A stretch of 64,000 bases of DNA from the NCBI GenBank assembly GCA_030789695.1, contig CM061142.1:46937987-47001986 (forward strand), written 5' to 3'. Shown piece after piece: positions 1-64,000 of the stretch. This stretch comes from Scilla litardierei. Lineage: Eukaryota > Streptophyta > Magnoliopsida > Asparagales > Asparagaceae. The translations under genes and the position numbers were made by a program. The notes beneath the pieces are model-generated. The model was given only the letters and a program-made list of their open reading frames with translations. It was not told the DNA's origin and did no database searches. Position 1 is the stretch's first letter; each line of letters begins with the position of its first letter.

Positions 1-360
1 GTCAACCAACGTTCTTAGACCGACTAACGATAAACAGTAACTTCTGAATAATTTAGAAAGCCAACTAGTCGGTCCAAGAAGGATTGCCGACCGACTGGAT
101 CGTCATCTAGTCGGTCGGTGCCCCTTTTTATACCGGCTAATGTGCACCAAAAGTTCCGATACGGAGCGCGGAGCTCCAGGATCGATTCCTAAGACTCCTA
201 GGCTTGATCTAACAGTAAGATACGACCGTTATGAAGCCCGTCACGAATGACTTGCTTCGAAATCGACGATCCTAAGGAAGAAACGAGAAAACAAGACGAA
301 ACGATCGAAAATGAAAGTTACTGAGACGAAAACCACACGAGAGGAGAAAATCCACCAAAA
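1..360 (-). repeat. SIRE-type LTR fragment (truncated by the window edge)
   Basis: The first ~130 bases are a diverged reverse-complement match to the palindrome-rich part of the LTRs at 25197-26928 and 30402-32133. They share the GACCGACTAG/CTAGTCGGTC arms and the run TTCTTAGACCGACTAA. Bases 130-260 match the start of those LTRs more weakly. The fragment ends near 360, where AT-rich sequence leads into the family A element. No coding capacity is seen. Confidence 0.6.
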
Positions 361-409
361 CATATATTATATTATAATAAATCCAGATACATGAAAAGCA
401 GTCGTTACA

Positions 410-980
410 GATAAGCTTGCGGGGGAGGATCCAATGATGTGTGAGAGAGTGACTACTTGACGATGCATGAGAACCTAGGCTAAGTAATCTTCTATACTCG
501 GTGAGATTGCTAAAGTTTCACGAAATCCAGAAATCGACATTTAGCATTCATTTCATGAAAACCATACTTTTCTATTCTTGCTATTCCATATTGTGTGATA
601 TCTCTTATACTCCTTATAGAAAGCATTCAATTGAAAAGTGTGTGATCTATGGTTATGCATACCGCTTTAGATGCTTCAGACGATGTTAATCCTAGAATGA
701 TTCCATATTTCATGCTATTTCGATATTTTGGGGTTTTCTATTTCGAATGCATCATTATACTATGATATCGAGATAAAAGTCTGTGACATGTGTTTTATAT
801 TCGATGTATGCTATATGAGTAAGCAAACCACACGTCTTGAGAAGAATGATCTAGTACCCCCCTTCTTCGCTTTCTATTCTATTTTTATTTTATTTTCCTT
901 CTTTTCCATTATTTTGCCCGTCGGGTTTGCTTTTTACTCATCTTCCTCGAGGACGAGTAAGAGGTAAGCTTGGGAGATTT
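410..980 (+). mobile_element. Family A Athila-like element, 3' internal end (non-coding)
   Basis: This stretch matches 13846-14415, the non-coding region between the ORF-1 gene and the 3' LTR of the other plus-strand copy. Shared landmarks are AGCTTG..GGATCCAATGATGTGTG, CTATACTCGGTGAGATT, and the closing purine-rich run just before the LTR (971-980, a decayed polypurine tract). It is the surviving 3' tail of an element whose 5' part is missing. Short ORFs here are not genes. Confidence 0.75.
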
Positions 981-1285
981 TGATCACTCCATATTTTACA
1001 CCCTTTTTCTGCATGTTTGCATGCCACTTTGATCGCTCATATCGCGTTTTTCACTATTATTCGACAATATTGCGATGCTTTTCACGATTTCATGTTTTTG
1101 TCGTATTTCAGGAGATATGGAGCGATTCGGAGTGATTTTGAGATCAAGAGGATTTGCACCCACTCCAGAGTGTCACCCAAGGCTCTTTTGAGGGCTATTC
1201 GGCGATGAAAGACAATTGGAAGAAGAAGGAACTACGTAGGAGCGACGAGGAGGCGAAATGATGAAGATTGGGCATCTACAGCATG

Positions 1286-1632
1286 TCACTCGGCCGAGGG
1301 AAGCACTCACTCCGCCGACCAGACCGGACACGCACCACAGAAGGAAATCAGCGTGCACTCGGCCGAGTGACGATAGTCCACTTGGCCGAGTATGGAGATC
1401 CCCTCGCCCGAGTGGCACGGGAAAATCCACCGACAGAAGGAGCCAACTTACTGGAATCCGTCAGTCGATTTCAGAGTTGTCACTCGGCCGAGCATGGAAT
1501 GCCCCTCGGCCGAGTGAGTAAAGCCACTCAGCCGAGTCACCTCCGAAGACAGACCCCCGAAAATCCCCGACTTACTGGAAATGTACAGGGTTTGTCACTC
1601 GGCCGAGTGACATTTGTCACTCGGCCGAGTGA
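1286..1632. repeat. Array of nine TCACTCGGCCGAGTGA-type palindromes in LTR A1
   Basis: Nine copies or near-copies of the perfect 16-bp palindrome TCACTCGGCCGAGTGA are spread irregularly over ~350 bp, ending ~80 bp upstream of the TATA-like box. Variants usually keep the CTCGGCCGAG core. The spacing is irregular and the intervening DNA is not repeated, so this is not a simple satellite. In the LTR it lies in the presumed U3 promoter region. Confidence 0.9.
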
Positions 1633-1714
1633 GCCGCTCCGCCTGCTGCGTAAAGTGCGATTTCTGGGCTGCGCATGGGCATTTTTGTCACGATTTTTTG
1701 GGCGATTTGAGGGG

Positions 1715-1722
1715 TATTTAAA
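1715..1722 (+). promoter_or_regulatory. TATA-like box of LTR A1
   Basis: TATTTAAA sits downstream of the palindrome array. It is conserved in the sister LTRs (TATTTAA at 15156-15162; reversed at 9547-9553). This is the likely start-site element for the genomic RNA; the start itself cannot be seen. Confidence 0.55.
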
Positions 1723-2110
1723 CCCAGTTTTTGCCCTAGTTTAGGAGGACTTTTTGATACTTTTTGCAGCCTTTTAAAGAGCTTTTTGGATCATTAGATT
1801 TAGCGTTTCCCTTGGAGATTAAAAGGTTATTTTTGTTGGATGCTATTGGATTCTCATTGGTTTGTCCCTCTTCTTATCAAAAAATCTATTTTTGTTGATA
1901 ATTTCTCTATTGCAATGAATTGTGTTGATTTTGTTATTGATTTTCTTATGAATTGCATGATGATTAGTGAGTAGTTTTATCGTCTTAGGGCATAGGGATG
2001 AACCCTATGGACCCTATTTCTAAATTGTGATGAATTGGTGAAATTCTTGCTAGAATTGATTAGGGTTAGGTTGGGATTGATTAACTACGGATAGCTAGGG
2101 ATTTATATTG

Positions 2111-2401
2111 ATTGGGATTTGCAAGAGATTGGGTCCCAATTGATAGGAAGCCCTAGAAATTCGATTTAGATTTACGATTGGACTTCTCTAGAATTGGTTT
2201 GCAAGAGATTGTGCCAAAGCTAGGATTTTTAATCGTGTTTCTATACCAATATCCGTTTGCAAGAGATTGGTCGGGTAGGAACTATCTCAACCTAGGTCGT
2301 AGTTCGAGTTTGCACGAGAGTGTGCTCGAGATACGGTTGAACGATGATGTCGTTCTTCACGCTAGCGGCTTAGGTTAGGGTTTGCAAGAGATTGGACCCT
2401 A
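2111..2401 (+). repeat. Five constant-loop hairpins in the leader of LTR A1
   Basis: Stems flank a near-constant loop. H1 ATTGGGA/TCCCAAT (2111-2140), H2 TTGG/CCAA (2194-2217), H3 TATCCG/CGGGTA (2250-2277), H4 TCGAG/CTCGA (2304-2329), H5 TAGGGT/ACCCTA (2376-2401). The loop is TTGCAAGAGATTGG or TTGCACGAGAGTG with small changes. The position is after the TATA-like box, so the hairpins would be in the transcript. Confidence 0.8.
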
Positions 2402-2829
2402 CCCTAGGTTCGCTATAGACCGGCAATAGCGAGAGAGCGTGAGCTTGGTTCTACATTTAGTTCCGACTAGTTCACCTAAAATTCAAGTCTAGCAATGATG
2501 TAACCTACGAATCACAACGATGAGATACGGTCCATAGCTGGGATTACCTACCCCTAGGCGCTTTATTTTATTCATATTTCTATCGACATTCGAACGATTG
2601 TGACATTTTTACCCCAAATTATTCTCGACCATTTTGATAGCTAGGTGATTGGAAGGAGACACTGTCATTGTTCCTCCCTGAGTTCGATACCCGCTCGCTG
2701 CTACACCGTGCGCTTGCGGTAAGACTACGAGTCGCTTGTCCCAGGTGTGTGTACTCCCGGGGCGCGACCACTAACGGTAGTGGAGAGAGCCCGAAAATCT
2801 TCTCTAAGTCCACTCACCGTCCCCTCTAG

Positions 2830-4601
2830 AGCACGGAGGTGCTGAACTAAGGTGTCGAGGGGAGGCAGAGCAGAGGGTCAAGCAGGTCGAGCAGGTGAAG
2901 AGCGGGGCTGTCTCGCACAGCTACCGTAAAGGATAGGTGCGACCGTGGGGTGGTGCTGTGGTGCTGTGCTCGCGAAGTGACGCTCGGCCTCTGTGGGAGG
3001 CCGAGACGCAGGAAAGGTCGAAGAGGATGGAGCAGCAGCAGACGCTGAGGTGGTGGCATACGATGAGGCAGGCAGAGAGGTCAGAGACACAGACGTGGGG
3101 ACAGACGTCACAACACTCTCAGAGAATACATCGGCAGTGGAGACATAAGAGTCGACGACTGGAGAGGCCGTGAAGTGCGAAGGAAATGACTCCCCTGGGG
3201 TCGAGAACAAGAATGAGGAAAGGGTCTCTACCGTGGAGGCAAAAGAAGGCTCACCACGCTCAACTATAGTGGGGGGGGCGCTCGGGGCTCACTGCAAAAA
3301 TGGGATCTATGGACATGGGCACAATGGAGGAGGTGGTGGAGGTGGACTCAGTTAAAGTGCTCCGGCACTAACAGACGTGTGGACAGAGGTGTCGGGAGGT
3401 GCAGACGAAGCAGGTGCAGGCTGGGGTATCACGGGGTCAAGGGGTGGAAGGAAGGGCTACTACAGAGCACCCTCAGGCTCAAGCACGTATGCGGCGAGGA
3501 TACGGAGATCCATCGCTGGAATCCACTCTCCGCCAGCAGGTCCAATATGCGTCCGAGCAGTGCTCGACAAAATCATATAATCGGCGCTGTGGGGATTGTG
3601 CAGCCACACCAAGTGGTGCTGACCAAGAGGACGAAGCATCCTCATCTGGGCCATAACATCTATGGAGAGTGAGGTGTGGCCTGGTGGTCGCAGCAAGCCA
3701 GCTGGGAGGCCAACTCCGCACAAAAGGGCCTAGAGGGTAATCAGACCGCTGCAACAGATGGGCGTACGAGCGCCGACAGAAATAATGATGCGGTCGATGT
3801 ACCAACTGGCAATGTCTATCTCGACGGCGGGGACCAAAACGTCTCCTCCTCGGTCGAAGGCCCGCGATCGTGTCATCGTGTAGAGCATGTAGAGCTATAG
3901 CGTCAACATCGTCCTCGGCTCATACCTCGTAAGGAAAGTGGTCGCCATAAGGCGCTGTGCAATCCAGAGGCATGGGTGGAGGATCACGGAGGCCTTGGCC
4001 CGGCTAGGGTCAAAGGCGAGGGGAGAGCCCGTGATACGTGTCCAAAAAGCGTGCGTGTCGAATAACGGGGGTGGGATGTGCGTGGGACTGTAGGCTCGGT
4101 CAGGGTCCAGGATAGGGGGCCACTGGAAGAATGCTCTAAGCTTGTTGAGAGTGACCTCGCACTCTCGATCCATCAGACGAAAGGAGCATCCTCCAGGGGT
4201 CATGTCAATAGAACTAAGGACCTCAAGTGTCGGGCGGATGTAAGTGTCCGTCGACACCGACAAGAAATCACGCCACCCCACGTCATACAACTGGAGTAGC
4301 CCCTCTAGTACCCATAGGCGCTTAAAATCAGTGAGGTGCGCAAACCTAGTGGGTACAATCGAGCGATGGGAGATACGCTCAAATCTGGCGCGCTAAGCAT
4401 CGTCTCTGAACATAATCCCCATCGCATCGATAGTGGGGGCAGGCGGTGCCTGTGGTGGAACAGGTGTGGCAGGAGGCGGCTGTGTAGGTGGTGGTGGGCT
4501 AGGTGAGGGGAATCCACCCTAGCAGAAGAGGAGCCAGGATCACCTGACCTCTTCTGCTTGGAAGCGGGCTCCCGAGTGCATGGCCTAAGACGCGGGGGCA
4601 T
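2830..4601 (-). pseudogene. ATHILA ORF-1-like gene remnant (copy 1)
   Basis: On the minus strand this region encodes, in several broken frames, the plant retrotransposon protein often called ATHILA ORF-1 or the env-like ORF. Its role is not established. It starts with a basic MPPRLRP.. segment at 4601. Then comes a conserved middle (about 4290-3895) with a FRLMDREC strand, an FFQWPP turn and the helix ILHPCLWIAQRLMATTF. It ends in a Ser/Thr/Pro-rich tail (3210-2878). The copy at 10590-12332 has the same order in the opposite orientation. Stops and frameshifts separate the parts, so it is dead. The 3' end is cut by the insertion of LTR A1 at 2771. The family assignment rests on the pattern of conserved residues and on the position downstream of gag-protease. 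The order palindrome array, TATA box, possible intron, ATG upstream of it is described separately. Confidence 0.7.
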
Positions 4602-4763
4602 GTAGCCTGGGATGCGTGCCCACCCAAGTGAAAATGCGAAGTGCTATAAAATGAAACGAGTATACCTGAGCACGACGCGAGAGAAAGTGAAGTGTGCGAA
4701 GAATCGCCTCCTCCGCGAAACTCTAAAGCGTCCTGAATCTCCCCCAAGCTCCCCCAAGCTAGC

Positions 4764-4872
4764 CTGAAAAACAAATAATCAAATCAACGATGTATATCAA
4801 TATATATGGGGGAGATGGGGTATAGTATATGTATATAGGAATTCATTTGAATTTTGGGCATAATGGGCTTAC
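4764..4872 (-). other. Candidate leader intron upstream of the ORF-1 gene
   Basis: Reading the minus strand, a good 5' splice site CC|GTAAGC lies at 4872 and a strong 3' site TTATTTGTTTTTCAG|G at 4764, giving a 109-bp AT-rich intron. The 3' site and its pyrimidine tract are conserved in the plus-strand copy (10412-10423). A second possible intron (4607-4665) is only 59 bp, short for a plant, and its acceptor is not kept in the other copy. This is inferred from consensus only. Confidence 0.4.
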
Positions 4873-5130
4873 GGATTGGGAGAATGGAGAAGAAGTAGGA
4901 GTTTTGGGGCGAAATGGGGGCAAAACGACGAAGGGGCGGGGGCGTCGGTGGGTGCAGTGACGGCGAATCGTCGGCGACCAGGAGCTGCGGTCGGCGACGG
5001 AGGTGGTGGGCGGATCGGGCGAGGAGGAACAGGGTTCAGGCGAGGGGGAGTCGAAGCGATGGGAATTCGAAGCGGCTCGGGGAAGAATTGGAAATTTTGC
5101 GTGCTCGAGATTCGATCTTCGTCCGCAGGG

Positions 5131-5140
5131 TTATATAAAG
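5131..5140 (-). promoter_or_regulatory. Internal TATA box ahead of the ORF-1 gene
   Basis: Reading minus, CTTTATATAA lies a few bases downstream of a perfect TCACTCGGCCGAGTGA palindrome (5146-5161) and ~260 bp upstream of the candidate leader intron. It copies the array-then-TATA order of the family A LTRs but sits inside the element between gag-protease and ORF-1. Confidence 0.5.
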
Positions 5141-5145
5141 TTGGG

Positions 5146-5490
5146 TCACTCGGCCGAGTGACGCGTTCACTCGCTTGAATGGCTCAGCATTAAATTTTTT
5201 TTGTGAATTTCAGCCTATCCTTACGACTCGACCGAGCAGCTTTTCCCATTCGGCCGAATGGATAAGTTCCACTAGGCCGAGTAGTAAGGTCGCTCAGTGA
5301 TAATGAAGCGTGTATGGTATCAGATTCACTCGGTCGAGTAACATAGTCATTCGGCCGAGTGGCAATAAACACTGTAAATCACAGAAAATAACAGAGAGTG
5401 GGTCTGTAGGATCTTCCCTGATTAGTACTCTACTCGGCCGAATAGAGTCTTCACTCGGCCGAATGAAAAGTTCATTCGGCCGAGTGGCTT
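5146..5490. repeat. Internal array of CTCGGCCGAG palindromes between gag-pro and ORF-1
   Basis: Nine copies or near-copies of the LTR palindrome occur here (for example 5146-5161, 5333-5340, 5350-5361, 5433-5443, 5452-5464, 5475-5487). The stretch is not otherwise alignable by eye with the LTR, so it is not simply an inserted LTR. It could be an internal enhancer, or DNA exchanged with the LTR. Confidence 0.8.
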
Positions 5491-5808
5491 GCTGCCTCGG
5501 CTCTCTGTTTTCGCTCCACTCTCTATTTTTCTTCCTCCCGTCAGTTTCTTCCTTCTCCTAGGTCCTTGGCGTGTTCCTGGAGCGCTCTCCCTTGCCATGG
5601 TCATCCTCCATATGGAGGATTTCTCGTTCTCCATCTACTGTCATGAAAAATAGAGCCCATTGTCACGATTTTTATTGACTCTAGACTCTAAACACTAAGA
5701 AAAATCTAAAAAAAATAAAATTCAACTAAAAATAATGTAAAAACGGTCGGGTTGCCTCCCGACAAGTGCTCGTTTAAGGTCTTGAGCTCAACCCCTTAAG
5801 ATATATGT
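5491..5808 (-). other. Linker between gag-pro and ORF-1 with Athila-type signature
   Basis: On the minus strand this non-coding stretch contains the run CTTGTCGGGAGGCAACCCGAC (about 5750-5775), of the kind seen after pol in Athila/Tat elements. It also has a 16-bp palindrome TCCTCCATATGGAGGA (5605-5621). RT, RNase H and integrase, expected just before this signature in a complete element, are absent. Confidence 0.5.
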
Positions 5809-8390
5809 TTAGAGCGTGATATTCAGCGCATGTGAGATGCGTCCGTCAAACTTGCCAGGAAGGCCACTTGGATTTAATTGTTGAGGTTCTTGGGCTTTCC
5901 TCGGCTTCCCCTCATCATGGTTAGTGTTGGGGGATAAGTCCCCCAAGCTTGAACTTGTACCATTCTTTTTCTTCACCGGTGATGATACTTTCTTGTCCGG
6001 TGGAGCTTTCTTCAAATTGTTGGCTGTGGAGAGCTTGCATAGCTCCCTAATTCTTGCGACATCAGCATCGCCCTTGTCATCGACCATGGGATGGTCTGAC
6101 GGGTCCTCCAACTTTTCTCCCTCACTAGAAAATTGGCCTTCTTCAAAGCTGTCATCGTGCAAGGCACCAATAGAATGCGGTATAGCTTCATCGATCACCT
6201 CATCTAAGAGGTCCACGTAATCCACTTCCTCTTGATAGGGATGTGCTTCATTGCTTTAGGGATATGGAGCTCAACCTCGATGTTTCTGACATTTAAAGAC
6301 AAGGTGCCCTCTCTCACATCAACTATCACACCGGCGGTGGCTATGAAGGGGCGTCCAAGAATTAGCTATGTGTCGCCCTCCTCCTTGATGTCCATAATTA
6401 CGAAATCGCACTGCAAGCAAATTCCTCCCGGTACTTGGAGCGGTATGTTCTCCGCAATTCCCATCGGCCTAGTAACCCGACCGTCCACTAGTTGTATTCA
6501 CATATCTGTTGGCTTCAAGTCGGTCCCCGTATTCAATTTCTCAAACATACCTAGGGACATTAGGCTCACACTTGCTCCCAAATCTACAAAGCTTTTTGTA
6601 GCGGGACTCCTCCAAATGTGCATGGAATGCGGAAGCTTCCGGGATCTTTGAATTTCATGGGCTCCTTCTCCCTCCGGGTGAACCATGTGCCTTGCTCGGC
6701 GAGCACTATCTTTTCCTTTCCCTTCTTTCCTGAAATTAAATCTTTCAAGAACTTGGCATATGACGGGATCTCTACAATAGCGTCCAAGAAAGGTATATTG
6801 AGGCTTACTCCCCGCAAGTACTCAAGGAATTTGGCGAGACGCTTCTCACCATGGTGACAGTAGTGTCCTTCCCGCCCCTAGTAGTAACCGCCACCACCGC
6901 ATTTCTGTGGCCAGTATTTTCCCGTGGGTTTGGCTCCGGTTGGGCCGGCAATTATTGAGTGTTTTTCTTAAGCAATGCAAGTTGCTCCGCTAGTTGAGCC
7001 ACGACGGTATTGAGAGAGTCTTGTTGAGCCTTCAATTTAGCGTTTGTCTTCTTTTGCTCCACCATAAATTCTTCCACCCTAGCTTCATGATCCGACCTAG
7101 GTGGTGCTTGCGGTGTGTTTGGAGCTCTCAACCCTTGATTATAACCCGGTGGCCTATACGGTCCCGCTTGTTGCCTAGGCGGGTAGCTTTGTTATGGTGG
7201 ACCTCTTGGTTGATATTGAGGTTGTGGAGGTGGAGGCCGATCTTGAGGTTGTTGCAGTGGTGGTGGGTTCAAAGCTCCATCATTATTAGCATATGAGAAG
7301 CCTAGATGATTTCTCTTGGCTGGGTTGGCCCAATAACCGGTGTTCCTCGCAACATATTAGACTTGTTCAATAGCACCATCTGCTTGCTCTCCTCCAACGA
7401 ACATAACTTGAGATTGGTCTTGCCAATCGCTAATATTGCCTCCCGGTGTAAATGTGGCGGGAGTTCCATACGGCTCGGTGATCAACTTCTCCAATCTCTC
7501 CACGACCTTGTGGAGAGAGTCAAACTTCTTAGAAAGCTCCGCTACGGCCTTGGCTTCATATATGCTTGTTGGCTTCAAGGAGGATGAAGAATGTCCTCTC
7601 TCGTCGCCCCATTGTTGGTTGTTAGAGGCCATCTCCTCTAGTAGGGCCGTAGCTTCATTCGGTGTCTTAGATAATATGGCTCCATTAGCGGTTGCATCGA
7701 TGATTTGCTTGGTGCCCGGTTGGAGTCCATTGTAAAATCTATGTACTAGCTCCCATGATTCAATGCTATGATTGGGGCATTGGTGTTGGAGATCTTTAAA
7801 GCGCTCCCATGCCTCAAATAGAGTCTCCTGTGGTCCTTACTTGAAGGACTTGAGCGCGCTCCTTATCTTGACGGTCTTGGATGGTGGGTAGAATTTGTTC
7901 ACAAAAGCACTCGCCAACTCATCCCATGTAGTAAAGATCCCCTCCGCTTGCGTCCTCAACCAATACAAAGCTTTGTCTCTGAGAGTGATGGGAAGAGGCG
8001 TAGTCGGATAGCATCGACCGATACACCGGGCATCTGAAAGGTGGCACACTTGGACAAGAATAATTGAAGATGGTAGTGTGGATTCTCATGGGAGTTCCCA
8101 TGGAGTGGGTCTTGTTGCATTAAGACCACAAGTCCTGTTTTGAGCTCGAAATTCTTGTCCGCTGCCAACTCCGGCATTGCAATGGATGAAGTAGTAGAAG
8201 TAGTCTTAGGCCGAAGCCTATCTCTGATAGATATTAGCCTAGCCATGTGTGCCGCTAACTCCTTCGGTGTCTCCCGTCAGTTCATACAATCGTCCTCTAT
8301 ATCAAGTCTTCTCTCCGCTCTAAGCCTCCTTTCGGTACGCTCGATCTCCGGGTCAAATAATAGATCTTCTTGATGCTTTGTCGATCTCCT
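5809..8390 (-). pseudogene. Athila-like gag-protease remnant (family A)
   Basis: In broken minus-strand frames this is the capsid precursor and aspartic protease of an Athila-type Ty3/Gypsy element. Gag: LRDKALYWLRTQ and TTWDELASAFVNKFYPP (about 8000-7880), then the FYNGL and ATANGA segments (about 7740-7680). A Gln/Pro-rich region and a coiled-coil stretch follow. Protease: a conserved NIPFLDAI..PSYAKFLK block (6800-6730), then KDPGSFRIPCTFG and the active-site region LGASVSLM (about 6650-6550), where the usual D-L-G-A-S is present. LGRPFIATAG (about 6370-6340) closes the domain. An acidic C-terminal tail ends at a stop at 5809. RT, RNase H and integrase never follow, so this copy could not move by itself. 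In-frame stops (for example near 7850, 7360 and 7190) make it a pseudogene. Confidence 0.85.
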
Positions 8391-8506
8391 GTACATGCAC
8401 AGAAAAATAGAGCTTCGATGGAATTGTTAGCACGATAGAGGAATAAAAAGATAAAAATAATAAAACAAAAAGAAATAACTAAGTAAAAAAATAAAATATC
8501 ATCGCC

Positions 8507-8524
8507 TCCCCAGCAACGGCGCCA
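8507..8524 (-). other. Primer-binding site, tRNA-Asp type (family A, minus element)
   Basis: On the plus strand CCCCAGCAACGGCGCCA matches the 3' end of plant tRNA-Asp(GTC) (CCCCGGCAACGGCGCCA) with one mismatch. It lies six bases from the LTR end at 8531, so reverse transcription was primed from tRNA-Asp, as in Athila elements. Confidence 0.85.
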
Positions 8525-8889
8525 AAAACTTGATCGCGTCTGGCTATACACCCGAAAAACGACTTGTAGTCTTACCGCAAGCGCACAGTGTAGTGGCGAG
8601 CGGGTATTGAACACAGGGAAGACAAATGACAGTATCTCACTTTGATTACTTAGCTATCAAGAGAATAAGAATAGTTTTGAGGTAATAGTCACAATCGTTC
8701 AAATAGTAAGAAATATCAATATAATAAAAGGCGTCTAGGGATAGGAAACTCCCACTACAGACCGTCTCTCATCCTTGTGAATCATAAATTTCATTGTTGC
8801 TAAGCTTGAATATAGGTGAATTAGTCGCAACTTAATGTAGAACCAAGCTCACGCTCTCGAGCTATTGTCGGTCTATAACAAACCTAAGA

Positions 8890-9180
8890 TAGAGCCCACT
8901 CTCGTGCAAACCCTACCCAAAGCCGCTAGCGTGAAGATCGACATCATCATCCAATGGCATCTCGAGCCCACTCTCGTGCAAACTCGATCTACGATCTAGG
9001 TTATGATAGTTTGTATTCGTCCAATCTCTTGCAAACGAATATTAGTATAGATTAATAATTAAAAATCCCAGCTTTGGTCCAATCTCTTGCAAACCAAATC
9101 TAGAGAGCTTCAATTATCACTCTAAATCGAATATCTAGGCCTTCCTATCAATTGGGATCCAATTTCTTGCAAATCCCAAT
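8890..9180 (-). repeat. Five constant-loop hairpins in LTR A2
   Basis: Reading minus: H1 ATTGGGAT/ATCCCAAT (9180-9151), H2 TTTGGT/ACCAAA (9098-9073), H3 TATTCGT/ACGAATA (9041-9014), H4 TCGAG/CTCGA (8987-8962), H5 TAGGG/CTCTA (8915-8890, one G-U pair). The loops are as in A1 and A3. Confidence 0.85.
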
Positions 9181-9636
9181 CGATATGAATTCCTAGCTAC
9201 TCGAATTAATCAATCACAACCTAACCAATATCAATTCTAGCAACAAATCTACAAATTCATCACAATTCAAAGATTGGGTCCATAGGGTTCATCCACATGC
9301 CCGAGAACGACGGAACTACTCACTAATCATCATGAAAATCTCAGAAATAATAGATGGAATCATAGCACAATTCATTGCAAATAAGAAAAAATTCATAAAA
9401 ATGAGTTTTTTTAACAAGAAAGAACAAACCAATGTCGTTGCCAATGATCTCCAGCTGAGATTTCTCCAAAGAATAGCCGTCAAAAACCTAATAGAAGTCT
9501 CTAAAAATAATTCAAGTCTCCCCTAAAACTAGGGTAAAAACTAGGCTTAAATACAAGCCAAAATCGTCCAAAAAATCGTGACAAAACTGCCCCTGCGCAG
9601 CCCAGAATTCGCATTCCTAGCAGCAGTCGGAGAGGG

Positions 9637-10011
9637 TCAGTCCGCCGAGTGACCCTTGTCACTCGCCCGAGTGACCCTTGTCACTCGCCCGAGTGACAAA
9701 CCCGGTAAAATAACAGTAACTTTGGGGTTTTCAGGGGTTTGTCTCTCGGGTGACTCGGCCGAGTAGTCTTCTTCGTTCGGCCGAGCGAGCAATCATGCTC
9801 GGCCAAGTGAGCTTTCTCAGATTTTCCAATAACTTGGGCTCTTCTCTGTCTGAATTCTCTGTACCATCAGGTGTGTGCGATTTCTTACTCAGTCGAGTAG
9901 ACGTCCTTACTCGACCGAGGAAACGTGGAAAATCTTCAGTTCATATCCATTTCACTCGGGCGAGTCTGAACCTTTACTCGACCGAATGAGTAGTCTTGCT
10001 CGGCCGAGTGA
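9637..10011. repeat. Palindrome array of LTR A2
   Basis: About eleven CTCGGCCGAG-like palindromes, several degenerated to CTCGCCCGAG or CTCGACCGAG, on the promoter side of the TATA-like box. Confidence 0.85.
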
Positions 10012-10316
10012 GGTGCTCCTGAGCTTCTTTCTTCTCCTTTTTGCATCCTCGTCGATCCTATGAAATTCCTTCTTCTTCCACTCATCCTCTATCGCTGATA
10101 AGTCCTCCAATAAGCCGTGGGTGACACTCCGAAGTGCGAGAAAATCCTCTAATCTCATTTTCGCTCCAAATCGCTCCATATTTCCTGAAATATGACAAAA
10201 ACAAGAAATAGTGAAAAGCATCGCAATATCGTCGAATAATCGTGAAAAACACAATATTTGGCGATCAAAACGTCATGAAAACATGCAGAAAAAAGGTGTA
10301 AAATATGGAGTGATCA

Positions 10317-10589
10317 GTATGCCCCTACGCCCCAAATTTAATTTAATCCCTATATTTATCTAATATAACCCATCTCCCCCATATATATTGATATACATCG
10401 CTGAATTGATTATTTGTTTTTCAGGCTAGCTTGGGGGAGATTGGGGGAGATTCATGACGCTTTAGAGCTCTGCGAAGGAGGCGATTCTTCTCACACTACG
10501 CTTTTTTGCTCTCGCATCGTGCTCAGGTATACTCGTTCCATTTTGTAGCACTTTGCATATCATTTGGGTGGGCACGACTCACGAGCCAC
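10317..10589 (+). mobile_element. Family A element, region upstream of ORF-1 (truncated)
   Basis: Aligns with the reversed 4590-4860 segment, including the conserved pyrimidine tract and TTTTTCAGGCTAGCTTGGGGGAG. The upstream promoter-like part present in the other copy is missing here, because LTR A2 abuts at 10316. Confidence 0.7.
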
Positions 10590-12332
10590 ATGCCACCACG
10601 TCTTAGGCCACGCACTCGGGAGCCCGCTTCCAAGCAGAAGAGGTCAGGTGATCATGGCTCCTCTTCCGCTAGGGTGGACCCCCTCCACCTAGCCCACCAC
10701 CACCCACACATCTGCCTCCTACCACACCCATTCCACCACCAGCACCACCCGCCCCGCTATCAATGTGATGGGGATTGTTCAGAGACGATGCTCAGCGCCC
10801 CAGATTTGAGCGTATCTCTAATCGCTCGATCGTACCCACTAGGTTCACGCACCTCGCTGACTTTGAGTGCCTGGGATACTAGAGGGGCTGCTCTAGTTGT
10901 ATGACAAAGTGGGGTGGCGTGATTCCTTGTCAGTGTCGACAGACACTCACATCTGCCCGACACTAGAGGTCCTTAGTTCTATTGACTAGACCCCTGGAGG
11001 ATGCTCCTTTCGTCTGATGGATCGAGAGTGCGAGGTCACTCTCGACATGCTTAGAGAATTCTTCCAGTGGCCCCCTGTCCCGGACCCTGACCGAGCCTAT
11101 AGTCCCACGCACATCCCACCCCCGTCATTCGACACGCACGCTTGGACACATATCACGGGTTCTCCCCTCGCCTTTGACCCTAGTCGGGCCAAGGCCTCTG
11201 CCATCCTCCACCCTTGCCTCCACATTGCACAGCGCCTTATGGCAACCACTTTTCTTGCGAGATATGAGCCAGGGACGATGTCGACGCCAGAGCTCTACAT
11301 GCTCTACGCGATGACACGATCGCGGGCCTATGAGCGAGGAGGAGACGTTTTGGTCCCCGCCGTCGAGATTGATATTGCCAGTTGGTACATCGACTGCATC
11401 ATTATTTCTGTCGGTGCTCGGACGCCTATCTGTTGCAGCTGTCTGATTATCCTCTTGGCCCTTTTATGCGGAGTTGACCTCCCAGCTGGCTTGCTGAGAC
11501 CACCGAGCCACACCTCACTCTCCATAGATGTTATGGCCCGGATGAGGATGCTTCGTCCTCATGGTCAGCACCACTGGGTGTGGCTGCACGGTCCCCATGG
11601 CACAGATTATATGATTCTTCTGAGCCCTGCTCGGACGCATATTGGACCCGCTGGCGGAGAGTGGATTCCAGCGATGGATCTCCTTATCCCCGCTGCGTAC
11701 GTGCTTGAGCCTGAGGGTGCTCAGTAGGAGCCCCTCCTTCCACCCCTTAACCTCGTGATACTCCAGCCTGCTCCAGATCTGTCTGCACCTCCCGACACCT
11801 CTGTCCATACGTCTGTCAGGGTCAGAAGCACTTTAGCAAAGTCCACCGCCACCACTACCACCACTATGCCCATGTCCATAGATCACATTTCTGCGGCTAG
11901 CCCCGAGCGTCCCCCCACCATAGTTGAGTACGGCGAGCCCTCTTTTGCCTTCGCAGTGGAGACCCTTTCCTCTTTCTTGTTCTCGACCCCTAGAGAGTAA
12001 TTTCCTGCACGGCCTCCCCAGCCGTCGACCCTTCTGTATACTCTGCCGTTGTATTCTCTGAGAGCGTTGTGACATCTGTCTCCACGTCTGTGTCACTGAC
12101 CTCTCTGCCCGCCTTGTCGTCTGCCACCAATTTAGCTTCTGCTGCTGCTCCATCCTCTTCGACCTTGCCTACGTCTCGGCCTCCCACAGAGGCTGAGCGT
12201 CACTTCGTGAGCACATCACCACCGCACCATCCCACTGTTGCACATATCCTTTACGGTAGCCGCACGAGACAGCCCCGCTTTTCACCTGTTCTACCTGTTC
12301 AATCCTCAGCTCCACCTCCCCCGACACCTTAG
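10590..12332 (+). pseudogene. ATHILA ORF-1-like gene remnant (copy 2)
   Basis: Second copy of the env-like/ORF-1 gene, better preserved than the one at 2830-4601. It begins MPPRLRPRT (10590). The longest open stretch, 11017-11727, covers the conserved core: MDRECEVTL, FFQWPP, AFDPSRAKASAILHPCL, IAQRLMATTFLARYEP, ELYMLYAMTRSRAYERGG. A Ser/Thr/Pro-rich tail follows to 12332. At least three frame changes separate the parts (about 10904, 11727 and 12000), so no full protein can be made. No signal peptide or transmembrane pattern is evident, so calling it an envelope protein is not supported by this sequence. Confidence 0.7.
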
Positions 12333-14415
12333 TTCAGTACCTCCGTGCTCTAGAGGGGGCGGTGAGTGGACTTAGAGCAGATTTTCGGGCTCTCTCTTCT
12401 ACTGTTAGCGTTGTCCAGCGTTACTTCCTGGTATTCAGGCTTGCTTGAACCAGATTCTTGAGCGTCTGCCTCAGCCACCCACCCCAACCAGTAGCCTCCA
12501 TGACCACCACCTCCGCCACAGGACGGTGCTGGTGCCCCACCACCCACCTAGGCACACTCTGGATGCCTTCCATATTTTTGCTGCTGTTACGCTGGATATT
12601 TTGTGCATGCTGATTTTGCACACCCTCCTCCACACACGTTTTGGTCACTTTTGCACATATCTGTTTATATCCTTTTTTAGAGAAAGGGAGTACTTTTGGG
12701 GACACTTACATGGTACAATTTTGATCTCTGCATGCATCATTTGCATACCCATCTCATTTTTATTTTATTTTCATCATGTATGCATCCTCACCCACCCCAC
12801 CCATATTTTGTCTCTCAGTATGCCACACTTTGCACATTGAGGACACTGTGCACTTTAGCTTGGGGGAGTGAGTTCTCACGCACTTTTTATTTTTTCGTCG
12901 CCTTTTATTTTTTTCATTTTCTCACTTTTCTTTGTTTCTACACTTATTTTCGCCCACTTTTTCAATTTTTTTCCATGCATCATGTTTTCTTACTTTTTGA
13001 GTGTGCGGCATTGTACAGTAGTTTTTATTTATCCTTATTTCTTTTATCATGTTTGCTAGAGATGAATTTGCTGTGATGACGACGAAGTGGTATTAGCTTA
13101 TCTCATATGCATATTATCTTGTCATGACATAGTTTTTATTTCAGACATCATAGCAATGTCTTACTATGCATTTGAGATAGGAACCCGCCTTTTGTTATAT
13201 GAAAATGGATGAAACTCTTTTATTAGATGAGTCTGATGATTTTTACTGTATACTCTTCATAGAAAACACACCAAGCTTCACGCATTGATTGCTTATATCT
13301 GGAGTACTGCTTTCTTATCTTATATCACTTCTTATTGCATGAAAATTGTACCCTTCACTTTCAGGTTGATTGAATGTATGCTAGGTTGATATAACTGGAT
13401 TATTTTACTTTCTGAGATTAAACTGAGTAGATTACATTACTCTGCAGAAAGTTGTCGTGCACATTCTATAGAGTGAACAGAGTGTTACATATATTTCTTT
13501 CTCCACATATCTTGAGCATTATTTCTATACTTAGAGTCATTGGTGAATCTCCCTTCAGCGATTCTTATATTGGCATTTTTCCCCCGCTACAAAAGATCCA
13601 TGCTCCTATACCCCAAAATCAAAAAGAAAAAAATTCTTGTATATCTTTCTATCTTTTGATTTGGGATCACAGTTGCATTTTTATGAAAAAAAAGAAAAAA
13701 AGAGAAGAAAAGAGAAAAGAAGTTTATACATGATCCCACTTCATATCCTTTCTCTCTTTCTTCCCTCTTTTATTTTTTATTTTTGTTCTTTGGAGATTTG
13801 ATAATGGGGAATAAGCTTATTGATTTATCTTTTGCCACACGCTTATAGATAAGCTTGGGAGAGAGGATCCAATGATGTGTGTGTGTGTGACTACTTGATT
13901 GTGCATGATAACCTAAGCTAGGCAATTTTCTATACTCGGTGAGATTACTAAAAGTTTTACGAAATCCAAGAATTGAAACTTAGCATGCATTTTATGAAAA
14001 CCACTCCTTTCTATTCTTATTGCTTCATATTGTGTGATATCTCTTATACACCAAATAGAAAGAATTCAATTGAAAAGTGTGTGGTCTATGATCATGTATA
14101 CCACTTTAGATGCTTCAGACGATGTTAATTCTAGAATGATTCCATATTTAATATTGTTTTGCTATTCTCGGGTTTCTATTATGAATGCATCTTTATATGA
14201 TCATGATATCGAGATAAAAATCTTTGGCATGTGTTTTATATTCGTCGTATGCTATTTGAGTAAGCAAATCCACGTCCTGAGGAAATGATCTAGCACCTCC
14301 ATCTTTATTTTCTTGTCTATTTTCTATTTCCTTTTCCTTTTCCTTATTTTTATCCACCGGGTTCGCCTTTTACTCATCTTCCTCGAGGACGAGAAGAGGT
14401 AAGCTTGGGGGATTT
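12333..14415 (+). mobile_element. Family A element, 3' non-coding region and polypurine tract
   Basis: No gene is seen. The stretch carries the signature ..GAGGACACTGTGCACTTTAG.. followed by CTTGGGGGAG (12838-12868), typical of Athila/Tat 3' regions. There is an A/G-rich run at 13684-13725. A purine-rich segment just before the LTR (14401-14415, AAGCTTGGGGGAT plus TTT) probably served as the plus-strand primer. Confidence 0.65.
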
Positions 14416-14718
14416 TGATCACTCCATATTTTACACCTTTTTTCTGCATGTTTTCATGACGTTTTGATCGCCCATATTACATTTTTCACGATTATTCGAC
14501 GATATCGCGTTACTTTTCACTATTTCTTGTTTTTGTCGTATTTCAGGAAATATGAAGCGATTTGGAGCGAAAATGAGATCAAAGGATTTTCACGCACTTC
14601 GGAGTGCCGCCACGGCTTATTGGAGGACTTATTAGCGATAGAGGATGAGCGGAAGAAGAAGAAAATCGATAGGAGCGACGAGGAGGCAAAAAGGAGAAGA
14701 AATGAGCTCAGGAGCACC

Positions 14719-15074
14719 TCACTCGGCCGAGCAAGACTGGTCATTCGGCCGAGTGAAGGATCACCCTCGCTCGAGTAAAACAGATACGCACTGAAGATTT
14801 TCCATGTTTCCTCGGCCGAGTAAGGAAGTCCACTCGGCCGAGTGAGAAAGCTCACTCGCCCGAGTGGTACAGAGAATTCGTCCAGAGAAGCTGCCAACTT
14901 ACTAGAATTTCAGAGGAAGCCCACTCGGCCGAGCATGATTGCTCACTCGGCCGAATGAAGAAGACTACTCGGCCGAGCCATCCCGAGAGACAGACCCCTT
15001 AAAACACCGAATTACTGTTATTTTACAGGGTTTGTTACTCGGACGAGTGACAAGGGTTACTCAGCTGAGTGACC
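14719..15074. repeat. Palindrome array of LTR A3
   Basis: Eleven CTCGGCCGAG-type palindromes, mostly flanked by TCA/TGA, ending ~80 bp before the TATA-like box. Several are perfect 14-16-bp palindromes. Confidence 0.9.
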
Positions 15075-15527
15075 CTCTTCGACTGCTGCTATGGCTGCGA
15101 ATTCTGGGCTGCGCAGGGGCAGTTTTGTCACGATTTTTTTGACGATTTTGGCTTGTATTTAAGCCTAGTTTTTACCCTAGTTTCAGGAGAGACTTGAATT
15201 ATTTTTTAGAGACTTATATTAGGTTTTTGACGGCTATTCTTTTGGGAAATCTCAGCTGGAGATCATTGGCGACATCGTTGGTTTGTTCTTTCTTGCTAAA
15301 AAAACTCATTTTATGAATTGTTTCTTCTTTGCAATGAATTGTGCCATGATTAAATTTGTTATTTCTGATATTTTCATGATGATTAGTGAGTAGTTCCATC
15401 GTTCTAGGGCATGGGGGTGAACCCTATGGACCCGATCTTTGAATTGTGATGAATTTGTAGAATTGTTGCTAGAATTGATAATGGTTAGGTTGTGATCGAT
15501 TTATTACTAGTAGCTAGAAATTCATAT

Positions 15528-15819
15528 CGATTGGGATTTGCAAGAGATTGGATCCCAATTGCTAGGAATGCCTAGATATTCGATTTAGATTGATAATTGA
15601 AATTCTCTATATTTGGTTTGCAAGAGATTGGACCAAAGCTAGGATTTTTAATTATAAATCTATACTAATATTCGTTTGCAAGAGATTGGACGAATACAAA
15701 CTATCATAACCTAGATCGTAGCTGAGTTTGCACGAGAGTGGGCTCGAGATGCGATTCGACGATGATGTTGATCTTCACGCCAGTGGATTAGGGTAGGGTT
15801 TGCACGAGAGTGGGCCCTA
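15528..15819 (+). repeat. Five constant-loop hairpins in LTR A3
   Basis: H1 ATTGGGAT/ATCCCAAT (15530-15559), H2 TTTGGT/ACCAAA (15612-15637), H3 TATTCGT/ACGAATA (15669-15696), H4 GAG/CTC (15724-15745, weak), H5 TAGGG/CCCTA (15794-15819). H1-H3 share the loop TTGCAAGAGATTGG exactly; H4 and H5 use TTGCACGAGAGTGG. Stem sequences are unrelated to each other. Confidence 0.88.
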
Positions 15820-16189
15820 ATCTAGGTTTGCTATAGACCGGCAATAGCGCGAGAGCGTGAGCTTGGTTCTATATTAAGTTGCGACTAGTTCACCTACATT
15901 CAAGCTTAGCAACAATGAAATTTATGATTCACAAGGATGAGAGACCGTCCGTAGTGGGGATTTCCTATCCCTAGACGCCTTTTATTATATTGCTATTTCT
16001 TGCTATTTGAACGATTGTGACTATTACATAAAAACTATTCTTATTCTCTTGATAGCTAGGTAATCGAAGTAAGATACTGTCATTTGTCCTCCCTGTGTTC
16101 GATACCCGCTCGCCACTACACCGTGCGCTTGCGGTAAGACTACAAGTCGTTTTTCGGGTGTATATCCGGCCGCGATCAGTGTTGCAGTC

Positions 16190-17190
16190 AGATTATCTTT
16201 TCAAGGATGCTATAAAAGCAACATAGTTGCCGGTGATTTCTTCATCTCCAGCACTCCCTTCAGACTCATCAGGAACTGACTAAGGACTTCTCTCTACACT
16301 GTATTCCTTTTCCTTTCTTCTTCTGATCATATCTCTGAGTAGGACAACTGACACCTTTCCCAGTGGTAAGATCACTAGGACGTGACCCACTGTTTCCTGA
16401 TTTGAAGTTCTGCCCTTTGCTGCTAATCTTCTTCTTCATTCTGCTGAAATTTTTGGTCAACGATATAATGTCCTAATCAAGACCCGTCTCATCATCTTCT
16501 TTAGTGACTTCTTATGTTTCAGTTTTTAAAGCCACTCCTTTGTCCCTTTTATTCTGTTTGAGATTCATTTCAAAAGTTTGTAAGGACCCCATAAGTTCAT
16601 CAAGTCTCATAGTAGATGTATTCATAGCTTCTTCAATGGCAGCAACTTTAGCAAAAAATCTGTCTGGTAGCAATCTTAGAGTTTTTCTGACCAACTTCAC
16701 TTGTGAGATTTTTTGCCAAGTTGAAAAGCCTGATTAGATATGTCTCTTAACTTCCCATTAAATTCAGCAATAGTTTCATCATCACTCATCTCTAATTCTT
16801 TAAACGAGATGCAAGCATTTGAAGTTTAGAAATTTTTACCGCATTAGTTCCTTCATGAACGTTTTGAAGAATGTCCCATGATTCTTTAGCATACTCGCAA
16901 GTAGAGATGAGTTTAAATTGCTCTTCATCAATAGCTGTGAAAATGGCATTCACTGCTTTAGAATTCCTTAGGGCAGCATGATCTTCATCTTGACTCCAGT
17001 GTTTAGTCGGCTTGAGATATTCCTTGTCGTCTTTGTCAACTTCCATCGGAGGGGACCATCCTTCAACAACTGCGATCCATGCCTTCTCATCGAGAGATTT
17101 AATGAAGGCTCGCATCCTGGACTTCTAGTATGTGTAGTTAGTGCCAATAAGCAGTGGCGGACGAGTAGCAGAAGCACCCTCTCTTGTATT
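16190..17190 (-). pseudogene. Copia gag remnant
   Basis: Minus-strand frames give a UBN2-type Copia capsid protein. The segment at 17115-16792 has MRAFIKSLDEKAWIAVVEGW, NAIFTAIDEEQF and AKESWDILQNVHEGT. The segment at 16700-16512 has LRLLPDRFFAKVAAIEE and LDELMGSLQTFE. A basic tail follows to 16269. Frames are broken and pol is absent, because the left end is cut by LTR A3 at 16178. The primer site and 5' LTR lie just to the right. Confidence 0.8.
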
Positions 17191-17258
17191 CATGATTCAA
17201 ATACTGAAATCCCAAGATCACACCCGCTTTGACAAAAAAACAATGTAGCATGGATGAT

Positions 17259-17274
17259 CTGCTCTAATACCAAT
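17259..17274 (-). other. Primer-binding site, initiator tRNA-Met type
   Basis: Reading minus, ATTGGTATTAGAGCAGA matches the complement of the plant initiator tRNA-Met 3' end (TGGTATCAGAGC) with one mismatch. It is directly next to the LTR. Confidence 0.75.
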
Positions 17275-17962
17275 TGAATTTCAGTACTCCTAGAAAATCA
17301 GATTACTCCACTATAATATATATGAATACAATCACTAATATCGGATTTCTAATAGGAGGAACATGCTCCCCCTCAATACAAACCACAGTGGGTGGTCTCA
17401 ACCAAACCCATGGAGTAATCTATGCAAGCTCCCCTTGCATGCAAGATCCCCTTGCAAAACTGAATCGAATCAACTCCCTTTATCCCTACCCCAGGTAGCC
17501 GTCAGCTTCCCTTCCAGAGTTAACAAACACGATCTTCAAAATCGATAACCCTAGATCAATCCGCATGAAGCTTATATATTACGGTACTCCTTTAATCATA
17601 TAAGATGTTATGGAAAACAACTGATTTAGAAACCATGCAGATCATCTCGGCCCGTAAATCTAGGAACCACCTAGGACAAGTGATCCTGCAATATCTTCAA
17701 TAGATCTTTCAACCACTATTTGTGGGTTTATACCTTCCATCGCATCTTCAGTAGATCTTATGTACACCAGCATATAACATAATAACTGGAGAGAATCTAG
17801 ATAATAATACAAGATCTGAACCCATTCAAATAATGAATCTTCAAGCCCCTGAAATCTGAACTTCTCTCTATTTAGTCAGAACAGCATGTTGCAACTCATG
17901 TTGCAACATGACTTACAACATGACTCATAACCAGTCCTTTTAAGAAGATGTATGTCCCAACA
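17275..17962 (-). repeat. 5' LTR of the Copia relic
   Basis: On the plus strand it runs TGAATTTCAG .. CCCAACA, so reading minus it starts TGTTGGGACATAC and ends ..TTCA beside the primer site: 688 bp with TG..CA ends. The boundaries are inferred from these ends and the primer site. Confidence 0.65.
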
Positions 17963-18289
17963 GATACTCTCTGGTTTTGAGAGTGTTTTAGTCTCAAGGT
18001 GTTAAATATGTGTTATGTAATTATCAGATGTTGTTTAGCAAGTTGCATAGTTTTACTCTAGCAGGTTTGCAAGGGGGAGATAATGAAAATCTTAAGTCGC
18101 AGGTATAGGGACTGAAGTAGGTTTGGAGGACCAAACCAGGATAAAGCCATCTATGTTTGTGATTGATCACATTGCTGGTTTTTTGTCTACTTTTTACATT
18201 CAGATTCATTCATTATTTTTTGCCACCAGTATACTGCTATTTGGTTATTTTACTTCATTGCACTAATAAATATTGTTAAGAATATAAGA
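17963..18289. other. Unassigned AT-rich stretch
   Basis: No gene, RNA or clear repeat is seen. A GCAAGGGGGAGATAATG run (18068-18084) looks like a Copia polypurine tract and suggests more retroelement debris. Confidence 0.4.
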
Positions 18290-19030
18290 ATCCATTCATT
18301 GGGATCTAACAGGATGATATGATTGTTTTAGTCTTGATACATAGAGAATATGTTGAAACGATCTAACATGGAAAACTTCAAGTGAGATAATGCCCCCATT
18401 TGTCATAAAATAACTCTCTCTAAAGAAATATCTCCTAAGACCAATAAGGAGAAAGCACACATGCGTAAGGGTTATTACGCTTTGGCTATTTGATTGATCA
18501 TGTACTTGATGTTGTATACTAGAAAAGATATAAGATATGTTCTTGGTGTTATCATTCGATATCCAACTAATCATGGAGAGACACTAGAATGTCATAAAAT
18601 GTATATTCAAACACTTGAGAAGGACGGAAGATTAGTTCTTAGCTTATGCTTATGGTAATCTCTTGAAAGAGTGATATACTGATCGCAACTTGTAAAGTGG
18701 TATAGATGATAATAAATTAATTTTAGGATATGTTTTTACATTTAATGGAGGGGTTATGAGTAGTAATAGTTCTAAGATAGATACAAGGGAAGACTCTAAG
18801 ATGGAAGCAGATTACATCATAGCAAATAATATAAAAAAGAGGCAGTTTGGATGAAGATATTCATTGTTGAGCTTGGAGGTGTCTCTTTGATTACTAGTCC
18901 AATACCTTTGTATTGCGACAACAATGCAACAATAATTTTATCTACGGAACCAAGGCCTCATAAACAATCCAGACACATCTTAAGAAAATTTCTTATCAAA
19001 ACAATTATGATATAGAACTACAAAGAGTTA
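18290..19030 (+). pseudogene. Copia reverse transcriptase C-terminus and RNase H remnant
   Basis: Degraded plus-strand coding DNA. Around 18355-18470 it reads as the RT tail (NMENFKWDNAPICHGITLSKE). From 18728 it is RNase H: YVFTFNGGVMSSNSS, KMEADYI, then ELGGVSLITSPIPLYCDNNAT and EPRPHKQSRHILR to about 18990. Stops are frequent. The final segment of the domain (VVDLLTKAHLQE) continues at 19641-19760 after an inserted TRIM. No upstream gag or integrase belonging to it is visible. Confidence 0.75.
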
Positions 19031-19635
19031 TGCTAAGGTACAAATATGGGCTAAACTCATTAATCTCCACATTGGTATGATATTGTCCACTTCGGCCCAC
19101 TGGCCCAAGTGGTTTTGTTCTTGGGCTCTCCCCAAAAGGCCTCATGCCAATGGAGATTCAATTCACATACTTATAACGCATCAACTCCCCTTGTCTAGCC
19201 AATGTGGGCCTATGTTTGATATTTATCTCATAATCTCCATCTCAAACATAGTCTCACATGGTCATCCTTTGTTTCATCAACTTGATCGGTTCATATGATG
19301 GAAGGGCAAGTCACATCATTTAACCAATCAAGTTCATCTCTCAACGAGTGACCCACATAATTTCTTCTGCTATGCACAACAAACTGGTATCCATTCCACA
19401 TCGGTTAAGTCAGAGGTCCGGCTCTAATACCATTTGTTAGGGTTCAAATATGGGCTAAATTCATTAATCTCCACATTGGTATGATATAGTCCACTTCGGC
19501 ACACTGGCCAAGTGGTTTTGTTCTTGGGCTTTTTCCAAAAGGCCTCATGCCAATGGAGATTCAATTCCCATATTTATAACCCATCAACTCCCCTTGTCTA
19601 GCCAATGTGGGATTATGATTGATATTTATCTCACA
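19031..19635 (-). mobile_element. TRIM (miniature LTR retrotransposon) with target-site duplication
   Basis: A 605-bp element with direct terminal repeats of ~200 bp (19031-about 19232 and 19435-19635), separated by ~200 bp. The flanking 5-bp duplication AGTTA is perfect (19026-19030 and 19636-19640). The primer site is reversed at 19416-19432 (GGCTCTAATACCA, complement of initiator tRNA-Met), so the element points to the minus strand. It encodes nothing and depends on proteins of other elements. It sits inside the Copia RNase H remnant, so it is younger than that copy. The two repeats differ at several sites (for example CCCACTGGCCC vs CACACTGGCC), so the insertion is not recent. Confidence 0.9.
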
Positions 19636-19640
19636 AGTTA

Positions 19641-21792
19641 ATCCCACAATAAGGTAGTAGATCTACTCACAAAGGCACATCTACAAGAATGTTAAGAAAT
19701 ACTAGTGGATACTATCGGTATGAGATAATGAAATAATTAGCTTTGATTGCAAGTTAGAGATGTTGGAAAATGAGTGCCGTTAAGATAATTATTGTAACTA
19801 ACCCACCTTGTTCAAAAAGTAGTATGCTATTTGGTACTCCATATCATTATAATTGCATATTGTGAATATATGAATGTGTTCATTAAATATAATAATTGCA
19901 TTAATAAAGTTCTTGGATTGTGCAAGAAGATTAAAATTATAATGACATTATGATAATGAGGTCAATCAACCACTAAAGCATAATCTAGATTGTTTCCCAT
20001 CATAAGAATGTCAAGATAAGACATTAATATTTTGGATAGACTAGTGTATAATAATCTTTACCAAATAAATGGTAATTATTAGTTTCATAACCATTCAATG
20101 TGAAGGCATCATGAAGTATTATCATATGCTTATTAGAGAATAAGTTCATTGAATGAGTTACCAAAAAGCTTTCGAATGGTAACATACTCTCACTATCTAC
20201 AGAAGATCTCAAGTGACTGCTAATGTAGGTTAGTATTCATATATAAGATGTGCTAAAGAACATTGCTTATGGGATGACTATGTGTTGGCTTTTACAAATG
20301 AAAGTTGTTGCTACGTATTTGCCGTGTATGGTCTAAAGAATACAATACGGGGTGGTTGGCAAGATGGGATTCATTTCATCCAGTATAGAAGGTGAGTATC
20401 TTAAGAAATTAATATGTAGTCATAGTAAATCCTTGGCTAAGTTGAAAATAATCACTTATATAGAGTAATAAGTTGGATCCCTATTGATTACAGTTTCGCA
20501 TAATTGACTAAAGTAATTTAGGTCTTTGTCTATTTTTATAGTTCACCATAACATAAACATCATAGAAATAGTTATAATGAAAAGACACGGATTACATAGT
20601 ATCCTAATGTGTTTGGATGAGAACATAGTCTCACACCAGCTAAATAATTACAATTTTAAAGTAGATGGTCTTTACATGTAGATAGTGTTATGGTTGTATA
20701 TGTGACTGTATCATAGGGTATGGTCAGTCACTATCAAAGTAAGAATCGAGCTTTTAGTGTCTCACATAGGTGATCGATCCAACATAATAAACAAGCGAAA
20801 AAATTTTAAATATATGAAATATATGGATGGTTAAATGATCAAAAAGAGTTTTGACAATGTATTAAAGTGTTCATAAAGCTTTATGATCACTTTGTTCAAT
20901 GAAAAATTAAATAAACCTCATATAGACCTAACAAGAAGGGAAACAGATGAGATGACATGGCTTACTAGAGAGACTACTGGCAACCCTGGGATAGCATTAG
21001 TGGCTCTACTGGCAACCCTGGGATAGCATTAGTGGCTCTACTGGCAACCCTGGGATAGCATTAGTGGCTCTGCAACCCTGCCAACGTCACTTGCAGTTGT
21101 CTAAGGTTATTAAAGATATAACATGCATGCTAGTCCAGCCACCACCAGGTAATCGGTGGCCTCATCTTATCAGAGCTACTAAGTAACTAGTAGCAGCTAC
21201 TAAGAAACATGTGGCCACCAACGATAGGTGGCTAGTAGGTAAGATGGAGCTCAGGCCATGAGGTCTAATGAATGATAAGTCATGGTCCAAGAGTTGGACC
21301 ATAACTTAAACTTAGCATGATGACATTTTAAGTTGATTTTGGAATACTAACTTTATTTAGTCGCATATCAGATATGATAAAAATACTAAGAGGTGCTAAC
21401 ACTCTAAATAAATGTTTTCTTTTCGTCTCCAAAAATAAATAACAATATTCAAGGAAATTGAATAATATGAAAACTCACGATTTAAGGTAAAGTTCAATTT
21501 TCCCAAATGTAAAAGTTCTCTTCTTTATTTTTCTCAAGAGTTAGCAATGTTTGGAATAAAGTATGAGTTATGTGCTTGTGGATTGTAGTGTGTTCATCAT
21601 CAAGGTAAAAGTATTATCACATTGGTAGGTAAGGAGATCATGAGTCTTTATCATCAAAATAGGTTTTCGGGTATCGCTTAAGTATATCATCACAAAAGTT
21701 TGATTTTGTGTATTAATTAATATCTAACTATGGTAGATTCTAGGTTTCATGAGCAAGGAATTTTTTTAAATTCTACTGCTTCTGCCTTCGCA
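19641..21792 (+). repeat. 3' end and probable 3' LTR of the degraded Copia element
   Basis: After the TRIM the RNase H tail resumes (19641-19760). TGTTGGAAAATGAGTGCC at 19761 looks like an LTR start. A possible end at ..CTTCGCA (21792) is only a guess. The AT-rich interior has no gene. It holds the 32-bp tandem triplication listed separately. Confidence 0.45.
20976..21071. repeat. 32-bp tandem repeat, three perfect copies
   Basis: Three adjacent identical 32-bp units, each beginning ACTGGCAACCCTGGGATAGC, at 20976-21007, 21008-21039 and 21040-21071. A partial fourth (GCAACCCTG) follows. The lack of any difference between units points to a recent local expansion, or to an assembly effect. Confidence 0.95.
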
Positions 21793-22029
21793 ATATGATT
21801 ATAATTCCTAGCCAAGTAGACTTACATTCCTAACCCCACCTCCTTCCCTATGCTATGCTTCTTTGAGTTTCAGCCTTACAGAATTGACAGCTCTAGGGTC
21901 ACAGCTTCTAAGCTATTTCTCGATCCATGGAATCCAACTCATTGATTTTCAAGAATAATATCCAACGATTGTTTTCCAATAGAAAATTTCTTTAATGACA
22001 ATTCTAGACTAGTGACTTTGGATTTCAAT

Positions 22030-23185
22030 AAAGCTTTCTCATTCACAATCAAAGTGCATTTACTAATAAAACTTTTTTATTGCCCTCTTCATCAATTATT
22101 TTTCTTTTAAGCTCATTATTTAGCATGCTCATCTTCTCGTTCAGCTCTCTAATCACATATTCACTTTTAGTTTTTAGTTTAATCAAATTTTGTTTATACA
22201 TGCTAATCTCTTTTAGCAAAGTAGGAAAAATAAGAAATTCAACTTTTTCATGCAACCTAGATTTCTCTTTTTCCAACAAATTAATGGTAGAATCACATGC
22301 AACAATTTTTCCTTTTAGTTTCTTAATTTCTAATGACATGTTGTAAGTGTCTTGTTGTAGTTCATCATTGACATTTCTATACTCTTCTAATGTAGATTCA
22401 CGTTTCTCTGAAGTAGATTCTAGGTTGTCAAATTCCTCTTGCATTTTGTTAATAGTACTCAGAAGTTGAGCTTTGGTAACCTCATCAAGTTTTCCATTAA
22501 GCAAAGGGATGTGTGGGCAGTCTCCTCGGTCTCATCCTCGCTATCCATATCCCACGTTAGTGCCAAAGCTTTTCCTTTCTTTTCAGCAAGGTAATTCTCT
22601 TCTTGTGTGTAATCCTTCTTAAAGTGTCCCTGCCTTTTGCATTTAAAACATTTAACTTTTTAAGCAGTATTTTGCTCAGATGAATTTCTAGAAGGATTAA
22701 ATTTGGAGCGATTAAACCTGTTTGACATTTCAGCTCTTCCAAAGGAGTCTTGATGTATCTTCTGAAATTTCTCGCCATCAGTGATTGCTCCTCATCAAGA
22801 TCATCGTCATCTACTCTAGCTTGAAGAGCTAGTGGTTTTGGAGTTTAATCTCTGGTTTCTCTCTTTCTTCGATGCTCTGCAGCTCAAGCTCGTGTGACAT
22901 CAAGTTACCTATCAAGTCATCCACTCTCATTTATGAGAAATTTTTAGCTTCTTGAGTGGCTGTGACTTTGGAATGGTACGAGCTTGGTAGCACCCTCAAG
23001 ATTTTCCTCACATGCTCAAGACTAGAGTATGTCTTACCAAGAGAGCTGGACTTGTATACGATGTCTGTAAATCTCGCAAATATCTCTTTAATGGACTCAG
23101 ATGGCAGCATGCGGAAGCTTTCATATTCAGTGCTCAGCAACGCAAGTCTAGATTCCTTCACCTGTGATGTTCCCTTATGCGTCAC
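22030..23185 (-). pseudogene. SIRE-type Copia gag remnant
   Basis: Minus-strand frames give pieces of a SIRE-like capsid protein. 23185-22931: LLSTEYESFRMLPSESIKEIF, LRVLPSSYHSKVTA. 22778-22557: a basic stretch with a frame-broken zinc knuckle (CFKCKRQGHFKK in another frame). 22504-22049: a long coiled coil rich in Glu/Lys/Leu. At least two frameshifts separate these parts. The N-terminal end is cut at 23186 by the insertion of the family B LTR. Confidence 0.8.
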
Positions 23186-23186
23186 C

Positions 23187-24798
23187 TGATGTGTCCATAT
23201 TTTACATCATTTTCATATCATATTTCCATCGCATTGCATGTCATCCCCGCGTCCAAATCCCACTTTTTACTGCGATTTTGGTATTTCTGACGATATTTCG
23301 AGTTTCGCAGTGTATTTTGAGTTTTCAGGGATTTTGGAGCGATTTGGACCCCCGCCTGGGTTTGGACACATCCGACATGCTCATAAGCCTGTTGGCGGGG
23401 CTCTGCAGGAGTCCGTCGCGTTCTCGAGTTGTTGGAGGAGAGAAAGAGGAGAAGGAGGAGAAAAGAGAGGCAGACAGAAAGAGAGGCAGCTGCTGCTGCA
23501 TCAGCATTTTCCCAGGAAATGCTCGGCCCGAGCAGCTGCAGCTCGGCCCGAGCCATGACACAAGCTGCAGACACGTCCAACTCAGGCCGAGCAGTTCATC
23601 TGCTCGGCCAGATGGCGCGCCCCGAGCAGCACCCGAGTAGACGCTGAGCAGCCGATCGAGTCACCCATCCTGAGCCCGAGCGAGATGTGACGCGGGCCGA
23701 GTTCCTGACCGAGTAGCTCCCACTCGGGCCGAGTCATATACTCAGCCGACGACACCTGGGGCATTTTTGTAAGTTTTGTGGATCGTGCAGATCGCGCGAT
23801 TGGGGGCTGCTGGAGCTCGCGATGCGGGCTCGGCTGAGGGAGGAGTTCACAGTACTGGTTTTTTAGGGAGATTAGAAAAGAGTTTTGAGAGAGCGATTTT
23901 TTGGAGAAGAATTTTTGGATTGATTTTTGTAGCAAATTCTGGATTGTTTATCGAATACTATTGTTTTCTGCTTTCTCTGGCTTTGTTCTTCGCTCACTTT
24001 CATTGTAAGTAATTATTAGCTCTAGTCTCTTTTGTTGCAAGAAATGATTTCCTACGCAATTTCGATATTTTAGTGCTTCCCGACCACCATGAGTGAGTAG
24101 ATTCCCTCTAGGGCCGATGGGTGAACCCTAGGATTTTAGGGGAAAATGTAGATCTGGATCCGTACATCGGATTGGGGATCTATGGTTGTATTTCGATAGA
24201 TCCTATCGAATCCGTAGATAACCCATACTGAGATCGTGCCCACGGTCTGTGGAATCGATGTGCTTAAGGGGTATCTAGGGATTCAAATAGGGAAATCGAC
24301 GGATCCAATCAAGGCACGCGACCATGCCCGGCTTGCGCCTTGAGGGAATCCGTCGACGAACTATATTGCTACGTCGAGGGCTACCGCCATTGCATCGACG
24401 AGAGCCACCGAAATACCCCGCAATTTCAACCCACGAGAGTGGTACGAATTGGGGGATTAATTCCCTAGCCCTAATGCGATGTGAGGAACCTATCCAACAT
24501 CAACCCCAACGATCCTAGCAGCGATCCCTAAAGCCCTAGTTCCTCTTATTAAATTACACAACAACAATCATTAACCCAACCCTTTTACTCCGACCGCTAC
24601 CTTGCTTCTAGATTTAGAAATTGACTGAGATTACCAAGGACACTATCACCGTCCCTGTGGGATTCGACTATCTTATATACTATAACTCGACACCGTCCGC
24701 TTGCGGATTGAGCCCGTAACCGTAGCCTAGGAGCCATATTACGCCTGGCGATCGTGACACCGCCAGGTGGATTCTACGTGTACATTACGGGCATGTCA
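23187..24798 (+). repeat. Family B Athila-like 5' LTR
   Basis: Starts TGATGTGTCC after the Copia gag and ends CATGTCA seven bases before a tRNA-Asp primer site; ~1.6 kb. It holds an array of CTCGGCCCGAG palindromes (23521-23750) and the Athila-wide motif CTAGGGCCGATGGGTGAACCCTAG (about 24099-24122, a hairpin). A leader follows that is rich in inverted repeats (24195-24440), for example TTCGATAG/CTATCGAA and TCGACG/CGTCGA. It has no family A constant loop. Confidence 0.8.
23521..23750. repeat. CTCGGCCCGAG palindrome array in the family B LTR
   Basis: About eight copies of CTCGGCC(C)GAG-like inverted repeats in 230 bp. The core matches that of family A, although the LTRs are otherwise not alignable by eye. 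Confidence 0.75.
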
Positions 24799-24804
24799 AG
24801 TTTT

Positions 24805-24822
24805 TGGCGCCGTTGTCGGGGA
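24805..24822 (+). other. Primer-binding site, tRNA-Asp type (family B)
   Basis: TGGCGCCGTTGTCGGGGA is complementary to the plant tRNA-Asp 3' end with one mismatch, seven bases after the LTR end. Confidence 0.9.
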
Positions 24823-24963
24823 CGGCAATAGTGTTTTCATCTTAGTTTATTTTTATATTGAGAAGTTTGCTAGCATTCTGATCATCTCTCACCTTTCCGC
24901 AATTTTATTCTCTTTAATTATTTCGGTGCTCCTGACAGTATCTTTTCTGAGCTTTGTTGGTGC

Positions 24964-25196
24964 ATGAACACCCATTTCAAGGCGTCTACCAGAGAATTAT
25001 TGTTCGATCCTAAGATCGAAAAGACCGCCAGAGCCTTGAGAGCTTCTAGCAGAAGTTCATCCCCATCAACTCAGATGGGAGAGAATCCTCCTCTTCCTCC
25101 ATGCACCGGGTCCATCAGGGACCATATGAAGTCGACATTTTGGAATAATTCCTCGGTGCTTAGACCGCAGCTGACGGCAGCAACCTTCGAGCTAAA
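24964..25196 (+). pseudogene. Athila-like gag, N-terminal fragment (family B)
   Basis: An ORF starts at ATG 24964, ~140 bp after the primer site, and encodes ELLFDPKIEKTARALR, a hallmark of the start of Athila gag proteins. SSVLRPQLTAATFELN follows. The frame is open to 25196, where the LTR of the gag-only SIRE-type element begins, so only ~78 residues of the capsid precursor remain. The continuation should lie beyond the assembly gap. Confidence 0.8.
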
Positions 25197-26928
25197 TGTT
25201 GAGTATTGGACTCCCCGGATTTGGTTTTGGATGATGAGCAAACATAAATATATCATGAACTAACAATTTGTGAGCGCAGTTTTGGAGATCGTCGCCAAAT
25301 TCACGAGAACATTCAAAGCAACATCTCAACTCTTCACAAAGCTCGTATTCATGCCTAAAGCTTCGTTGAAGCTCTTGCGCCGTTTTGGAAGTCATGAAGA
25401 ATTAATTGAAGCTTTGAAGACGGATCGTTAAGGTTTATTTCATAGTCTTTTAGCTTTGATTTATAGAATGTTAAGCCTTGAGTAATTCTTACATTTCTAT
25501 CTTCATAACGCTCATGACGTAGCTCTAGGATCTTAGTTGAAGTCCATTCTAACTTCCCCGAAGCATCGCGCTTCGATTCGGACTTCTAGTGCATGTTAGT
25601 TGGTACAAGAACAAGTACTGACCGACTAGATGGTGATCTAGTCGGTCGGCAACTGTTCTTGGACCGACTAGTTTGATTCTCTAATTTCTTGGACTTTACT
25701 GTTTACAGTTAGTCGGTCTACGTTGACTCACCGACCGACTAGTTTGTGAACTAGTCGGTCAGTGATGCTTCTTTGACCGACTAGTTGTAACTTACTGTTC
25801 ATACTAAATTTCTCCTAAGCTACTGTTTATCGCTTAGTCGGTCTAAGAACGTTTGGCGACCGACTAGTTGTTGATCTAGTCGGTCAACATTTGTTCTTGG
25901 ACCGACTAAATCATTTGTATTCAGACTACTTGTTTTTGACTCTTAGTCGGTCTAAGTTTACTGACCGACCGACTAGTTGTGAAACTAGTCGGTCAGAAAG
26001 TCTTCTTGGACCGACTAGTTATCTAGGTCTGAAATCTTCATCTGTTCACTGTTCACCTCTTAGTCGGTTCATGTTGTTTCACCGACCGACTAGTTGATGA
26101 ACTAGTCGGTCAGTGGTTGTTCTTTGACCGACTAGTCTGCTTCAGATTTAGATCCGTTGGAGTTTTGAAAGCGACGTTTCTCTCTCCCTTTTCCCTTGAT
26201 CCTTTAAATACCTGAAGGGGTTATTTCATAGGATCCAAGGCTGCTATTCCAGAGCTCTATTGATTCAAAGAGAAGTTCTTTCAACTCTCATCTTCAAGCT
26301 CTCCCATTCTCAAGAATCTCTCCTTCACTCTTATTCTTCAAGAGAGATTCATTGGTTGTGAGCCTTCCAAGCCAAGGGCTTGATTCTAGGTCATCAATCT
26401 CATCCCTAGGCTTCCATTGCTGGTCATCTACTTGAAGCTAGGGTTTGGTGACATCCTCTTCCTCAAAATCCATCATTGCCCTAATTTGGTAAGTATACTC
26501 AAGGCATAGGATTTTGTAAGGTAAGAGTTTATTTCATTTCAATCGTATTTGAATTGTGTCTCTCGGTTGTGAGAGAGGTTGTGATCCCGGTTTGTGGGAG
26601 TCACATGTCTTTTGTATGATTTGACTTGTGAAGGTTTTTCACAAGTATTTCATAGTGGAAATCTTGAGTTAGGGTTGCTAACTCAAGTATCCGGAGGGGA
26701 TCCGGGTGGTTGGGACGTAGGATCACCGGGAACAAGTCGGGGAGACTTGGGTGGATCCGAACCCATTAAACCATTGTGTTTGCGTTTGTTTTAATTCTTG
26801 TTGATAGTTGTTTAATTCCGCATTGTCGTTTGTTTCTTGCACAATAATTAGGAATAACTATCTTGATTATTTTAAGTACTATTCACCCCCCCTCTAGTAC
26901 GTGTGCAGTAGCTTCCCAGGGCACTACA
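25197..26928 (+). repeat. 5' LTR of the gag-only SIRE-type Copia element
   Basis: Begins TGTTGAGTATTGG and ends ..GGCACTACA three bases before the primer site; ~1.73 kb. It holds five long palindromes (25620-26120), a TATA-like TTTAAATA (about 26203) and the C-run CACCCCCCC (26884-26892). It is nearly identical to 30402-32133. Confidence 0.9.
25620..26120. repeat. Five constant-stem palindromes in the SIRE-type LTR
   Basis: Repeated hairpins have 12-bp arms GACCGACTAGAT or GACCGACTAGTT and their complements, separated by 4-nt spacers that differ (GGTG, TGTG, GTTG, GTGA, GATG). The first is at 25620-25647. Single half-sites (TTGGACCGACTAG, TTAGTCGGTCTAAG) lie between them. The array ends ~60 bp before the TATA-like box. 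The same array is in the other LTR at 30825-31325. Confidence 0.9.
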
Positions 26929-26930
26929 AT

Positions 26931-26944
26931 TGGTATCAGAGCCA
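26931..26944 (+). other. Primer-binding site, initiator tRNA-Met
   Basis: TGGTATCAGAGCCA is a perfect 14-nt complement of the plant initiator tRNA-Met 3' end, as usual for Copia elements. Confidence 0.95.
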
Positions 26945-26969
26945 AGGTTAAAGCTACGAGTTCAAAGCT

Positions 26970-29177
26970 ATGACGAACAACGACTACAACGTCTTCAAGA
27001 ACCGCGATGGAGCTTCTTCAGTTATGGAAGGACTATCCTCCGTCAGGCCTCCACACTTCAACGGTACCAACTATGGGTACTGGAAATGCCGGATGCAAAT
27101 TTTCCTCCGGAGCGCTTCACTATGGAGAGCCACCATGACGGAGTATGTCGAGCCTTCCCAAGAAGATTTCGCGAAGTGGACTCCCGCGGAGGTCGCCGCG
27201 GAAGTAGCAAATGCCAAGGCAATGAATGCCTTGAATTGTGCGTTGGAGCCCGAGGACTTCAACAAGATATGCACATGTAAGAGTGCATATCAAATATGGA
27301 ACCAACTCCTCATATTGCACGAAGGATCGAGTGCGGTAAAAGATTCTAAACTCGTCGTTGCTAATAAAGAATTTGAGTTGTTTCATATGGAGCAGGGCGA
27401 AACCATGAAGGAATATTACGCTCGCTTCGTGGATATATCAAACGACTTGGAAGCTCTTGGGAAGGTCTATACCCAAAAGGAGAAAGTCGCGAAGATTATC
27501 GATGGTCTTCCATCATGTTGGGAAAAGCGTACCTACGCCATCGAGGAAGGTAATGACATGAATAAATATACCGTCGTACAACTAATGGGTACCTTGTTGT
27601 CTTACGAGGTACGCAAGGATAGTAAGATCCGAATGAAGGAAAAGATGAAGACGTACTTGAAGCAAGACGAGCCAAAGAAAAAGGGAATTGCATTCAAGGC
27701 CGCTCCATCTACCGATGATGAAGATTCAGAAGAAGAAGAGGACGAAGAATTGGACATGGAAGCATTGGCCAATATGGCAAAGAAATTCATCCGATTCTTC
27801 CGACAAGGTAAGTTGAATCGTAAATCTAAATTTATTTCGACTAATGTTTCTACTCCCGTGTGTTACAAATGCAACAAGCCAGGACATATCAAGCCGGATT
27901 GTCCTCTCTACAAACACAAGGGGAAGTGGAAGGCATCCAAGCACGACAAGTCAAGAAAGCACAAGAAAGGACTTGTCGGGACATTCACCGACTCTGAGGA
28001 CTCCTCTAGTGGAGAGTCGGATGATGAACGTGTGGAGAAAGCACACACGTGCTTCATGGGAAGAGAGGATCGTGATGAAGACACATCCTCCGATGAAAGC
28101 GAGGATGGAAGCGAGGATGAAGGCGGAGAGGTAACCAATGATGAACTTAGAATAGCCAATGAACAACTTTGGAATAAATTTTCTAATATGGCTACTAAGC
28201 TTATGAAGACTAAAAATGAATTAGATAGTCTTAAAAACTCGCCTAAGCCTTTCATCATCAACAACGACACCGTTGTTGATGGGTTGAGAAATGAGATTGA
28301 AAATCTCAAGTCTCAACTTGAGCATGTTCATATCGAGGATTCGGATGAACATGTGATAGCGGATTTGACGTCTCAAATCTCAACTTTGAGTATTGAGAAT
28401 AAAAATCTCAAGTCACGTGTTTGTGCTCTCGCATCGCAAGTGTCCACTTTGGATGCTTCTTTGCATTCTCTCACCGAGAAGCATGAGAGCACATTAGGCC
28501 GAATTCATGAATTCAACAAAGGTAAGGGCAAGTTGGATGATATCCTAAATGACTTACTTCCGGCCAATCATCACATTGGTTTGGGGTATGAGATGGGAGA
28601 GTCATCCAAATCGTTCGCCACCTTTGTTAGGCCATCTTCCGATGCTTCTACTAGTGGAAGTAAACACGTCATGGGTAGATCTTCTACCAATGGTGCTTCC
28701 GCTAGGAACACGCCCCCTTTTGGAAAGAAACCCACTTTGGGTGGACCTCCAAAGAAGGGTCATGCTTACATGTATACCATGCCACGTAGGAACACACAAC
28801 CTACCCCACATGTTAGCACAAATGATGATTTTTATGCTCCGCACCCACGAGCACGTGCACACCATGTGAGACACACTCATGCACGTGTTCCTCCACATTC
28901 ATATGTTCATCCTCATTCTCATATGAATAATTATCATCATGCACCATTGCATCGAATTCCATATGCTTACCCACGACATGCATCACATAGAAACCAACAA
29001 CATATGCATGTTCCCAATAGGATTAGGACTCCCAAGACATACACCATTTGGGGTCCGAAGAACACAAGCATGCATAATAAGAATTTGTATGTGAAATCGT
29101 TTATTAATGATGTTATCTTGAATGATGATTATGTTGGGAAATCAAGTTCCTCTTGGACTTGGTTTCCGAAGGGTTAG
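26970..29177 (+). CDS. Intact gag of a gag-only (TR-GAG) SIRE-type Copia element
   Basis: A 735-residue capsid precursor with a fully open frame; the ATG follows the primer site by 25 bp. Residues ~25-230 form the UBN2-type gag domain (PHFNGTNYGYWKCRMQIFL; IWNQLLILHEGSSAVKDSKL; VAKIIDGLP). An acidic stretch (~250-265) is followed by a C-x2-C-x4-H-x4-C zinc knuckle at residues 298-311 (CYKCNKPGHIKPDC) for RNA binding. Then come a Lys-rich and a Ser/Asp/Glu-rich region, a coiled coil (~390-520), and a Gly/Ser/His-rich C-terminus (~560-690). The protein ends in TWFPKG, close to where gag ends in SIRE elements. Protease, integrase, RT and RNase H are all absent before the 3' LTR. The element can therefore make capsid protein but needs pol from a relative. 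The intact frame and near-identical LTRs point to recent activity. Confidence 0.92.
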   Translation: MTNNDYNVFKNRDGASSVMEGLSSVRPPHFNGTNYGYWKCRMQIFLRSASLWRATMTEYVEPSQEDFAKWTPAEVAAEVANAKAMNALNCALEPEDFNKICTCKSAYQIWNQLLILHEGSSAVKDSKLVVANKEFELFHMEQGETMKEYYARFVDISNDLEALGKVYTQKEKVAKIIDGLPSCWEKRTYAIEEGNDMNKYTVVQLMGTLLSYEVRKDSKIRMKEKMKTYLKQDEPKKKGIAFKAAPSTDDEDSEEEEDEELDMEALANMAKKFIRFFRQGKLNRKSKFISTNVSTPVCYKCNKPGHIKPDCPLYKHKGKWKASKHDKSRKHKKGLVGTFTDSEDSSSGESDDERVEKAHTCFMGREDRDEDTSSDESEDGSEDEGGEVTNDELRIANEQLWNKFSNMATKLMKTKNELDSLKNSPKPFIINNDTVVDGLRNEIENLKSQLEHVHIEDSDEHVIADLTSQISTLSIENKNLKSRVCALASQVSTLDASLHSLTEKHESTLGRIHEFNKGKGKLDDILNDLLPANHHIGLGYEMGESSKSFATFVRPSSDASTSGSKHVMGRSSTNGASARNTPPFGKKPTLGGPPKKGHAYMYTMPRRNTQPTPHVSTNDDFYAPHPRARAHHVRHTHARVPPHSYVHPHSHMNNYHHAPLHRIPYAYPRHASHRNQQHMHVPNRIRTPKTYTIWGPKNTSMHNKNLYVKSFINDVILNDDYVGKSSSSWTWFPKG

Positions 29178-30401
29178 TTTCCTTTGACCCTTCATTGCTT
29201 GGTACCATAAGTTTAATTTCATTTTTTTTGGGTACCAAAGCAATTGTGGTAAGAATGGGTTACATTTATTTTGAATTTAGTTCTCTAAATTTATTGCCTA
29301 ACCCATTGGATCCAAATAGATTTTTTTTTTTGGATACCAAAATAAAATTCTCTAGGTTAACTTCACCATGGGATACCAACCCTACCAACTCCGTGATTTG
29401 CAAGGATTTTCATTCAAATGGAGTTGTTGGTGCTTAAGTGATGCACCAAAGTAGGGGGAGCTTAATGTTGTAAGTATGTTCATACTTTTGATTCATATTG
29501 GTATCCATTGGTAGAATATATTACATTTGGTATCATTTTGCTACACTTGGTATGCACATCGGATTATTTTTGTCTCTGATGTTGATTTCGTCGTTCGACG
29601 ATTTTATGGATTTAATAGATTTCTTTCTATGGAAACATAGAATTGTTTTCCATGCATTCTATTGATTTTGGAGAGTATGTTCCAAAACTCAATAAGTGAA
29701 ATTGATTTGAGTTTTGATGATTTCGGATTTCGTTTTTCGCCTATGGAGTGATGATTTCGTATTTCGATTTTCGCCTATGGCTTGGTGATTTCGTTTTCCG
29801 ATTTTCGCCGATGAGTTTATGATTTCGGATTTCGTATTTCGCCTATGGATTGATGATTTCGTATTTCGATTTTCGCCTATGGCTTGGTGATTTCGTTTTC
29901 CGATTTTTACCGATGATTTTATGATTTCGGTTTCCGATTTTCGACTTTGGTCTCCTTGACACGCTTTGCATTTATTCGGTATTTTGAATTTGATATTTTG
30001 CATTGGTGTTATTTTGGGCTTTGGTCGTATTCCTAGACTCCCATGCTTAATGAATTATTTGGCCATGATCTATTCTTTTTGATTTCCTCCCGCTCTTTTT
30101 GGATTATGCCAAAGGGGGAGAGATATATAATGATAATGGCATGTGCTAAATGATAATTTACCATGAATCTAATTTGATATGTTAGATTCAGGGGGAGTTA
30201 AGATATAAAAAATGGATTACAAATCCTAAATCTCAAATATTGGATTTGAATTTTTACTTTCCTCGTCTGCTTGATGTATGTGCTTATTATTTCATATGGA
30301 ACTAATGTGTCATCAATGCAGGGGGAGTAAGTATATTCCATTTAGTTCATTATTTTTGATTATTATTTATGTTGGTTAGTCATCACCAAAAAGGGGGAGA
30401 A
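29178..30401 (+). mobile_element. Non-coding 3' region of the gag-only element, with polypurine tracts
   Basis: No ORF of note. AT-rich DNA with several GGGGGAG purine runs (about 29453, 30115, 30191, 30321 and 30391-30401), the last directly before the 3' LTR. It also holds a 102-bp minisatellite (29719-29945). Where pol would lie in a full element there is only this 1.2 kb. Confidence 0.8.
29719..29945. repeat. 102-bp tandem repeat made of GATTTCG-type subrepeats
   Basis: Two 102-bp units (29719-29820, 29821-29922) and a partial third. Each is built from three shorter units of the form GATTTCG-TTTCG-TTTTCGCC-GATGG-T. The units differ at a few bases. Confidence 0.85.
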
Positions 30402-32133
30402 TGTTGAGTATTGGACTCCCCGGATTTGGTTTTGGATGATGAGCAAACATAAATATATCATGAACTAACAATTTGTGAGCGCAGTTTTGGAGATCGTCGC
30501 CAAATTCACGAGAACATTCAAAGCAACATCTCAACTCTTCACAAAGCTCGTATTCATGCCTAAAGCTTCGTTGAAGCTCTTGCGCCGTTTTGGAAGTCAT
30601 GAAGAATTAATTGAAGCTTTGAAGACGGATCGTTAAGGTTTATTTCATAGTCTTTTAGCTTTGATTTATAGAATGTTAAGCCTTGAGTAATTCTTACATT
30701 TCTATCTTCATAACGCTCATGTCGTAGCTCTAGGATCTTAGTTGAAGTCCATTCTAACTTCCCCGAAGCATCGCGCTTCGATTCGGACTTCTAGTGCATG
30801 TTAGTTGGTACAAGAACAAGTACTGACCGACTAGATGGTGATCTAGTCGGTCGGCAACTGTTCTTGGACCGACTAGTTTGATTCTCTAATTTCTTGGACT
30901 TTACTGTTTACAGTTAGTCGGTCTACGTTGACTCACCGACCGACTAGTTTGTGAACTAGTCGGTCAGTGATGCTTCTTTGACCGACTAGTTGTAACTTAC
31001 TGTTCATACTAAATTTCTCCTAAGCTACTGTTTATCGCTTAGTCGGTCTAAGAACGTTTGGCGACCGACTAGTTGTTGATCTAGTCGGTCAACATTTGTT
31101 CTTGGACCGACTAAATCATTTGTATTCAGACTACTTGTTTTTGACTCTTAGTCGGTCTAAGTTTACTGACCGACCGACTAGTTGTGAAACTAGTCGGTCA
31201 GAAAGTCTTCTTGGACCGACTAGTTATCTAGGTCTGAAATCTTCATCTGTTCACTGTTCACCTCTTAGTCGGTTCATGTTGTTTCACCGACCGACTAGTT
31301 GATGAACTAGTCGGTCAGTGGTTGTTCTTTGACCGACTAGTCTGCTTCAGATTTAGATCCGTTGGAGTTTTGAAAGCGACGTTTCTCTCTCCCTTTTCCC
31401 TTGATCCTTTAAATAGCTGAAGGGGTTATTTCATAGGATCCAAGGCTGCTATTCCAGAGCTCTATTGATTCAAAGAGAAGTTCTTTCAACTCTCATCTTC
31501 AAGCTCTCCCATTCTCAAGAATCTCTCCTTCACTCTTATTCTTCAAGAGAGATTCATTGGTTGTGAGCCTTCCAAGCCAAGGGCTTGATTCTAGGTCATC
31601 AATCTCATCCCTAGGCTTCCATTGCTGGTCATCTACTTGAAGCTAGGGTTTGGTGACATCCTCTTCCTCAAAATCCATCATTGCCCTAATTTGGTAAGTA
31701 TACTCAAGGCATAGGATTTTGTAAGGTAAGAGTTTATTTCATTTCAATCGTATTTGAATTGTGTCTCTCGGTTGTGAGAGAGGTTGTGATCCCGGTTTGT
31801 GGGAGTCACATGTCTTTTGTATGATTTGACTTGTGAAGGTTTTTCACAAGTATTTCATAGTGGAAATCTTGAGTTAGGGTTGCTAACTCAAGTATCCGGA
31901 GGGGATCCGGGTGGTTGGGACGTAGGATCACCGGGAACAAGTCGGGGAGACTTGGGTGGATCCGAACCCATTAAACCATTGTGTTTGCGTTTGTTTTAAT
32001 TCTTGTTGATAGTTGTTTAATTCCGCATTGTCGTTTGTTTCTTGCACAATAATTAGGAATAACTATCTTGATTATTTTAAGTACTATTCACCCCCCCCCC
32101 CCTCTAGTACGTGTGCAGTAGCTTCCCAGGGCA
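30402..32133 (+). repeat. 3' LTR of the gag-only SIRE-type element (end hidden by the gap)
   Basis: Matches 25197-26923 almost perfectly. The differences I see are one A-to-T (near 30721 vs 25516), one C-to-G (TACCTG vs TAGCTG near the TATA) and a longer C-run (12 vs 7). It stops at GGGCA, five bases short of the expected end, where the N-run begins. This implies a very young insertion. Confidence 0.92.
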
Positions 32134-32633
32134 NNNNNNNNNNNNNNNNNNNNNNNNNNNNNNNNNNNNNNNNNNNNNNNNNNNNNNNNNNNNNNNNNNN
32201 NNNNNNNNNNNNNNNNNNNNNNNNNNNNNNNNNNNNNNNNNNNNNNNNNNNNNNNNNNNNNNNNNNNNNNNNNNNNNNNNNNNNNNNNNNNNNNNNNNNN
32301 NNNNNNNNNNNNNNNNNNNNNNNNNNNNNNNNNNNNNNNNNNNNNNNNNNNNNNNNNNNNNNNNNNNNNNNNNNNNNNNNNNNNNNNNNNNNNNNNNNNN
32401 NNNNNNNNNNNNNNNNNNNNNNNNNNNNNNNNNNNNNNNNNNNNNNNNNNNNNNNNNNNNNNNNNNNNNNNNNNNNNNNNNNNNNNNNNNNNNNNNNNNN
32501 NNNNNNNNNNNNNNNNNNNNNNNNNNNNNNNNNNNNNNNNNNNNNNNNNNNNNNNNNNNNNNNNNNNNNNNNNNNNNNNNNNNNNNNNNNNNNNNNNNNN
32601 NNNNNNNNNNNNNNNNNNNNNNNNNNNNNNNNN
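32134..32633. other. Assembly gap of 500 N
   Basis: Exactly 500 unknown bases, a conventional placeholder size. It starts five bases before the expected end of one LTR and ends inside the gag of a different element. Its real length is unknown. It hides the rest of family B and the 5' LTR of the next Copia element. Confidence 0.98.
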
Positions 32634-33066
32634 TGAGACTAAGATTAGTGAACTTGAGAATGAAAATCAAAATCTTAGCTTGACATTAAAGAAATTCACA
32701 AATAGCCAAGAAAGCTTTAATAAGATGATAAATGGGCTTAATGAACAAACTAGTAAACATGGTCTTGTCTTTCAGAAAAAACAACCTAAGAAAAAAACTA
32801 GGAAGATTATTGAAAAGAATTTTGCAAGAGACATGAGCTTTGAAAATTGCATGCACAAAAATCATATGTCATCTACTAATAAGCATTTCAATGTTACATG
32901 TTTTTATTGCAACAAAAATGGGCATGTTATGTATGATTGCTTGGCCAGATATTATCATGCATATTTCATATGGGTTCCAAAGCATCGTACTAACAATTGT
33001 GGATCCAAAATTTGGTTACCAAAGGGTGCATCTTCTTTTGCAGGTGCATCTTCAAGTGGAAAATGA
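32634..33066 (+). pseudogene. SIRE-type Copia gag, C-terminal part
   Basis: Starts inside the gap. It encodes a coiled-coil end (ISELENENQNLSLTLKKF), then the zinc knuckle CFYCNKNGHVMYDC (about 32898-32940) and WVPKHRTNNCGSKIWLPKG. The frame ends at 33066 while protease continues in another frame, so gag and pol are separated by a frame change. Confidence 0.85.
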
Positions 33067-36000
33067 CAGCATTTGGTACCTTGATAGCGGTTGCTCGAAT
33101 CACATGACGGGCAACGAATCCCTCTTCACAACGCTATCAAGGAAAGATGGAGGGACGGTTATTCTTGGAGATGGAAAGAAGTGCAAAATCTTGGGTAAAG
33201 GTAACATTGGTAAGCATCCTCTTGTGGTCATTGAAAATGTTAATCTTGTTGATGGTTTAGCACATAACTTGTTAAGTGTGAGTCAGCTATGCTCTATAGG
33301 CCTTAAGGTTCATTTCGAAAATGACAAAGTATATATCTTAAAAGGTGATGATATTCTTTTCAAGGGTACATCTTATAATAACATCTATACTATCAAACTT
33401 AGTGATTCAAATAATCTAAAATGTTTAGTTGCATCACATGAGATTAGTTGGCTTTGGCATCGAAGATTAGGCCATGCCGGTATGGACCTAATCTCAAAGC
33501 TTGCTCGAAAGAAACTAGTGAGAGGTTTACCTCAAATTAGCTTTGATCGGGACAAGCTTTGTGATGCATGTCAACTAGGTAAACAACATAAAAGTAGTTT
33601 CAATCCTAAAAACGTTGTAACTACTTCTAAGCCATTGCAACTGATACATTTGGATTTATTTGGACCCACAAAGGTTGCTAGTTTAGGTGGTATGCATTAT
33701 TGCTTTGTTATTGTCGATGACTTTTCACGTTTCACCTGGGTTTATTTTTTTGACACACAAACATGAAACTTTTGATGTTTTCAAAATGTTTTGTAAAAAG
33801 GTTGAAAATGAAAAAGGTTTTTCAATTGTCAAAGTTAGAAGTGATCATGGAGGAGAATTTGTTAATACTAGCTTTGATGATTTTTGCATTTCAAAAGGTT
33901 ATTCACATAATTTTTCCGCCACGAGGACACCACAACAAAATGGGGTGGTTGAGAGGAAAAACCGTACTTTGCAAGAAATGGCTAGGACCATGATTCATGA
34001 TTACAAATTGCCTTTATATTTTTGGTCTGAAGCTATACATACTTCTTGCTATATTTTAAATCGTGTGTTGATTAGACCAATTTTGAAGAAAACACCTTAT
34101 GAGCTTTATAGAGAGTTGACTCCTAACTTATCACATTTAAAACCATTTGGATGCAACTTCTATATTCTGAAAGTTGGCGAAAATCAGGATAAATTTGATG
34201 CTAAATCCGATGAGGGTATTTTTGTTGGCTACTCACCACATAGCAAATCTTATCGAGTATTTAACAAAAGAACTCTTACTATTCAAGAAACTGTGCATGT
34301 GAAATTTGACGAGAAAAGTGCTATTAATGAGTCTTCTAGTGCTGCAGAATCTACAGATATTACAGGTGGCTTGGATGGACTGGAGATAAACACTAGCAAT
34401 TCCAATGATCAAGAGAATAACAATGATGGTGTACCAAAAGAAGCAGAAGCTACTACGTCATCACAAGATCTCCCTAAGGATTGGCGCTTTAAGAAGGATC
34501 ATCCAAAGAATCAAATCCTTGGAGACACGACGGAAGGTATACGTACTAGAAGTAGCTTTAATTTGATGGTTAACTTTGCATTTATATCCATTTTGGAGCC
34601 TAAAAATGTTGATAGTGCTTTAGAAGATTCCTATTGGATTATGGCAATGCATGAGGAATTGTCACAATTTGATAGGAATCAAGTTTGGGAACTTGTTCCT
34701 AAACCAAAAAATCAAACAATTATAGGCACTAAATGGGTATTTAGAAACAAACTTGACGAAATGGGACATGTTGTGCGCAATAAAGCAAGATTAGTTGCAC
34801 AAGGTTATAACCAAGAGGAAGGGATTGATTTTGATGAAACATTTGCTCCCGTCGCAAGATTGGAAGCAATTAGGATGCTTTTAGCATTTGCTAGTTTCAT
34901 GAAATTCAAACTCTTTCAAATGGACGTCAAGAGTGCCTTTTTGAATGGAGTTTTATCTGAGGAAGTCTATGTCAAACAACCTCCTGGGTTTGAAGACTCC
35001 ATCCACCCGGACTATGTTTTCAAGCTTAAACGTGCTTTATATGGGCTCAAACAAGCTCCTAGAGCTTGGTATGAGCGACTTAGTAAATTTTTGCTTGAAA
35101 ATAATTTTTCCATGGGAAAGGCGGATAAAACTCTATTTGTTAAGCATCAAAATAAAGATCTACTTGTAGTACAAATATATGTTGATGATATCGTTTTTGG
35201 TGCTACTAACAATCTATTGTGTGAGGAATTTGCTTCATGTATGTCTAGGGAATTTGAGATGAGCCTGATGGGTGAACTTACATTCATGCTTGGTTTGCAA
35301 ATCAACAATGTGAGGACGGAATTTTCATTAATCAAGCAAAATATGCAAAGGAGTTAGTGAAGAAGTTTGGACTTGAAAATGCTAAGGAATGCTCTACTCC
35401 CATGGCAACGACGGCAACGATGGATAAAGACGAAAAGGGAAAGAATGTGGATGAACGCTTGTACCGAGGTATGATTGGTAGCCTATTATACTTGACAGCT
35501 AGTAGGCCTGATATAATGTTATGTGTATGTTTATGTGCAAGGTTTCAATCTTGTCCAAAAGAGTCCCATCTTTCTTATGTTAAACGAATAATTCGATATG
35601 TTAAAGGAACCTTAGATTTTGGTTTATGGTATCCTTGTTCCACATCATTTGAGCTTGTAGGATATTGTGATGCGGATTTTGCGGGAAGTAAGACTGATCG
35701 TAAGAGTACCACGTGCACTTGCCAACTACTAGGTATGTCTCTTGTTTTTTGGTTCTCCAAGAAGCAAAACTCCATAGCATTAAGTACAATCGAAGCCGAA
35801 TATGTTTCAGCAGGTTGTTGTGCTCAAATTCTATGGATGAGACAAACCCTCAGAGACTACGATCTTACTTTCCAACCCACAACCATTTGGTGTGACAACA
35901 AGAGTGCTATAAATCTATCTAAAAATCCTATTCTACACTCTAGGACAAAACATATTGACATTCGTCACCACTTCCTTAGAGATCATGTTGATAAGAAAGA

Positions 36001-36073
36001 TATCTCTTTAGGATATATTGATACAGAAAAACAATTAGCGGACATTTTCACCAAACCCTTAAACCAAAAATAA
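33067..36073 (+). pseudogene. SIRE-type Copia pol (protease-integrase-RT-RNase H), frameshifted
   Basis: Polyprotein of a Copia element in three frames. Aspartic protease: WYLDSGCSNHMTG (about 33077-33115). GAG-pre-integrase zinc finger: WLWHRRLGH .. LCDACQLGK (33450-33590). Integrase: [31 protein letters not shown] (to 33980), giving the D, D and E residues. [37 protein letters not shown] and the YVDD box (about 35178-35190). RNase H: YCDADFAGSKTDRKSTT, STIEAEYVSA, IWCDNKSAI, KHIDIRHHFLRD, ADIFTKPL (35640-36060). Frameshifts lie in a T-run near 33747 and near 35315. Apart from these it is well preserved. It could have served the gag-only relative before decaying. Confidence 0.92.
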
Positions 36074-37329
36074 TTTTGCTTCATTCGAAGGGAGTTGGGG
36101 ATTATGTCACTAATTGAGCATTAGCATGCATATCCATGCACATACACATGCTTACTTATTGTACCTAAGCCACACACTATTTCATCTTCATGTGGGTTTG
36201 GTCATTCTTGGTATGTGCATGCATGATCGTCATCACTATTATTGATTTTGGTTGAAATTTGATATGAACCTTGTTAGACATCTTAGAAACATTAAAATGT
36301 TTTTGATGATGATGCACCATATTATTGTAAAATCCCCATGCTTGAATTATTAATAAAAAGGTGACACTTGTAAGCATGCCAAATTGTACGAATCAAATAG
36401 ATTGATTGAGTCTTATAAACTATGGAGACAATTGAATGTGCTTAGATTCTAAAGTTTCTGAATTTATATTCTATCTTTACAATTTTGTGCGCTTAAATCT
36501 CTATGGAAAATTATTTAGTAGGAGTCGAGTAGGTGATGCCTTCATGCGTCACTAGTCTGAGACACCAACATTGTAATAATAATTAAAAAAATGCTATGCG
36601 CATTAAAAAAATTAGTAAAAGAAAAAGGGAATAGCAAAACATCTTCAAATATACTACATTTGATACCGGTGGCTAGTAACCGGATTTCGGGGGGTTGTTG
36701 AGCAATGCGTATGAAATATGGTAGATGAAGCAACCACTTAGCGCACCTCAATTCCAAAGGACCCGAAATTTAACACCATGGTATGCCTTGATTGGTGTCT
36801 CCCTACACATTACTTATTGATTATTCCATAGCAACGAAGGCTCACAAAATGTATTAGATAATTTTATATTTTCCTCTCTTAAGTTTCTAAGCACCCCTCA
36901 TATTGTCAAAGTGTTTCATAATACAACATCTTCTTGTTAGATTTCTTACAACGATCGTATGCTTTCAATGCTCATGATATTTGTTATACTTTAAGTTCGT
37001 GGGGAATAAGCATTAATATGAGCATCGTCATCAATTTCTTGTTTCTTCGATTTGTAAACTTGTTTCATGTCTCATTCTTAACCTCTTCAATTTGTGTGAT
37101 CTTTTCGATTAATGGCAAAAGGGGGAGAAGAAGAAAAAATAGCAGAAAAATAATGGGATGGGGAAGATATGCACATTTTAAGGGGGAGCTTGTCACTACT
37201 TTTCATGAGAACACATCGATAGGGGTAGCCTTGTATGATGTCTATAATCATGTGCACTATATTGCTTGCTCTTTATTATAATTTCTCAATTTTTCCATGC
37301 TTGTTTGCCATCATCAAAAAGGGGGAGAT
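36074..37329 (+). mobile_element. Long 3' non-coding region of the SIRE-type element
   Basis: No ORF with support; an env-like gene, present in some SIRE elements, is not found. Several purine runs (about 37122-37135, 37181-37188) precede the polypurine tract AAAAAGGGGGAGAT at 37316-37329. Confidence 0.75.
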
Positions 37330-39105
37330 TGTTGGCCTAGTTAGTCTACTAACTAGGTCGTATGGTATAATTTTGATGATGACAAACAAACCGTGTGACT
37401 AACATTTTTCATTAAGTGATTTCAGGGAGCAAAATGCAAAATAAATTTCGTTTGCAAGAGAAAGCGCGAATGTGGACATTGGTGCAAAAAGGAAATTCAA
37501 ATGATTCTACATTATCTATATTCAGATTCAAATGGAGACTTGAATTGGTCAAGTAATTGATTAGATACTCAAGAGTTCTCTACTTGATTTCAAACTCAAT
37601 GTTCTCTTCCAAAACACAACGTAATTGGTCTCCTATTCAATCTCATCCCATTATCACGCAAGATAGGATAGAAGCAAAACAAAAATCATGCTCTCTTCAA
37701 AAAGAAAACTACCGAATTTTCGAGTCTGTTTGTTTTTGATGCCATCCAATTATCAAAGTCCATGCCCTCTTCAAAAAGAAAAATAAGCCGGATGTCTTCA
37801 AATCAAATACCCTCAGACTGCCGCAATATCGCATTCAAAATATTCAGTTATCTGCCACATAATCTCCAATATCATAATCCTGGCCGAATTATTTTTTTGA
37901 TCTTATCACTCCACTTACTTGAATAAACAGAAGTGGAACACATTTAAGGGTGTGCTCTTGGCCATTCTCCAAAGGGGTTTTTCAAATGATATTTCTGTGC
38001 TCTTCCTAAAAGAAAAATTGCACGCACTGAAAATTCCTTTGAGTTCTCCTTTGTATGCGTGACCATTCCTTTTGAGAATCAATGATTTTCGTGCTCTCCT
38101 TTTAATTTTCGGCCTGAAACCTTTTGATATTAATTGAGTGCGGTTCTTAAACTATTTCTTGCGACTCGTCATTGATTTTGTGAAGTGCAGCTCTTCATAA
38201 TTTATTTTGTTAGTGCGGCTTCATCCTGCAAAGATCCGAAGTTAGGGGCGGCAGCTTCTAGTTTTTTTTCTGAGAACCGTAACTTGAAGAACAGACAGAA
38301 GGCCGCAACAATGAAGCACCTTGAAGAACTTGCGCAACATCCATGTGAAGAAGAACAAGTGCTCATCTTCTTCTTGTGGTGTTGAAGAGAATCTCGTGAC
38401 AGAGGCGTGTGACCATAAGCGACATCCTCCAGCGACTGGTGGCCACAGATTCCCATCTCCAAACTCACGGTTTGTCCAAGGGCAGATTTCAAGTGCTGAT
38501 TCCAGTTTTGCGCATTCAACTTCGTACGCTCATATCTCTTGATCCAGACGTCGGATCGACTTGTCGTTTACGCCCACGCGACCACATCTTCATCCTATTC
38601 GCAACGGTGATAGTATCCTTTGCTCAGTTTACAGAATCATACACAGTTCGAGCGTTTTTCTACAGATCAGCCACTGCAGAATTCAGATTCGTGCAGTCAT
38701 CTTCCGAAGACCATATCTTCCAATCCAGACATCGGATCAGCGAATCGTTTGCGCCCACGCGATCACGATCTCACAAAATTTATCACGGTGATATCTCTCT
38801 GATTTTTCACCTCAGTATTAATGCTATTTGAATCTGTTTTAGTTGTGAGATTGTATTGTGAATATCTTTACTCTAAAGCTATCTCTGCGCTTTAACTCTT
38901 GAACTATATTTGTACGGTGAGATCACTACCCGTAAGTGTGATCAGGTTTATTGAGTGAAATCCTCATAGGGCTTGGGGTCGGAGTTTTGGCGGGGAGCCA
39001 CTCCATTAAAAAATATCTGTGTCTGATTATCTCTGTGTTTGTGATTATTTTTAAATTTGTGCCACACACACACACCCTATTCACCCCCCTCTAGGGTGTT
39101 TTTCA
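37330..39105 (+). repeat. 3' LTR of the SIRE-type element
   Basis: 1776 bp from TGTTGGCCTAG to GGTGTTTTTCA, preceded by the polypurine tract. Near the start is a hairpin with arms CCTAGTTAGT/ACTAACTAGG (37334-37355). The ending CACACACACACCCTATTCACCCCCC is typical of the group. The insertion point is inside a minus-strand Gypsy gag; the matching left duplication is lost in the gap. Confidence 0.88.
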
Positions 39106-39355
39106 CTTCCTTCCCGGAAAATGTCCTCGGCTGAATCTCATTGAACTGCTTCACTCCTGGAGCAGCTCGAGGGGCAGGCGGAGGTGGTGGTGCAACTGGG
39201 GGAGCCTGGGCAGCACGTTGGGACTGCTGGACCAACTGATGCTGCACATCCAGCATCTCTCTCATCACGCCCAGAAACTGACGGAACACTCCGCCCTGGT
39301 CTTCCGGAACTCCATCTCCTGAGCTCCCCGATCGGGTAGTACGTCGTCCTGCCAT
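39106..39355 (-). pseudogene. Gypsy (probable chromovirus) gag, N-terminal fragment
   Basis: Minus-strand ORF starting MAGRRTTRSGSSG at 39355, continuing VFRQFLGVMREMLDVQHQLVQQ, a Pro/Ala-rich linker, and FNEIQPRTFSGKE. This is the usual start of gag in plant Tekay/Del-like chromoviruses. It is cut after ~83 residues by the SIRE-type LTR. The lineage call rests on this short stretch only. Confidence 0.65.
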
Positions 39356-39480
39356 CCTATTGATAGAAAGACATAGATTAGACTCGTACGATTACTGGAT
39401 GATAATAAAATGAAGTTCAATACTTTGATTGTTCCGAATTTGCAGAAAGGGTGGGACCTGCATGGGCCACCACTAAAACC

Positions 39481-42261
39481 TGTCACGCCCCGCTTCCCAA
39501 AAGTGCGGAGGCGAAGCGTGACTAAGGCCCGCTTAGGCCGAAGCTAAGAGCTCAGACCCAATAAGCGTCTGTGGTATTTCAAAACGAAGGAACAGGTCCC
39601 TGCAAGTTAGTACGGAACAATAAGAGTACTGAAAGGAAAAGCATATCATTTTATTCCAAAAATATTCATCCAAAGTACTGAGAGTCTAAAACGCCCAAAG
39701 GGCTACAACTGCAGAAAAGAAAACTACTGGTGCAAGCACCCAACCTAGACAGGAAAACAAAGGTGCTATGCACCCAATCTAAACTGGAACAAAAACTCCA
39801 GAACAGCAACGAGAGGGCCTCTAACTCTGGTCCTCCTCTGGATTGTACTCTGGATCAGTATCCTCCGGCTCCACGTCTGTTGACAAGTCTGCCTCGTCGA
39901 CGTACTCTGGCTCAACACCTGACGTACAGCACCAAAAGAAGGAACTGTACGTCAGGTAAGGTCTACAAAAGGGGGTCAGACCAAACTGCAAGTGTACCGA
40001 CTTTTTAACAATGGTTTACTGGTTGATTAGCATGCTGAGGTTATAACAGATGAACAAAAGAAAGTAAACACAGCAGGAAAGTAAAACGTGACAAGTAGTA
40101 GTCGTAGCGTGTGCTACCAACTACGGGACTAACCTAACAGGTGTCAAGACAAGTCGGGACATGGCGGGACAAGACAAGACAAGTGTGACACGAAAGGGTC
40201 ACGCCTTATGGTTCGAGGGGGATCAGACCCTCTTCCCGTGCGCACGCTCAACCCTACCCCAACCCCGAGTATTCAAGACATGACAAGACAAGACAAGACA
40301 AGGGATCACTCGCTCTAGCTTGGCGAGTGCCCTATTGCCCTCTGGGCTGTGTATCACGACAAGGGATCACTCGGAGAGTGCCCTATTGCCCTCTGGGCTG
40401 AGTATAACGACAAGGGATAACTCGGAGGGTGCCCTATTGCCCTCTGGGTTGTGCAAGACGGAACAGGACGTGACAAGACAGGAAAGGTTATTCTAGGGTG
40501 TCCACACACACGCACACACAAGATAGTCCTACGATGTCAAAAGTTGCTGTTAGGCTCAGACTTCGTCGTCAAGTCTGAGCCGTCAAGGGACGTCCCGGAC
40601 GCTATCATTTCACGTCCGGTTCTCTTTGTTCACAGTTAACAGTTCTAACAAACTAAGGCCTAAGCACAGCCAAAAGTGCAAGTGAATACACTTACCTGCG
40701 GTGGCGAGTGTGTCGTCCTCCCGGAGCGTCTCGTCCAAGCGTCTCGTCAACGGTAGTCCGTCTGAAAGAGTGTCACGTCGACGGTGTCAGGTCTCGTTTT
40801 CAGTAATTCCTATTAGGGTTCGTGTCTAGGTTATCGGGACTATCCTATTCGTCAGAAATCACATTTTTGATGTTCAGCCTAATTCGACGATCTATCCTAT
40901 GTGCACAGTCATCAAGTCCATTCGTCGATTTTCCTACGTTTGCACAACGTTTTAAAAGAGCGAAAAGGAAAATTTAATTAAAGTTGTCGACTTTTAGTTT
41001 AGGGTCTAATTATAGCTACGGTGGGGGTTGCTACGAGTTCAGGGAACCAACCTTTTCCGGAGTCTGGAGTAGAATGGATGTAGGGGCGAAAAACTCCTCG
41101 TCGTCAAATCTGAATGGCGAACAACATTCCAAAAGCTAGATCTTGCGACGAAGGGCTACGACGTGTCGTAACGTCGTAGTCGACAAATCCACGAAGAAGA
41201 ACACCAAAGTGGGGCCCACAGCAATGCTAGGGGTCAATGGGGGACCCACAATACTTCTGGAGAACTTGGGGGGCCCACGGTGGTAAGCGTTGCGAAGGTT
41301 GCGACGTTGCGACGAACGTCGCTCGGTCAGACCGGGCCGCTGTGGGGGATTCCCTCGGTCAGACACTGCGCACAGCGGTCGCAGCGCTGTGGAGCTGCGG
41401 TCGGTCGGTCACAGTGGGCCGCTGCGAGGAGATCAGTCGGTCAGACACTGCGGGGCGGGGGTTGCAACGAGCGGGGGTTGCAACGAAGCGGCGGTGCGGG
41501 GGAGCGGGTTGGTCAGACCGATGGGAGCTATCGGTCGGGCGCTGCGGGCTACAGCGGAGCGGAGCGGGGTGCAGAGCGGGGGATCCCTTCGGTCGTAGTG
41601 GGCGGATGCGGAGGGATCTGTCGGTCGTAGCAGGGGCGGCTGCGGGCTGCAACGTTGCAGCTTGCAACGCTGCGGAGCAGGGCGGATGCGGAGCGGGGCC
41701 TCGGTCAGACCAAGGGAACGCGGGGGTTTCCGTCGGTCGTGCGGGGCGGCTGCGGACTGAAGGGGGTGCGAAACTTTGGGTTGGGTTTTTGACGACTAGA
41801 GTTTGTGTGTTGCGAAAATAGTTTAACCTAGGGCTTATTTAAATAGGAAAGGGGGTTAGGGAAGGTCTAGGGTTTAGGAAATTATTTAAATTAATTAAAA
41901 TAATTAAGATACTTAAAATAGCTCTCCCTCACCCTCTCTCACGCATGGAGATGCGGCTAAGGCTAGGGCTTGGGTCAAAATTTATTTTGGGAAGTTATAA
42001 TGAAATAGTAATTTTATTAGGATTAAAATACTTATAAAAGTAGGATTTAAAAATATTATAAACTTAGTCAAAAATGGAAAATGGGTCAAATGAAGCCCAA
42101 AAATTGCAAAATAAATATGGGGTGCTCGGGACGACGAAAGAAAGAGGACTAAGAAGACGGATCTAAATTTCGACGTCGAGGGACGAAACTAAAAATAGAA
42201 ACGTCTCACGTCAAAACTGAAAATCGTGACGTCACTTCAAATATGACCAAATCGTGGAAGA
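39481..42261 (-). repeat. Probable LTR and leader of the chromovirus-like element
   Basis: Begins on the plus strand with TGTCACGCCCCGCTTCCC, an end common to such LTRs, and contains only non-coding repeat DNA: AAGACAAGACAAGAC runs (40150-40300), a three-copy 45-60-bp repeat (40297-40450), a GC-rich block of TCGGTCAGAC/GGGGCGGCTGCGG repeats (41290-41760) and a symmetric TATTTAAATA (41836-41846). No primer site is recognised, and the far end is interrupted by the family C insertion, so its limits are uncertain. The 194-residue open frame at 41237-41821 is a by-product of high GC. Confidence 0.5.
40297..40450. repeat. Three-copy tandem repeat in the chromovirus-like LTR
   Basis: GACAAGGGAT.ACTCGG .. 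GTGCCCTATTGCCCTCTGGG occurs three times (starts at about 40297, 40358 and 40409), with the first unit longer by a CTCTAGCTTGGC insert. Confidence 0.8.
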
Positions 42262-42587
42262 ACGACTGCCTCGTCTCAAATGATGTGAGAACTACTCCCA
42301 AGCGCAGGAGATCGTACAAGTAATATCCTGGTGAGTCCAGGTATCGAATCCACGGGACAACTGACCTGCAAAACTACGAACGTCAATCTGTAAAGAGTAA
42401 TAATACGATGATAACCTACCACCTATCAAACACAAAGATATAGGATCAAGAGTTTCAAATAGCAAAAGAAAATCCTACGGTATTTACGGTGACTTCGGTA
42501 GAGGTACAAATATGGGGAGTATGTGTTGGGTTTGATTTCGTTAGGGTGTGTGCAATCAATGATTATCAATACCTTTTCTATAACTCA

Positions 42588-43127
42588 ACGTTTCGTCCGG
42601 TAAGGGCACGAGAACGTCGGAAAGTATGGCGATCAAGCGAATAAAAACGTGCCAAAGGATTAATCACATGCAACGTCAACTTCATAAGGAAAATAAACAC
42701 GCATCACGAATAAGTCCGCAAAGATCAGATTCGTCTCAAGCATGCACACGTCTCCGTATAACATACCCAAACAATAAATGACTAGGAATTGACGAAGCAC
42801 GCGACTATACAATTAAAATAGGGCGAAAAGATATAGAAATCAACAATCACGACACCCTAACTACGTCAACACCAACACATATGAGATGGATGTGCTACGG
42901 TTGTGAGTTCATTAGGAGTTTATAATCGCTGAAATATCATGTCTTTCATATATCTCAACGCTTCACCCGGTCAAGGCGTGAAGACGTCGGAAGATGAATC
43001 GATAAAAACTAGTCAAAATAGCCGTATACGTATCACTAGCAACATTGATTTCATTAAACGATAAACGCAACAATAAGTTCAGATTAGTGAACATGAGTTA
43101 GCTAACCTTGTCAGGGCCTAGCCATAT
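42588..43127 (-). repeat. Constant-loop hairpins in the family C LTR
   Basis: On the plus strand: ACGTTTCGT/ACGAGAACGT around CCGGTAAGGGC (42588-42617), ACGCTTCAC/GTGAAGACGT around CCGGTCAAGGC (42958-42987), and TAGCTA/CTAGCCA around CCTTGTCAGGGC (43099-43124). The first two have 9-bp stems with one bulged base on the same arm. In the sister LTR the third stem is perfect (TGGCTAG/CTAGCCA, 47659-47684). Confidence 0.75.
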
Positions 43128-43962
43128 GGGATGTAAACAATATCGACAATAAGCAAATACCCAACAAATACGTTGTAGAAATCAATGTTACAAGCAATTT
43201 TGACATGATAATAGGGCTAAAGACATGAAATTTAGCGAATAAATACTCCTAACTACATCACAACCATAGCACAAGGAGATTAGCCACGCATGGTGTAAAG
43301 AAAATCAGATTTCATAGCCAAATACATCGTTTTAATAGCCAAAATACAATGAAATACACCAAATACGAGGTATAAGTTCAAGAATTTATCACCAGATCTC
43401 CACTTTAGAACCCAAAACTCCCTTAGAATAGGAAGAATAGCCTCTGGAATTTTTCAGAATTTTCCACTGGAGAAATACGCACAGTAGCCGCTCCAAAAGT
43501 CCCAAAATACGCCTGAATACCCCCTAAAAACCCTAGAATACGCTTAAATAATAGGCATTGCGGGTCTGGGGGCTTAACGGGTTCAAAACCCGCATCCATT
43601 TGCGCCTAAACCCGAACCGCTCAGTCGCTTGAAATCCTGGCCGTCCGATCGCCGCGGGATTTCACCACGGCTTGACACGTGGCCAAGCGGGTTGCGAAGT
43701 TCGCCCGCTTCGTTTAAATTCGAACGCAGCTCGAATTGATTTGGGCCGTAGGGTCTTGATCCTATGGCTGCAAGCTCGCTCCGCTGAACGATCTGACTTA
43801 TCCTCGGAATACATCTGGACCGTCCGATCAAAAGATCGAACGGCTGCGATCTCGCCCGCTCCGCTCCACTGAGATACGCGTCGGATAAAATATCTGCCGT
43901 TGGATCATCATCCAGCGGCTCTTCGTTCGCCGCGTCACCGCATTGCTGTGAGCTGCTCCTGG

Positions 43963-43984
43963 CCGTCGGATTCGAATCCGACGG
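43963..43984. repeat. Perfect 22-bp palindrome in the family C LTR
   Basis: The 11-bp arm CCGTCGGATTC is followed directly by its complement. Relatives with the same stem and a 4-nt spacer lie at 43898-43921 (spacer CATC) and 44116-44137 (spacer CGTG). The same set is in the sister LTR (22-bp copy at 48522-48543). Confidence 0.95.
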
Positions 43985-44532
43985 TGTAAACGACGCCGCG
44001 TCGTCCGGTATCAAAGCACAGCTTCGATTTCAATTTCGTTCGTTCGATCGTGATCGGGCGATCACAATGTCGCCACGTCTCCCCATCTTCAGCAGCGTCT
44101 GGGCGAAGATGCAATCCGTCGGATCGTGATCCAACGGTCGCTAAAAATCGCGTCGGCACGCTCGTCTTGGCCGTAGGATGAAGGCGGGAGTCGTTCTGAT
44201 GCTAACATGTGTGCGCTCGTGCGGCCGAATTTTCTTTTTATTTCTTCATTTTAAATTGTATTTTGCATTCAAAAATTCATAGTAATTAGCACAGATCTCA
44301 GAAAAATACAAATAAATGGTCGTTGGAATCGTGAGATTGAGACCTTGCCATGAAAAATATAAAAAATGCAGAAATACTCAATAGAATTCATGTTTTGTGC
44401 ACAAATCAAGTAATTTCTCTAATAATTGATGATATTAAAAATACGAACGTATTAGAGACCAATTAAGCATCATATGAACACAAAATAGGACTAAATGGGG
44501 GGTTTAATATGCAATATTCAATCCGAATCACA

Positions 44533-45776
44533 CCCCCCCAACTAGCGTTTTGCTAGTCCCTAGCAAAAAGAGTGATGAATACGGATGATTAGTAAAATAA
44601 TAATTCTATCAATTGCTTATGGCATGGTTCAATAATACGCTTTCCAACATGATTTATACCATCAATATACATAATCCATGCACAAGATCAATCACATGAA
44701 ATTTTCTCTAATTTAATTTGAATAAAGAACATGCAAGCATCGTTTTGCGCAAGCGAAAGTATAACATGACGTTATGTACTAGTCTTCTCATTTCCAAGGA
44801 GTTGGCATCTCAAAAAGATCGTTCAAATCATGGGTATTGAAGTTGCTCAGTGTATTCACCATTTCTTTTCTTTATTGGTTATGCGTAACGCGCATCAAGC
44901 AACATTCGCGGAAAATGTATAACTTGGATCGCTCCATCAAATGAGTGAGGTTCCGGTCAATGGCTCCCAAATCAGACGATAATATGGCATTAGGCCAAAA
45001 AGGACCCCTCGGACTGTACTACTTGAGCCAACCAAGTTATTTATTTATTGGCACACTTATTCAATTCATTCATTTTAAATTTTAGCCAAGTTTTTTTTTC
45101 TTTCTTTTTTTTTCGTAAGCAACTCAACACCCATAAATCGAACATAAACATCAATAACGAATGCCAAATTTCCTCTTCAACTTGAAGACTTTTCTAATAA
45201 ATCGTGTATACTTAAGCTTTTTCATCACATTATCATGCCTGAAATAAACTCAAACTATTTTGAGATATCAATCATGGCAATTGAAAATTTTCATGAATAG
45301 CATATTAACGAGCAATTCCATGAAGAAAAAAATTAATATTTCAGGCCATAAGCAATGTTTAGAACTCAATTAACGCATAATTACCCGCATTTGAGGAACA
45401 AAAGGGAGGTATAAATGATGAGAATTGGTGGTTCATTCTTTCCTTATGCCATGCTTTTGAAAAAAAAATCCTAAGATCTCATACACACCCCCCAACTAAA
45501 GATGGACATTGTCCTCAATGTCGAAAGGGGTACGAGTTTATTCAAGCAAGCATCCTAGAAAGCATATAAAATTCTACGCTACTGGAAAGAACACACCGTG
45601 TTCAAATGGCGGATCCTGAATCTTTAATGGTGGAGGAAGTTGTTCAATTTGATCCTTGCGCTCCTCGGCGAGTAATCTTCCTTCTGTAGCTAAATTGGAC
45701 TCCAGCAACACAACTCCAATCATCTCTATAAGCTGTTTACCAATGTCTTGCAAGAGATGAGTTATGTCAGTCCAAA
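44533..45776 (-). mobile_element. Family C internal non-coding region with polypurine tract
   Basis: Reading minus, the polypurine tract TTGGGGGGG (44541-44533) abuts the LTR. The Athila/Tat signature ACATTGAGGACAATGTCC followed by TTGGGGGGT lies at about 45520-45487. No gene is seen. Confidence 0.75.
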
Positions 45777-46694
45777 TTATTTTAAAATTCTTCGCCATAA
45801 ACATATTCCAAATATAGTCATCAAAATAGGTGAAGTATGGTGATGACAACTCCCTGAAAAATGTGCACTACGCTCGGTATGATGCGCAGTCAATGTGGAG
45901 AGTGGTAAATGATCTTGGGAAAAAACTGGGGAAGGGAATGGTTCGGGCTCCATAGAGATATTCTTTAAACCAATGTCCCTAGTCGTCTCCTCTTCCTGTT
46001 CATCCAAAATTGCTCGCTCATCCTCTACTTTGCACACACTTCCTGCCATGTCAATGTTTTCATTCGTGACTTCATCGTGACATGGCTCGCTCGGTATACC
46101 TGCAATAGAAGATAAACTCACATTAGATTCTGGAAATTGAATTTCAAAAGATTTATTTTCTTCTAAGCAAGTGGAAATCAGCTTAAGATTTTCAATAGAT
46201 TGCTGAATCTGCCGACTCCGAGCAAGGAATTTCTCTTGGAATTGATGGGACGTGGCCTCCTGTGTCTGAATAAGCAGTTGAACTTCCTCTTTCAAGTGTT
46301 GCAAAGGTACGTCTATGCTTTGCTCTCCTTGATCAAGGCTCGAAGGCTCCGTTGAATCGCACTCTGAAGTCTCTTTCATGATTTCTTCGTTCTCTTGTAA
46401 AGACTCCATGTACTTCCACGCCTTTGTCAGCGTCATGGCTCCCAAGAATTCCTGCAGCTGTGATCGTAGTCCACCTAGGAAGGACTCCATAAGCTCTTTC
46501 TTTGTAAACCTATGCTGTGGATAGCTCGATATTATGTCTGTGAACCTCCTCCAGGCCTGAAAGAAAGTTTCACAATCAGTCTGATTAAAACCAACGATCT
46601 TGAGCTTCTCCTTCATATGTTTGTGTGCAATTTCATACTCTGCATCATACGAACTGTTTGTACGATAAAAATTCATGTGTTCCAAATATTCCAT
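45777..46694 (-). CDS. Gag-like protein of family C (non-autonomous Athila-like element)
   Basis: A 305-residue open frame, starting ~110 bp after the primer site. The segment ETFFQAWRRFTDIISSYPQHRF .. LMESFLGGLRSQLQEFL (residues ~40-80) follows the pattern of the Athila/Tat capsid domain, where a W-x-R-F, a pair of basic/His residues and F-x-x-GL are usual. The rest is acidic and coiled-coil-like, with many Glu and Gln and no zinc knuckle or protease. No pol follows in the 2.3-kb interior, so the element is a gag-retaining non-autonomous derivative. An overlapping short minus-strand frame (45574-45849) may be its continuation after a frame change. Function is inferred from one conserved block only. 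Confidence 0.6.
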   Translation of the reverse strand: MEYLEHMNFYRTNSSYDAEYEIAHKHMKEKLKIVGFNQTDCETFFQAWRRFTDIISSYPQHRFTKKELMESFLGGLRSQLQEFLGAMTLTKAWKYMESLQENEEIMKETSECDSTEPSSLDQGEQSIDVPLQHLKEEVQLLIQTQEATSHQFQEKFLARSRQIQQSIENLKLISTCLEENKSFEIQFPESNVSLSSIAGIPSEPCHDEVTNENIDMAGSVCKVEDERAILDEQEEETTRDIGLKNISMEPEPFPSPVFSQDHLPLSTLTAHHTERSAHFSGSCHHHTSPILMTIFGICLWRRILK

Positions 46695-46802
46695 TTTTAA
46701 AAGAAAACAAAAAAATAATTAAAAAATCCTAGACTATAAGTGGAAGGATCTCACCGAATGTTCCTCTAAACGAACTGAAATCGTAGATCGCAAGTACTGT
46801 TG

Positions 46803-46820
46803 TCCCCGGCAACGGCGCCA
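46803..46820 (-). other. Primer-binding site, perfect tRNA-Asp match (family C)
   Basis: Plus strand CCCCGGCAACGGCGCCA is identical to the last 17 bases of plant tRNA-Asp(GTC), six bases from the LTR at 46827. It is a primer site, not a tRNA gene, since the rest of the tRNA is missing. Confidence 0.93.
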
Positions 46821-46826
46821 AAAACT

Positions 46827-49098
46827 TGCCTCGTCTCAAATGATGTGAGAACTACTCCCAAGCGCAGGAGATCGTGCAAGTAATATCCTGGTGAGTCCAG
46901 GTATCGAATCCACGGGACAACTGACCTGCAAAACTACGAACGTCAATCTGTAAAGAGTAATAATACGATGATAACCTACCACTTATCAAACACAAAGATA
47001 TAGGATCAAGAGTTTCAAATAGCAAAAGAAAATCCTACGGTATTTACGGTGACTTCGGTAGAGGTACAAATATGGGGAGTATGTGTTGGGTTTGATTTCG
47101 TTAGGGTGTGTGCAATCAATGATTATCAATACCTTTTTTATAACTGAACGTTTTGTCCGGTCAGGGCACGAGAACGTCGAAAAGTATGGCGATCAAGCGA
47201 ATAAAAACGTGCCAAAGGATTAATCACATGCAACGTCAACTTCATAAGGAAAATAAACACGCATCACAAATAAGTCCGCAAAGATCAGATTCGTCTCAAG
47301 CATGCACACGTCTCCGTATAACATACCCAAACAATAAATGACTAGGAATTGACGAAGCACGCGACTATACAATTAAAATAGGGCGAAAAGATATAGAAAT
47401 CAACAATCACGACACCCTAACTACGTCAACACCAACACATATGAGATGGATGTGCTACGGTTGTGAGTTCATTAGGAGTTTATAATCGCTGAAATATCAT
47501 GTCTTTCATATATCTCAACGCTTCACCCGGTCAAGGCGTGAAGACGTCGGAAGATGAATCGATAAAAACTAGTCAAAATAGCCGTATACGTATCACTAGC
47601 AACACTGATTTCATTAAACGATAAACGCAACAATAAGTTCAGATTAGTGAACATGAGTTGGCTAGCCTTGTCAGGGCCTAGCCATATGGGATGTAAACAA
47701 TATCGACAATAAGCAAATACCCAACAAATACGTTGTAGAAATCAATGTTACGAGCAATTTTGACATGATAATAGGGCTAAAGACATGAAATTTAGCGAAT
47801 AAATACTCCTAACTACATCACAACCATAGCACAAGGAGATTAGCCACGCATGGTGTAAAGAAAATCAGATTTCATAGCCAAATACATTGTTTTAATAGCC
47901 AAAATACAATGAAATACACCAAATACGGGGTATAAGTTCAAGAATTTATCACCAAATCTCCACTTTAGAACCCAAAACTCCCTTAGAATAGGAAGAATAG
48001 CCTCTGGAATTTTTCAGAATTTTCCCCTGGAGAAATACGCACAGTAGCCGCTCCAAAAGTCCCAAAATACGCCAGAATACCCCCAAAAACCCTAGAATAC
48101 GCTTAAATAATAGGCATTGAGGGTCTGGGGGCTTAACGGGTTCAAAACCCGCATCCATTTGCGCCTAAACCCGAACCACTCAGCCGCTTGAAATCCTGGC
48201 CGTCCGATCGCCGCGGGATTTTACCACGGCTTGACACGTGGCCAAGCGGGTTGCGAAGTTCGCCCACTTCGTTTAAATTCGAACGTAGCTCGAATTAATT
48301 TGGGCCGTTGTATCTTGATCCTATGGCTGCAAGCTCGCTCCGTTGAACGCTCCGACTTATCCTCGGATTACATCTGGACCGTCCGATCAAAAGATCGAAC
48401 GGCTACGATCTCGCCCGCTCCGCTCCACTGAGATACGTGTCGAATAAAATATCCGCCGTTGGATCATCATCCAGCGGCTCTTCGTTCGCCGCGTCACCGC
48501 ATTGCTGTGAGCTGCTCCTGGCCGTCGGATTCGAATCCGACGGTGTAAACGACGCCGCGTCGCCCGCTATCAAAGCACAGCTTCGATTTCTATTTTGTTC
48601 GTTCGATCGTGATCGGGCGATCACAACGTCGCCACGTCTCCCCATCTTCAGCAGCGTCTGGGCGAAGATGCAATCCGTCGGATCGTGATCCGACGGTCGT
48701 TAAAAATCGCGTCGGCCCGCTCGTCTTGGCCGTAGGATGAAGGCGGGAGTCGTTCTGATGCTGACACGTGTGCGCCAAGATTCGTGCGGCCGAATTTTCT
48801 TTTTATTTCTTCATTTTAAATTGTATTCTGCATTCAAAAATTTCATAGTAATTAGCACAGATCTCAGAAAAATACAAATAAATAGTCGTTGGAATCGTGA
48901 GATTGAGACCTTGCCATGAAAAATATAAAAAATGCAGAAATACTCAATAGAATTCATGTTTTGTGCACAAATCAAGTAATTTCTCTAATAATTGATGATA
49001 TTAAAAATACGAACGTATTAGAGACCAATTAAGCATCATATGAACACAAAATAGGACTAAATGGGGGGTTTAATATGCAATATTCAACCCGAATCACA
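46827..49098 (-). repeat. Family C LTR, shared copy (5' LTR of one unit and 3' LTR of the next)
   Basis: 2272 bp, closely matching 42267-44532 with scattered single-base changes. On its far side, instead of a target duplication, is the polypurine tract and interior of a further unit (49099-49255). Confidence 0.9.
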
Positions 49099-49255
49099 CC
49101 CCCCAACTAGCGTTTTGCTAGTCCCTAGCAAAAAGAGTGATGAATACGGATGATTAGTAAAATAATAATTTTATCAATTGCTTATGGCATGGTTCAATAA
49201 TACGCTTTCCAACATGATTTATACCATCAATATACATAATCCATGCACAAGATCA
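49099..49255 (-). mobile_element. Truncated second family C unit (interior 3' end)
   Basis: 157 bp matching 44533-44690 almost base for base (CCCCCCAACTAGCG .. TGCACAAGATCA). It then stops abruptly at the junction with Tat-like DNA at 49256. Confidence 0.9.
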
Positions 49256-49488
49256 CCCCCTCAGAAGAAGAGCTTTGGCTGATTGGGAGGGAGATCGAGA
49301 GCTTGACCCATCAACATGTGCACTCGACCTTTCGGCACAGGCGCTCGTCCTTTTAGCGCTTCTTTTTCTCTTCCGTTGCTCCCTCCAGACTCGATCCATT
49401 CCAGAATCACCACTCCGTCAGTTTCCGTTAGTCATATCTACAGACCACGGATATAATTATCGCGAGTGGCAAAGATAAAGACATAGGG

Positions 49489-50260
49489 TCAAAATACAGT
49501 ACCCATGCTCCACAAAAGGGTCGTCAACGTATGATTATCCAACAGATACGGAGTCGACCTCTCTTGCCTCGATCGACCCAGAAGAAGCTTCACCGCCTCA
49601 GCCTCGCCCGGCGACAACCTGGCTCTGACCTCCTCCGATGATAACATAGACTCTTCCGCAAGCTCAGGATTCAGAGAACTCCAACTATTGAGCAACAGTC
49701 CCAGGTCGGAAAGGACGACAAACACAAAGGTGTCCTTCCACCCAGGGTCGAAAATCGGAAGGTCGTATATGAGCCTCACTCTCGAGCGAGCAGCGAAATG
49801 GTACCACACTCGGTAAGGGTCGGATATTATCCAAAAGAAGTACCTGAATAGTCCAAGGGATGGTCGAACCCCACAGAGCTCACATAGCACGATGAAGCCA
49901 ACTGAGGGGGGAAAAGCTTGGGGAGCGAGCCTACAAATGGAAAGCTCCGAAGAGCACAGAACCTCTACGATGAAGGGATGAAGAGGAAACCGGAGTCTTA
50001 AGCGAAAATCTTTAAGATACACCCCAACCTCACTCTTCCGTGGAAAACACACTCTCTCATCCGAATCAGGCACTCTAACCCTAAAAAATGACAGAAACAA
50101 CCTCGCCAGACCTCAGCAGTCAGATCAAGGAAAAACCTAGGGGCCATCTCTAAGATGACTTCAGGAACCTTCAAGCTCTGATCCCTCCGGTGAATGGCAA
50201 GGTCTGGTTCAATCCAAACTCCTTTTCCCTTTCCAGGAACTTTCTCGCATCGAGGGGGCC
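49489..50260 (-). pseudogene. Antisense ORF of a Tat-like Gypsy element (Transposase_28-like), main part
   Basis: Minus-strand open frame of ~203 residues (from 50100) with the segment YLKDFRLRLRFPLHPFIVEVL, a P-x-x-F-x-x-x-G pattern, ELCGVRPSLGLFRYFFWI and YHFAARSRVRLI. This is the pattern of the plant family called putative gypsy-type transposon (Pfam Transposase_28). Its function is unknown. Upstream sequence continues toward 50260, where a Copia element has inserted; the start of the gene lies on the far side (57911). A frame change or intron occurs near 50090. Antisense extra ORFs near the 3' LTR are known from Tat-lineage elements, and the Tat-like 3' LTR on the plus strand at 58270 fits that. 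Confidence 0.65.
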
Positions 50261-50265
50261 GAAGG

Positions 50266-50871
50266 TGTTGGATCCTGCCAAAACAGAGTTAGGATCGATA
50301 AATGAAGTTGAGACTTACGCTTGCGTATGCGGCACGGTAGTCTACGAACTTCGCCTTCGGATTCGCCACGACGGATCGAGTCTTCTCACAAACGGAGTAA
50401 GGCTACTAAATCCACAATCTAAATCTCTACTTTTAGATTAAGAACTTGGATAAAGGGAGAGGAAGTATTTCGGCAGAGCTTCGCTAGAATGAAAATGCAT
50501 GCAAGAATGCCATGCAAAAGTGTAAGGAAATGGCTAACCCTTGGGTCTTATTTATAGCCCCCAAGGTAGTTATTTTAGGAGTAATTGTTCCTTTGGAACA
50601 ATTTAACTAAGGTGTACCATCGTACATGGCATATTATAAGCTTAAGTTGTACCATATGCATGGTACAATATAAGCTTAAGATATTACCCCTTTATTAGCC
50701 ATATGTCGCATGCACTTATGCACATATAATGCGACTTTCCCATCAATCTAGAGATCCTCTCCGCAAGGGAACATATTCCCTTTGCACACGACTTCGTGTA
50801 CGCGACGTTCGAGGTCCGTATTCCCTCATACATCCCCTACAAGGGTGTACTAACGGCTTCCATATCCAACA
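50266..50871 (-). repeat. 3' LTR of the complete Copia element
   Basis: 606 bp, TGTTGGATCC .. CATATCCAACA. It is flanked on the left by the target duplication GAAGG (50261-50265) and on the right by a pyrimidine tract (polypurine tract reversed, TCTCCCACT). Relative to the 5' LTR it carries 15 extra bases near 50520. Confidence 0.95.
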
Positions 50872-51887
50872 TCTCCCACTCACACTTGAGGGGATTGTAA
50901 GAGAACGTCTTTCTCTTAGTTCTTTCATCTATCATACCAAGAAATAGCCCGTGCGACCGTCATACGCGTAGAGTCTGTTGTTGTGCACTTGTTAGAGATA
51001 CACAACAACCTTGAAGGTGCAAAGTTGAGTAGTTCAACGCATGCTTTACCCTAGATTATTTCTTCACATTTCTTATACTTTATATTCAACAATTGAATCC
51101 CATCTGGATTACAATTGGCTGGCCAGCTTTGAATCATTAAAGTCCAAATGTGAATATGAAATCAATCTTCCTCTTCTTGCGAACCTTCTGATCTTGACTA
51201 GACTCGCTTTTCTAAAGTTCCCCGCCGAGCCGAATTATGATAGCTCATAAGTAACACTCTAAGATAGCGATCATCTCGTCAAATCTAAAGGAACCAATTG
51301 GAGTCCTTGAGGGTAAGAGTTAAGGCCCATATGGCCTTTGAGTCTCACATAATAGCAAATACTATTGCTACTAACTCAGTGGTCGAAAAACATACGTGGT
51401 ATGAACACGTATTACAACATCGCACCTTTCCCAGGGAGTGTATGTCTCAATGATGTTGTAAGGATGATGATCAGGCACCACATTGTCTAACTTTGAGTCC
51501 CTTATTCTACTTAAATAGTCCTTTGGACTCACATCCCGCATTTAGACAGATAGGATTTCCAAAAAATCCTCTTAGATCTTTTGTAAGCATCCATATGATG
51601 CAGATCTTTCATGCGACCATTTTGTTTAAGTCATGACTCTTAAATCATCCGTCTGATGATTTTGACTTCAAACAGGTCTCATCTCTATTCCATCCGTCTG
51701 ATAGAATAAGGCGGTTGCTCATGTGAGAGAGCCAACCTCAATCTGTCCGACATACTAGAATTCAGCTGAGATTTCAAAAATGTACACAAACATTTCTTAA
51801 GAAATTCATATGCAATGTTTGAAAAAGAACTTATTCTTTTATTAATTTTTGATCATTTACAGACATGGGAATTTACATTGGTACAAC
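50872..51887 (-). mobile_element. Copia element, 3' non-coding region
   Basis: Between the RNase H remnant and the 3' LTR; no ORF of note. Contains related motifs such as CCATCCGTCTGAT and CATCCGTCTGATG (51645-51705). Confidence 0.6.
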
Positions 51888-54774
51888 TCAGCTCTTACGC
51901 AATCCTTGAGATGATAAGTGTTTGTAAAACACATTTCTGGGGATCGCTTTCGTAAGCTGATCCTCTATCATCTCATGCGTAGATATGTACCATATGTCTA
52001 CCTTCTTGGTTTTATCATAGTCTTTTGCAAATTCGTATCGGATATCAATGTGTTTGATCTTACAAGACACATTATCCTCTTTAACCGCTTTCCAGTGTAC
52101 TTGCCCTGTATTGGATTGGTAACAGCTTACCATTTCCAACGGCAAAAACAGATGTCCGGTCTCGTACACACCATAGCGTACATAAGACTATCAACTGCAC
52201 TGGAATATGGAACTTTTTCCATAATTTCCTTTTCCTTTTGGTTCTTTGGACACGATTCCAGATATAAATTATCGCATATGCTTATATGAATATCAATGGA
52301 CTTGCAGTCATGCATATTAAATCGTTCTAGAACCTTCTTTATATAAGTCTCCTGTGAAAGAGAAAGAAGTTTCTTCGAACGATTCCTTGAAATCTTAACT
52401 CCAAGGATATATAGGGATTGTCCTATGCCTTTCATCTCAAATACTGATGAAAGCCAAGCCTTGATACTCATCACAAAGCCCTTGTCATTTCTGGTTATTA
52501 AAATGTCATCTACATATAGAGACATGATAATATACTTGCTTTTAATCCTCTTGATATGTACTCAGTTATCTTCATCAAGCATGGTAAAATCCATTTGATA
52601 AGACAACTTCTTGAAATCGTATATACCATTGCCTCGAGGATTATTTAAGACCATATATGGACTTACGAAGTTTACAAACCTTATGTTCGTTTCCTTCTTT
52701 TACAAACCATGTTGGTTGTTCCATACAGATCTCCTCGTCCAATTCTCCATTGAGAAAGGCAGTCTTTACATCCATCTGATGTAATTCGAGGTTTAAGCAA
52801 GCTACCATTGCCAGAATCAGGCGAATCGAGGTAAAACGCACAACAGGTGAGAAGGTCTCTTCGTAGTCTATCCCTTCCTGTTGCGTAAAACCTTTCGCGA
52901 CAAGGCGAGCTTTATATCTATTTATAGAGCCATCAGCCTTATGCTTGATCTTGAGAACCCATTTGTTCCCAATTGCTCTATATCCTCTGGGTAAGTTAAC
53001 TAAGTCCCAGACTTGGTTAACTTTCATGGATTTCAATTCCTCCTTCATCGCTTCCATCCATTTGTCTTTTGCAGGGCATGATACGGCCTGTTTGAAAGTA
53101 GCAGGCTCGTCATCATCTTGTAGTAAAGTCATAAAGGTTTGCGGAAATTCATCCTAAAATCTTAGAGGAGCCAACCTTGTACGACTACTACGTCGTATTT
53201 GAGATTCTTCAAGTCCTTGTTGACTCGAATTTAGATCAATTCTAATATCACTCCCACTTGGAATGTCGTTAGAATTGCTCCCACTTGGATCATTATTCCC
53301 GTATGGAATAGGATATCGTCATTCGTATAATCCATTGGTGAAGGTTGAAACGTATTTTCGTTTTCACCAAGCATTCTCACACTCGAATGAGGTAATCCTT
53401 CTTGATCATAAATCTCAAATAGAGATAAGTCCTGACTTATCTCACCCTGTCTTGGAAACTCGTTTTCCAAGAAAGTGACATCCCTCGACTCAAACTCAAT
53501 TAGCCCACCATTGTCTTCCTGACTAACAAAAACATAACCTTTGGAGTTTTCTGCGTATCGTATAAAGATACATTTCCTTCCCCTTGGCCCAAGTTTGCCA
53601 TACTTATGGGAGGAAATACGTGCGTAGAATGCACAACCCCAAGGTTTCAAAATGTTTTAAGTCAGGGAACCTTTGGTTCTACAACTAACAAGGAGTGGAG
53701 CTAACTGATTTCGAGGGTACGCGGTTTAAAATGAAAGCGGCCGTTAATAATGCATCACCCCAAAAGGTGATTGGCAAGTTAGCTTGCACCATCATTGAAC
53801 GGACCATTTCCATTAAAGTCCTATTTCTCCTTTCTGCAACACCGTTTTGTTGAGGAGTATAAGGCATAGTTACCTGATGTACTATGCCTTTTTCATCACA
53901 AAGTTTCTTAAAACTTGTTGATTGATATTCACCGCCCCTATCGGTTCGCAAGATCTTAACCTTGCGATCTAATTGATTCTCCACTAAACTCATATAGTTT
54001 TTAAAGCAAGCCAAAGCTTCACTTTTGTGGGATATCAAATAGATATGTCCGAATCAGGTGAAATCATCAATAAAAGTGATGAAATAGGACTTTCCGCGTC
54101 TTGTCTTGACATTCATCGGACCTCATATGTCCGAATGGATAAGCTGTAATGGAACCTCGGCCCTTGTGCCGGTTCCAAACGGCTTGCGACAAGATTTCCC
54201 CACAAGGCAATGTACGCAGGTCAACATTTCAACCTTTGAAACATTTGATAGAAGGCCACGTTTGGCAAATCTATCTATACGCGTTGGTCCAATATGACCA
54301 AGCCTTGTGTGCCAACAAATTATATTAGACTCATTAGTCAAAGAATTTGTCACAAGGAAATATTCATTACATGAGGAATCATACTTTGTACTTATTACAA
54401 TAAATCCTTTGAAATACAAACCCAGTACCAATAAAGGAATTATTACAAAATAGGTCCATATTACAATCATGAAGGAACCAACTATAACCAAGACCCATTA
54501 AATTGACCACAGTTTTAATATTCATTTGAATATATGGAATGAAGAGAATATCATGAAGTAGGAGAGTGCGGCCGTTGTCCAAGACTAGCTTGCGAGTCCC
54601 AACGCCTTTCACTTCAACACGTGTGTTGTTTCCTACATTGATCCACTTCATTCCTTGGGGTATCCGTTGATACTCCACGAAGGACCGTCTGTCCTTTGCT
54701 ATGTGGTCGGTGGCACCTGAATCAATTATCCCAAAATGGATTAGATTCCACAAGAAATATTGAACTAGAAACAC
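51888..54774 (-). pseudogene. Copia pol remnant with truncated RNase H
   Basis: Minus-strand pol in broken frames. Protease: IDSGATDHIAKDRRSF (about 54730). Pre-integrase: CWHTRLGHIGPTRI .. CVHCLVGKSCRKPF (54330-54180). Integrase: RTDRGGEYQS, TPQQNGVAERRNRTLMEM (53950-53800). RT: IGNKWVLKIKHKADG, QMDVKTAFLNGELDEE (52970-52730) and the YVDD box (52520-52510), with a stop between the halves. After SLMYAMVCTRPDIC (about 52150) the sequence passes almost directly to KHIDIRYEFAKD (about 52060). Most of RNase H, including its catalytic acidic residues, is therefore deleted. The tail QLTKAIPRNVFYKHL ends at about 51900. This copy cannot replicate by itself. Confidence 0.88.
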
Positions 54775-55651
54775 ATATGTAACTAGTATTACAAGTTACC
54801 TCGTCACTTCCACTCGTACACGAACGAGCATAGTGACTGAGCTTGTTGCATTTGAAGCACTTGATCGTTTTCAAGTCTTTCTTCTTGTGCCATTTCTTGT
54901 GCCCACCCTTATGTTTGGGTTCCTTGGTAGACTCAGGTTGCTTATTACGTTCATTAGAAGACTTCGAACGATCTTTACGTTTCTTTCCCCTGTGTGAGGA
55001 ACTAGCAACCATGTGCACTTCTGCACTTGGCTTGGCAGCCGCAAGCCGATCTTCCTCTAATTCGAGGTGCTTGGAAACATCGTTGAAGGTATTGATGCTC
55101 TCATTATGAGTGAGATGCATCTTCATCTGATCCCACCCATTTGGTAGGGAACGTATGACTGCTTGGATTTGTTGCTCATCTGTGAGCACATGACCTGCAT
55201 CCTTTAACTCCGAGATAAGGTTCGCCATATGTCGCAGATGTTTCCCCATGGAATGATCTGGACGTTTCTTATATGTATCGAACCTTATAGTTAAGGCGCG
55301 AAGTTTGGACACCGATGTGCCACCGAACTTCTCCTCTAGCTTGGACCATATGTCCATGGCTAGGTCATGTTCTCGGAAGATGCGCATTATGTCATCAGCC
55401 ATACTGCTTAATAACGTAATGCGCGCTATCTTGTTCTTCCGAGACCAAGCATCAAAAGCTTCCTTGTCTCGTCGGTGTTGGGCCGTAGTGCCCAACTCGG
55501 GTTCAATCATAACGTTCTTTAGAGTTTCGAGCACTTCTTGCTCCTCTAGAACGTATTGTATCTTGATGGACCAAAGTTTGTAATTATCGCCGTTGAGTTT
55601 TTCACCTCTGTTTAACTCAGCGACGATATTCTTTGAAGCGGAAGACATTTT
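54722..55651 (-). CDS. Copia gag protein
   Basis: Open frame of 309 residues starting MSSASKNIVAELNRGEKLNG; the ATG at 55651 was chosen because this is the usual family start and 15 upstream in-frame residues look unrelated. Residues ~20-190 form the UBN2-like capsid domain (DNYKLWSIKIQYVL, SKLEEKFGGTSVSKLRALTI, DEQQIQAVIRSLPNGWDQM). A Lys-rich linker follows. The zinc knuckle CFKCNKLSHYARSC (about 54870-54830) has Ser where Gly is usual before His. The frame stops at 54722 shortly after, while protease lies in another frame. Gag itself is intact. Confidence 0.85.
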   Translation of the reverse strand, partial: KMSSASKNIVAELNRGEKLNGDNYKLWSIKIQYVLEEQEVLETLKNVMIEPELGTTAQHRRDKEAFDAWSRKNKIARITLLSSMADDIMRIFREHDLAMDIWSKLEEKFGGTSVSKLRALTIRFDTYKKRPDHSMGKHLRHMANLISELKDAGHVLTDEQQIQAVIRSLPNGWDQMKMHLTHNESINTFNDVSKHLELEEDRLAAAKPSAEVHMVASSSHRGKKRKDRSKSSNERNKQPESTKEPKHKGGHKKWHKKKDLKTIKCFKCNKLSHYARSCTSGSDEVTCNTSYICVSSSIFLVESNPFWDN

Positions 55652-57244
55652 ACTTTTAAAATGCTGCAAAAGACACAAAACCGAAAGTTTGATCAAAACA
55701 TTGCATAAAAATTCTTAAAATATAACTCCCACTTGAAATGATAATAGAATATCCCATTTGGATAGTTCTAAAAATTCAAATCCCACTTGGAATTATATTA
55801 TATTTGATAAGTTACTTTCGAAAAATATTGAAGATGTTGTTCTAGAATCGAAAAGGTCTCTATGATTCCAATCACCATCTAGAACAACCTTCAATATTCC
55901 CCCATCACTTATCAAACAATCGTACTCTTATAGTACTTCGCAGCGGAAAATTACTTTTGAAAAAAAAACATATCTTTCAAAATGGAATAGGTGAGAGTTT
56001 GCGCAAATAATTTTAGCGCAACAATTGCCAAGCCACGAGACCTGTTCTACACACCCATGGGTTAGATAACCATGGCCGGATCGTGGTAGGACTTGGAATT
56101 CTAAATTGCGCTATCCCGATTAAGGACGGGACATAACCTATTTGAAAACATCTTTTTCAAAAAAAATTTAAAATACATTGGCTAATCTCCGTAGAGTAGA
56201 GCACAACGTCATAAGTACATTGGCTAATCTCCGTAGAGTAGAGCACAATGACATGGCTAATCTCGCATGAAGTAGAGCACTATGGCTAATCTTCAAGGAG
56301 TAGAGCCCAAGGAAAAACTTCATTAAAATGTTAGCCCCGTATGGGCTAGTCGGCACTGTGGTTAGCCCCGTATGGGCTAATCGTCACATTCGAGTTTGAC
56401 CAAGGCCTTTTGTCACCCCGTATGGGTCAGTCGGCAAGTTTGCGATCGACCAAGACCTTCTGCCGGATTGGTCGACCAAAACAACCAAATTGGTCGACCA
56501 ATTATTTGGTCTGCAACTTCTCCCGGCCAGGGCCTCTGCCCTGGCCGGCCAGGGGCCCTGGCCCCCTCGGCCAGGGCCTCTTCCCTGGCCGAGGCCGGCC
56601 AGGGCGCCAGCCCTGGCCTCTGCCAGGGCCGGCCAGGCCGGCCCCTGGCCTTGGCCGGGGCCGGCCACTGCCGGCCTGGCCATGGCCGGCCATGGCTTGG
56701 CCATGGCCGGTCATGGCCATTGCCATTTTTGCCTTGGCCGGCCATGGCCCTTTGGCCATGGCCGGCCTCCCCTTGTGTGGGGTGGCCGTACACCCCCGCC
56801 GGTGGGGGTTTCCGCGGTGGTTATTGGCCGTAGCCAACCCCCTCCGCATGGGGAGGGGTGTGCATGGCCTTCATAGCCCATTTGGCCATGGTGCACATGC
56901 ACTAAAATTCATCTTCCCCGATGGGAATAACCACCACCTTCTTCCTCGATGAAGCACCCGTTCGTCGATGAAGCACCCGTTCGTCGAGAAAGTGGTTATT
57001 TTCTAATGGCCGTGTGCCAAAGATGAAAAATAACATACTACGTGAATGGTCGGTTCTTCCCGTCACGGAGAGTTCCTACCATATCCGTAATGATAAGAGA
57101 CCCTAACGTGAAAAGAACAACCGCTGCGTTCTCTCCGTCACGAAGCGTTCCTACCATATCCGTAATGGTAGGATACCCATTCGTGAAAAAGACAACGACT
57201 CGTTCATAGTTTCGACGGGGCGGCGGTTTGACCGGGGCGAACCC
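55652..57244 (-). mobile_element. Copia element, unusually long leader with GC-rich repeats
   Basis: About 1.6 kb between gag and the primer site. It contains CTAATCTCCGTAGAGTAGAGCACAA repeats (56180-56310), GTATGGGCTA repeats (56335-56430), a GGCC-rich block (56515-56790), a 20-bp duplication CGATGAAGCACCCGTTCGT (56946-56985) and two copies of a ~78-bp repeat with CCTACCATATCCGTAATG (57055-57190). The long open frames in the GC block occur on both strands in several phases and are not genes. Confidence 0.75.
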
Positions 57245-57261
57245 GTATGGCTTTGATACCA
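57245..57261 (-). other. Primer-binding site, initiator tRNA-Met (Copia)
   Basis: Reading minus, TGGTATCAAAGCC is the initiator tRNA-Met complement with one mismatch, two bases from the LTR end. Confidence 0.9.
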
Positions 57262-57262
57262 A

Positions 57263-57853
57263 TGTTGGATCCTGCCAAAACAGAGTTAGGATCGATAAAT
57301 GAAGTTGAGACTTACGCTTGCGTATGCGGCACGGTAGTCTACGAACTTCGCCTTCGGATTCGCCACGACGGATCGAGTCTTCTCACGAACGGAGTAAGGC
57401 TACTAAATCCACAATCTAAATCTCTACTTTTAGATTAAGAACTTGGATAAAGGGAGAGGAAGTATTTCGGCAGAGCTTCGCTAGAATGAAAATGCATGCA
57501 AGAATGCCATGCAAAAGTGCCCTTGGGTCTTATTTATAGCCCCCAAGGTAGTTATTTTAGGAGTAATTGTTCCTTTGGAACAATTTAACTAAGGTGTACC
57601 ATCGTACATGGCATATTATAAGCTTAAGTTGTACCATATGCATGGTACAATATAAGCTTAAGATATTGCCCCTTTATTAGCCATATGTCGCATGCACTTA
57701 TGCACATATAATGCGACTTTCCCATCAATCTTGAGATCCTCTCCGCAAGGGAACATATTCCCTTTGCACACGACTTCGTGTACGCGACGTTCGAGGTCCG
57801 TATTCCCTCATACATCCCCTACAAGGGTGTACTAACGTCTTCCATATCCAACA
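57263..57853 (-). repeat. 5' LTR of the complete Copia element
   Basis: 591 bp, matching 50266-50871 except a 15-bp deletion and a few substitutions. The right flank GAAGG (57854-57858) repeats the left flank, so the element spans 50266-57853 (7588 bp). Confidence 0.95.
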
Positions 57854-57858
57854 GAAGG

Positions 57859-57911
57859 TGTGCCATGAGCTCCTCGTAGGTCAGCTCCTTCATTATGACT
57901 GGGGCGAACAT
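57859..57911 (-). pseudogene. Start of the Tat-like antisense ORF, separated by the Copia insertion
   Basis: Reading minus, an ATG at 57911 opens MFAPVIMKELTYEELMAHL and runs into the insertion site. The rest of the gene is at 49489-50260. It shows that the Copia element landed in a coding sequence of another transposon. Confidence 0.6.
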
Positions 57912-58269
57912 ACCTGACGGATCTAAAGAGAGTCAAAGTTGGTCAGGGGGAATACCTTAGGAAAAGCAAGCGATCTCCAGGAAGGCAGCGCTGGAAGCAA
58001 GCTTTTGAAACAAGGAAGAAGGCGAAGCGAAAAAATCTCTTCTTCTTCCTCGCCTTTCTTTTTATACGAAGGAATTCAACCGACTGACGGTTGATGAACG
58101 GCACGTGTCCGAAGCTAGCCATAAGAAGCGTTGGAGATCAATTCAAAGACAAAAGGGTTTTGGAGGCACAAATCAAATCAAATGTTTGGAAAACCGTGCG
58201 CATTTAAGGGGATTACACATCATTCGGTCTCAATCAGCATAGTTTCTAAGGCACAAATGAGGGGGGCCA
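57912..58269 (+). mobile_element. Tat-like element, 3' region and polypurine tract
   Basis: Non-coding, ending in the purine run AAATGAGGGGGGCCAT (58254-58269) directly before the LTR start. Confidence 0.55.
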
Positions 58270-58990
58270 TTGTTAGTGTACGGGTACGGACCCTGCTGGA
58301 GTATCCACGTACCCGACCCATTTGGCACTCTCAACCCGATACCCGTCGCTCAAAGCGGGGTATTGCTGAGTCAGACAAACATATCGTTCGATCGTTAGGC
58401 TTGCGCTAATATTCGGGGGGAGGTTAATGAGGCTGAGTAAATGGGCAGCCGTTATACCGAATCCCGGAGGAGATCGTTCCCAAATCAATGAGGGACGGTT
58501 ACACACAATCAAAGAGAAACAACCTATAAATGGACAAATGGACAAAGGTAAAGTGGTTCCAATTCTAAGGTACGAGATCTAAGACATAGAACTCTACTTT
58601 CTCAGCTGATATTTTTTACACTCTTGAGCTTGCGCTGCCAGATCTGAGACGAACCTCCGTGGGTTGATCTCAGCTGCACCAACCTCCCTCTCTTCCTTAA
58701 GTTCACATCCTAATGTAAGCATCAGAGGGGATGTGGGTCGGAACCCAGATCCGACTCCCCTAACGTGTATCTGTGGTGTAGATCGACGAGTCTCCATCTC
58801 CTGTAAAGGTCGTTCCCGAGCTTCCCAACCTCGAGCGGACGACGTACAAGCTTATCGAGGGTTGATCGAGCACCGCATCATCGTCTACCATCGTCACTCG
58901 ACCCAGGTTCTTCCAACCTAGGGTCCCACTTCATCTACTAACGAGGCTCCGACTGAGTACGAAGAACCTACGTCAGCCTGGCAACTGTCT
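58270..58990 (+). repeat. Tat-like 3' LTR (end uncertain)
   Basis: Starts TGTTAGTGTACGGG after a polypurine tract and has a TATA box CTATAAATG (58524-58532) on the plus strand. The right end cannot be fixed by eye; unrelated Copia 3' DNA begins near 59040. Confidence 0.5.
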
Positions 58991-59039
58991 CGGTCAATTT
59001 TGGCCTTAATAGGCGCCTAAGAGATCTGAAGGTCCGAGT

Positions 59040-59399
59040 GCTTGTACAGATCAGGGGGAGTTAGAGGATGTTTGTACTCCTTTTCCTTAGCTATGTTTTT
59101 CCCACATGGTTTTACATAGCCAAAGGTTTTACCGACGCAAATCCCATCAACTCTGGATCCTGAAGTATCCACCCCTTGTGAGACTCATAAGACACTCAAA
59201 ATCCCGAAGTATTCATGAGCAGAGTCCACACTTATGGCTGGATAAGGGGGAGTGCTGTAAACAGATAATGATGAGAGTTTGTATTGGGGATTATATCTTA
59301 TCCATACGATACGATCATATCTATTGTACCTCTATCCATATACGTTTTCCCCTGTAATAAATTAAGATCTAGAGTCTTCCCCAGATTTGATGCTTCACA
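59040..59399 (+). repeat. Copia 3' end and short LTR relic
   Basis: 59065-59150 reads like the conserved Copia 3' tail (TGTACTCCTTTTCCTTAGCT, CCACATGGTTTTACATAGCC). A polypurine run AAGGGGGAG at 59243-59252 precedes a probable LTR TGCTGTAAACAG .. CTTCACA (59253-59399). No coding part remains. Confidence 0.55.
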
Positions 59400-60007
59400 A
59401 CAAATTTGATTATTTTAATTTTCTTTCTATTTCCATTATTTAATAATAATGCTGACACTGTATTTTAAACGACCCTTCTTTTGTTTGTTGTGCCTATGTT
59501 TTTAAGGAAATGAAATTAAGAAGAACGGTAAAAGGGAGGGTGGGATGAGTACCTGGGAGGATGTTTGATAGTGATTTCCACACCTTCTTTGAACCCTCCT
59601 TTCAAGGATGAGTACCTGGGGGGATGTTTGATGAGTGATTTCGACACCTTCTTTGAACCCTCCTTTCAAACATTCATACACACAAACACCAATCATCAAC
59701 TTGAATTGAAAAGGTGTAAATCAAAAGATACGACTGCTTGATTAAATTCCAAATCACAACACAAACACAATCCCCGCACAAATTGTAGAGAGACAAGAAG
59801 CAACTACAACAAGAGCCTCTGTACAGCAACGGCAATAACAAGCAAACAACGAACATACACTAGAGCTCCAGACATCGTTGATTAAGCCCATACAAAGACA
59901 AAATAATTGAAACGGAAAGACACAATCATTGACGATGACGACGGCGGTTTGCGATCCCCTCGATCTCAATTATTGCATTTGCGCCCCTGTACACGGATCG
60001 CATCCAA
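59400..60007. other. Intergenic, with a 63-bp tandem duplication
   Basis: 59543-59605 and 59606-59669 are two copies of a 63-64-bp unit (GGATGAGTACCTGGG .. AACCCTCCTTTCAA) with a few differences. The right part, up to 60007, should contain the 3' untranslated region of the kinase gene on the minus strand. No other gene is seen. Confidence 0.7.
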
Positions 60008-61800
60008 TCATGCGGCAGCCGTGGAGTGGCCGGTGTCGGACGCGGCCCACACGATGTCCTTCAGCGCCGGCCTGAGCTCGTTGCTGCAGAAGCTCCGGTA
60101 CTCCATCGTGTCCCCGCGCTCCTTCCTCACCGCCACCACCAGCACCGACGGCGCGACGGCGAAGATTTCGGCGGCCACCGACAGCTTGCCCTTCCGGCCC
60201 CTGGTCTCCTCCCCTTCGAGCCGGACTCCCGCAGCCGAACACTTGGTCACCTTCATCCTGCCCTCCGCTCGCCTGGCCACTCCCTCCAGCCTCGATATAA
60301 CCCCGCTCGCCGGCTCTTTCGTCGCGAACCTTATGTCCTCCTCCCGCTTCTTGCCGTCCTCGAAGAGCGGGGAGAGGTCGAACCCCTGCGAGAGCGATAT
60401 CAGATGGAACGCGTTCAGTTTCTCGGGCTCGTCGCCTTCCTTCTTCAGCGGCGGTGTTGCCGCCGGAGGAGGAGGAGGCGGCGGCGGCAAGTTTTGCGCG
60501 GGGGTCTTCTTGAACCACGGCGACTCGATGATCTTCGCGACCGAGATCCGGGTGGCGGGGTTCGGGTCGAGGAGTTTGGTGACGAGCCGGCGGGCGTCCG
60601 ACGAGAACCACGGCGGGCATTTGAAGTCACCCTTGTGGATCTTTCGGTACATTGCCACGAGGTTGTCCTCCTGTAATAATCAAATCTATGTTTAGACTTC
60701 AAATTTTCTACACATCAAAGTTCCATCATTACGGACAAATTGCTGGCAATCAGTAGTGAACAAGAACAAAATAGCTCATGTTATTCTATGATTATGTCAG
60801 AAAAATATCATGCATAAGGTCAAAAAAACCTTTGATTTTTAAAATCCCCAATAGTGAATAAACAGGATCATTAGATTGATTGTTTTTTTAAAATAAAAGG
60901 TCGGCCATGTGATCCAGCCTCTCAAACCCACCCCCTCGGAAGATTGGATTGGAATATTTTCGTCACATTGGGTGAGAATCCGAGAAAGCTTCAATCGGTA
61001 TCCCCAACAATGAATTAAAAAATGAGTATGAACGTTTTGTTACCTGAAATGGCAAGAACCCAGCTAGAAGAACATACAAGATGACTCCACAAGACCAAAG
61101 ATCTGATTTCGCCCCATCATATCCCTTCTTCGTGATGACTTCAGGGGCAACGTAGGCCGGAGTTCCGCACGTTGTGTGTAGCAGGCCGTCGGGGCCGGCG
61201 AAAGCGCTGAGCCCAAAGTCGGCTATCTTCAAGTTGCCTGTAAATCGAATGTCGAACTATTTTAATAAAACGAAATAAACTAATTTTATTTGTTCTTAGG
61301 ATTCAAAATCGTCAGATCTTCGACTCGCCTTGGTCGTCGAGCAAGAGGTTCTCGGGCTTGAGGTCGCGGTGGTAGACGCCGCGGCTGTGGCAGAAGTCGA
61401 TGGCGGAGACGAGCTGGCGGAAGTAATGGCGGGCGCAGTCCTCCTTGAGGCGGCCGTGGCGGGCGATGCGGGAGAAGAGCTCGCCGCCCTTGACGAGCTC
61501 CATGGCGAAGAAGATCTTGGACTTGGTGGCCATGACCTCGTGGAGCTCGACGATGTTGGGGTGGGAGACCATCTTCATGACCGAGATCTCCCGCTTCACC
61601 TGCTCCATCATGTTCACCCTTATCACCTTCTCCTTCGCCACCACCTTCATCGCCACGTTCTGCCCCGTCCGGATGTTGCGCGCGACGTAGACCTTCGCGA
61701 AGGTTCCGTGGCCGAGCACGCGGCCTAGCTCGTACCGGCCGTGGAGGATGTTGCTGTTTGTGCTCCTGGGGTCGGGGGTTGTGGGGGTAATTTCTTCCAT
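60008..61800 (-). CDS. CIPK6: CBL-interacting protein kinase, CIPK6-like
   Basis: Serine/threonine kinase (SnRK3) that binds calcineurin B-like calcium sensors and phosphorylates transporters and other targets. Exons: 61800-61329, 61237-61044, 60670-60008, giving 442 residues, the usual CIPK length. Kinase domain ~23-276: Gly loop GHGTFAKV (30-37), catalytic Lys52, Glu71, HRD (144-146), DFG (164-166), activation loop to APE (188-190). After a poly-Pro run (~284-291) is the NAF motif (Asn308-Ala309-Phe310, then [16 protein letters not shown]) for CBL binding. The phosphatase-interaction region (~335-430, with [17 protein letters not shown]) follows. The blocks [18 protein letters not shown] and [16 protein letters not shown] fit CIPK6 best. 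The start is the first ATG of the frame. All catalytic residues are present. Exon 1 needs a GC donor. CIPK6 of Arabidopsis is, as I recall, intronless, so the two introns are notable. The minus-strand promoter lies at ~62140. Confidence 0.93.
60671..61043 (-). other. CIPK intron 2 (GT-AG)
   Basis: 373 bp, donor CAG|GTAACA and acceptor GATTATTACAG|GAG, phase 0, AT-rich with in-frame stops. Confidence 0.85.
61238..61328 (-). other. CIPK intron 1 (GC-AG)
   Basis: 91 bp. The protein needs Gln157-Gly158-Asn159 across the junction, and only CAAG|GCGAGT .. TTTACAG|GCAAC keeps the frame. The nearby GT (GA|GTCGAAG) would shift it. Confidence 0.8.
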
Positions 61801-62110
61801 TTCCGGGGGGTTTTATGCAAATAAGTTTCTAGAGAGACAGAGAGAGAGAGAGAGAGATTTCAGAGGGGGGAGAGAGGATGAGGGAGGGCCGGATGACTAC
61901 CCGTCCTCGACGTGCTTGCGGTGGCACGTGCGGCAGGCGGGCTTCTTCCGCCGCTTACCGCCGAGATCAGGATCCGATCTCCTCATCTTGCGGCATTCCC
62001 TGGTGAGAGAAAGAGAGTAAGAGGGTGGGGAGAGAGAGAATGCAAAAGAGGAGAGAGGAGAGAGAGGGATGGCGGAGGAGAAAGAAAGAGAGGGGAATGA
62101 TTGGTAGGGA
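61801..62110 (-). promoter_or_regulatory. CIPK 5' leader with pyrimidine-rich (CT)n runs
   Basis: On the gene's strand this is (CT)n-rich at 61831-61857 and 62030-62095. Such tracts are common in plant 5' leaders. No strong upstream coding sequence is seen. Confidence 0.55.
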
Positions 62111-62140
62111 TCTGAACGGTGGTTCTTACTGCTTGGGGGG

Positions 62141-62148
62141 TTTATATA
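62141..62148 (-). promoter_or_regulatory. CIPK TATA box
   Basis: Reading minus, TATATAAA lies ~340 bp upstream of the ATG. A start site ~30 bp downstream (near 62112) would give a leader of about 310 nt. Confidence 0.6.
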
Positions 62149-62472
62149 GAAAGGAACGTCAAATGCAATGGCGATTGGATCCTGCTTTTGGATGACAAAT
62201 TACGATATTGCCTCGCCTGCTGGCAGAGGAGCGTGATAATTGTGGGTTGTTGGGTCTGCTTATTCGAGGAACCGGCTTATTTAGAAAGGTTCTGGGGGCT
62301 TTTACATTTAGGCTCATGATAATCATTCCATAGTGAAACGGCTCGTCAGATGTAACTAATATTTTGTCATTTTTTTTGCTTTCCTACTTGTTGCAATGAT
62401 TATACATTTTTGTTTTCTTGCCCATTGAACGGTTCATGCATTAATCATGATTGTGATTCGGGTAACTTCCGC
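62149..62472. other. Upstream region of CIPK
   Basis: No gene or repeat is recognised. It would hold upstream promoter elements of the kinase gene. Confidence 0.4.
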
Positions 62473-62475
62473 TAA

Positions 62476-63576
62476 GGGCTTGTTCTTTTCGGGTTAAATG
62501 TGAGGGAATCCCGATATTTACACTGTTCCTCGCACTGTAGCGCGAGAAAGTGGGGTAAAAAAACCCTTGGGCGTTCGTTTGCTGAAGCGTGAGAAAGCAA
62601 TTCTCTCGCCCCGCTGGCAGCTGAAATTGGCGATTCTCAAATCCCTTCGAAACGAAGGGATTTCTGACGAGCCCTCGTCCTCTCGTGGGTCCCGCCGCCT
62701 ACTCTCACCTCCCCTCGCTCCGTTTTCGCCTCGCTTGCTCCTACGTCAAACCCTAGCGACGGGGATCTGAGGGCAGCGGCGCTGTCTCCGTTCCTGTTTG
62801 GCCGCGGTTGCTCCGTTCTCAAACCCTAGCTCCTGCAGCGGCAAGCTCCATTGTTCCTTGCTGCCATACCCTATATGCTCATTGCTTTGTGCTGTTTTAT
62901 ATGTGCAAGTTTAAGTTGATATCCATGTGAATCTGAATTTTTTTTCTCCCCTTGGTCCTGTCTTCCATACCCTATATGCTCATTGCTTTGTGCTGTTTTA
63001 TATGTGCAAGTTTAAGTTGATATCCATGTGAATCTGAATTTTTTTTCTCCCCTTGGTCCTGTCTTCCATACCCTATATGCTCATTTCTCTGTGAAAGTTG
63101 ATATGTGCAAGTTTACTTTGATATCCATATGAAACCGAATTTTTTTCTCCCCTTTCTCCTGGCTGCCTGACCCTATATGCTCATTGTTCATGCCATGTTG
63201 ATATGTGCATGGTTCAGTTGATATTCATATGAATCTGATTTTTTTCCTCCCCTTGGTCCTGGCTGCCATACCCTATATGCTCTTTGTTTTGTGTTGTTTG
63301 ATATGTTCAAGTTTAATTTGATATCCATGGGGGGGGGTTAAATTAGCTTATTCTCACCTCTCCCTACCACATACCACAATTTCATTTCTCATTCCCAACT
63401 TTCCCAACATCAAAAGAACACAAAAAAGTTTACTGGGACCCACATAACTTTTCCCCTACAAATTCCTCTCAACTTCTCCCCCCCCCCAAAAGAACACAAA
63501 ACCCCATTTTTCTCTCTCCAAAATTCCTTTTCTTCCCAACTTTCCCTCCCCTACTTCCACTCAAAAGAACAAGCCC
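62476..63576. mobile_element. PIF/Harbinger-like non-autonomous transposon (Tourist type)
   Basis: Terminal inverted repeats GGGCTTGTTCTTTT .. AAAAGAACAAGCCC (14 bp perfect) are flanked by the 3-bp duplication TAA (62473-62475 and 63577-63579), as expected for PIF/Harbinger insertions (TWA targets). At 1101 bp it has no transposase frame, so it must be moved in trans. The interior holds a 101-bp tandem array (62864-63335) and AAAAGAACACAAAA repeats near the right end. Confidence 0.8.
62864..63335. repeat. 101-bp tandem array, about 4.7 units
   Basis: Unit starts CCATACCCTATATGCTCATTG. Starts are at 62864, 62965, 63066, about 63166 and 63266. The first two units are nearly identical; later ones diverge. 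Confidence 0.92.
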
Positions 63577-63579
63577 TAA

Positions 63580-64000
63580 CACCCCTTATATTATCACCGA
63601 TATAGTACTAAACATCCTTGAACCATACATTGGCAGAAAACACCATTGGATATGGGCGGAGGTGGCTCTAAGCTAATGCAACAGGATGGTTCCAGAGACG
63701 AGAACTCAGCACTCATCTACAAAGACGGCCTTACTTTCTGAGGTCGGCCTTTCCAGTCTCATGACCTGAGCACCAGCATGCTAGCCCAACTCAGCCCACG
63801 TCTTCCACGTGGCGCAATCTAAGGCAATCGATCAGCCCTCTTTCGGGGCCGTTACCTATGGACGATCAGTTACTGCATAAAGGACCTACTCATCTGCATA
63901 CACAATCCATTAGCTCATGTCATATCCACGAACACGCCTGATTTGTACTAGCCGATTATGTCAAGAAATCTTCAGTCTGCACGTCCGTTCGACGTGGCAT
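63580..64000. other. Unassigned sequence at the window end
   Basis: No gene, RNA or clear transposon end is seen. A short inverted motif CCACGTCTTCCACGTGG occurs at 63797-63813. Confidence 0.5.

What the first reader, a model, noticed from the sequence alone, without database searches (positions are those of the whole stretch)
15528..15819. Five RNA-leader hairpins with one constant loop and five different stems
In LTR A3, downstream of the TATA-like box, five hairpins occur in ~290 bp. Three have exactly the loop TTGCAAGAGATTGG and two TTGCACGAGAGTGG, but the stems (ATTGGGAT, TTTGGT, TATTCGT, GAG, TAGGG with their complements) are unrelated. A tandem duplication would copy stems as well as loops, so a constant loop with changing stems suggests selection for paired stems presenting a fixed loop. 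The loop contains the self-complementary TTGCAA or TGCA, so kissing-loop dimerisation or Gag-directed packaging of the genomic RNA is one hypothesis. I know of no described plant element with this arrangement.
Basis: partly seen in the sequence, partly recalled or inferred. Interest (0 to 1): 0.85.

Follow-up and report, generated by a model that had tools for sequence, protein, structure and literature searches.

The report
Five covarying RNA hairpins in retrotransposon leader
A very abundant plant retrotransposon carries, near the start of its RNA, five small hairpins that keep one shared tip while their stems change but stay paired, which points to an RNA signal that the element needs.

Summary
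LTR A3 is one of three copies in the window of an Athila-type Ty3/gypsy family; all three carry the five hairpins in register. The "constant loop" is itself folded: closing U·G, bulged UG, a 3-bp stem (CAA/UUG or CAC/GUG) and a GAGA (GNRA) tetraloop. The source genome (3.68 Gb) holds 167,774 and 32,129 exact copies of the two loop words (reversed-word controls 5 and 6). All 59 LTR leaders examined have five hairpins in register; the third inner pair is A-U 217, C-G 70, wobble 7, unpaired 1 of 295. A tree-aware test gives 12 pair-keeping double changes against 1.07±1.02 expected, and 9 against 0.79±0.85 in 24 held-out LTRs. The sense strand folds better than the antisense in 59 of 59. A generic all-pairs covariation test found nothing. 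I conclude: an RNA structure under selection in the leader transcript. My preferred role, a multivalent cis signal for genomic-RNA assembly or packaging, is inferred; no zinc knuckle was found in the Gag pieces examined. The kissing-loop idea is not supported.

The parts
14416..16178 (+). LTR A3 (TGATC...GATCA); a purine-rich tract just upstream suggests a 3' LTR
   Evidence: ends shared with A1 and A2; about 570 bp of upstream sequence shared with A1
15156..15162 (+). TATA-like box TATTTAA; the start of transcription is inferred to lie about 30 nt downstream
   Evidence: start not mapped
15528..15561 (+). hairpin 1 (loop element 15538-15551); extended imperfect stem 15507-15582
15612..15637 (+). 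hairpin 2 (loop element 15618-15631); extended stem 15586-15662 with three pairs changed on both sides among the three window LTRs
15669..15696 (+). hairpin 3 (loop element 15676-15689)
15723..15746 (+). hairpin 4 (loop element 15728-15741, CAC[GAGA]GTG form); extended stem 15714-15756
15794..15819 (+). hairpin 5 (loop element 15800-15813, CAC[GAGA]GTG form; CAA/TTG in A1 and in 37 of 59 LTRs); extended stem 15786-15827
15832..15873 (+). possible sixth, shorter hairpin, CRCG[AGAG]CGTG on a TAGA-CC/GG-TTCTA stem
   Evidence: found in 34 of 35 LTRs, four inner pairs formed in 31 of 34; but single folds in A1-A3 are little better than shuffles (z -0.33 to -1.24)
2107..2407 (+). orthologous five-hairpin array in LTR A1 (LTR 981-about 2770)
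8884..9184 (-). orthologous five-hairpin array in LTR A2 (LTR 10316-8531), followed by an Athila-type primer binding site at 8524
24416..24455 (+). family B Athila-type LTR: single hairpin with CCAC[GAGA]GTGG core, about 357 nt before the LTR end (365 nt for A3 h5)
   Evidence: (z -3.19)
47291..47334 (-). family C Athila-type LTR: GAGA-capped hairpin ATACG[GAGA]CGTGT

Best explanation
Shown: the leader region (between TATA box and primer binding site) of a very abundant Athila-type Ty3/gypsy family carries five sense-strand RNA hairpins at fixed spacing, with drifting but covarying stems and one constant apical element: a closing U-G, a bulged UG, a 3-bp stem and a GAGA (GNRA) tetraloop. Inferred: the apical element is the recognised part and the stems are only holders, so the array is a multivalent docking site that works on the genomic RNA in cis. 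Most likely it marks the genomic RNA for assembly into Gag particles, through a Gag domain other than a zinc knuckle, an associated protein, or GNRA-receptor RNA contacts between two genomes. That it is an RNA structure under selection I put at about 0.95; the assembly or packaging role at about 0.45.
For: Structure: 15 window hairpins (14 distinct rows) 89.3% paired against 69.6 (sd 2.1) shuffled, covariation 0.580 against 0.198; best slid control 0.215. 59 of 59 LTRs in register; third inner pair formed in 294 of 295, GNRA in 288 of 295. Tree-aware test: pair-keeping double changes 6 against 0.91 (35 LTRs, reached in 0 of 500), 9 against 0.79 (24 held-out, 0 of 300) and 12 against 1.07 (59, 0 of 300); breaks on internal branches 5 against 23.2 (59 LTRs). 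RNA rather than DNA: sense fold -106.2, antisense -80.6, shuffled -81.2 kcal/mol, sense lower in 35 of 35 and 24 of 24; on internal branches 13 changes to G-U against 1 to A-C. Apical element: 0.16 internal-branch changes per column against 1.12 between hairpins. Assembly role: position between promoter and primer binding site; part of the longest conserved stretch of the LTR between A1 and A3; kept in two copies in which no reverse transcriptase or integrase match was found and which would need cis signals; a GAGA-capped hairpin also in families B and C; repeated constant-tetraloop hairpins are a known form of retroviral leader signal (GACG pair, title only, in the reference list of PMC7599994).
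Against: Generic all-pairs test found nothing at E<0.05. Recombination between subfamilies could copy a whole hairpin and look like a double change; the null does not model it. Total breaks are only moderately below expectation (29 against 40.4, 23 against 33.0, 21 against 25.8 with 17 of 300 null runs as low, 42 against 49.0 with 18 of 300 as low), and tip breaks exceed it (37 against 25.8), so the deficit lies on internal branches. Some stem pairs are often unpaired. No CCHC zinc knuckle in five Gag pieces of two A-family copies, and a GNRA loop is compact, while the retroviral nucleocapsid contacts described in the PMC7599994 passages are with exposed G bases and mention GAGA loops as stand-ins. 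No expression, protein-binding or packaging data. Transcript start not mapped.
Confidence: 0.45

Rival explanations
1. Nuclear export or stability element: the five hairpins recruit several copies of a host RNA-binding protein that exports or protects unspliced genomic RNA.
For: Multivalency and a fixed apical element fit any sequence-and-shape-specific protein equally well; the leader would be in all genomic transcripts.
Against: No host protein named; nothing tested here.
Confidence: 0.17
2. Translation control: the structured leader serves ribosome shunting or internal entry past many upstream AUGs.
For: The A3 leader from about 15185 to the LTR end has 16 ATGs, which ordinary scanning would hardly pass.
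Against: Shunts and entry sites need not have five identical tips. Conservation of the AUGs was not examined.
Confidence: 0.15
3. Kissing-loop dimerisation through the self-complementary TGCA/TTGCAA.
For: TGCA is in all five loops of 23 of 35 LTRs and in four of five loops of the other 12; yeast Ty3 dimerises in vitro through a UGCA-containing palindrome placed in a hairpin tip (PMC11381356, abstract and passages).
Against: The CA of the palindrome lies in the inner stem, whose third pair covaries (294 of 295 paired); TTGCAA is lost in the C-G form; the family B hairpin lacks TGCA.
Confidence: 0.1
4. DNA-level palindromes: cruciforms or binding sites of a DNA-binding protein.
For: Inverted repeats can be read as DNA.
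Against: The antisense strand folds no better than shuffled; on internal branches G-U is reached 13 times and A-C once. On tips the figures are 22 and 11, and in the four arrays from arbitrary windows 7 G-U and 3 A-C cells of 120, so the asymmetry is weaker there.
Confidence: 0.02
5. No function: chance or relics of tandem duplication.
For: Duplication could explain a common loop; the L123 hairpins do lie in duplicated blocks.
Against: flanks of the five hairpins not clearly similar.
Confidence: 0.03

Closest known systems
GACG double hairpin of leaders of murine leukaemia virus-related retroviruses (Konings et al. 1992; only the title seen, in the reference list of PMC7599994; content recalled)
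   Same: Neighbouring leader hairpins with one constant tetraloop
   Different: Five hairpins, not two; GAGA (GNRA) with a bulged UG and a closing U-G; in a plant Ty3/gypsy LTR; no zinc knuckle found in the Gag pieces examined; function untested
Dispersed packaging signals of small RNA viruses, such as satellite tobacco necrosis virus (PMC6475782, PMC6281560; search listing with start of abstract only)
   Same: Several short hairpins with a common loop motif, used multivalently (partly recalled)
   Different: Those are degenerate and spread over the genome (recalled); this array is compact, strictly spaced and in the leader
Dimer sites of yeast Ty3 and Ty1 (PMC11381356 abstract and passages; PMC5454406 search listing)
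   Same: Leader-region hairpins of LTR retrotransposons; a UGCA core in Ty3
   Different: The core is partly paired here and the loop is GNRA
Dimerisation and packaging signals of barley BARE (PMC3735527, two passages)
   Same: Cis signals said to be conserved in a partner that cannot make its own Gag
   Different: Copia-type (recalled); no hairpin array in the passages seen
Athila siRNA854 stem-loop proposal (PMC3276544, passages)
   Same: A stem-loop proposed in an Athila transcript
   Different: Proposed as a small-RNA source; here the tips and not the stem sequences are constant

Membership tests
Athila-type Ty3/gypsy LTR retrotransposon | Primer binding site of the Athila type (type name and tRNA-Asp assignment recalled) next to the LTR | tested here: met
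   A2 at 8524 (1 mismatch); L168, L177, L182 (1-2 mismatches)
Athila-type Ty3/gypsy LTR retrotransposon | Gag, protease and ATHILA ORF-1 Pfam matches | tested here: met
   Retrotrans_gag, Asp_protease_2 and ATHILA in L182 and L177
Athila-type Ty3/gypsy LTR retrotransposon | Reverse transcriptase and integrase that group with Athila | tested here: inconclusive
   no such Pfam match in the 20 sense-strand ORFs of 100 aa or more in L182 and L177; these two copies look non-autonomous, and no tree could be made
Retroviral-type packaging signal | Located in the leader upstream of gag on genomic RNA | tested here: met
   transcript start inferred
Retroviral-type packaging signal | Binds Gag and directs RNA into particles | not testable with these tools
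   no binding or particle data
Retroviral-type packaging signal | Gag with a CCHC zinc knuckle | tested here: not met
   no match in five Gag pieces of L182 and L177; one match each in the copia control and in a piece of L123
Kissing-loop dimerisation site | Unpaired self-complementary apical loop | tested here: not met
   palindrome partly paired, covarying inner pair; no probing data
GNRA tetraloop hairpin | G-N-R-A loop closed by a stem | tested here: met
   288 of 295
Known Rfam family | Match at gathering score | tested here: not met
   whole window, none; six sub-threshold hits
microRNA precursor | Long duplex with a conserved arm sequence | tested here: not met
   arms vary, tip is constant; no Rfam match at gathering score

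The most novel reading that the evidence does not exclude
A strictly spaced array of five GNRA-capped hairpins forms a multivalent assembly scaffold that pol-less Athila elements use to have their RNA taken into particles and copied by enzymes of autonomous relatives, read not by a zinc knuckle but by the tetraloop-plus-bulge shape. Athila-type families keep a GAGA-capped hairpin in the same part of the leader (B and C here), and this signal helped one family reach the order of 100,000 LTR copies in one genome.
Probability: 0.2. Interest if true: 0.88.

Novelty: new variant of a known kind. Interest (0 to 1): 0.76.

Why it matters
How plant LTR retrotransposons mark their genomic RNA is, to my knowledge, largely unknown, although these elements make up much of large plant genomes. 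Here is a defined 290-nt RNA array with an internal replicate (five versions of one motif), tens of thousands of natural variants in one genome, and a clear expectation: change the tip and the function is lost, change both sides of a stem and it is kept. That makes the question testable in vitro, and the motif could serve as a marker for finding leaders of this family.

Tried and rejected
Open 14-nt loop: rejected by covariation at its third inner pair. Kissing loop: disfavoured (see rivals). Rfam: none at gathering score; six hits at E 1.6-8.5 judged chance. Generic covariation screen over leader column pairs: nothing significant, reported as a negative. Flank homology of the five hairpins: not convincing. 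Viral-contig hits of the loop words: judged chance, used only as a null. Model hit at 21275 (E 0.007) inspected: a plain hairpin without the bulge, judged chance. Model on L122 and L123: nothing below E 0.3. Family C and L123 show repeated tips of their own (GCCyTGAC; TCC[ACTT]GGA), but one C hairpin folds no better than shuffles and the L123 copies lie in duplicated blocks, so I do not claim the array as a rule for Athila. Copy numbers of families B and C in the genome could not be obtained.

Full report
What is there. It holds three LTRs of one family: A1 (981 to about 2770, +), A2 (10316-8531, -) and A3 (14416-16178, +), with TGATC at the start and, in A2 and A3, GATCA at the end; A3 and A2 are 89% and A3 and A1 76% alike. 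A2 is followed by an Athila-type primer binding site (type recalled). Two loci from arbitrary genome windows with the same LTR, L177 and L182, encode Gag, an aspartic protease and an ATHILA ORF-1 protein. No reverse transcriptase or integrase match appeared in their 20 sense-strand ORFs of 100 aa or more (7 in L182, 13 in L177), so these two copies look non-autonomous; shorter or broken remnants would have been missed, and L182 is cut before its 3' LTR.

The array. All five hairpins are as described, and each of A1, A2 and A3 has all five in register. Folding and comparison show that the 14-nt loop is structured: closing T·G, bulged TG, C-A-A/T-T-G or C-A-C/G-T-G stem, GAGA tetraloop. In four of the five window copies of the second form the minimum-energy fold prefers an alternative six-nucleotide loop; I prefer the GAGA form because the inner pair covaries. 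h1, h2, h4 and h5 sit on extended stems; in the one under h2 three pairs are changed on both sides among the window copies (at one of these three, one copy is unpaired).

More than chance. Among 121 unrelated occurrences of the loop words in viral contigs, 2 have 5 or more flanking pairs. A scan of the window for hairpins with like tips and unlike stems gives 27 pairs on + (15 of them this family) and 26 on - (11 this family); the rest are mainly palindromic GC arrays and CTCGGCCGAG repeats; ten simulated sequences gave 0-2 on one strand. The 371-nt array folds at -113 against -91.6±4.4 kcal/mol for shuffles (z -4.85). Singly, 12 of 15 window hairpins have z below -2 and three do not. A sequence-structure model built from the 15 window hairpins finds those 15, as it must, plus two weak hits.

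Genome scale. The two loop words occur 84,400+83,374 and 16,292+15,837 times exactly, against 1+4 and 3+3 for the reversed words. Twenty 10-kb windows at arbitrary places (200 kb) hold four complete arrays and one cut at a window end, roughly 90,000 in the genome if representative. A lone motif in L173 and a weak model hit in L171 (E 0.13) were not followed.

Selection on pairing. I compared 59 LTR leaders: 3 from the window, 32 and 20 fetched because they hold an exact loop word, and 4 from the arbitrary windows. None was dropped; all 59 have five hairpins in register (in L177 the degraded h4 was placed from the model hit). Some are probably the two LTRs of one element and so not independent. 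In one search (35 LTRs) several stem pairs have two alternative Watson-Crick states, for example h2 pair 4 TA 19, CG 16, none unpaired; h3 pair 4 CG 19, TA 16, none unpaired; h4 pair 6 TA 19, CG 14, TG 1, CA 1. The third inner pair over 295 hairpins is AT 217, CG 70, TG 5, GT 2, AC 1. Not all pairs behave: h5 pair 5 is unpaired in 14 of 35, h2 pair 6 in 11, and pair 7 of h2 and h5 in 19 and 20. Pair 7 was part of the test and was left out.

Phylogeny. With a tree from columns outside the hairpins and substitutions placed at random on branches, pair-keeping double changes were 6 against 0.91±0.86 (35 LTRs), 8 against 0.76±0.80 (39), 9 against 0.79±0.85 (24 held-out) and 12 against 1.07±1.02 (59), reached in 0 of 500, 300, 300 and 300 replicates. 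Total breaks were 29 against 40.4, 23 against 33.0, 21 against 25.8 (17 of 300 null runs as low) and 42 against 49.0 (18 of 300). Breaks on internal branches were 3 against 19.8, 2 against 11.2 and 5 against 23.2 in the last three, while tip breaks were above expectation (37 against 25.8 for 59 LTRs). In one search, internal branches kept 26 and broke 3 pairs, and tips kept 29 and broke 18 (Fisher p 0.009), as expected if pairing matters while the element is active and decays after insertion. The three-LTR test agrees for A1 against A2 or A3 (P 0.0005-0.006) but not for A2 against A3 (P 0.23 and 0.10; few changes). Against this, a generic screen of leader column pairs (35 LTRs, G statistic with background correction, tree null of 100 replicates) gave nothing at E<0.05. 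Few independent splits limit it; the structure-specific tests ask a narrower question. Recombination between subfamilies could inflate double changes. The held-out LTRs come from the same subfamilies, so they are fresh copies, not fresh lineages.

RNA, not DNA. The sense strand of the array folds at -106.2 on average, the antisense at -80.6 and shuffles at -81.2 kcal/mol; sense is lower in 35 of 35 and in 24 of 24 held-out. G·U cells number 123 and A·C 17 of 1,573, and 78 and 20 of 600 in the 20 new leaders; the four arrays from arbitrary windows have 7 and 3 of 120. On internal branches 13 changes lead to G·U and 1 to A·C; on tips 22 and 11.

Apical element. Loop columns change 0.16 times per column on internal branches against 1.12 between hairpins, while on tips the figures are 0.40 and 0.66 (Fisher p 2.8e-5; most LTRs were chosen by an exact loop word, which lowers the loop tip figure and so works against the contrast). 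Over 295 hairpins the bulged TG, the closing pair and GAGA are nearly invariant.

Other families. Family B (LTR about 23187-24799) has one hairpin with CCAC[GAGA]GTGG about 357 nt before its LTR end, against 365 nt for A3 h5. Family C (LTR pair 49255-46827 and 44690-42267, -) has ATACG[GAGA]CGTGT. A scan of both strands of the window for 3 Watson-Crick pairs around GAGA with an outer stem of 6 or more gave 19 hits: 14 in the A arrays, 1 the sixth hairpin of A3, 1 in B, 2 in the two C LTRs, and 1 elsewhere (17089). Two contigs filed under bacteria but carrying the Athila primer site gave one weakly supported GAGA hairpin (L122, z -1.57) and a different repeated tip (L123; z -1.18 to -2.86). This hints at a wider rule but is too little to claim it.

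Mechanism. The tip is fixed and the stem free, so the tip is probably what is recognised; five copies at fixed spacing suggest several bound molecules. The position between promoter and primer site, and conservation in copies apparently lacking pol, favour a cis signal on genomic RNA, with assembly or packaging the most likely. The array lies in the longest well-conserved stretch of the LTR (15451-15948, 82-86% between A1 and A3 in five 100-column windows, against 60-77% just before and 63% just after); the first 200 columns of the LTR and 16047-16146 are as conserved. The absence of a zinc knuckle in five Gag pieces argues against a copy of the retroviral mode. Export, translation and dimerisation remain rivals.

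Literature. Searches (open-access papers only, top of each list seen as title and start of abstract) showed no description of such an array in a plant LTR. Passages were read in PMC10418216, PMC3276544, PMC3735527, PMC7599994 and PMC11381356. Konings et al. 1992 is not held.

Noticed in passing
window 42267-49255 (-): Family C element: LTR pair about 2.43 kb, 97.6% identical, only about 2.1 kb between them with a gag-like ORF; looks like a non-autonomous gag-only element.
   Followed up: partly
window 47145-47688 (-): Family C leader has three sites with a common GCCyTGAC core in different stem contexts; two fold well, the third no better than shuffles.
   Followed up: partly
L123 4856-5298 (-): Five hairpins with a common TCC[ACTT]GGA tip in an Athila-like leader; they lie in duplicated blocks.
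   Followed up: partly
L122 (BMWJ01000030.1) and L123 (NZ_JABGCI010000027.1): Contigs filed under Streptomyces clavifer and Blastococcus endophyticus carry plant-type LTR retrotransposon sequence, probably contamination.
   Followed up: partly
L177 726-8813 and L182 2378-10000: A-family internal regions with gag, protease and ATHILA ORF-1 but no reverse transcriptase or integrase match in the 20 sense-strand ORFs of 100 aa or more.
   Followed up: yes
window 51640-51710 (-): Two adjacent hairpins with a common ATCAGACGGAT tip and different stems, near a copia-type element.
   Followed up: no
window 15382-15426 and 24089-24130 (+): A box around GGGTGAACCCTA is one of three short stretches shared by the otherwise unlike LTRs of families A and B.
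   Followed up: no
window 1591-1632, 9645-9697, 14720-14960: Upstream (U3) parts of the A-family LTRs hold many palindromic ACTCGGCCGAGT-like repeats.
   Followed up: no
window 15313-15939 (+): Sixteen ATGs in the A3 leader between the inferred start and the LTR end.
   Followed up: no
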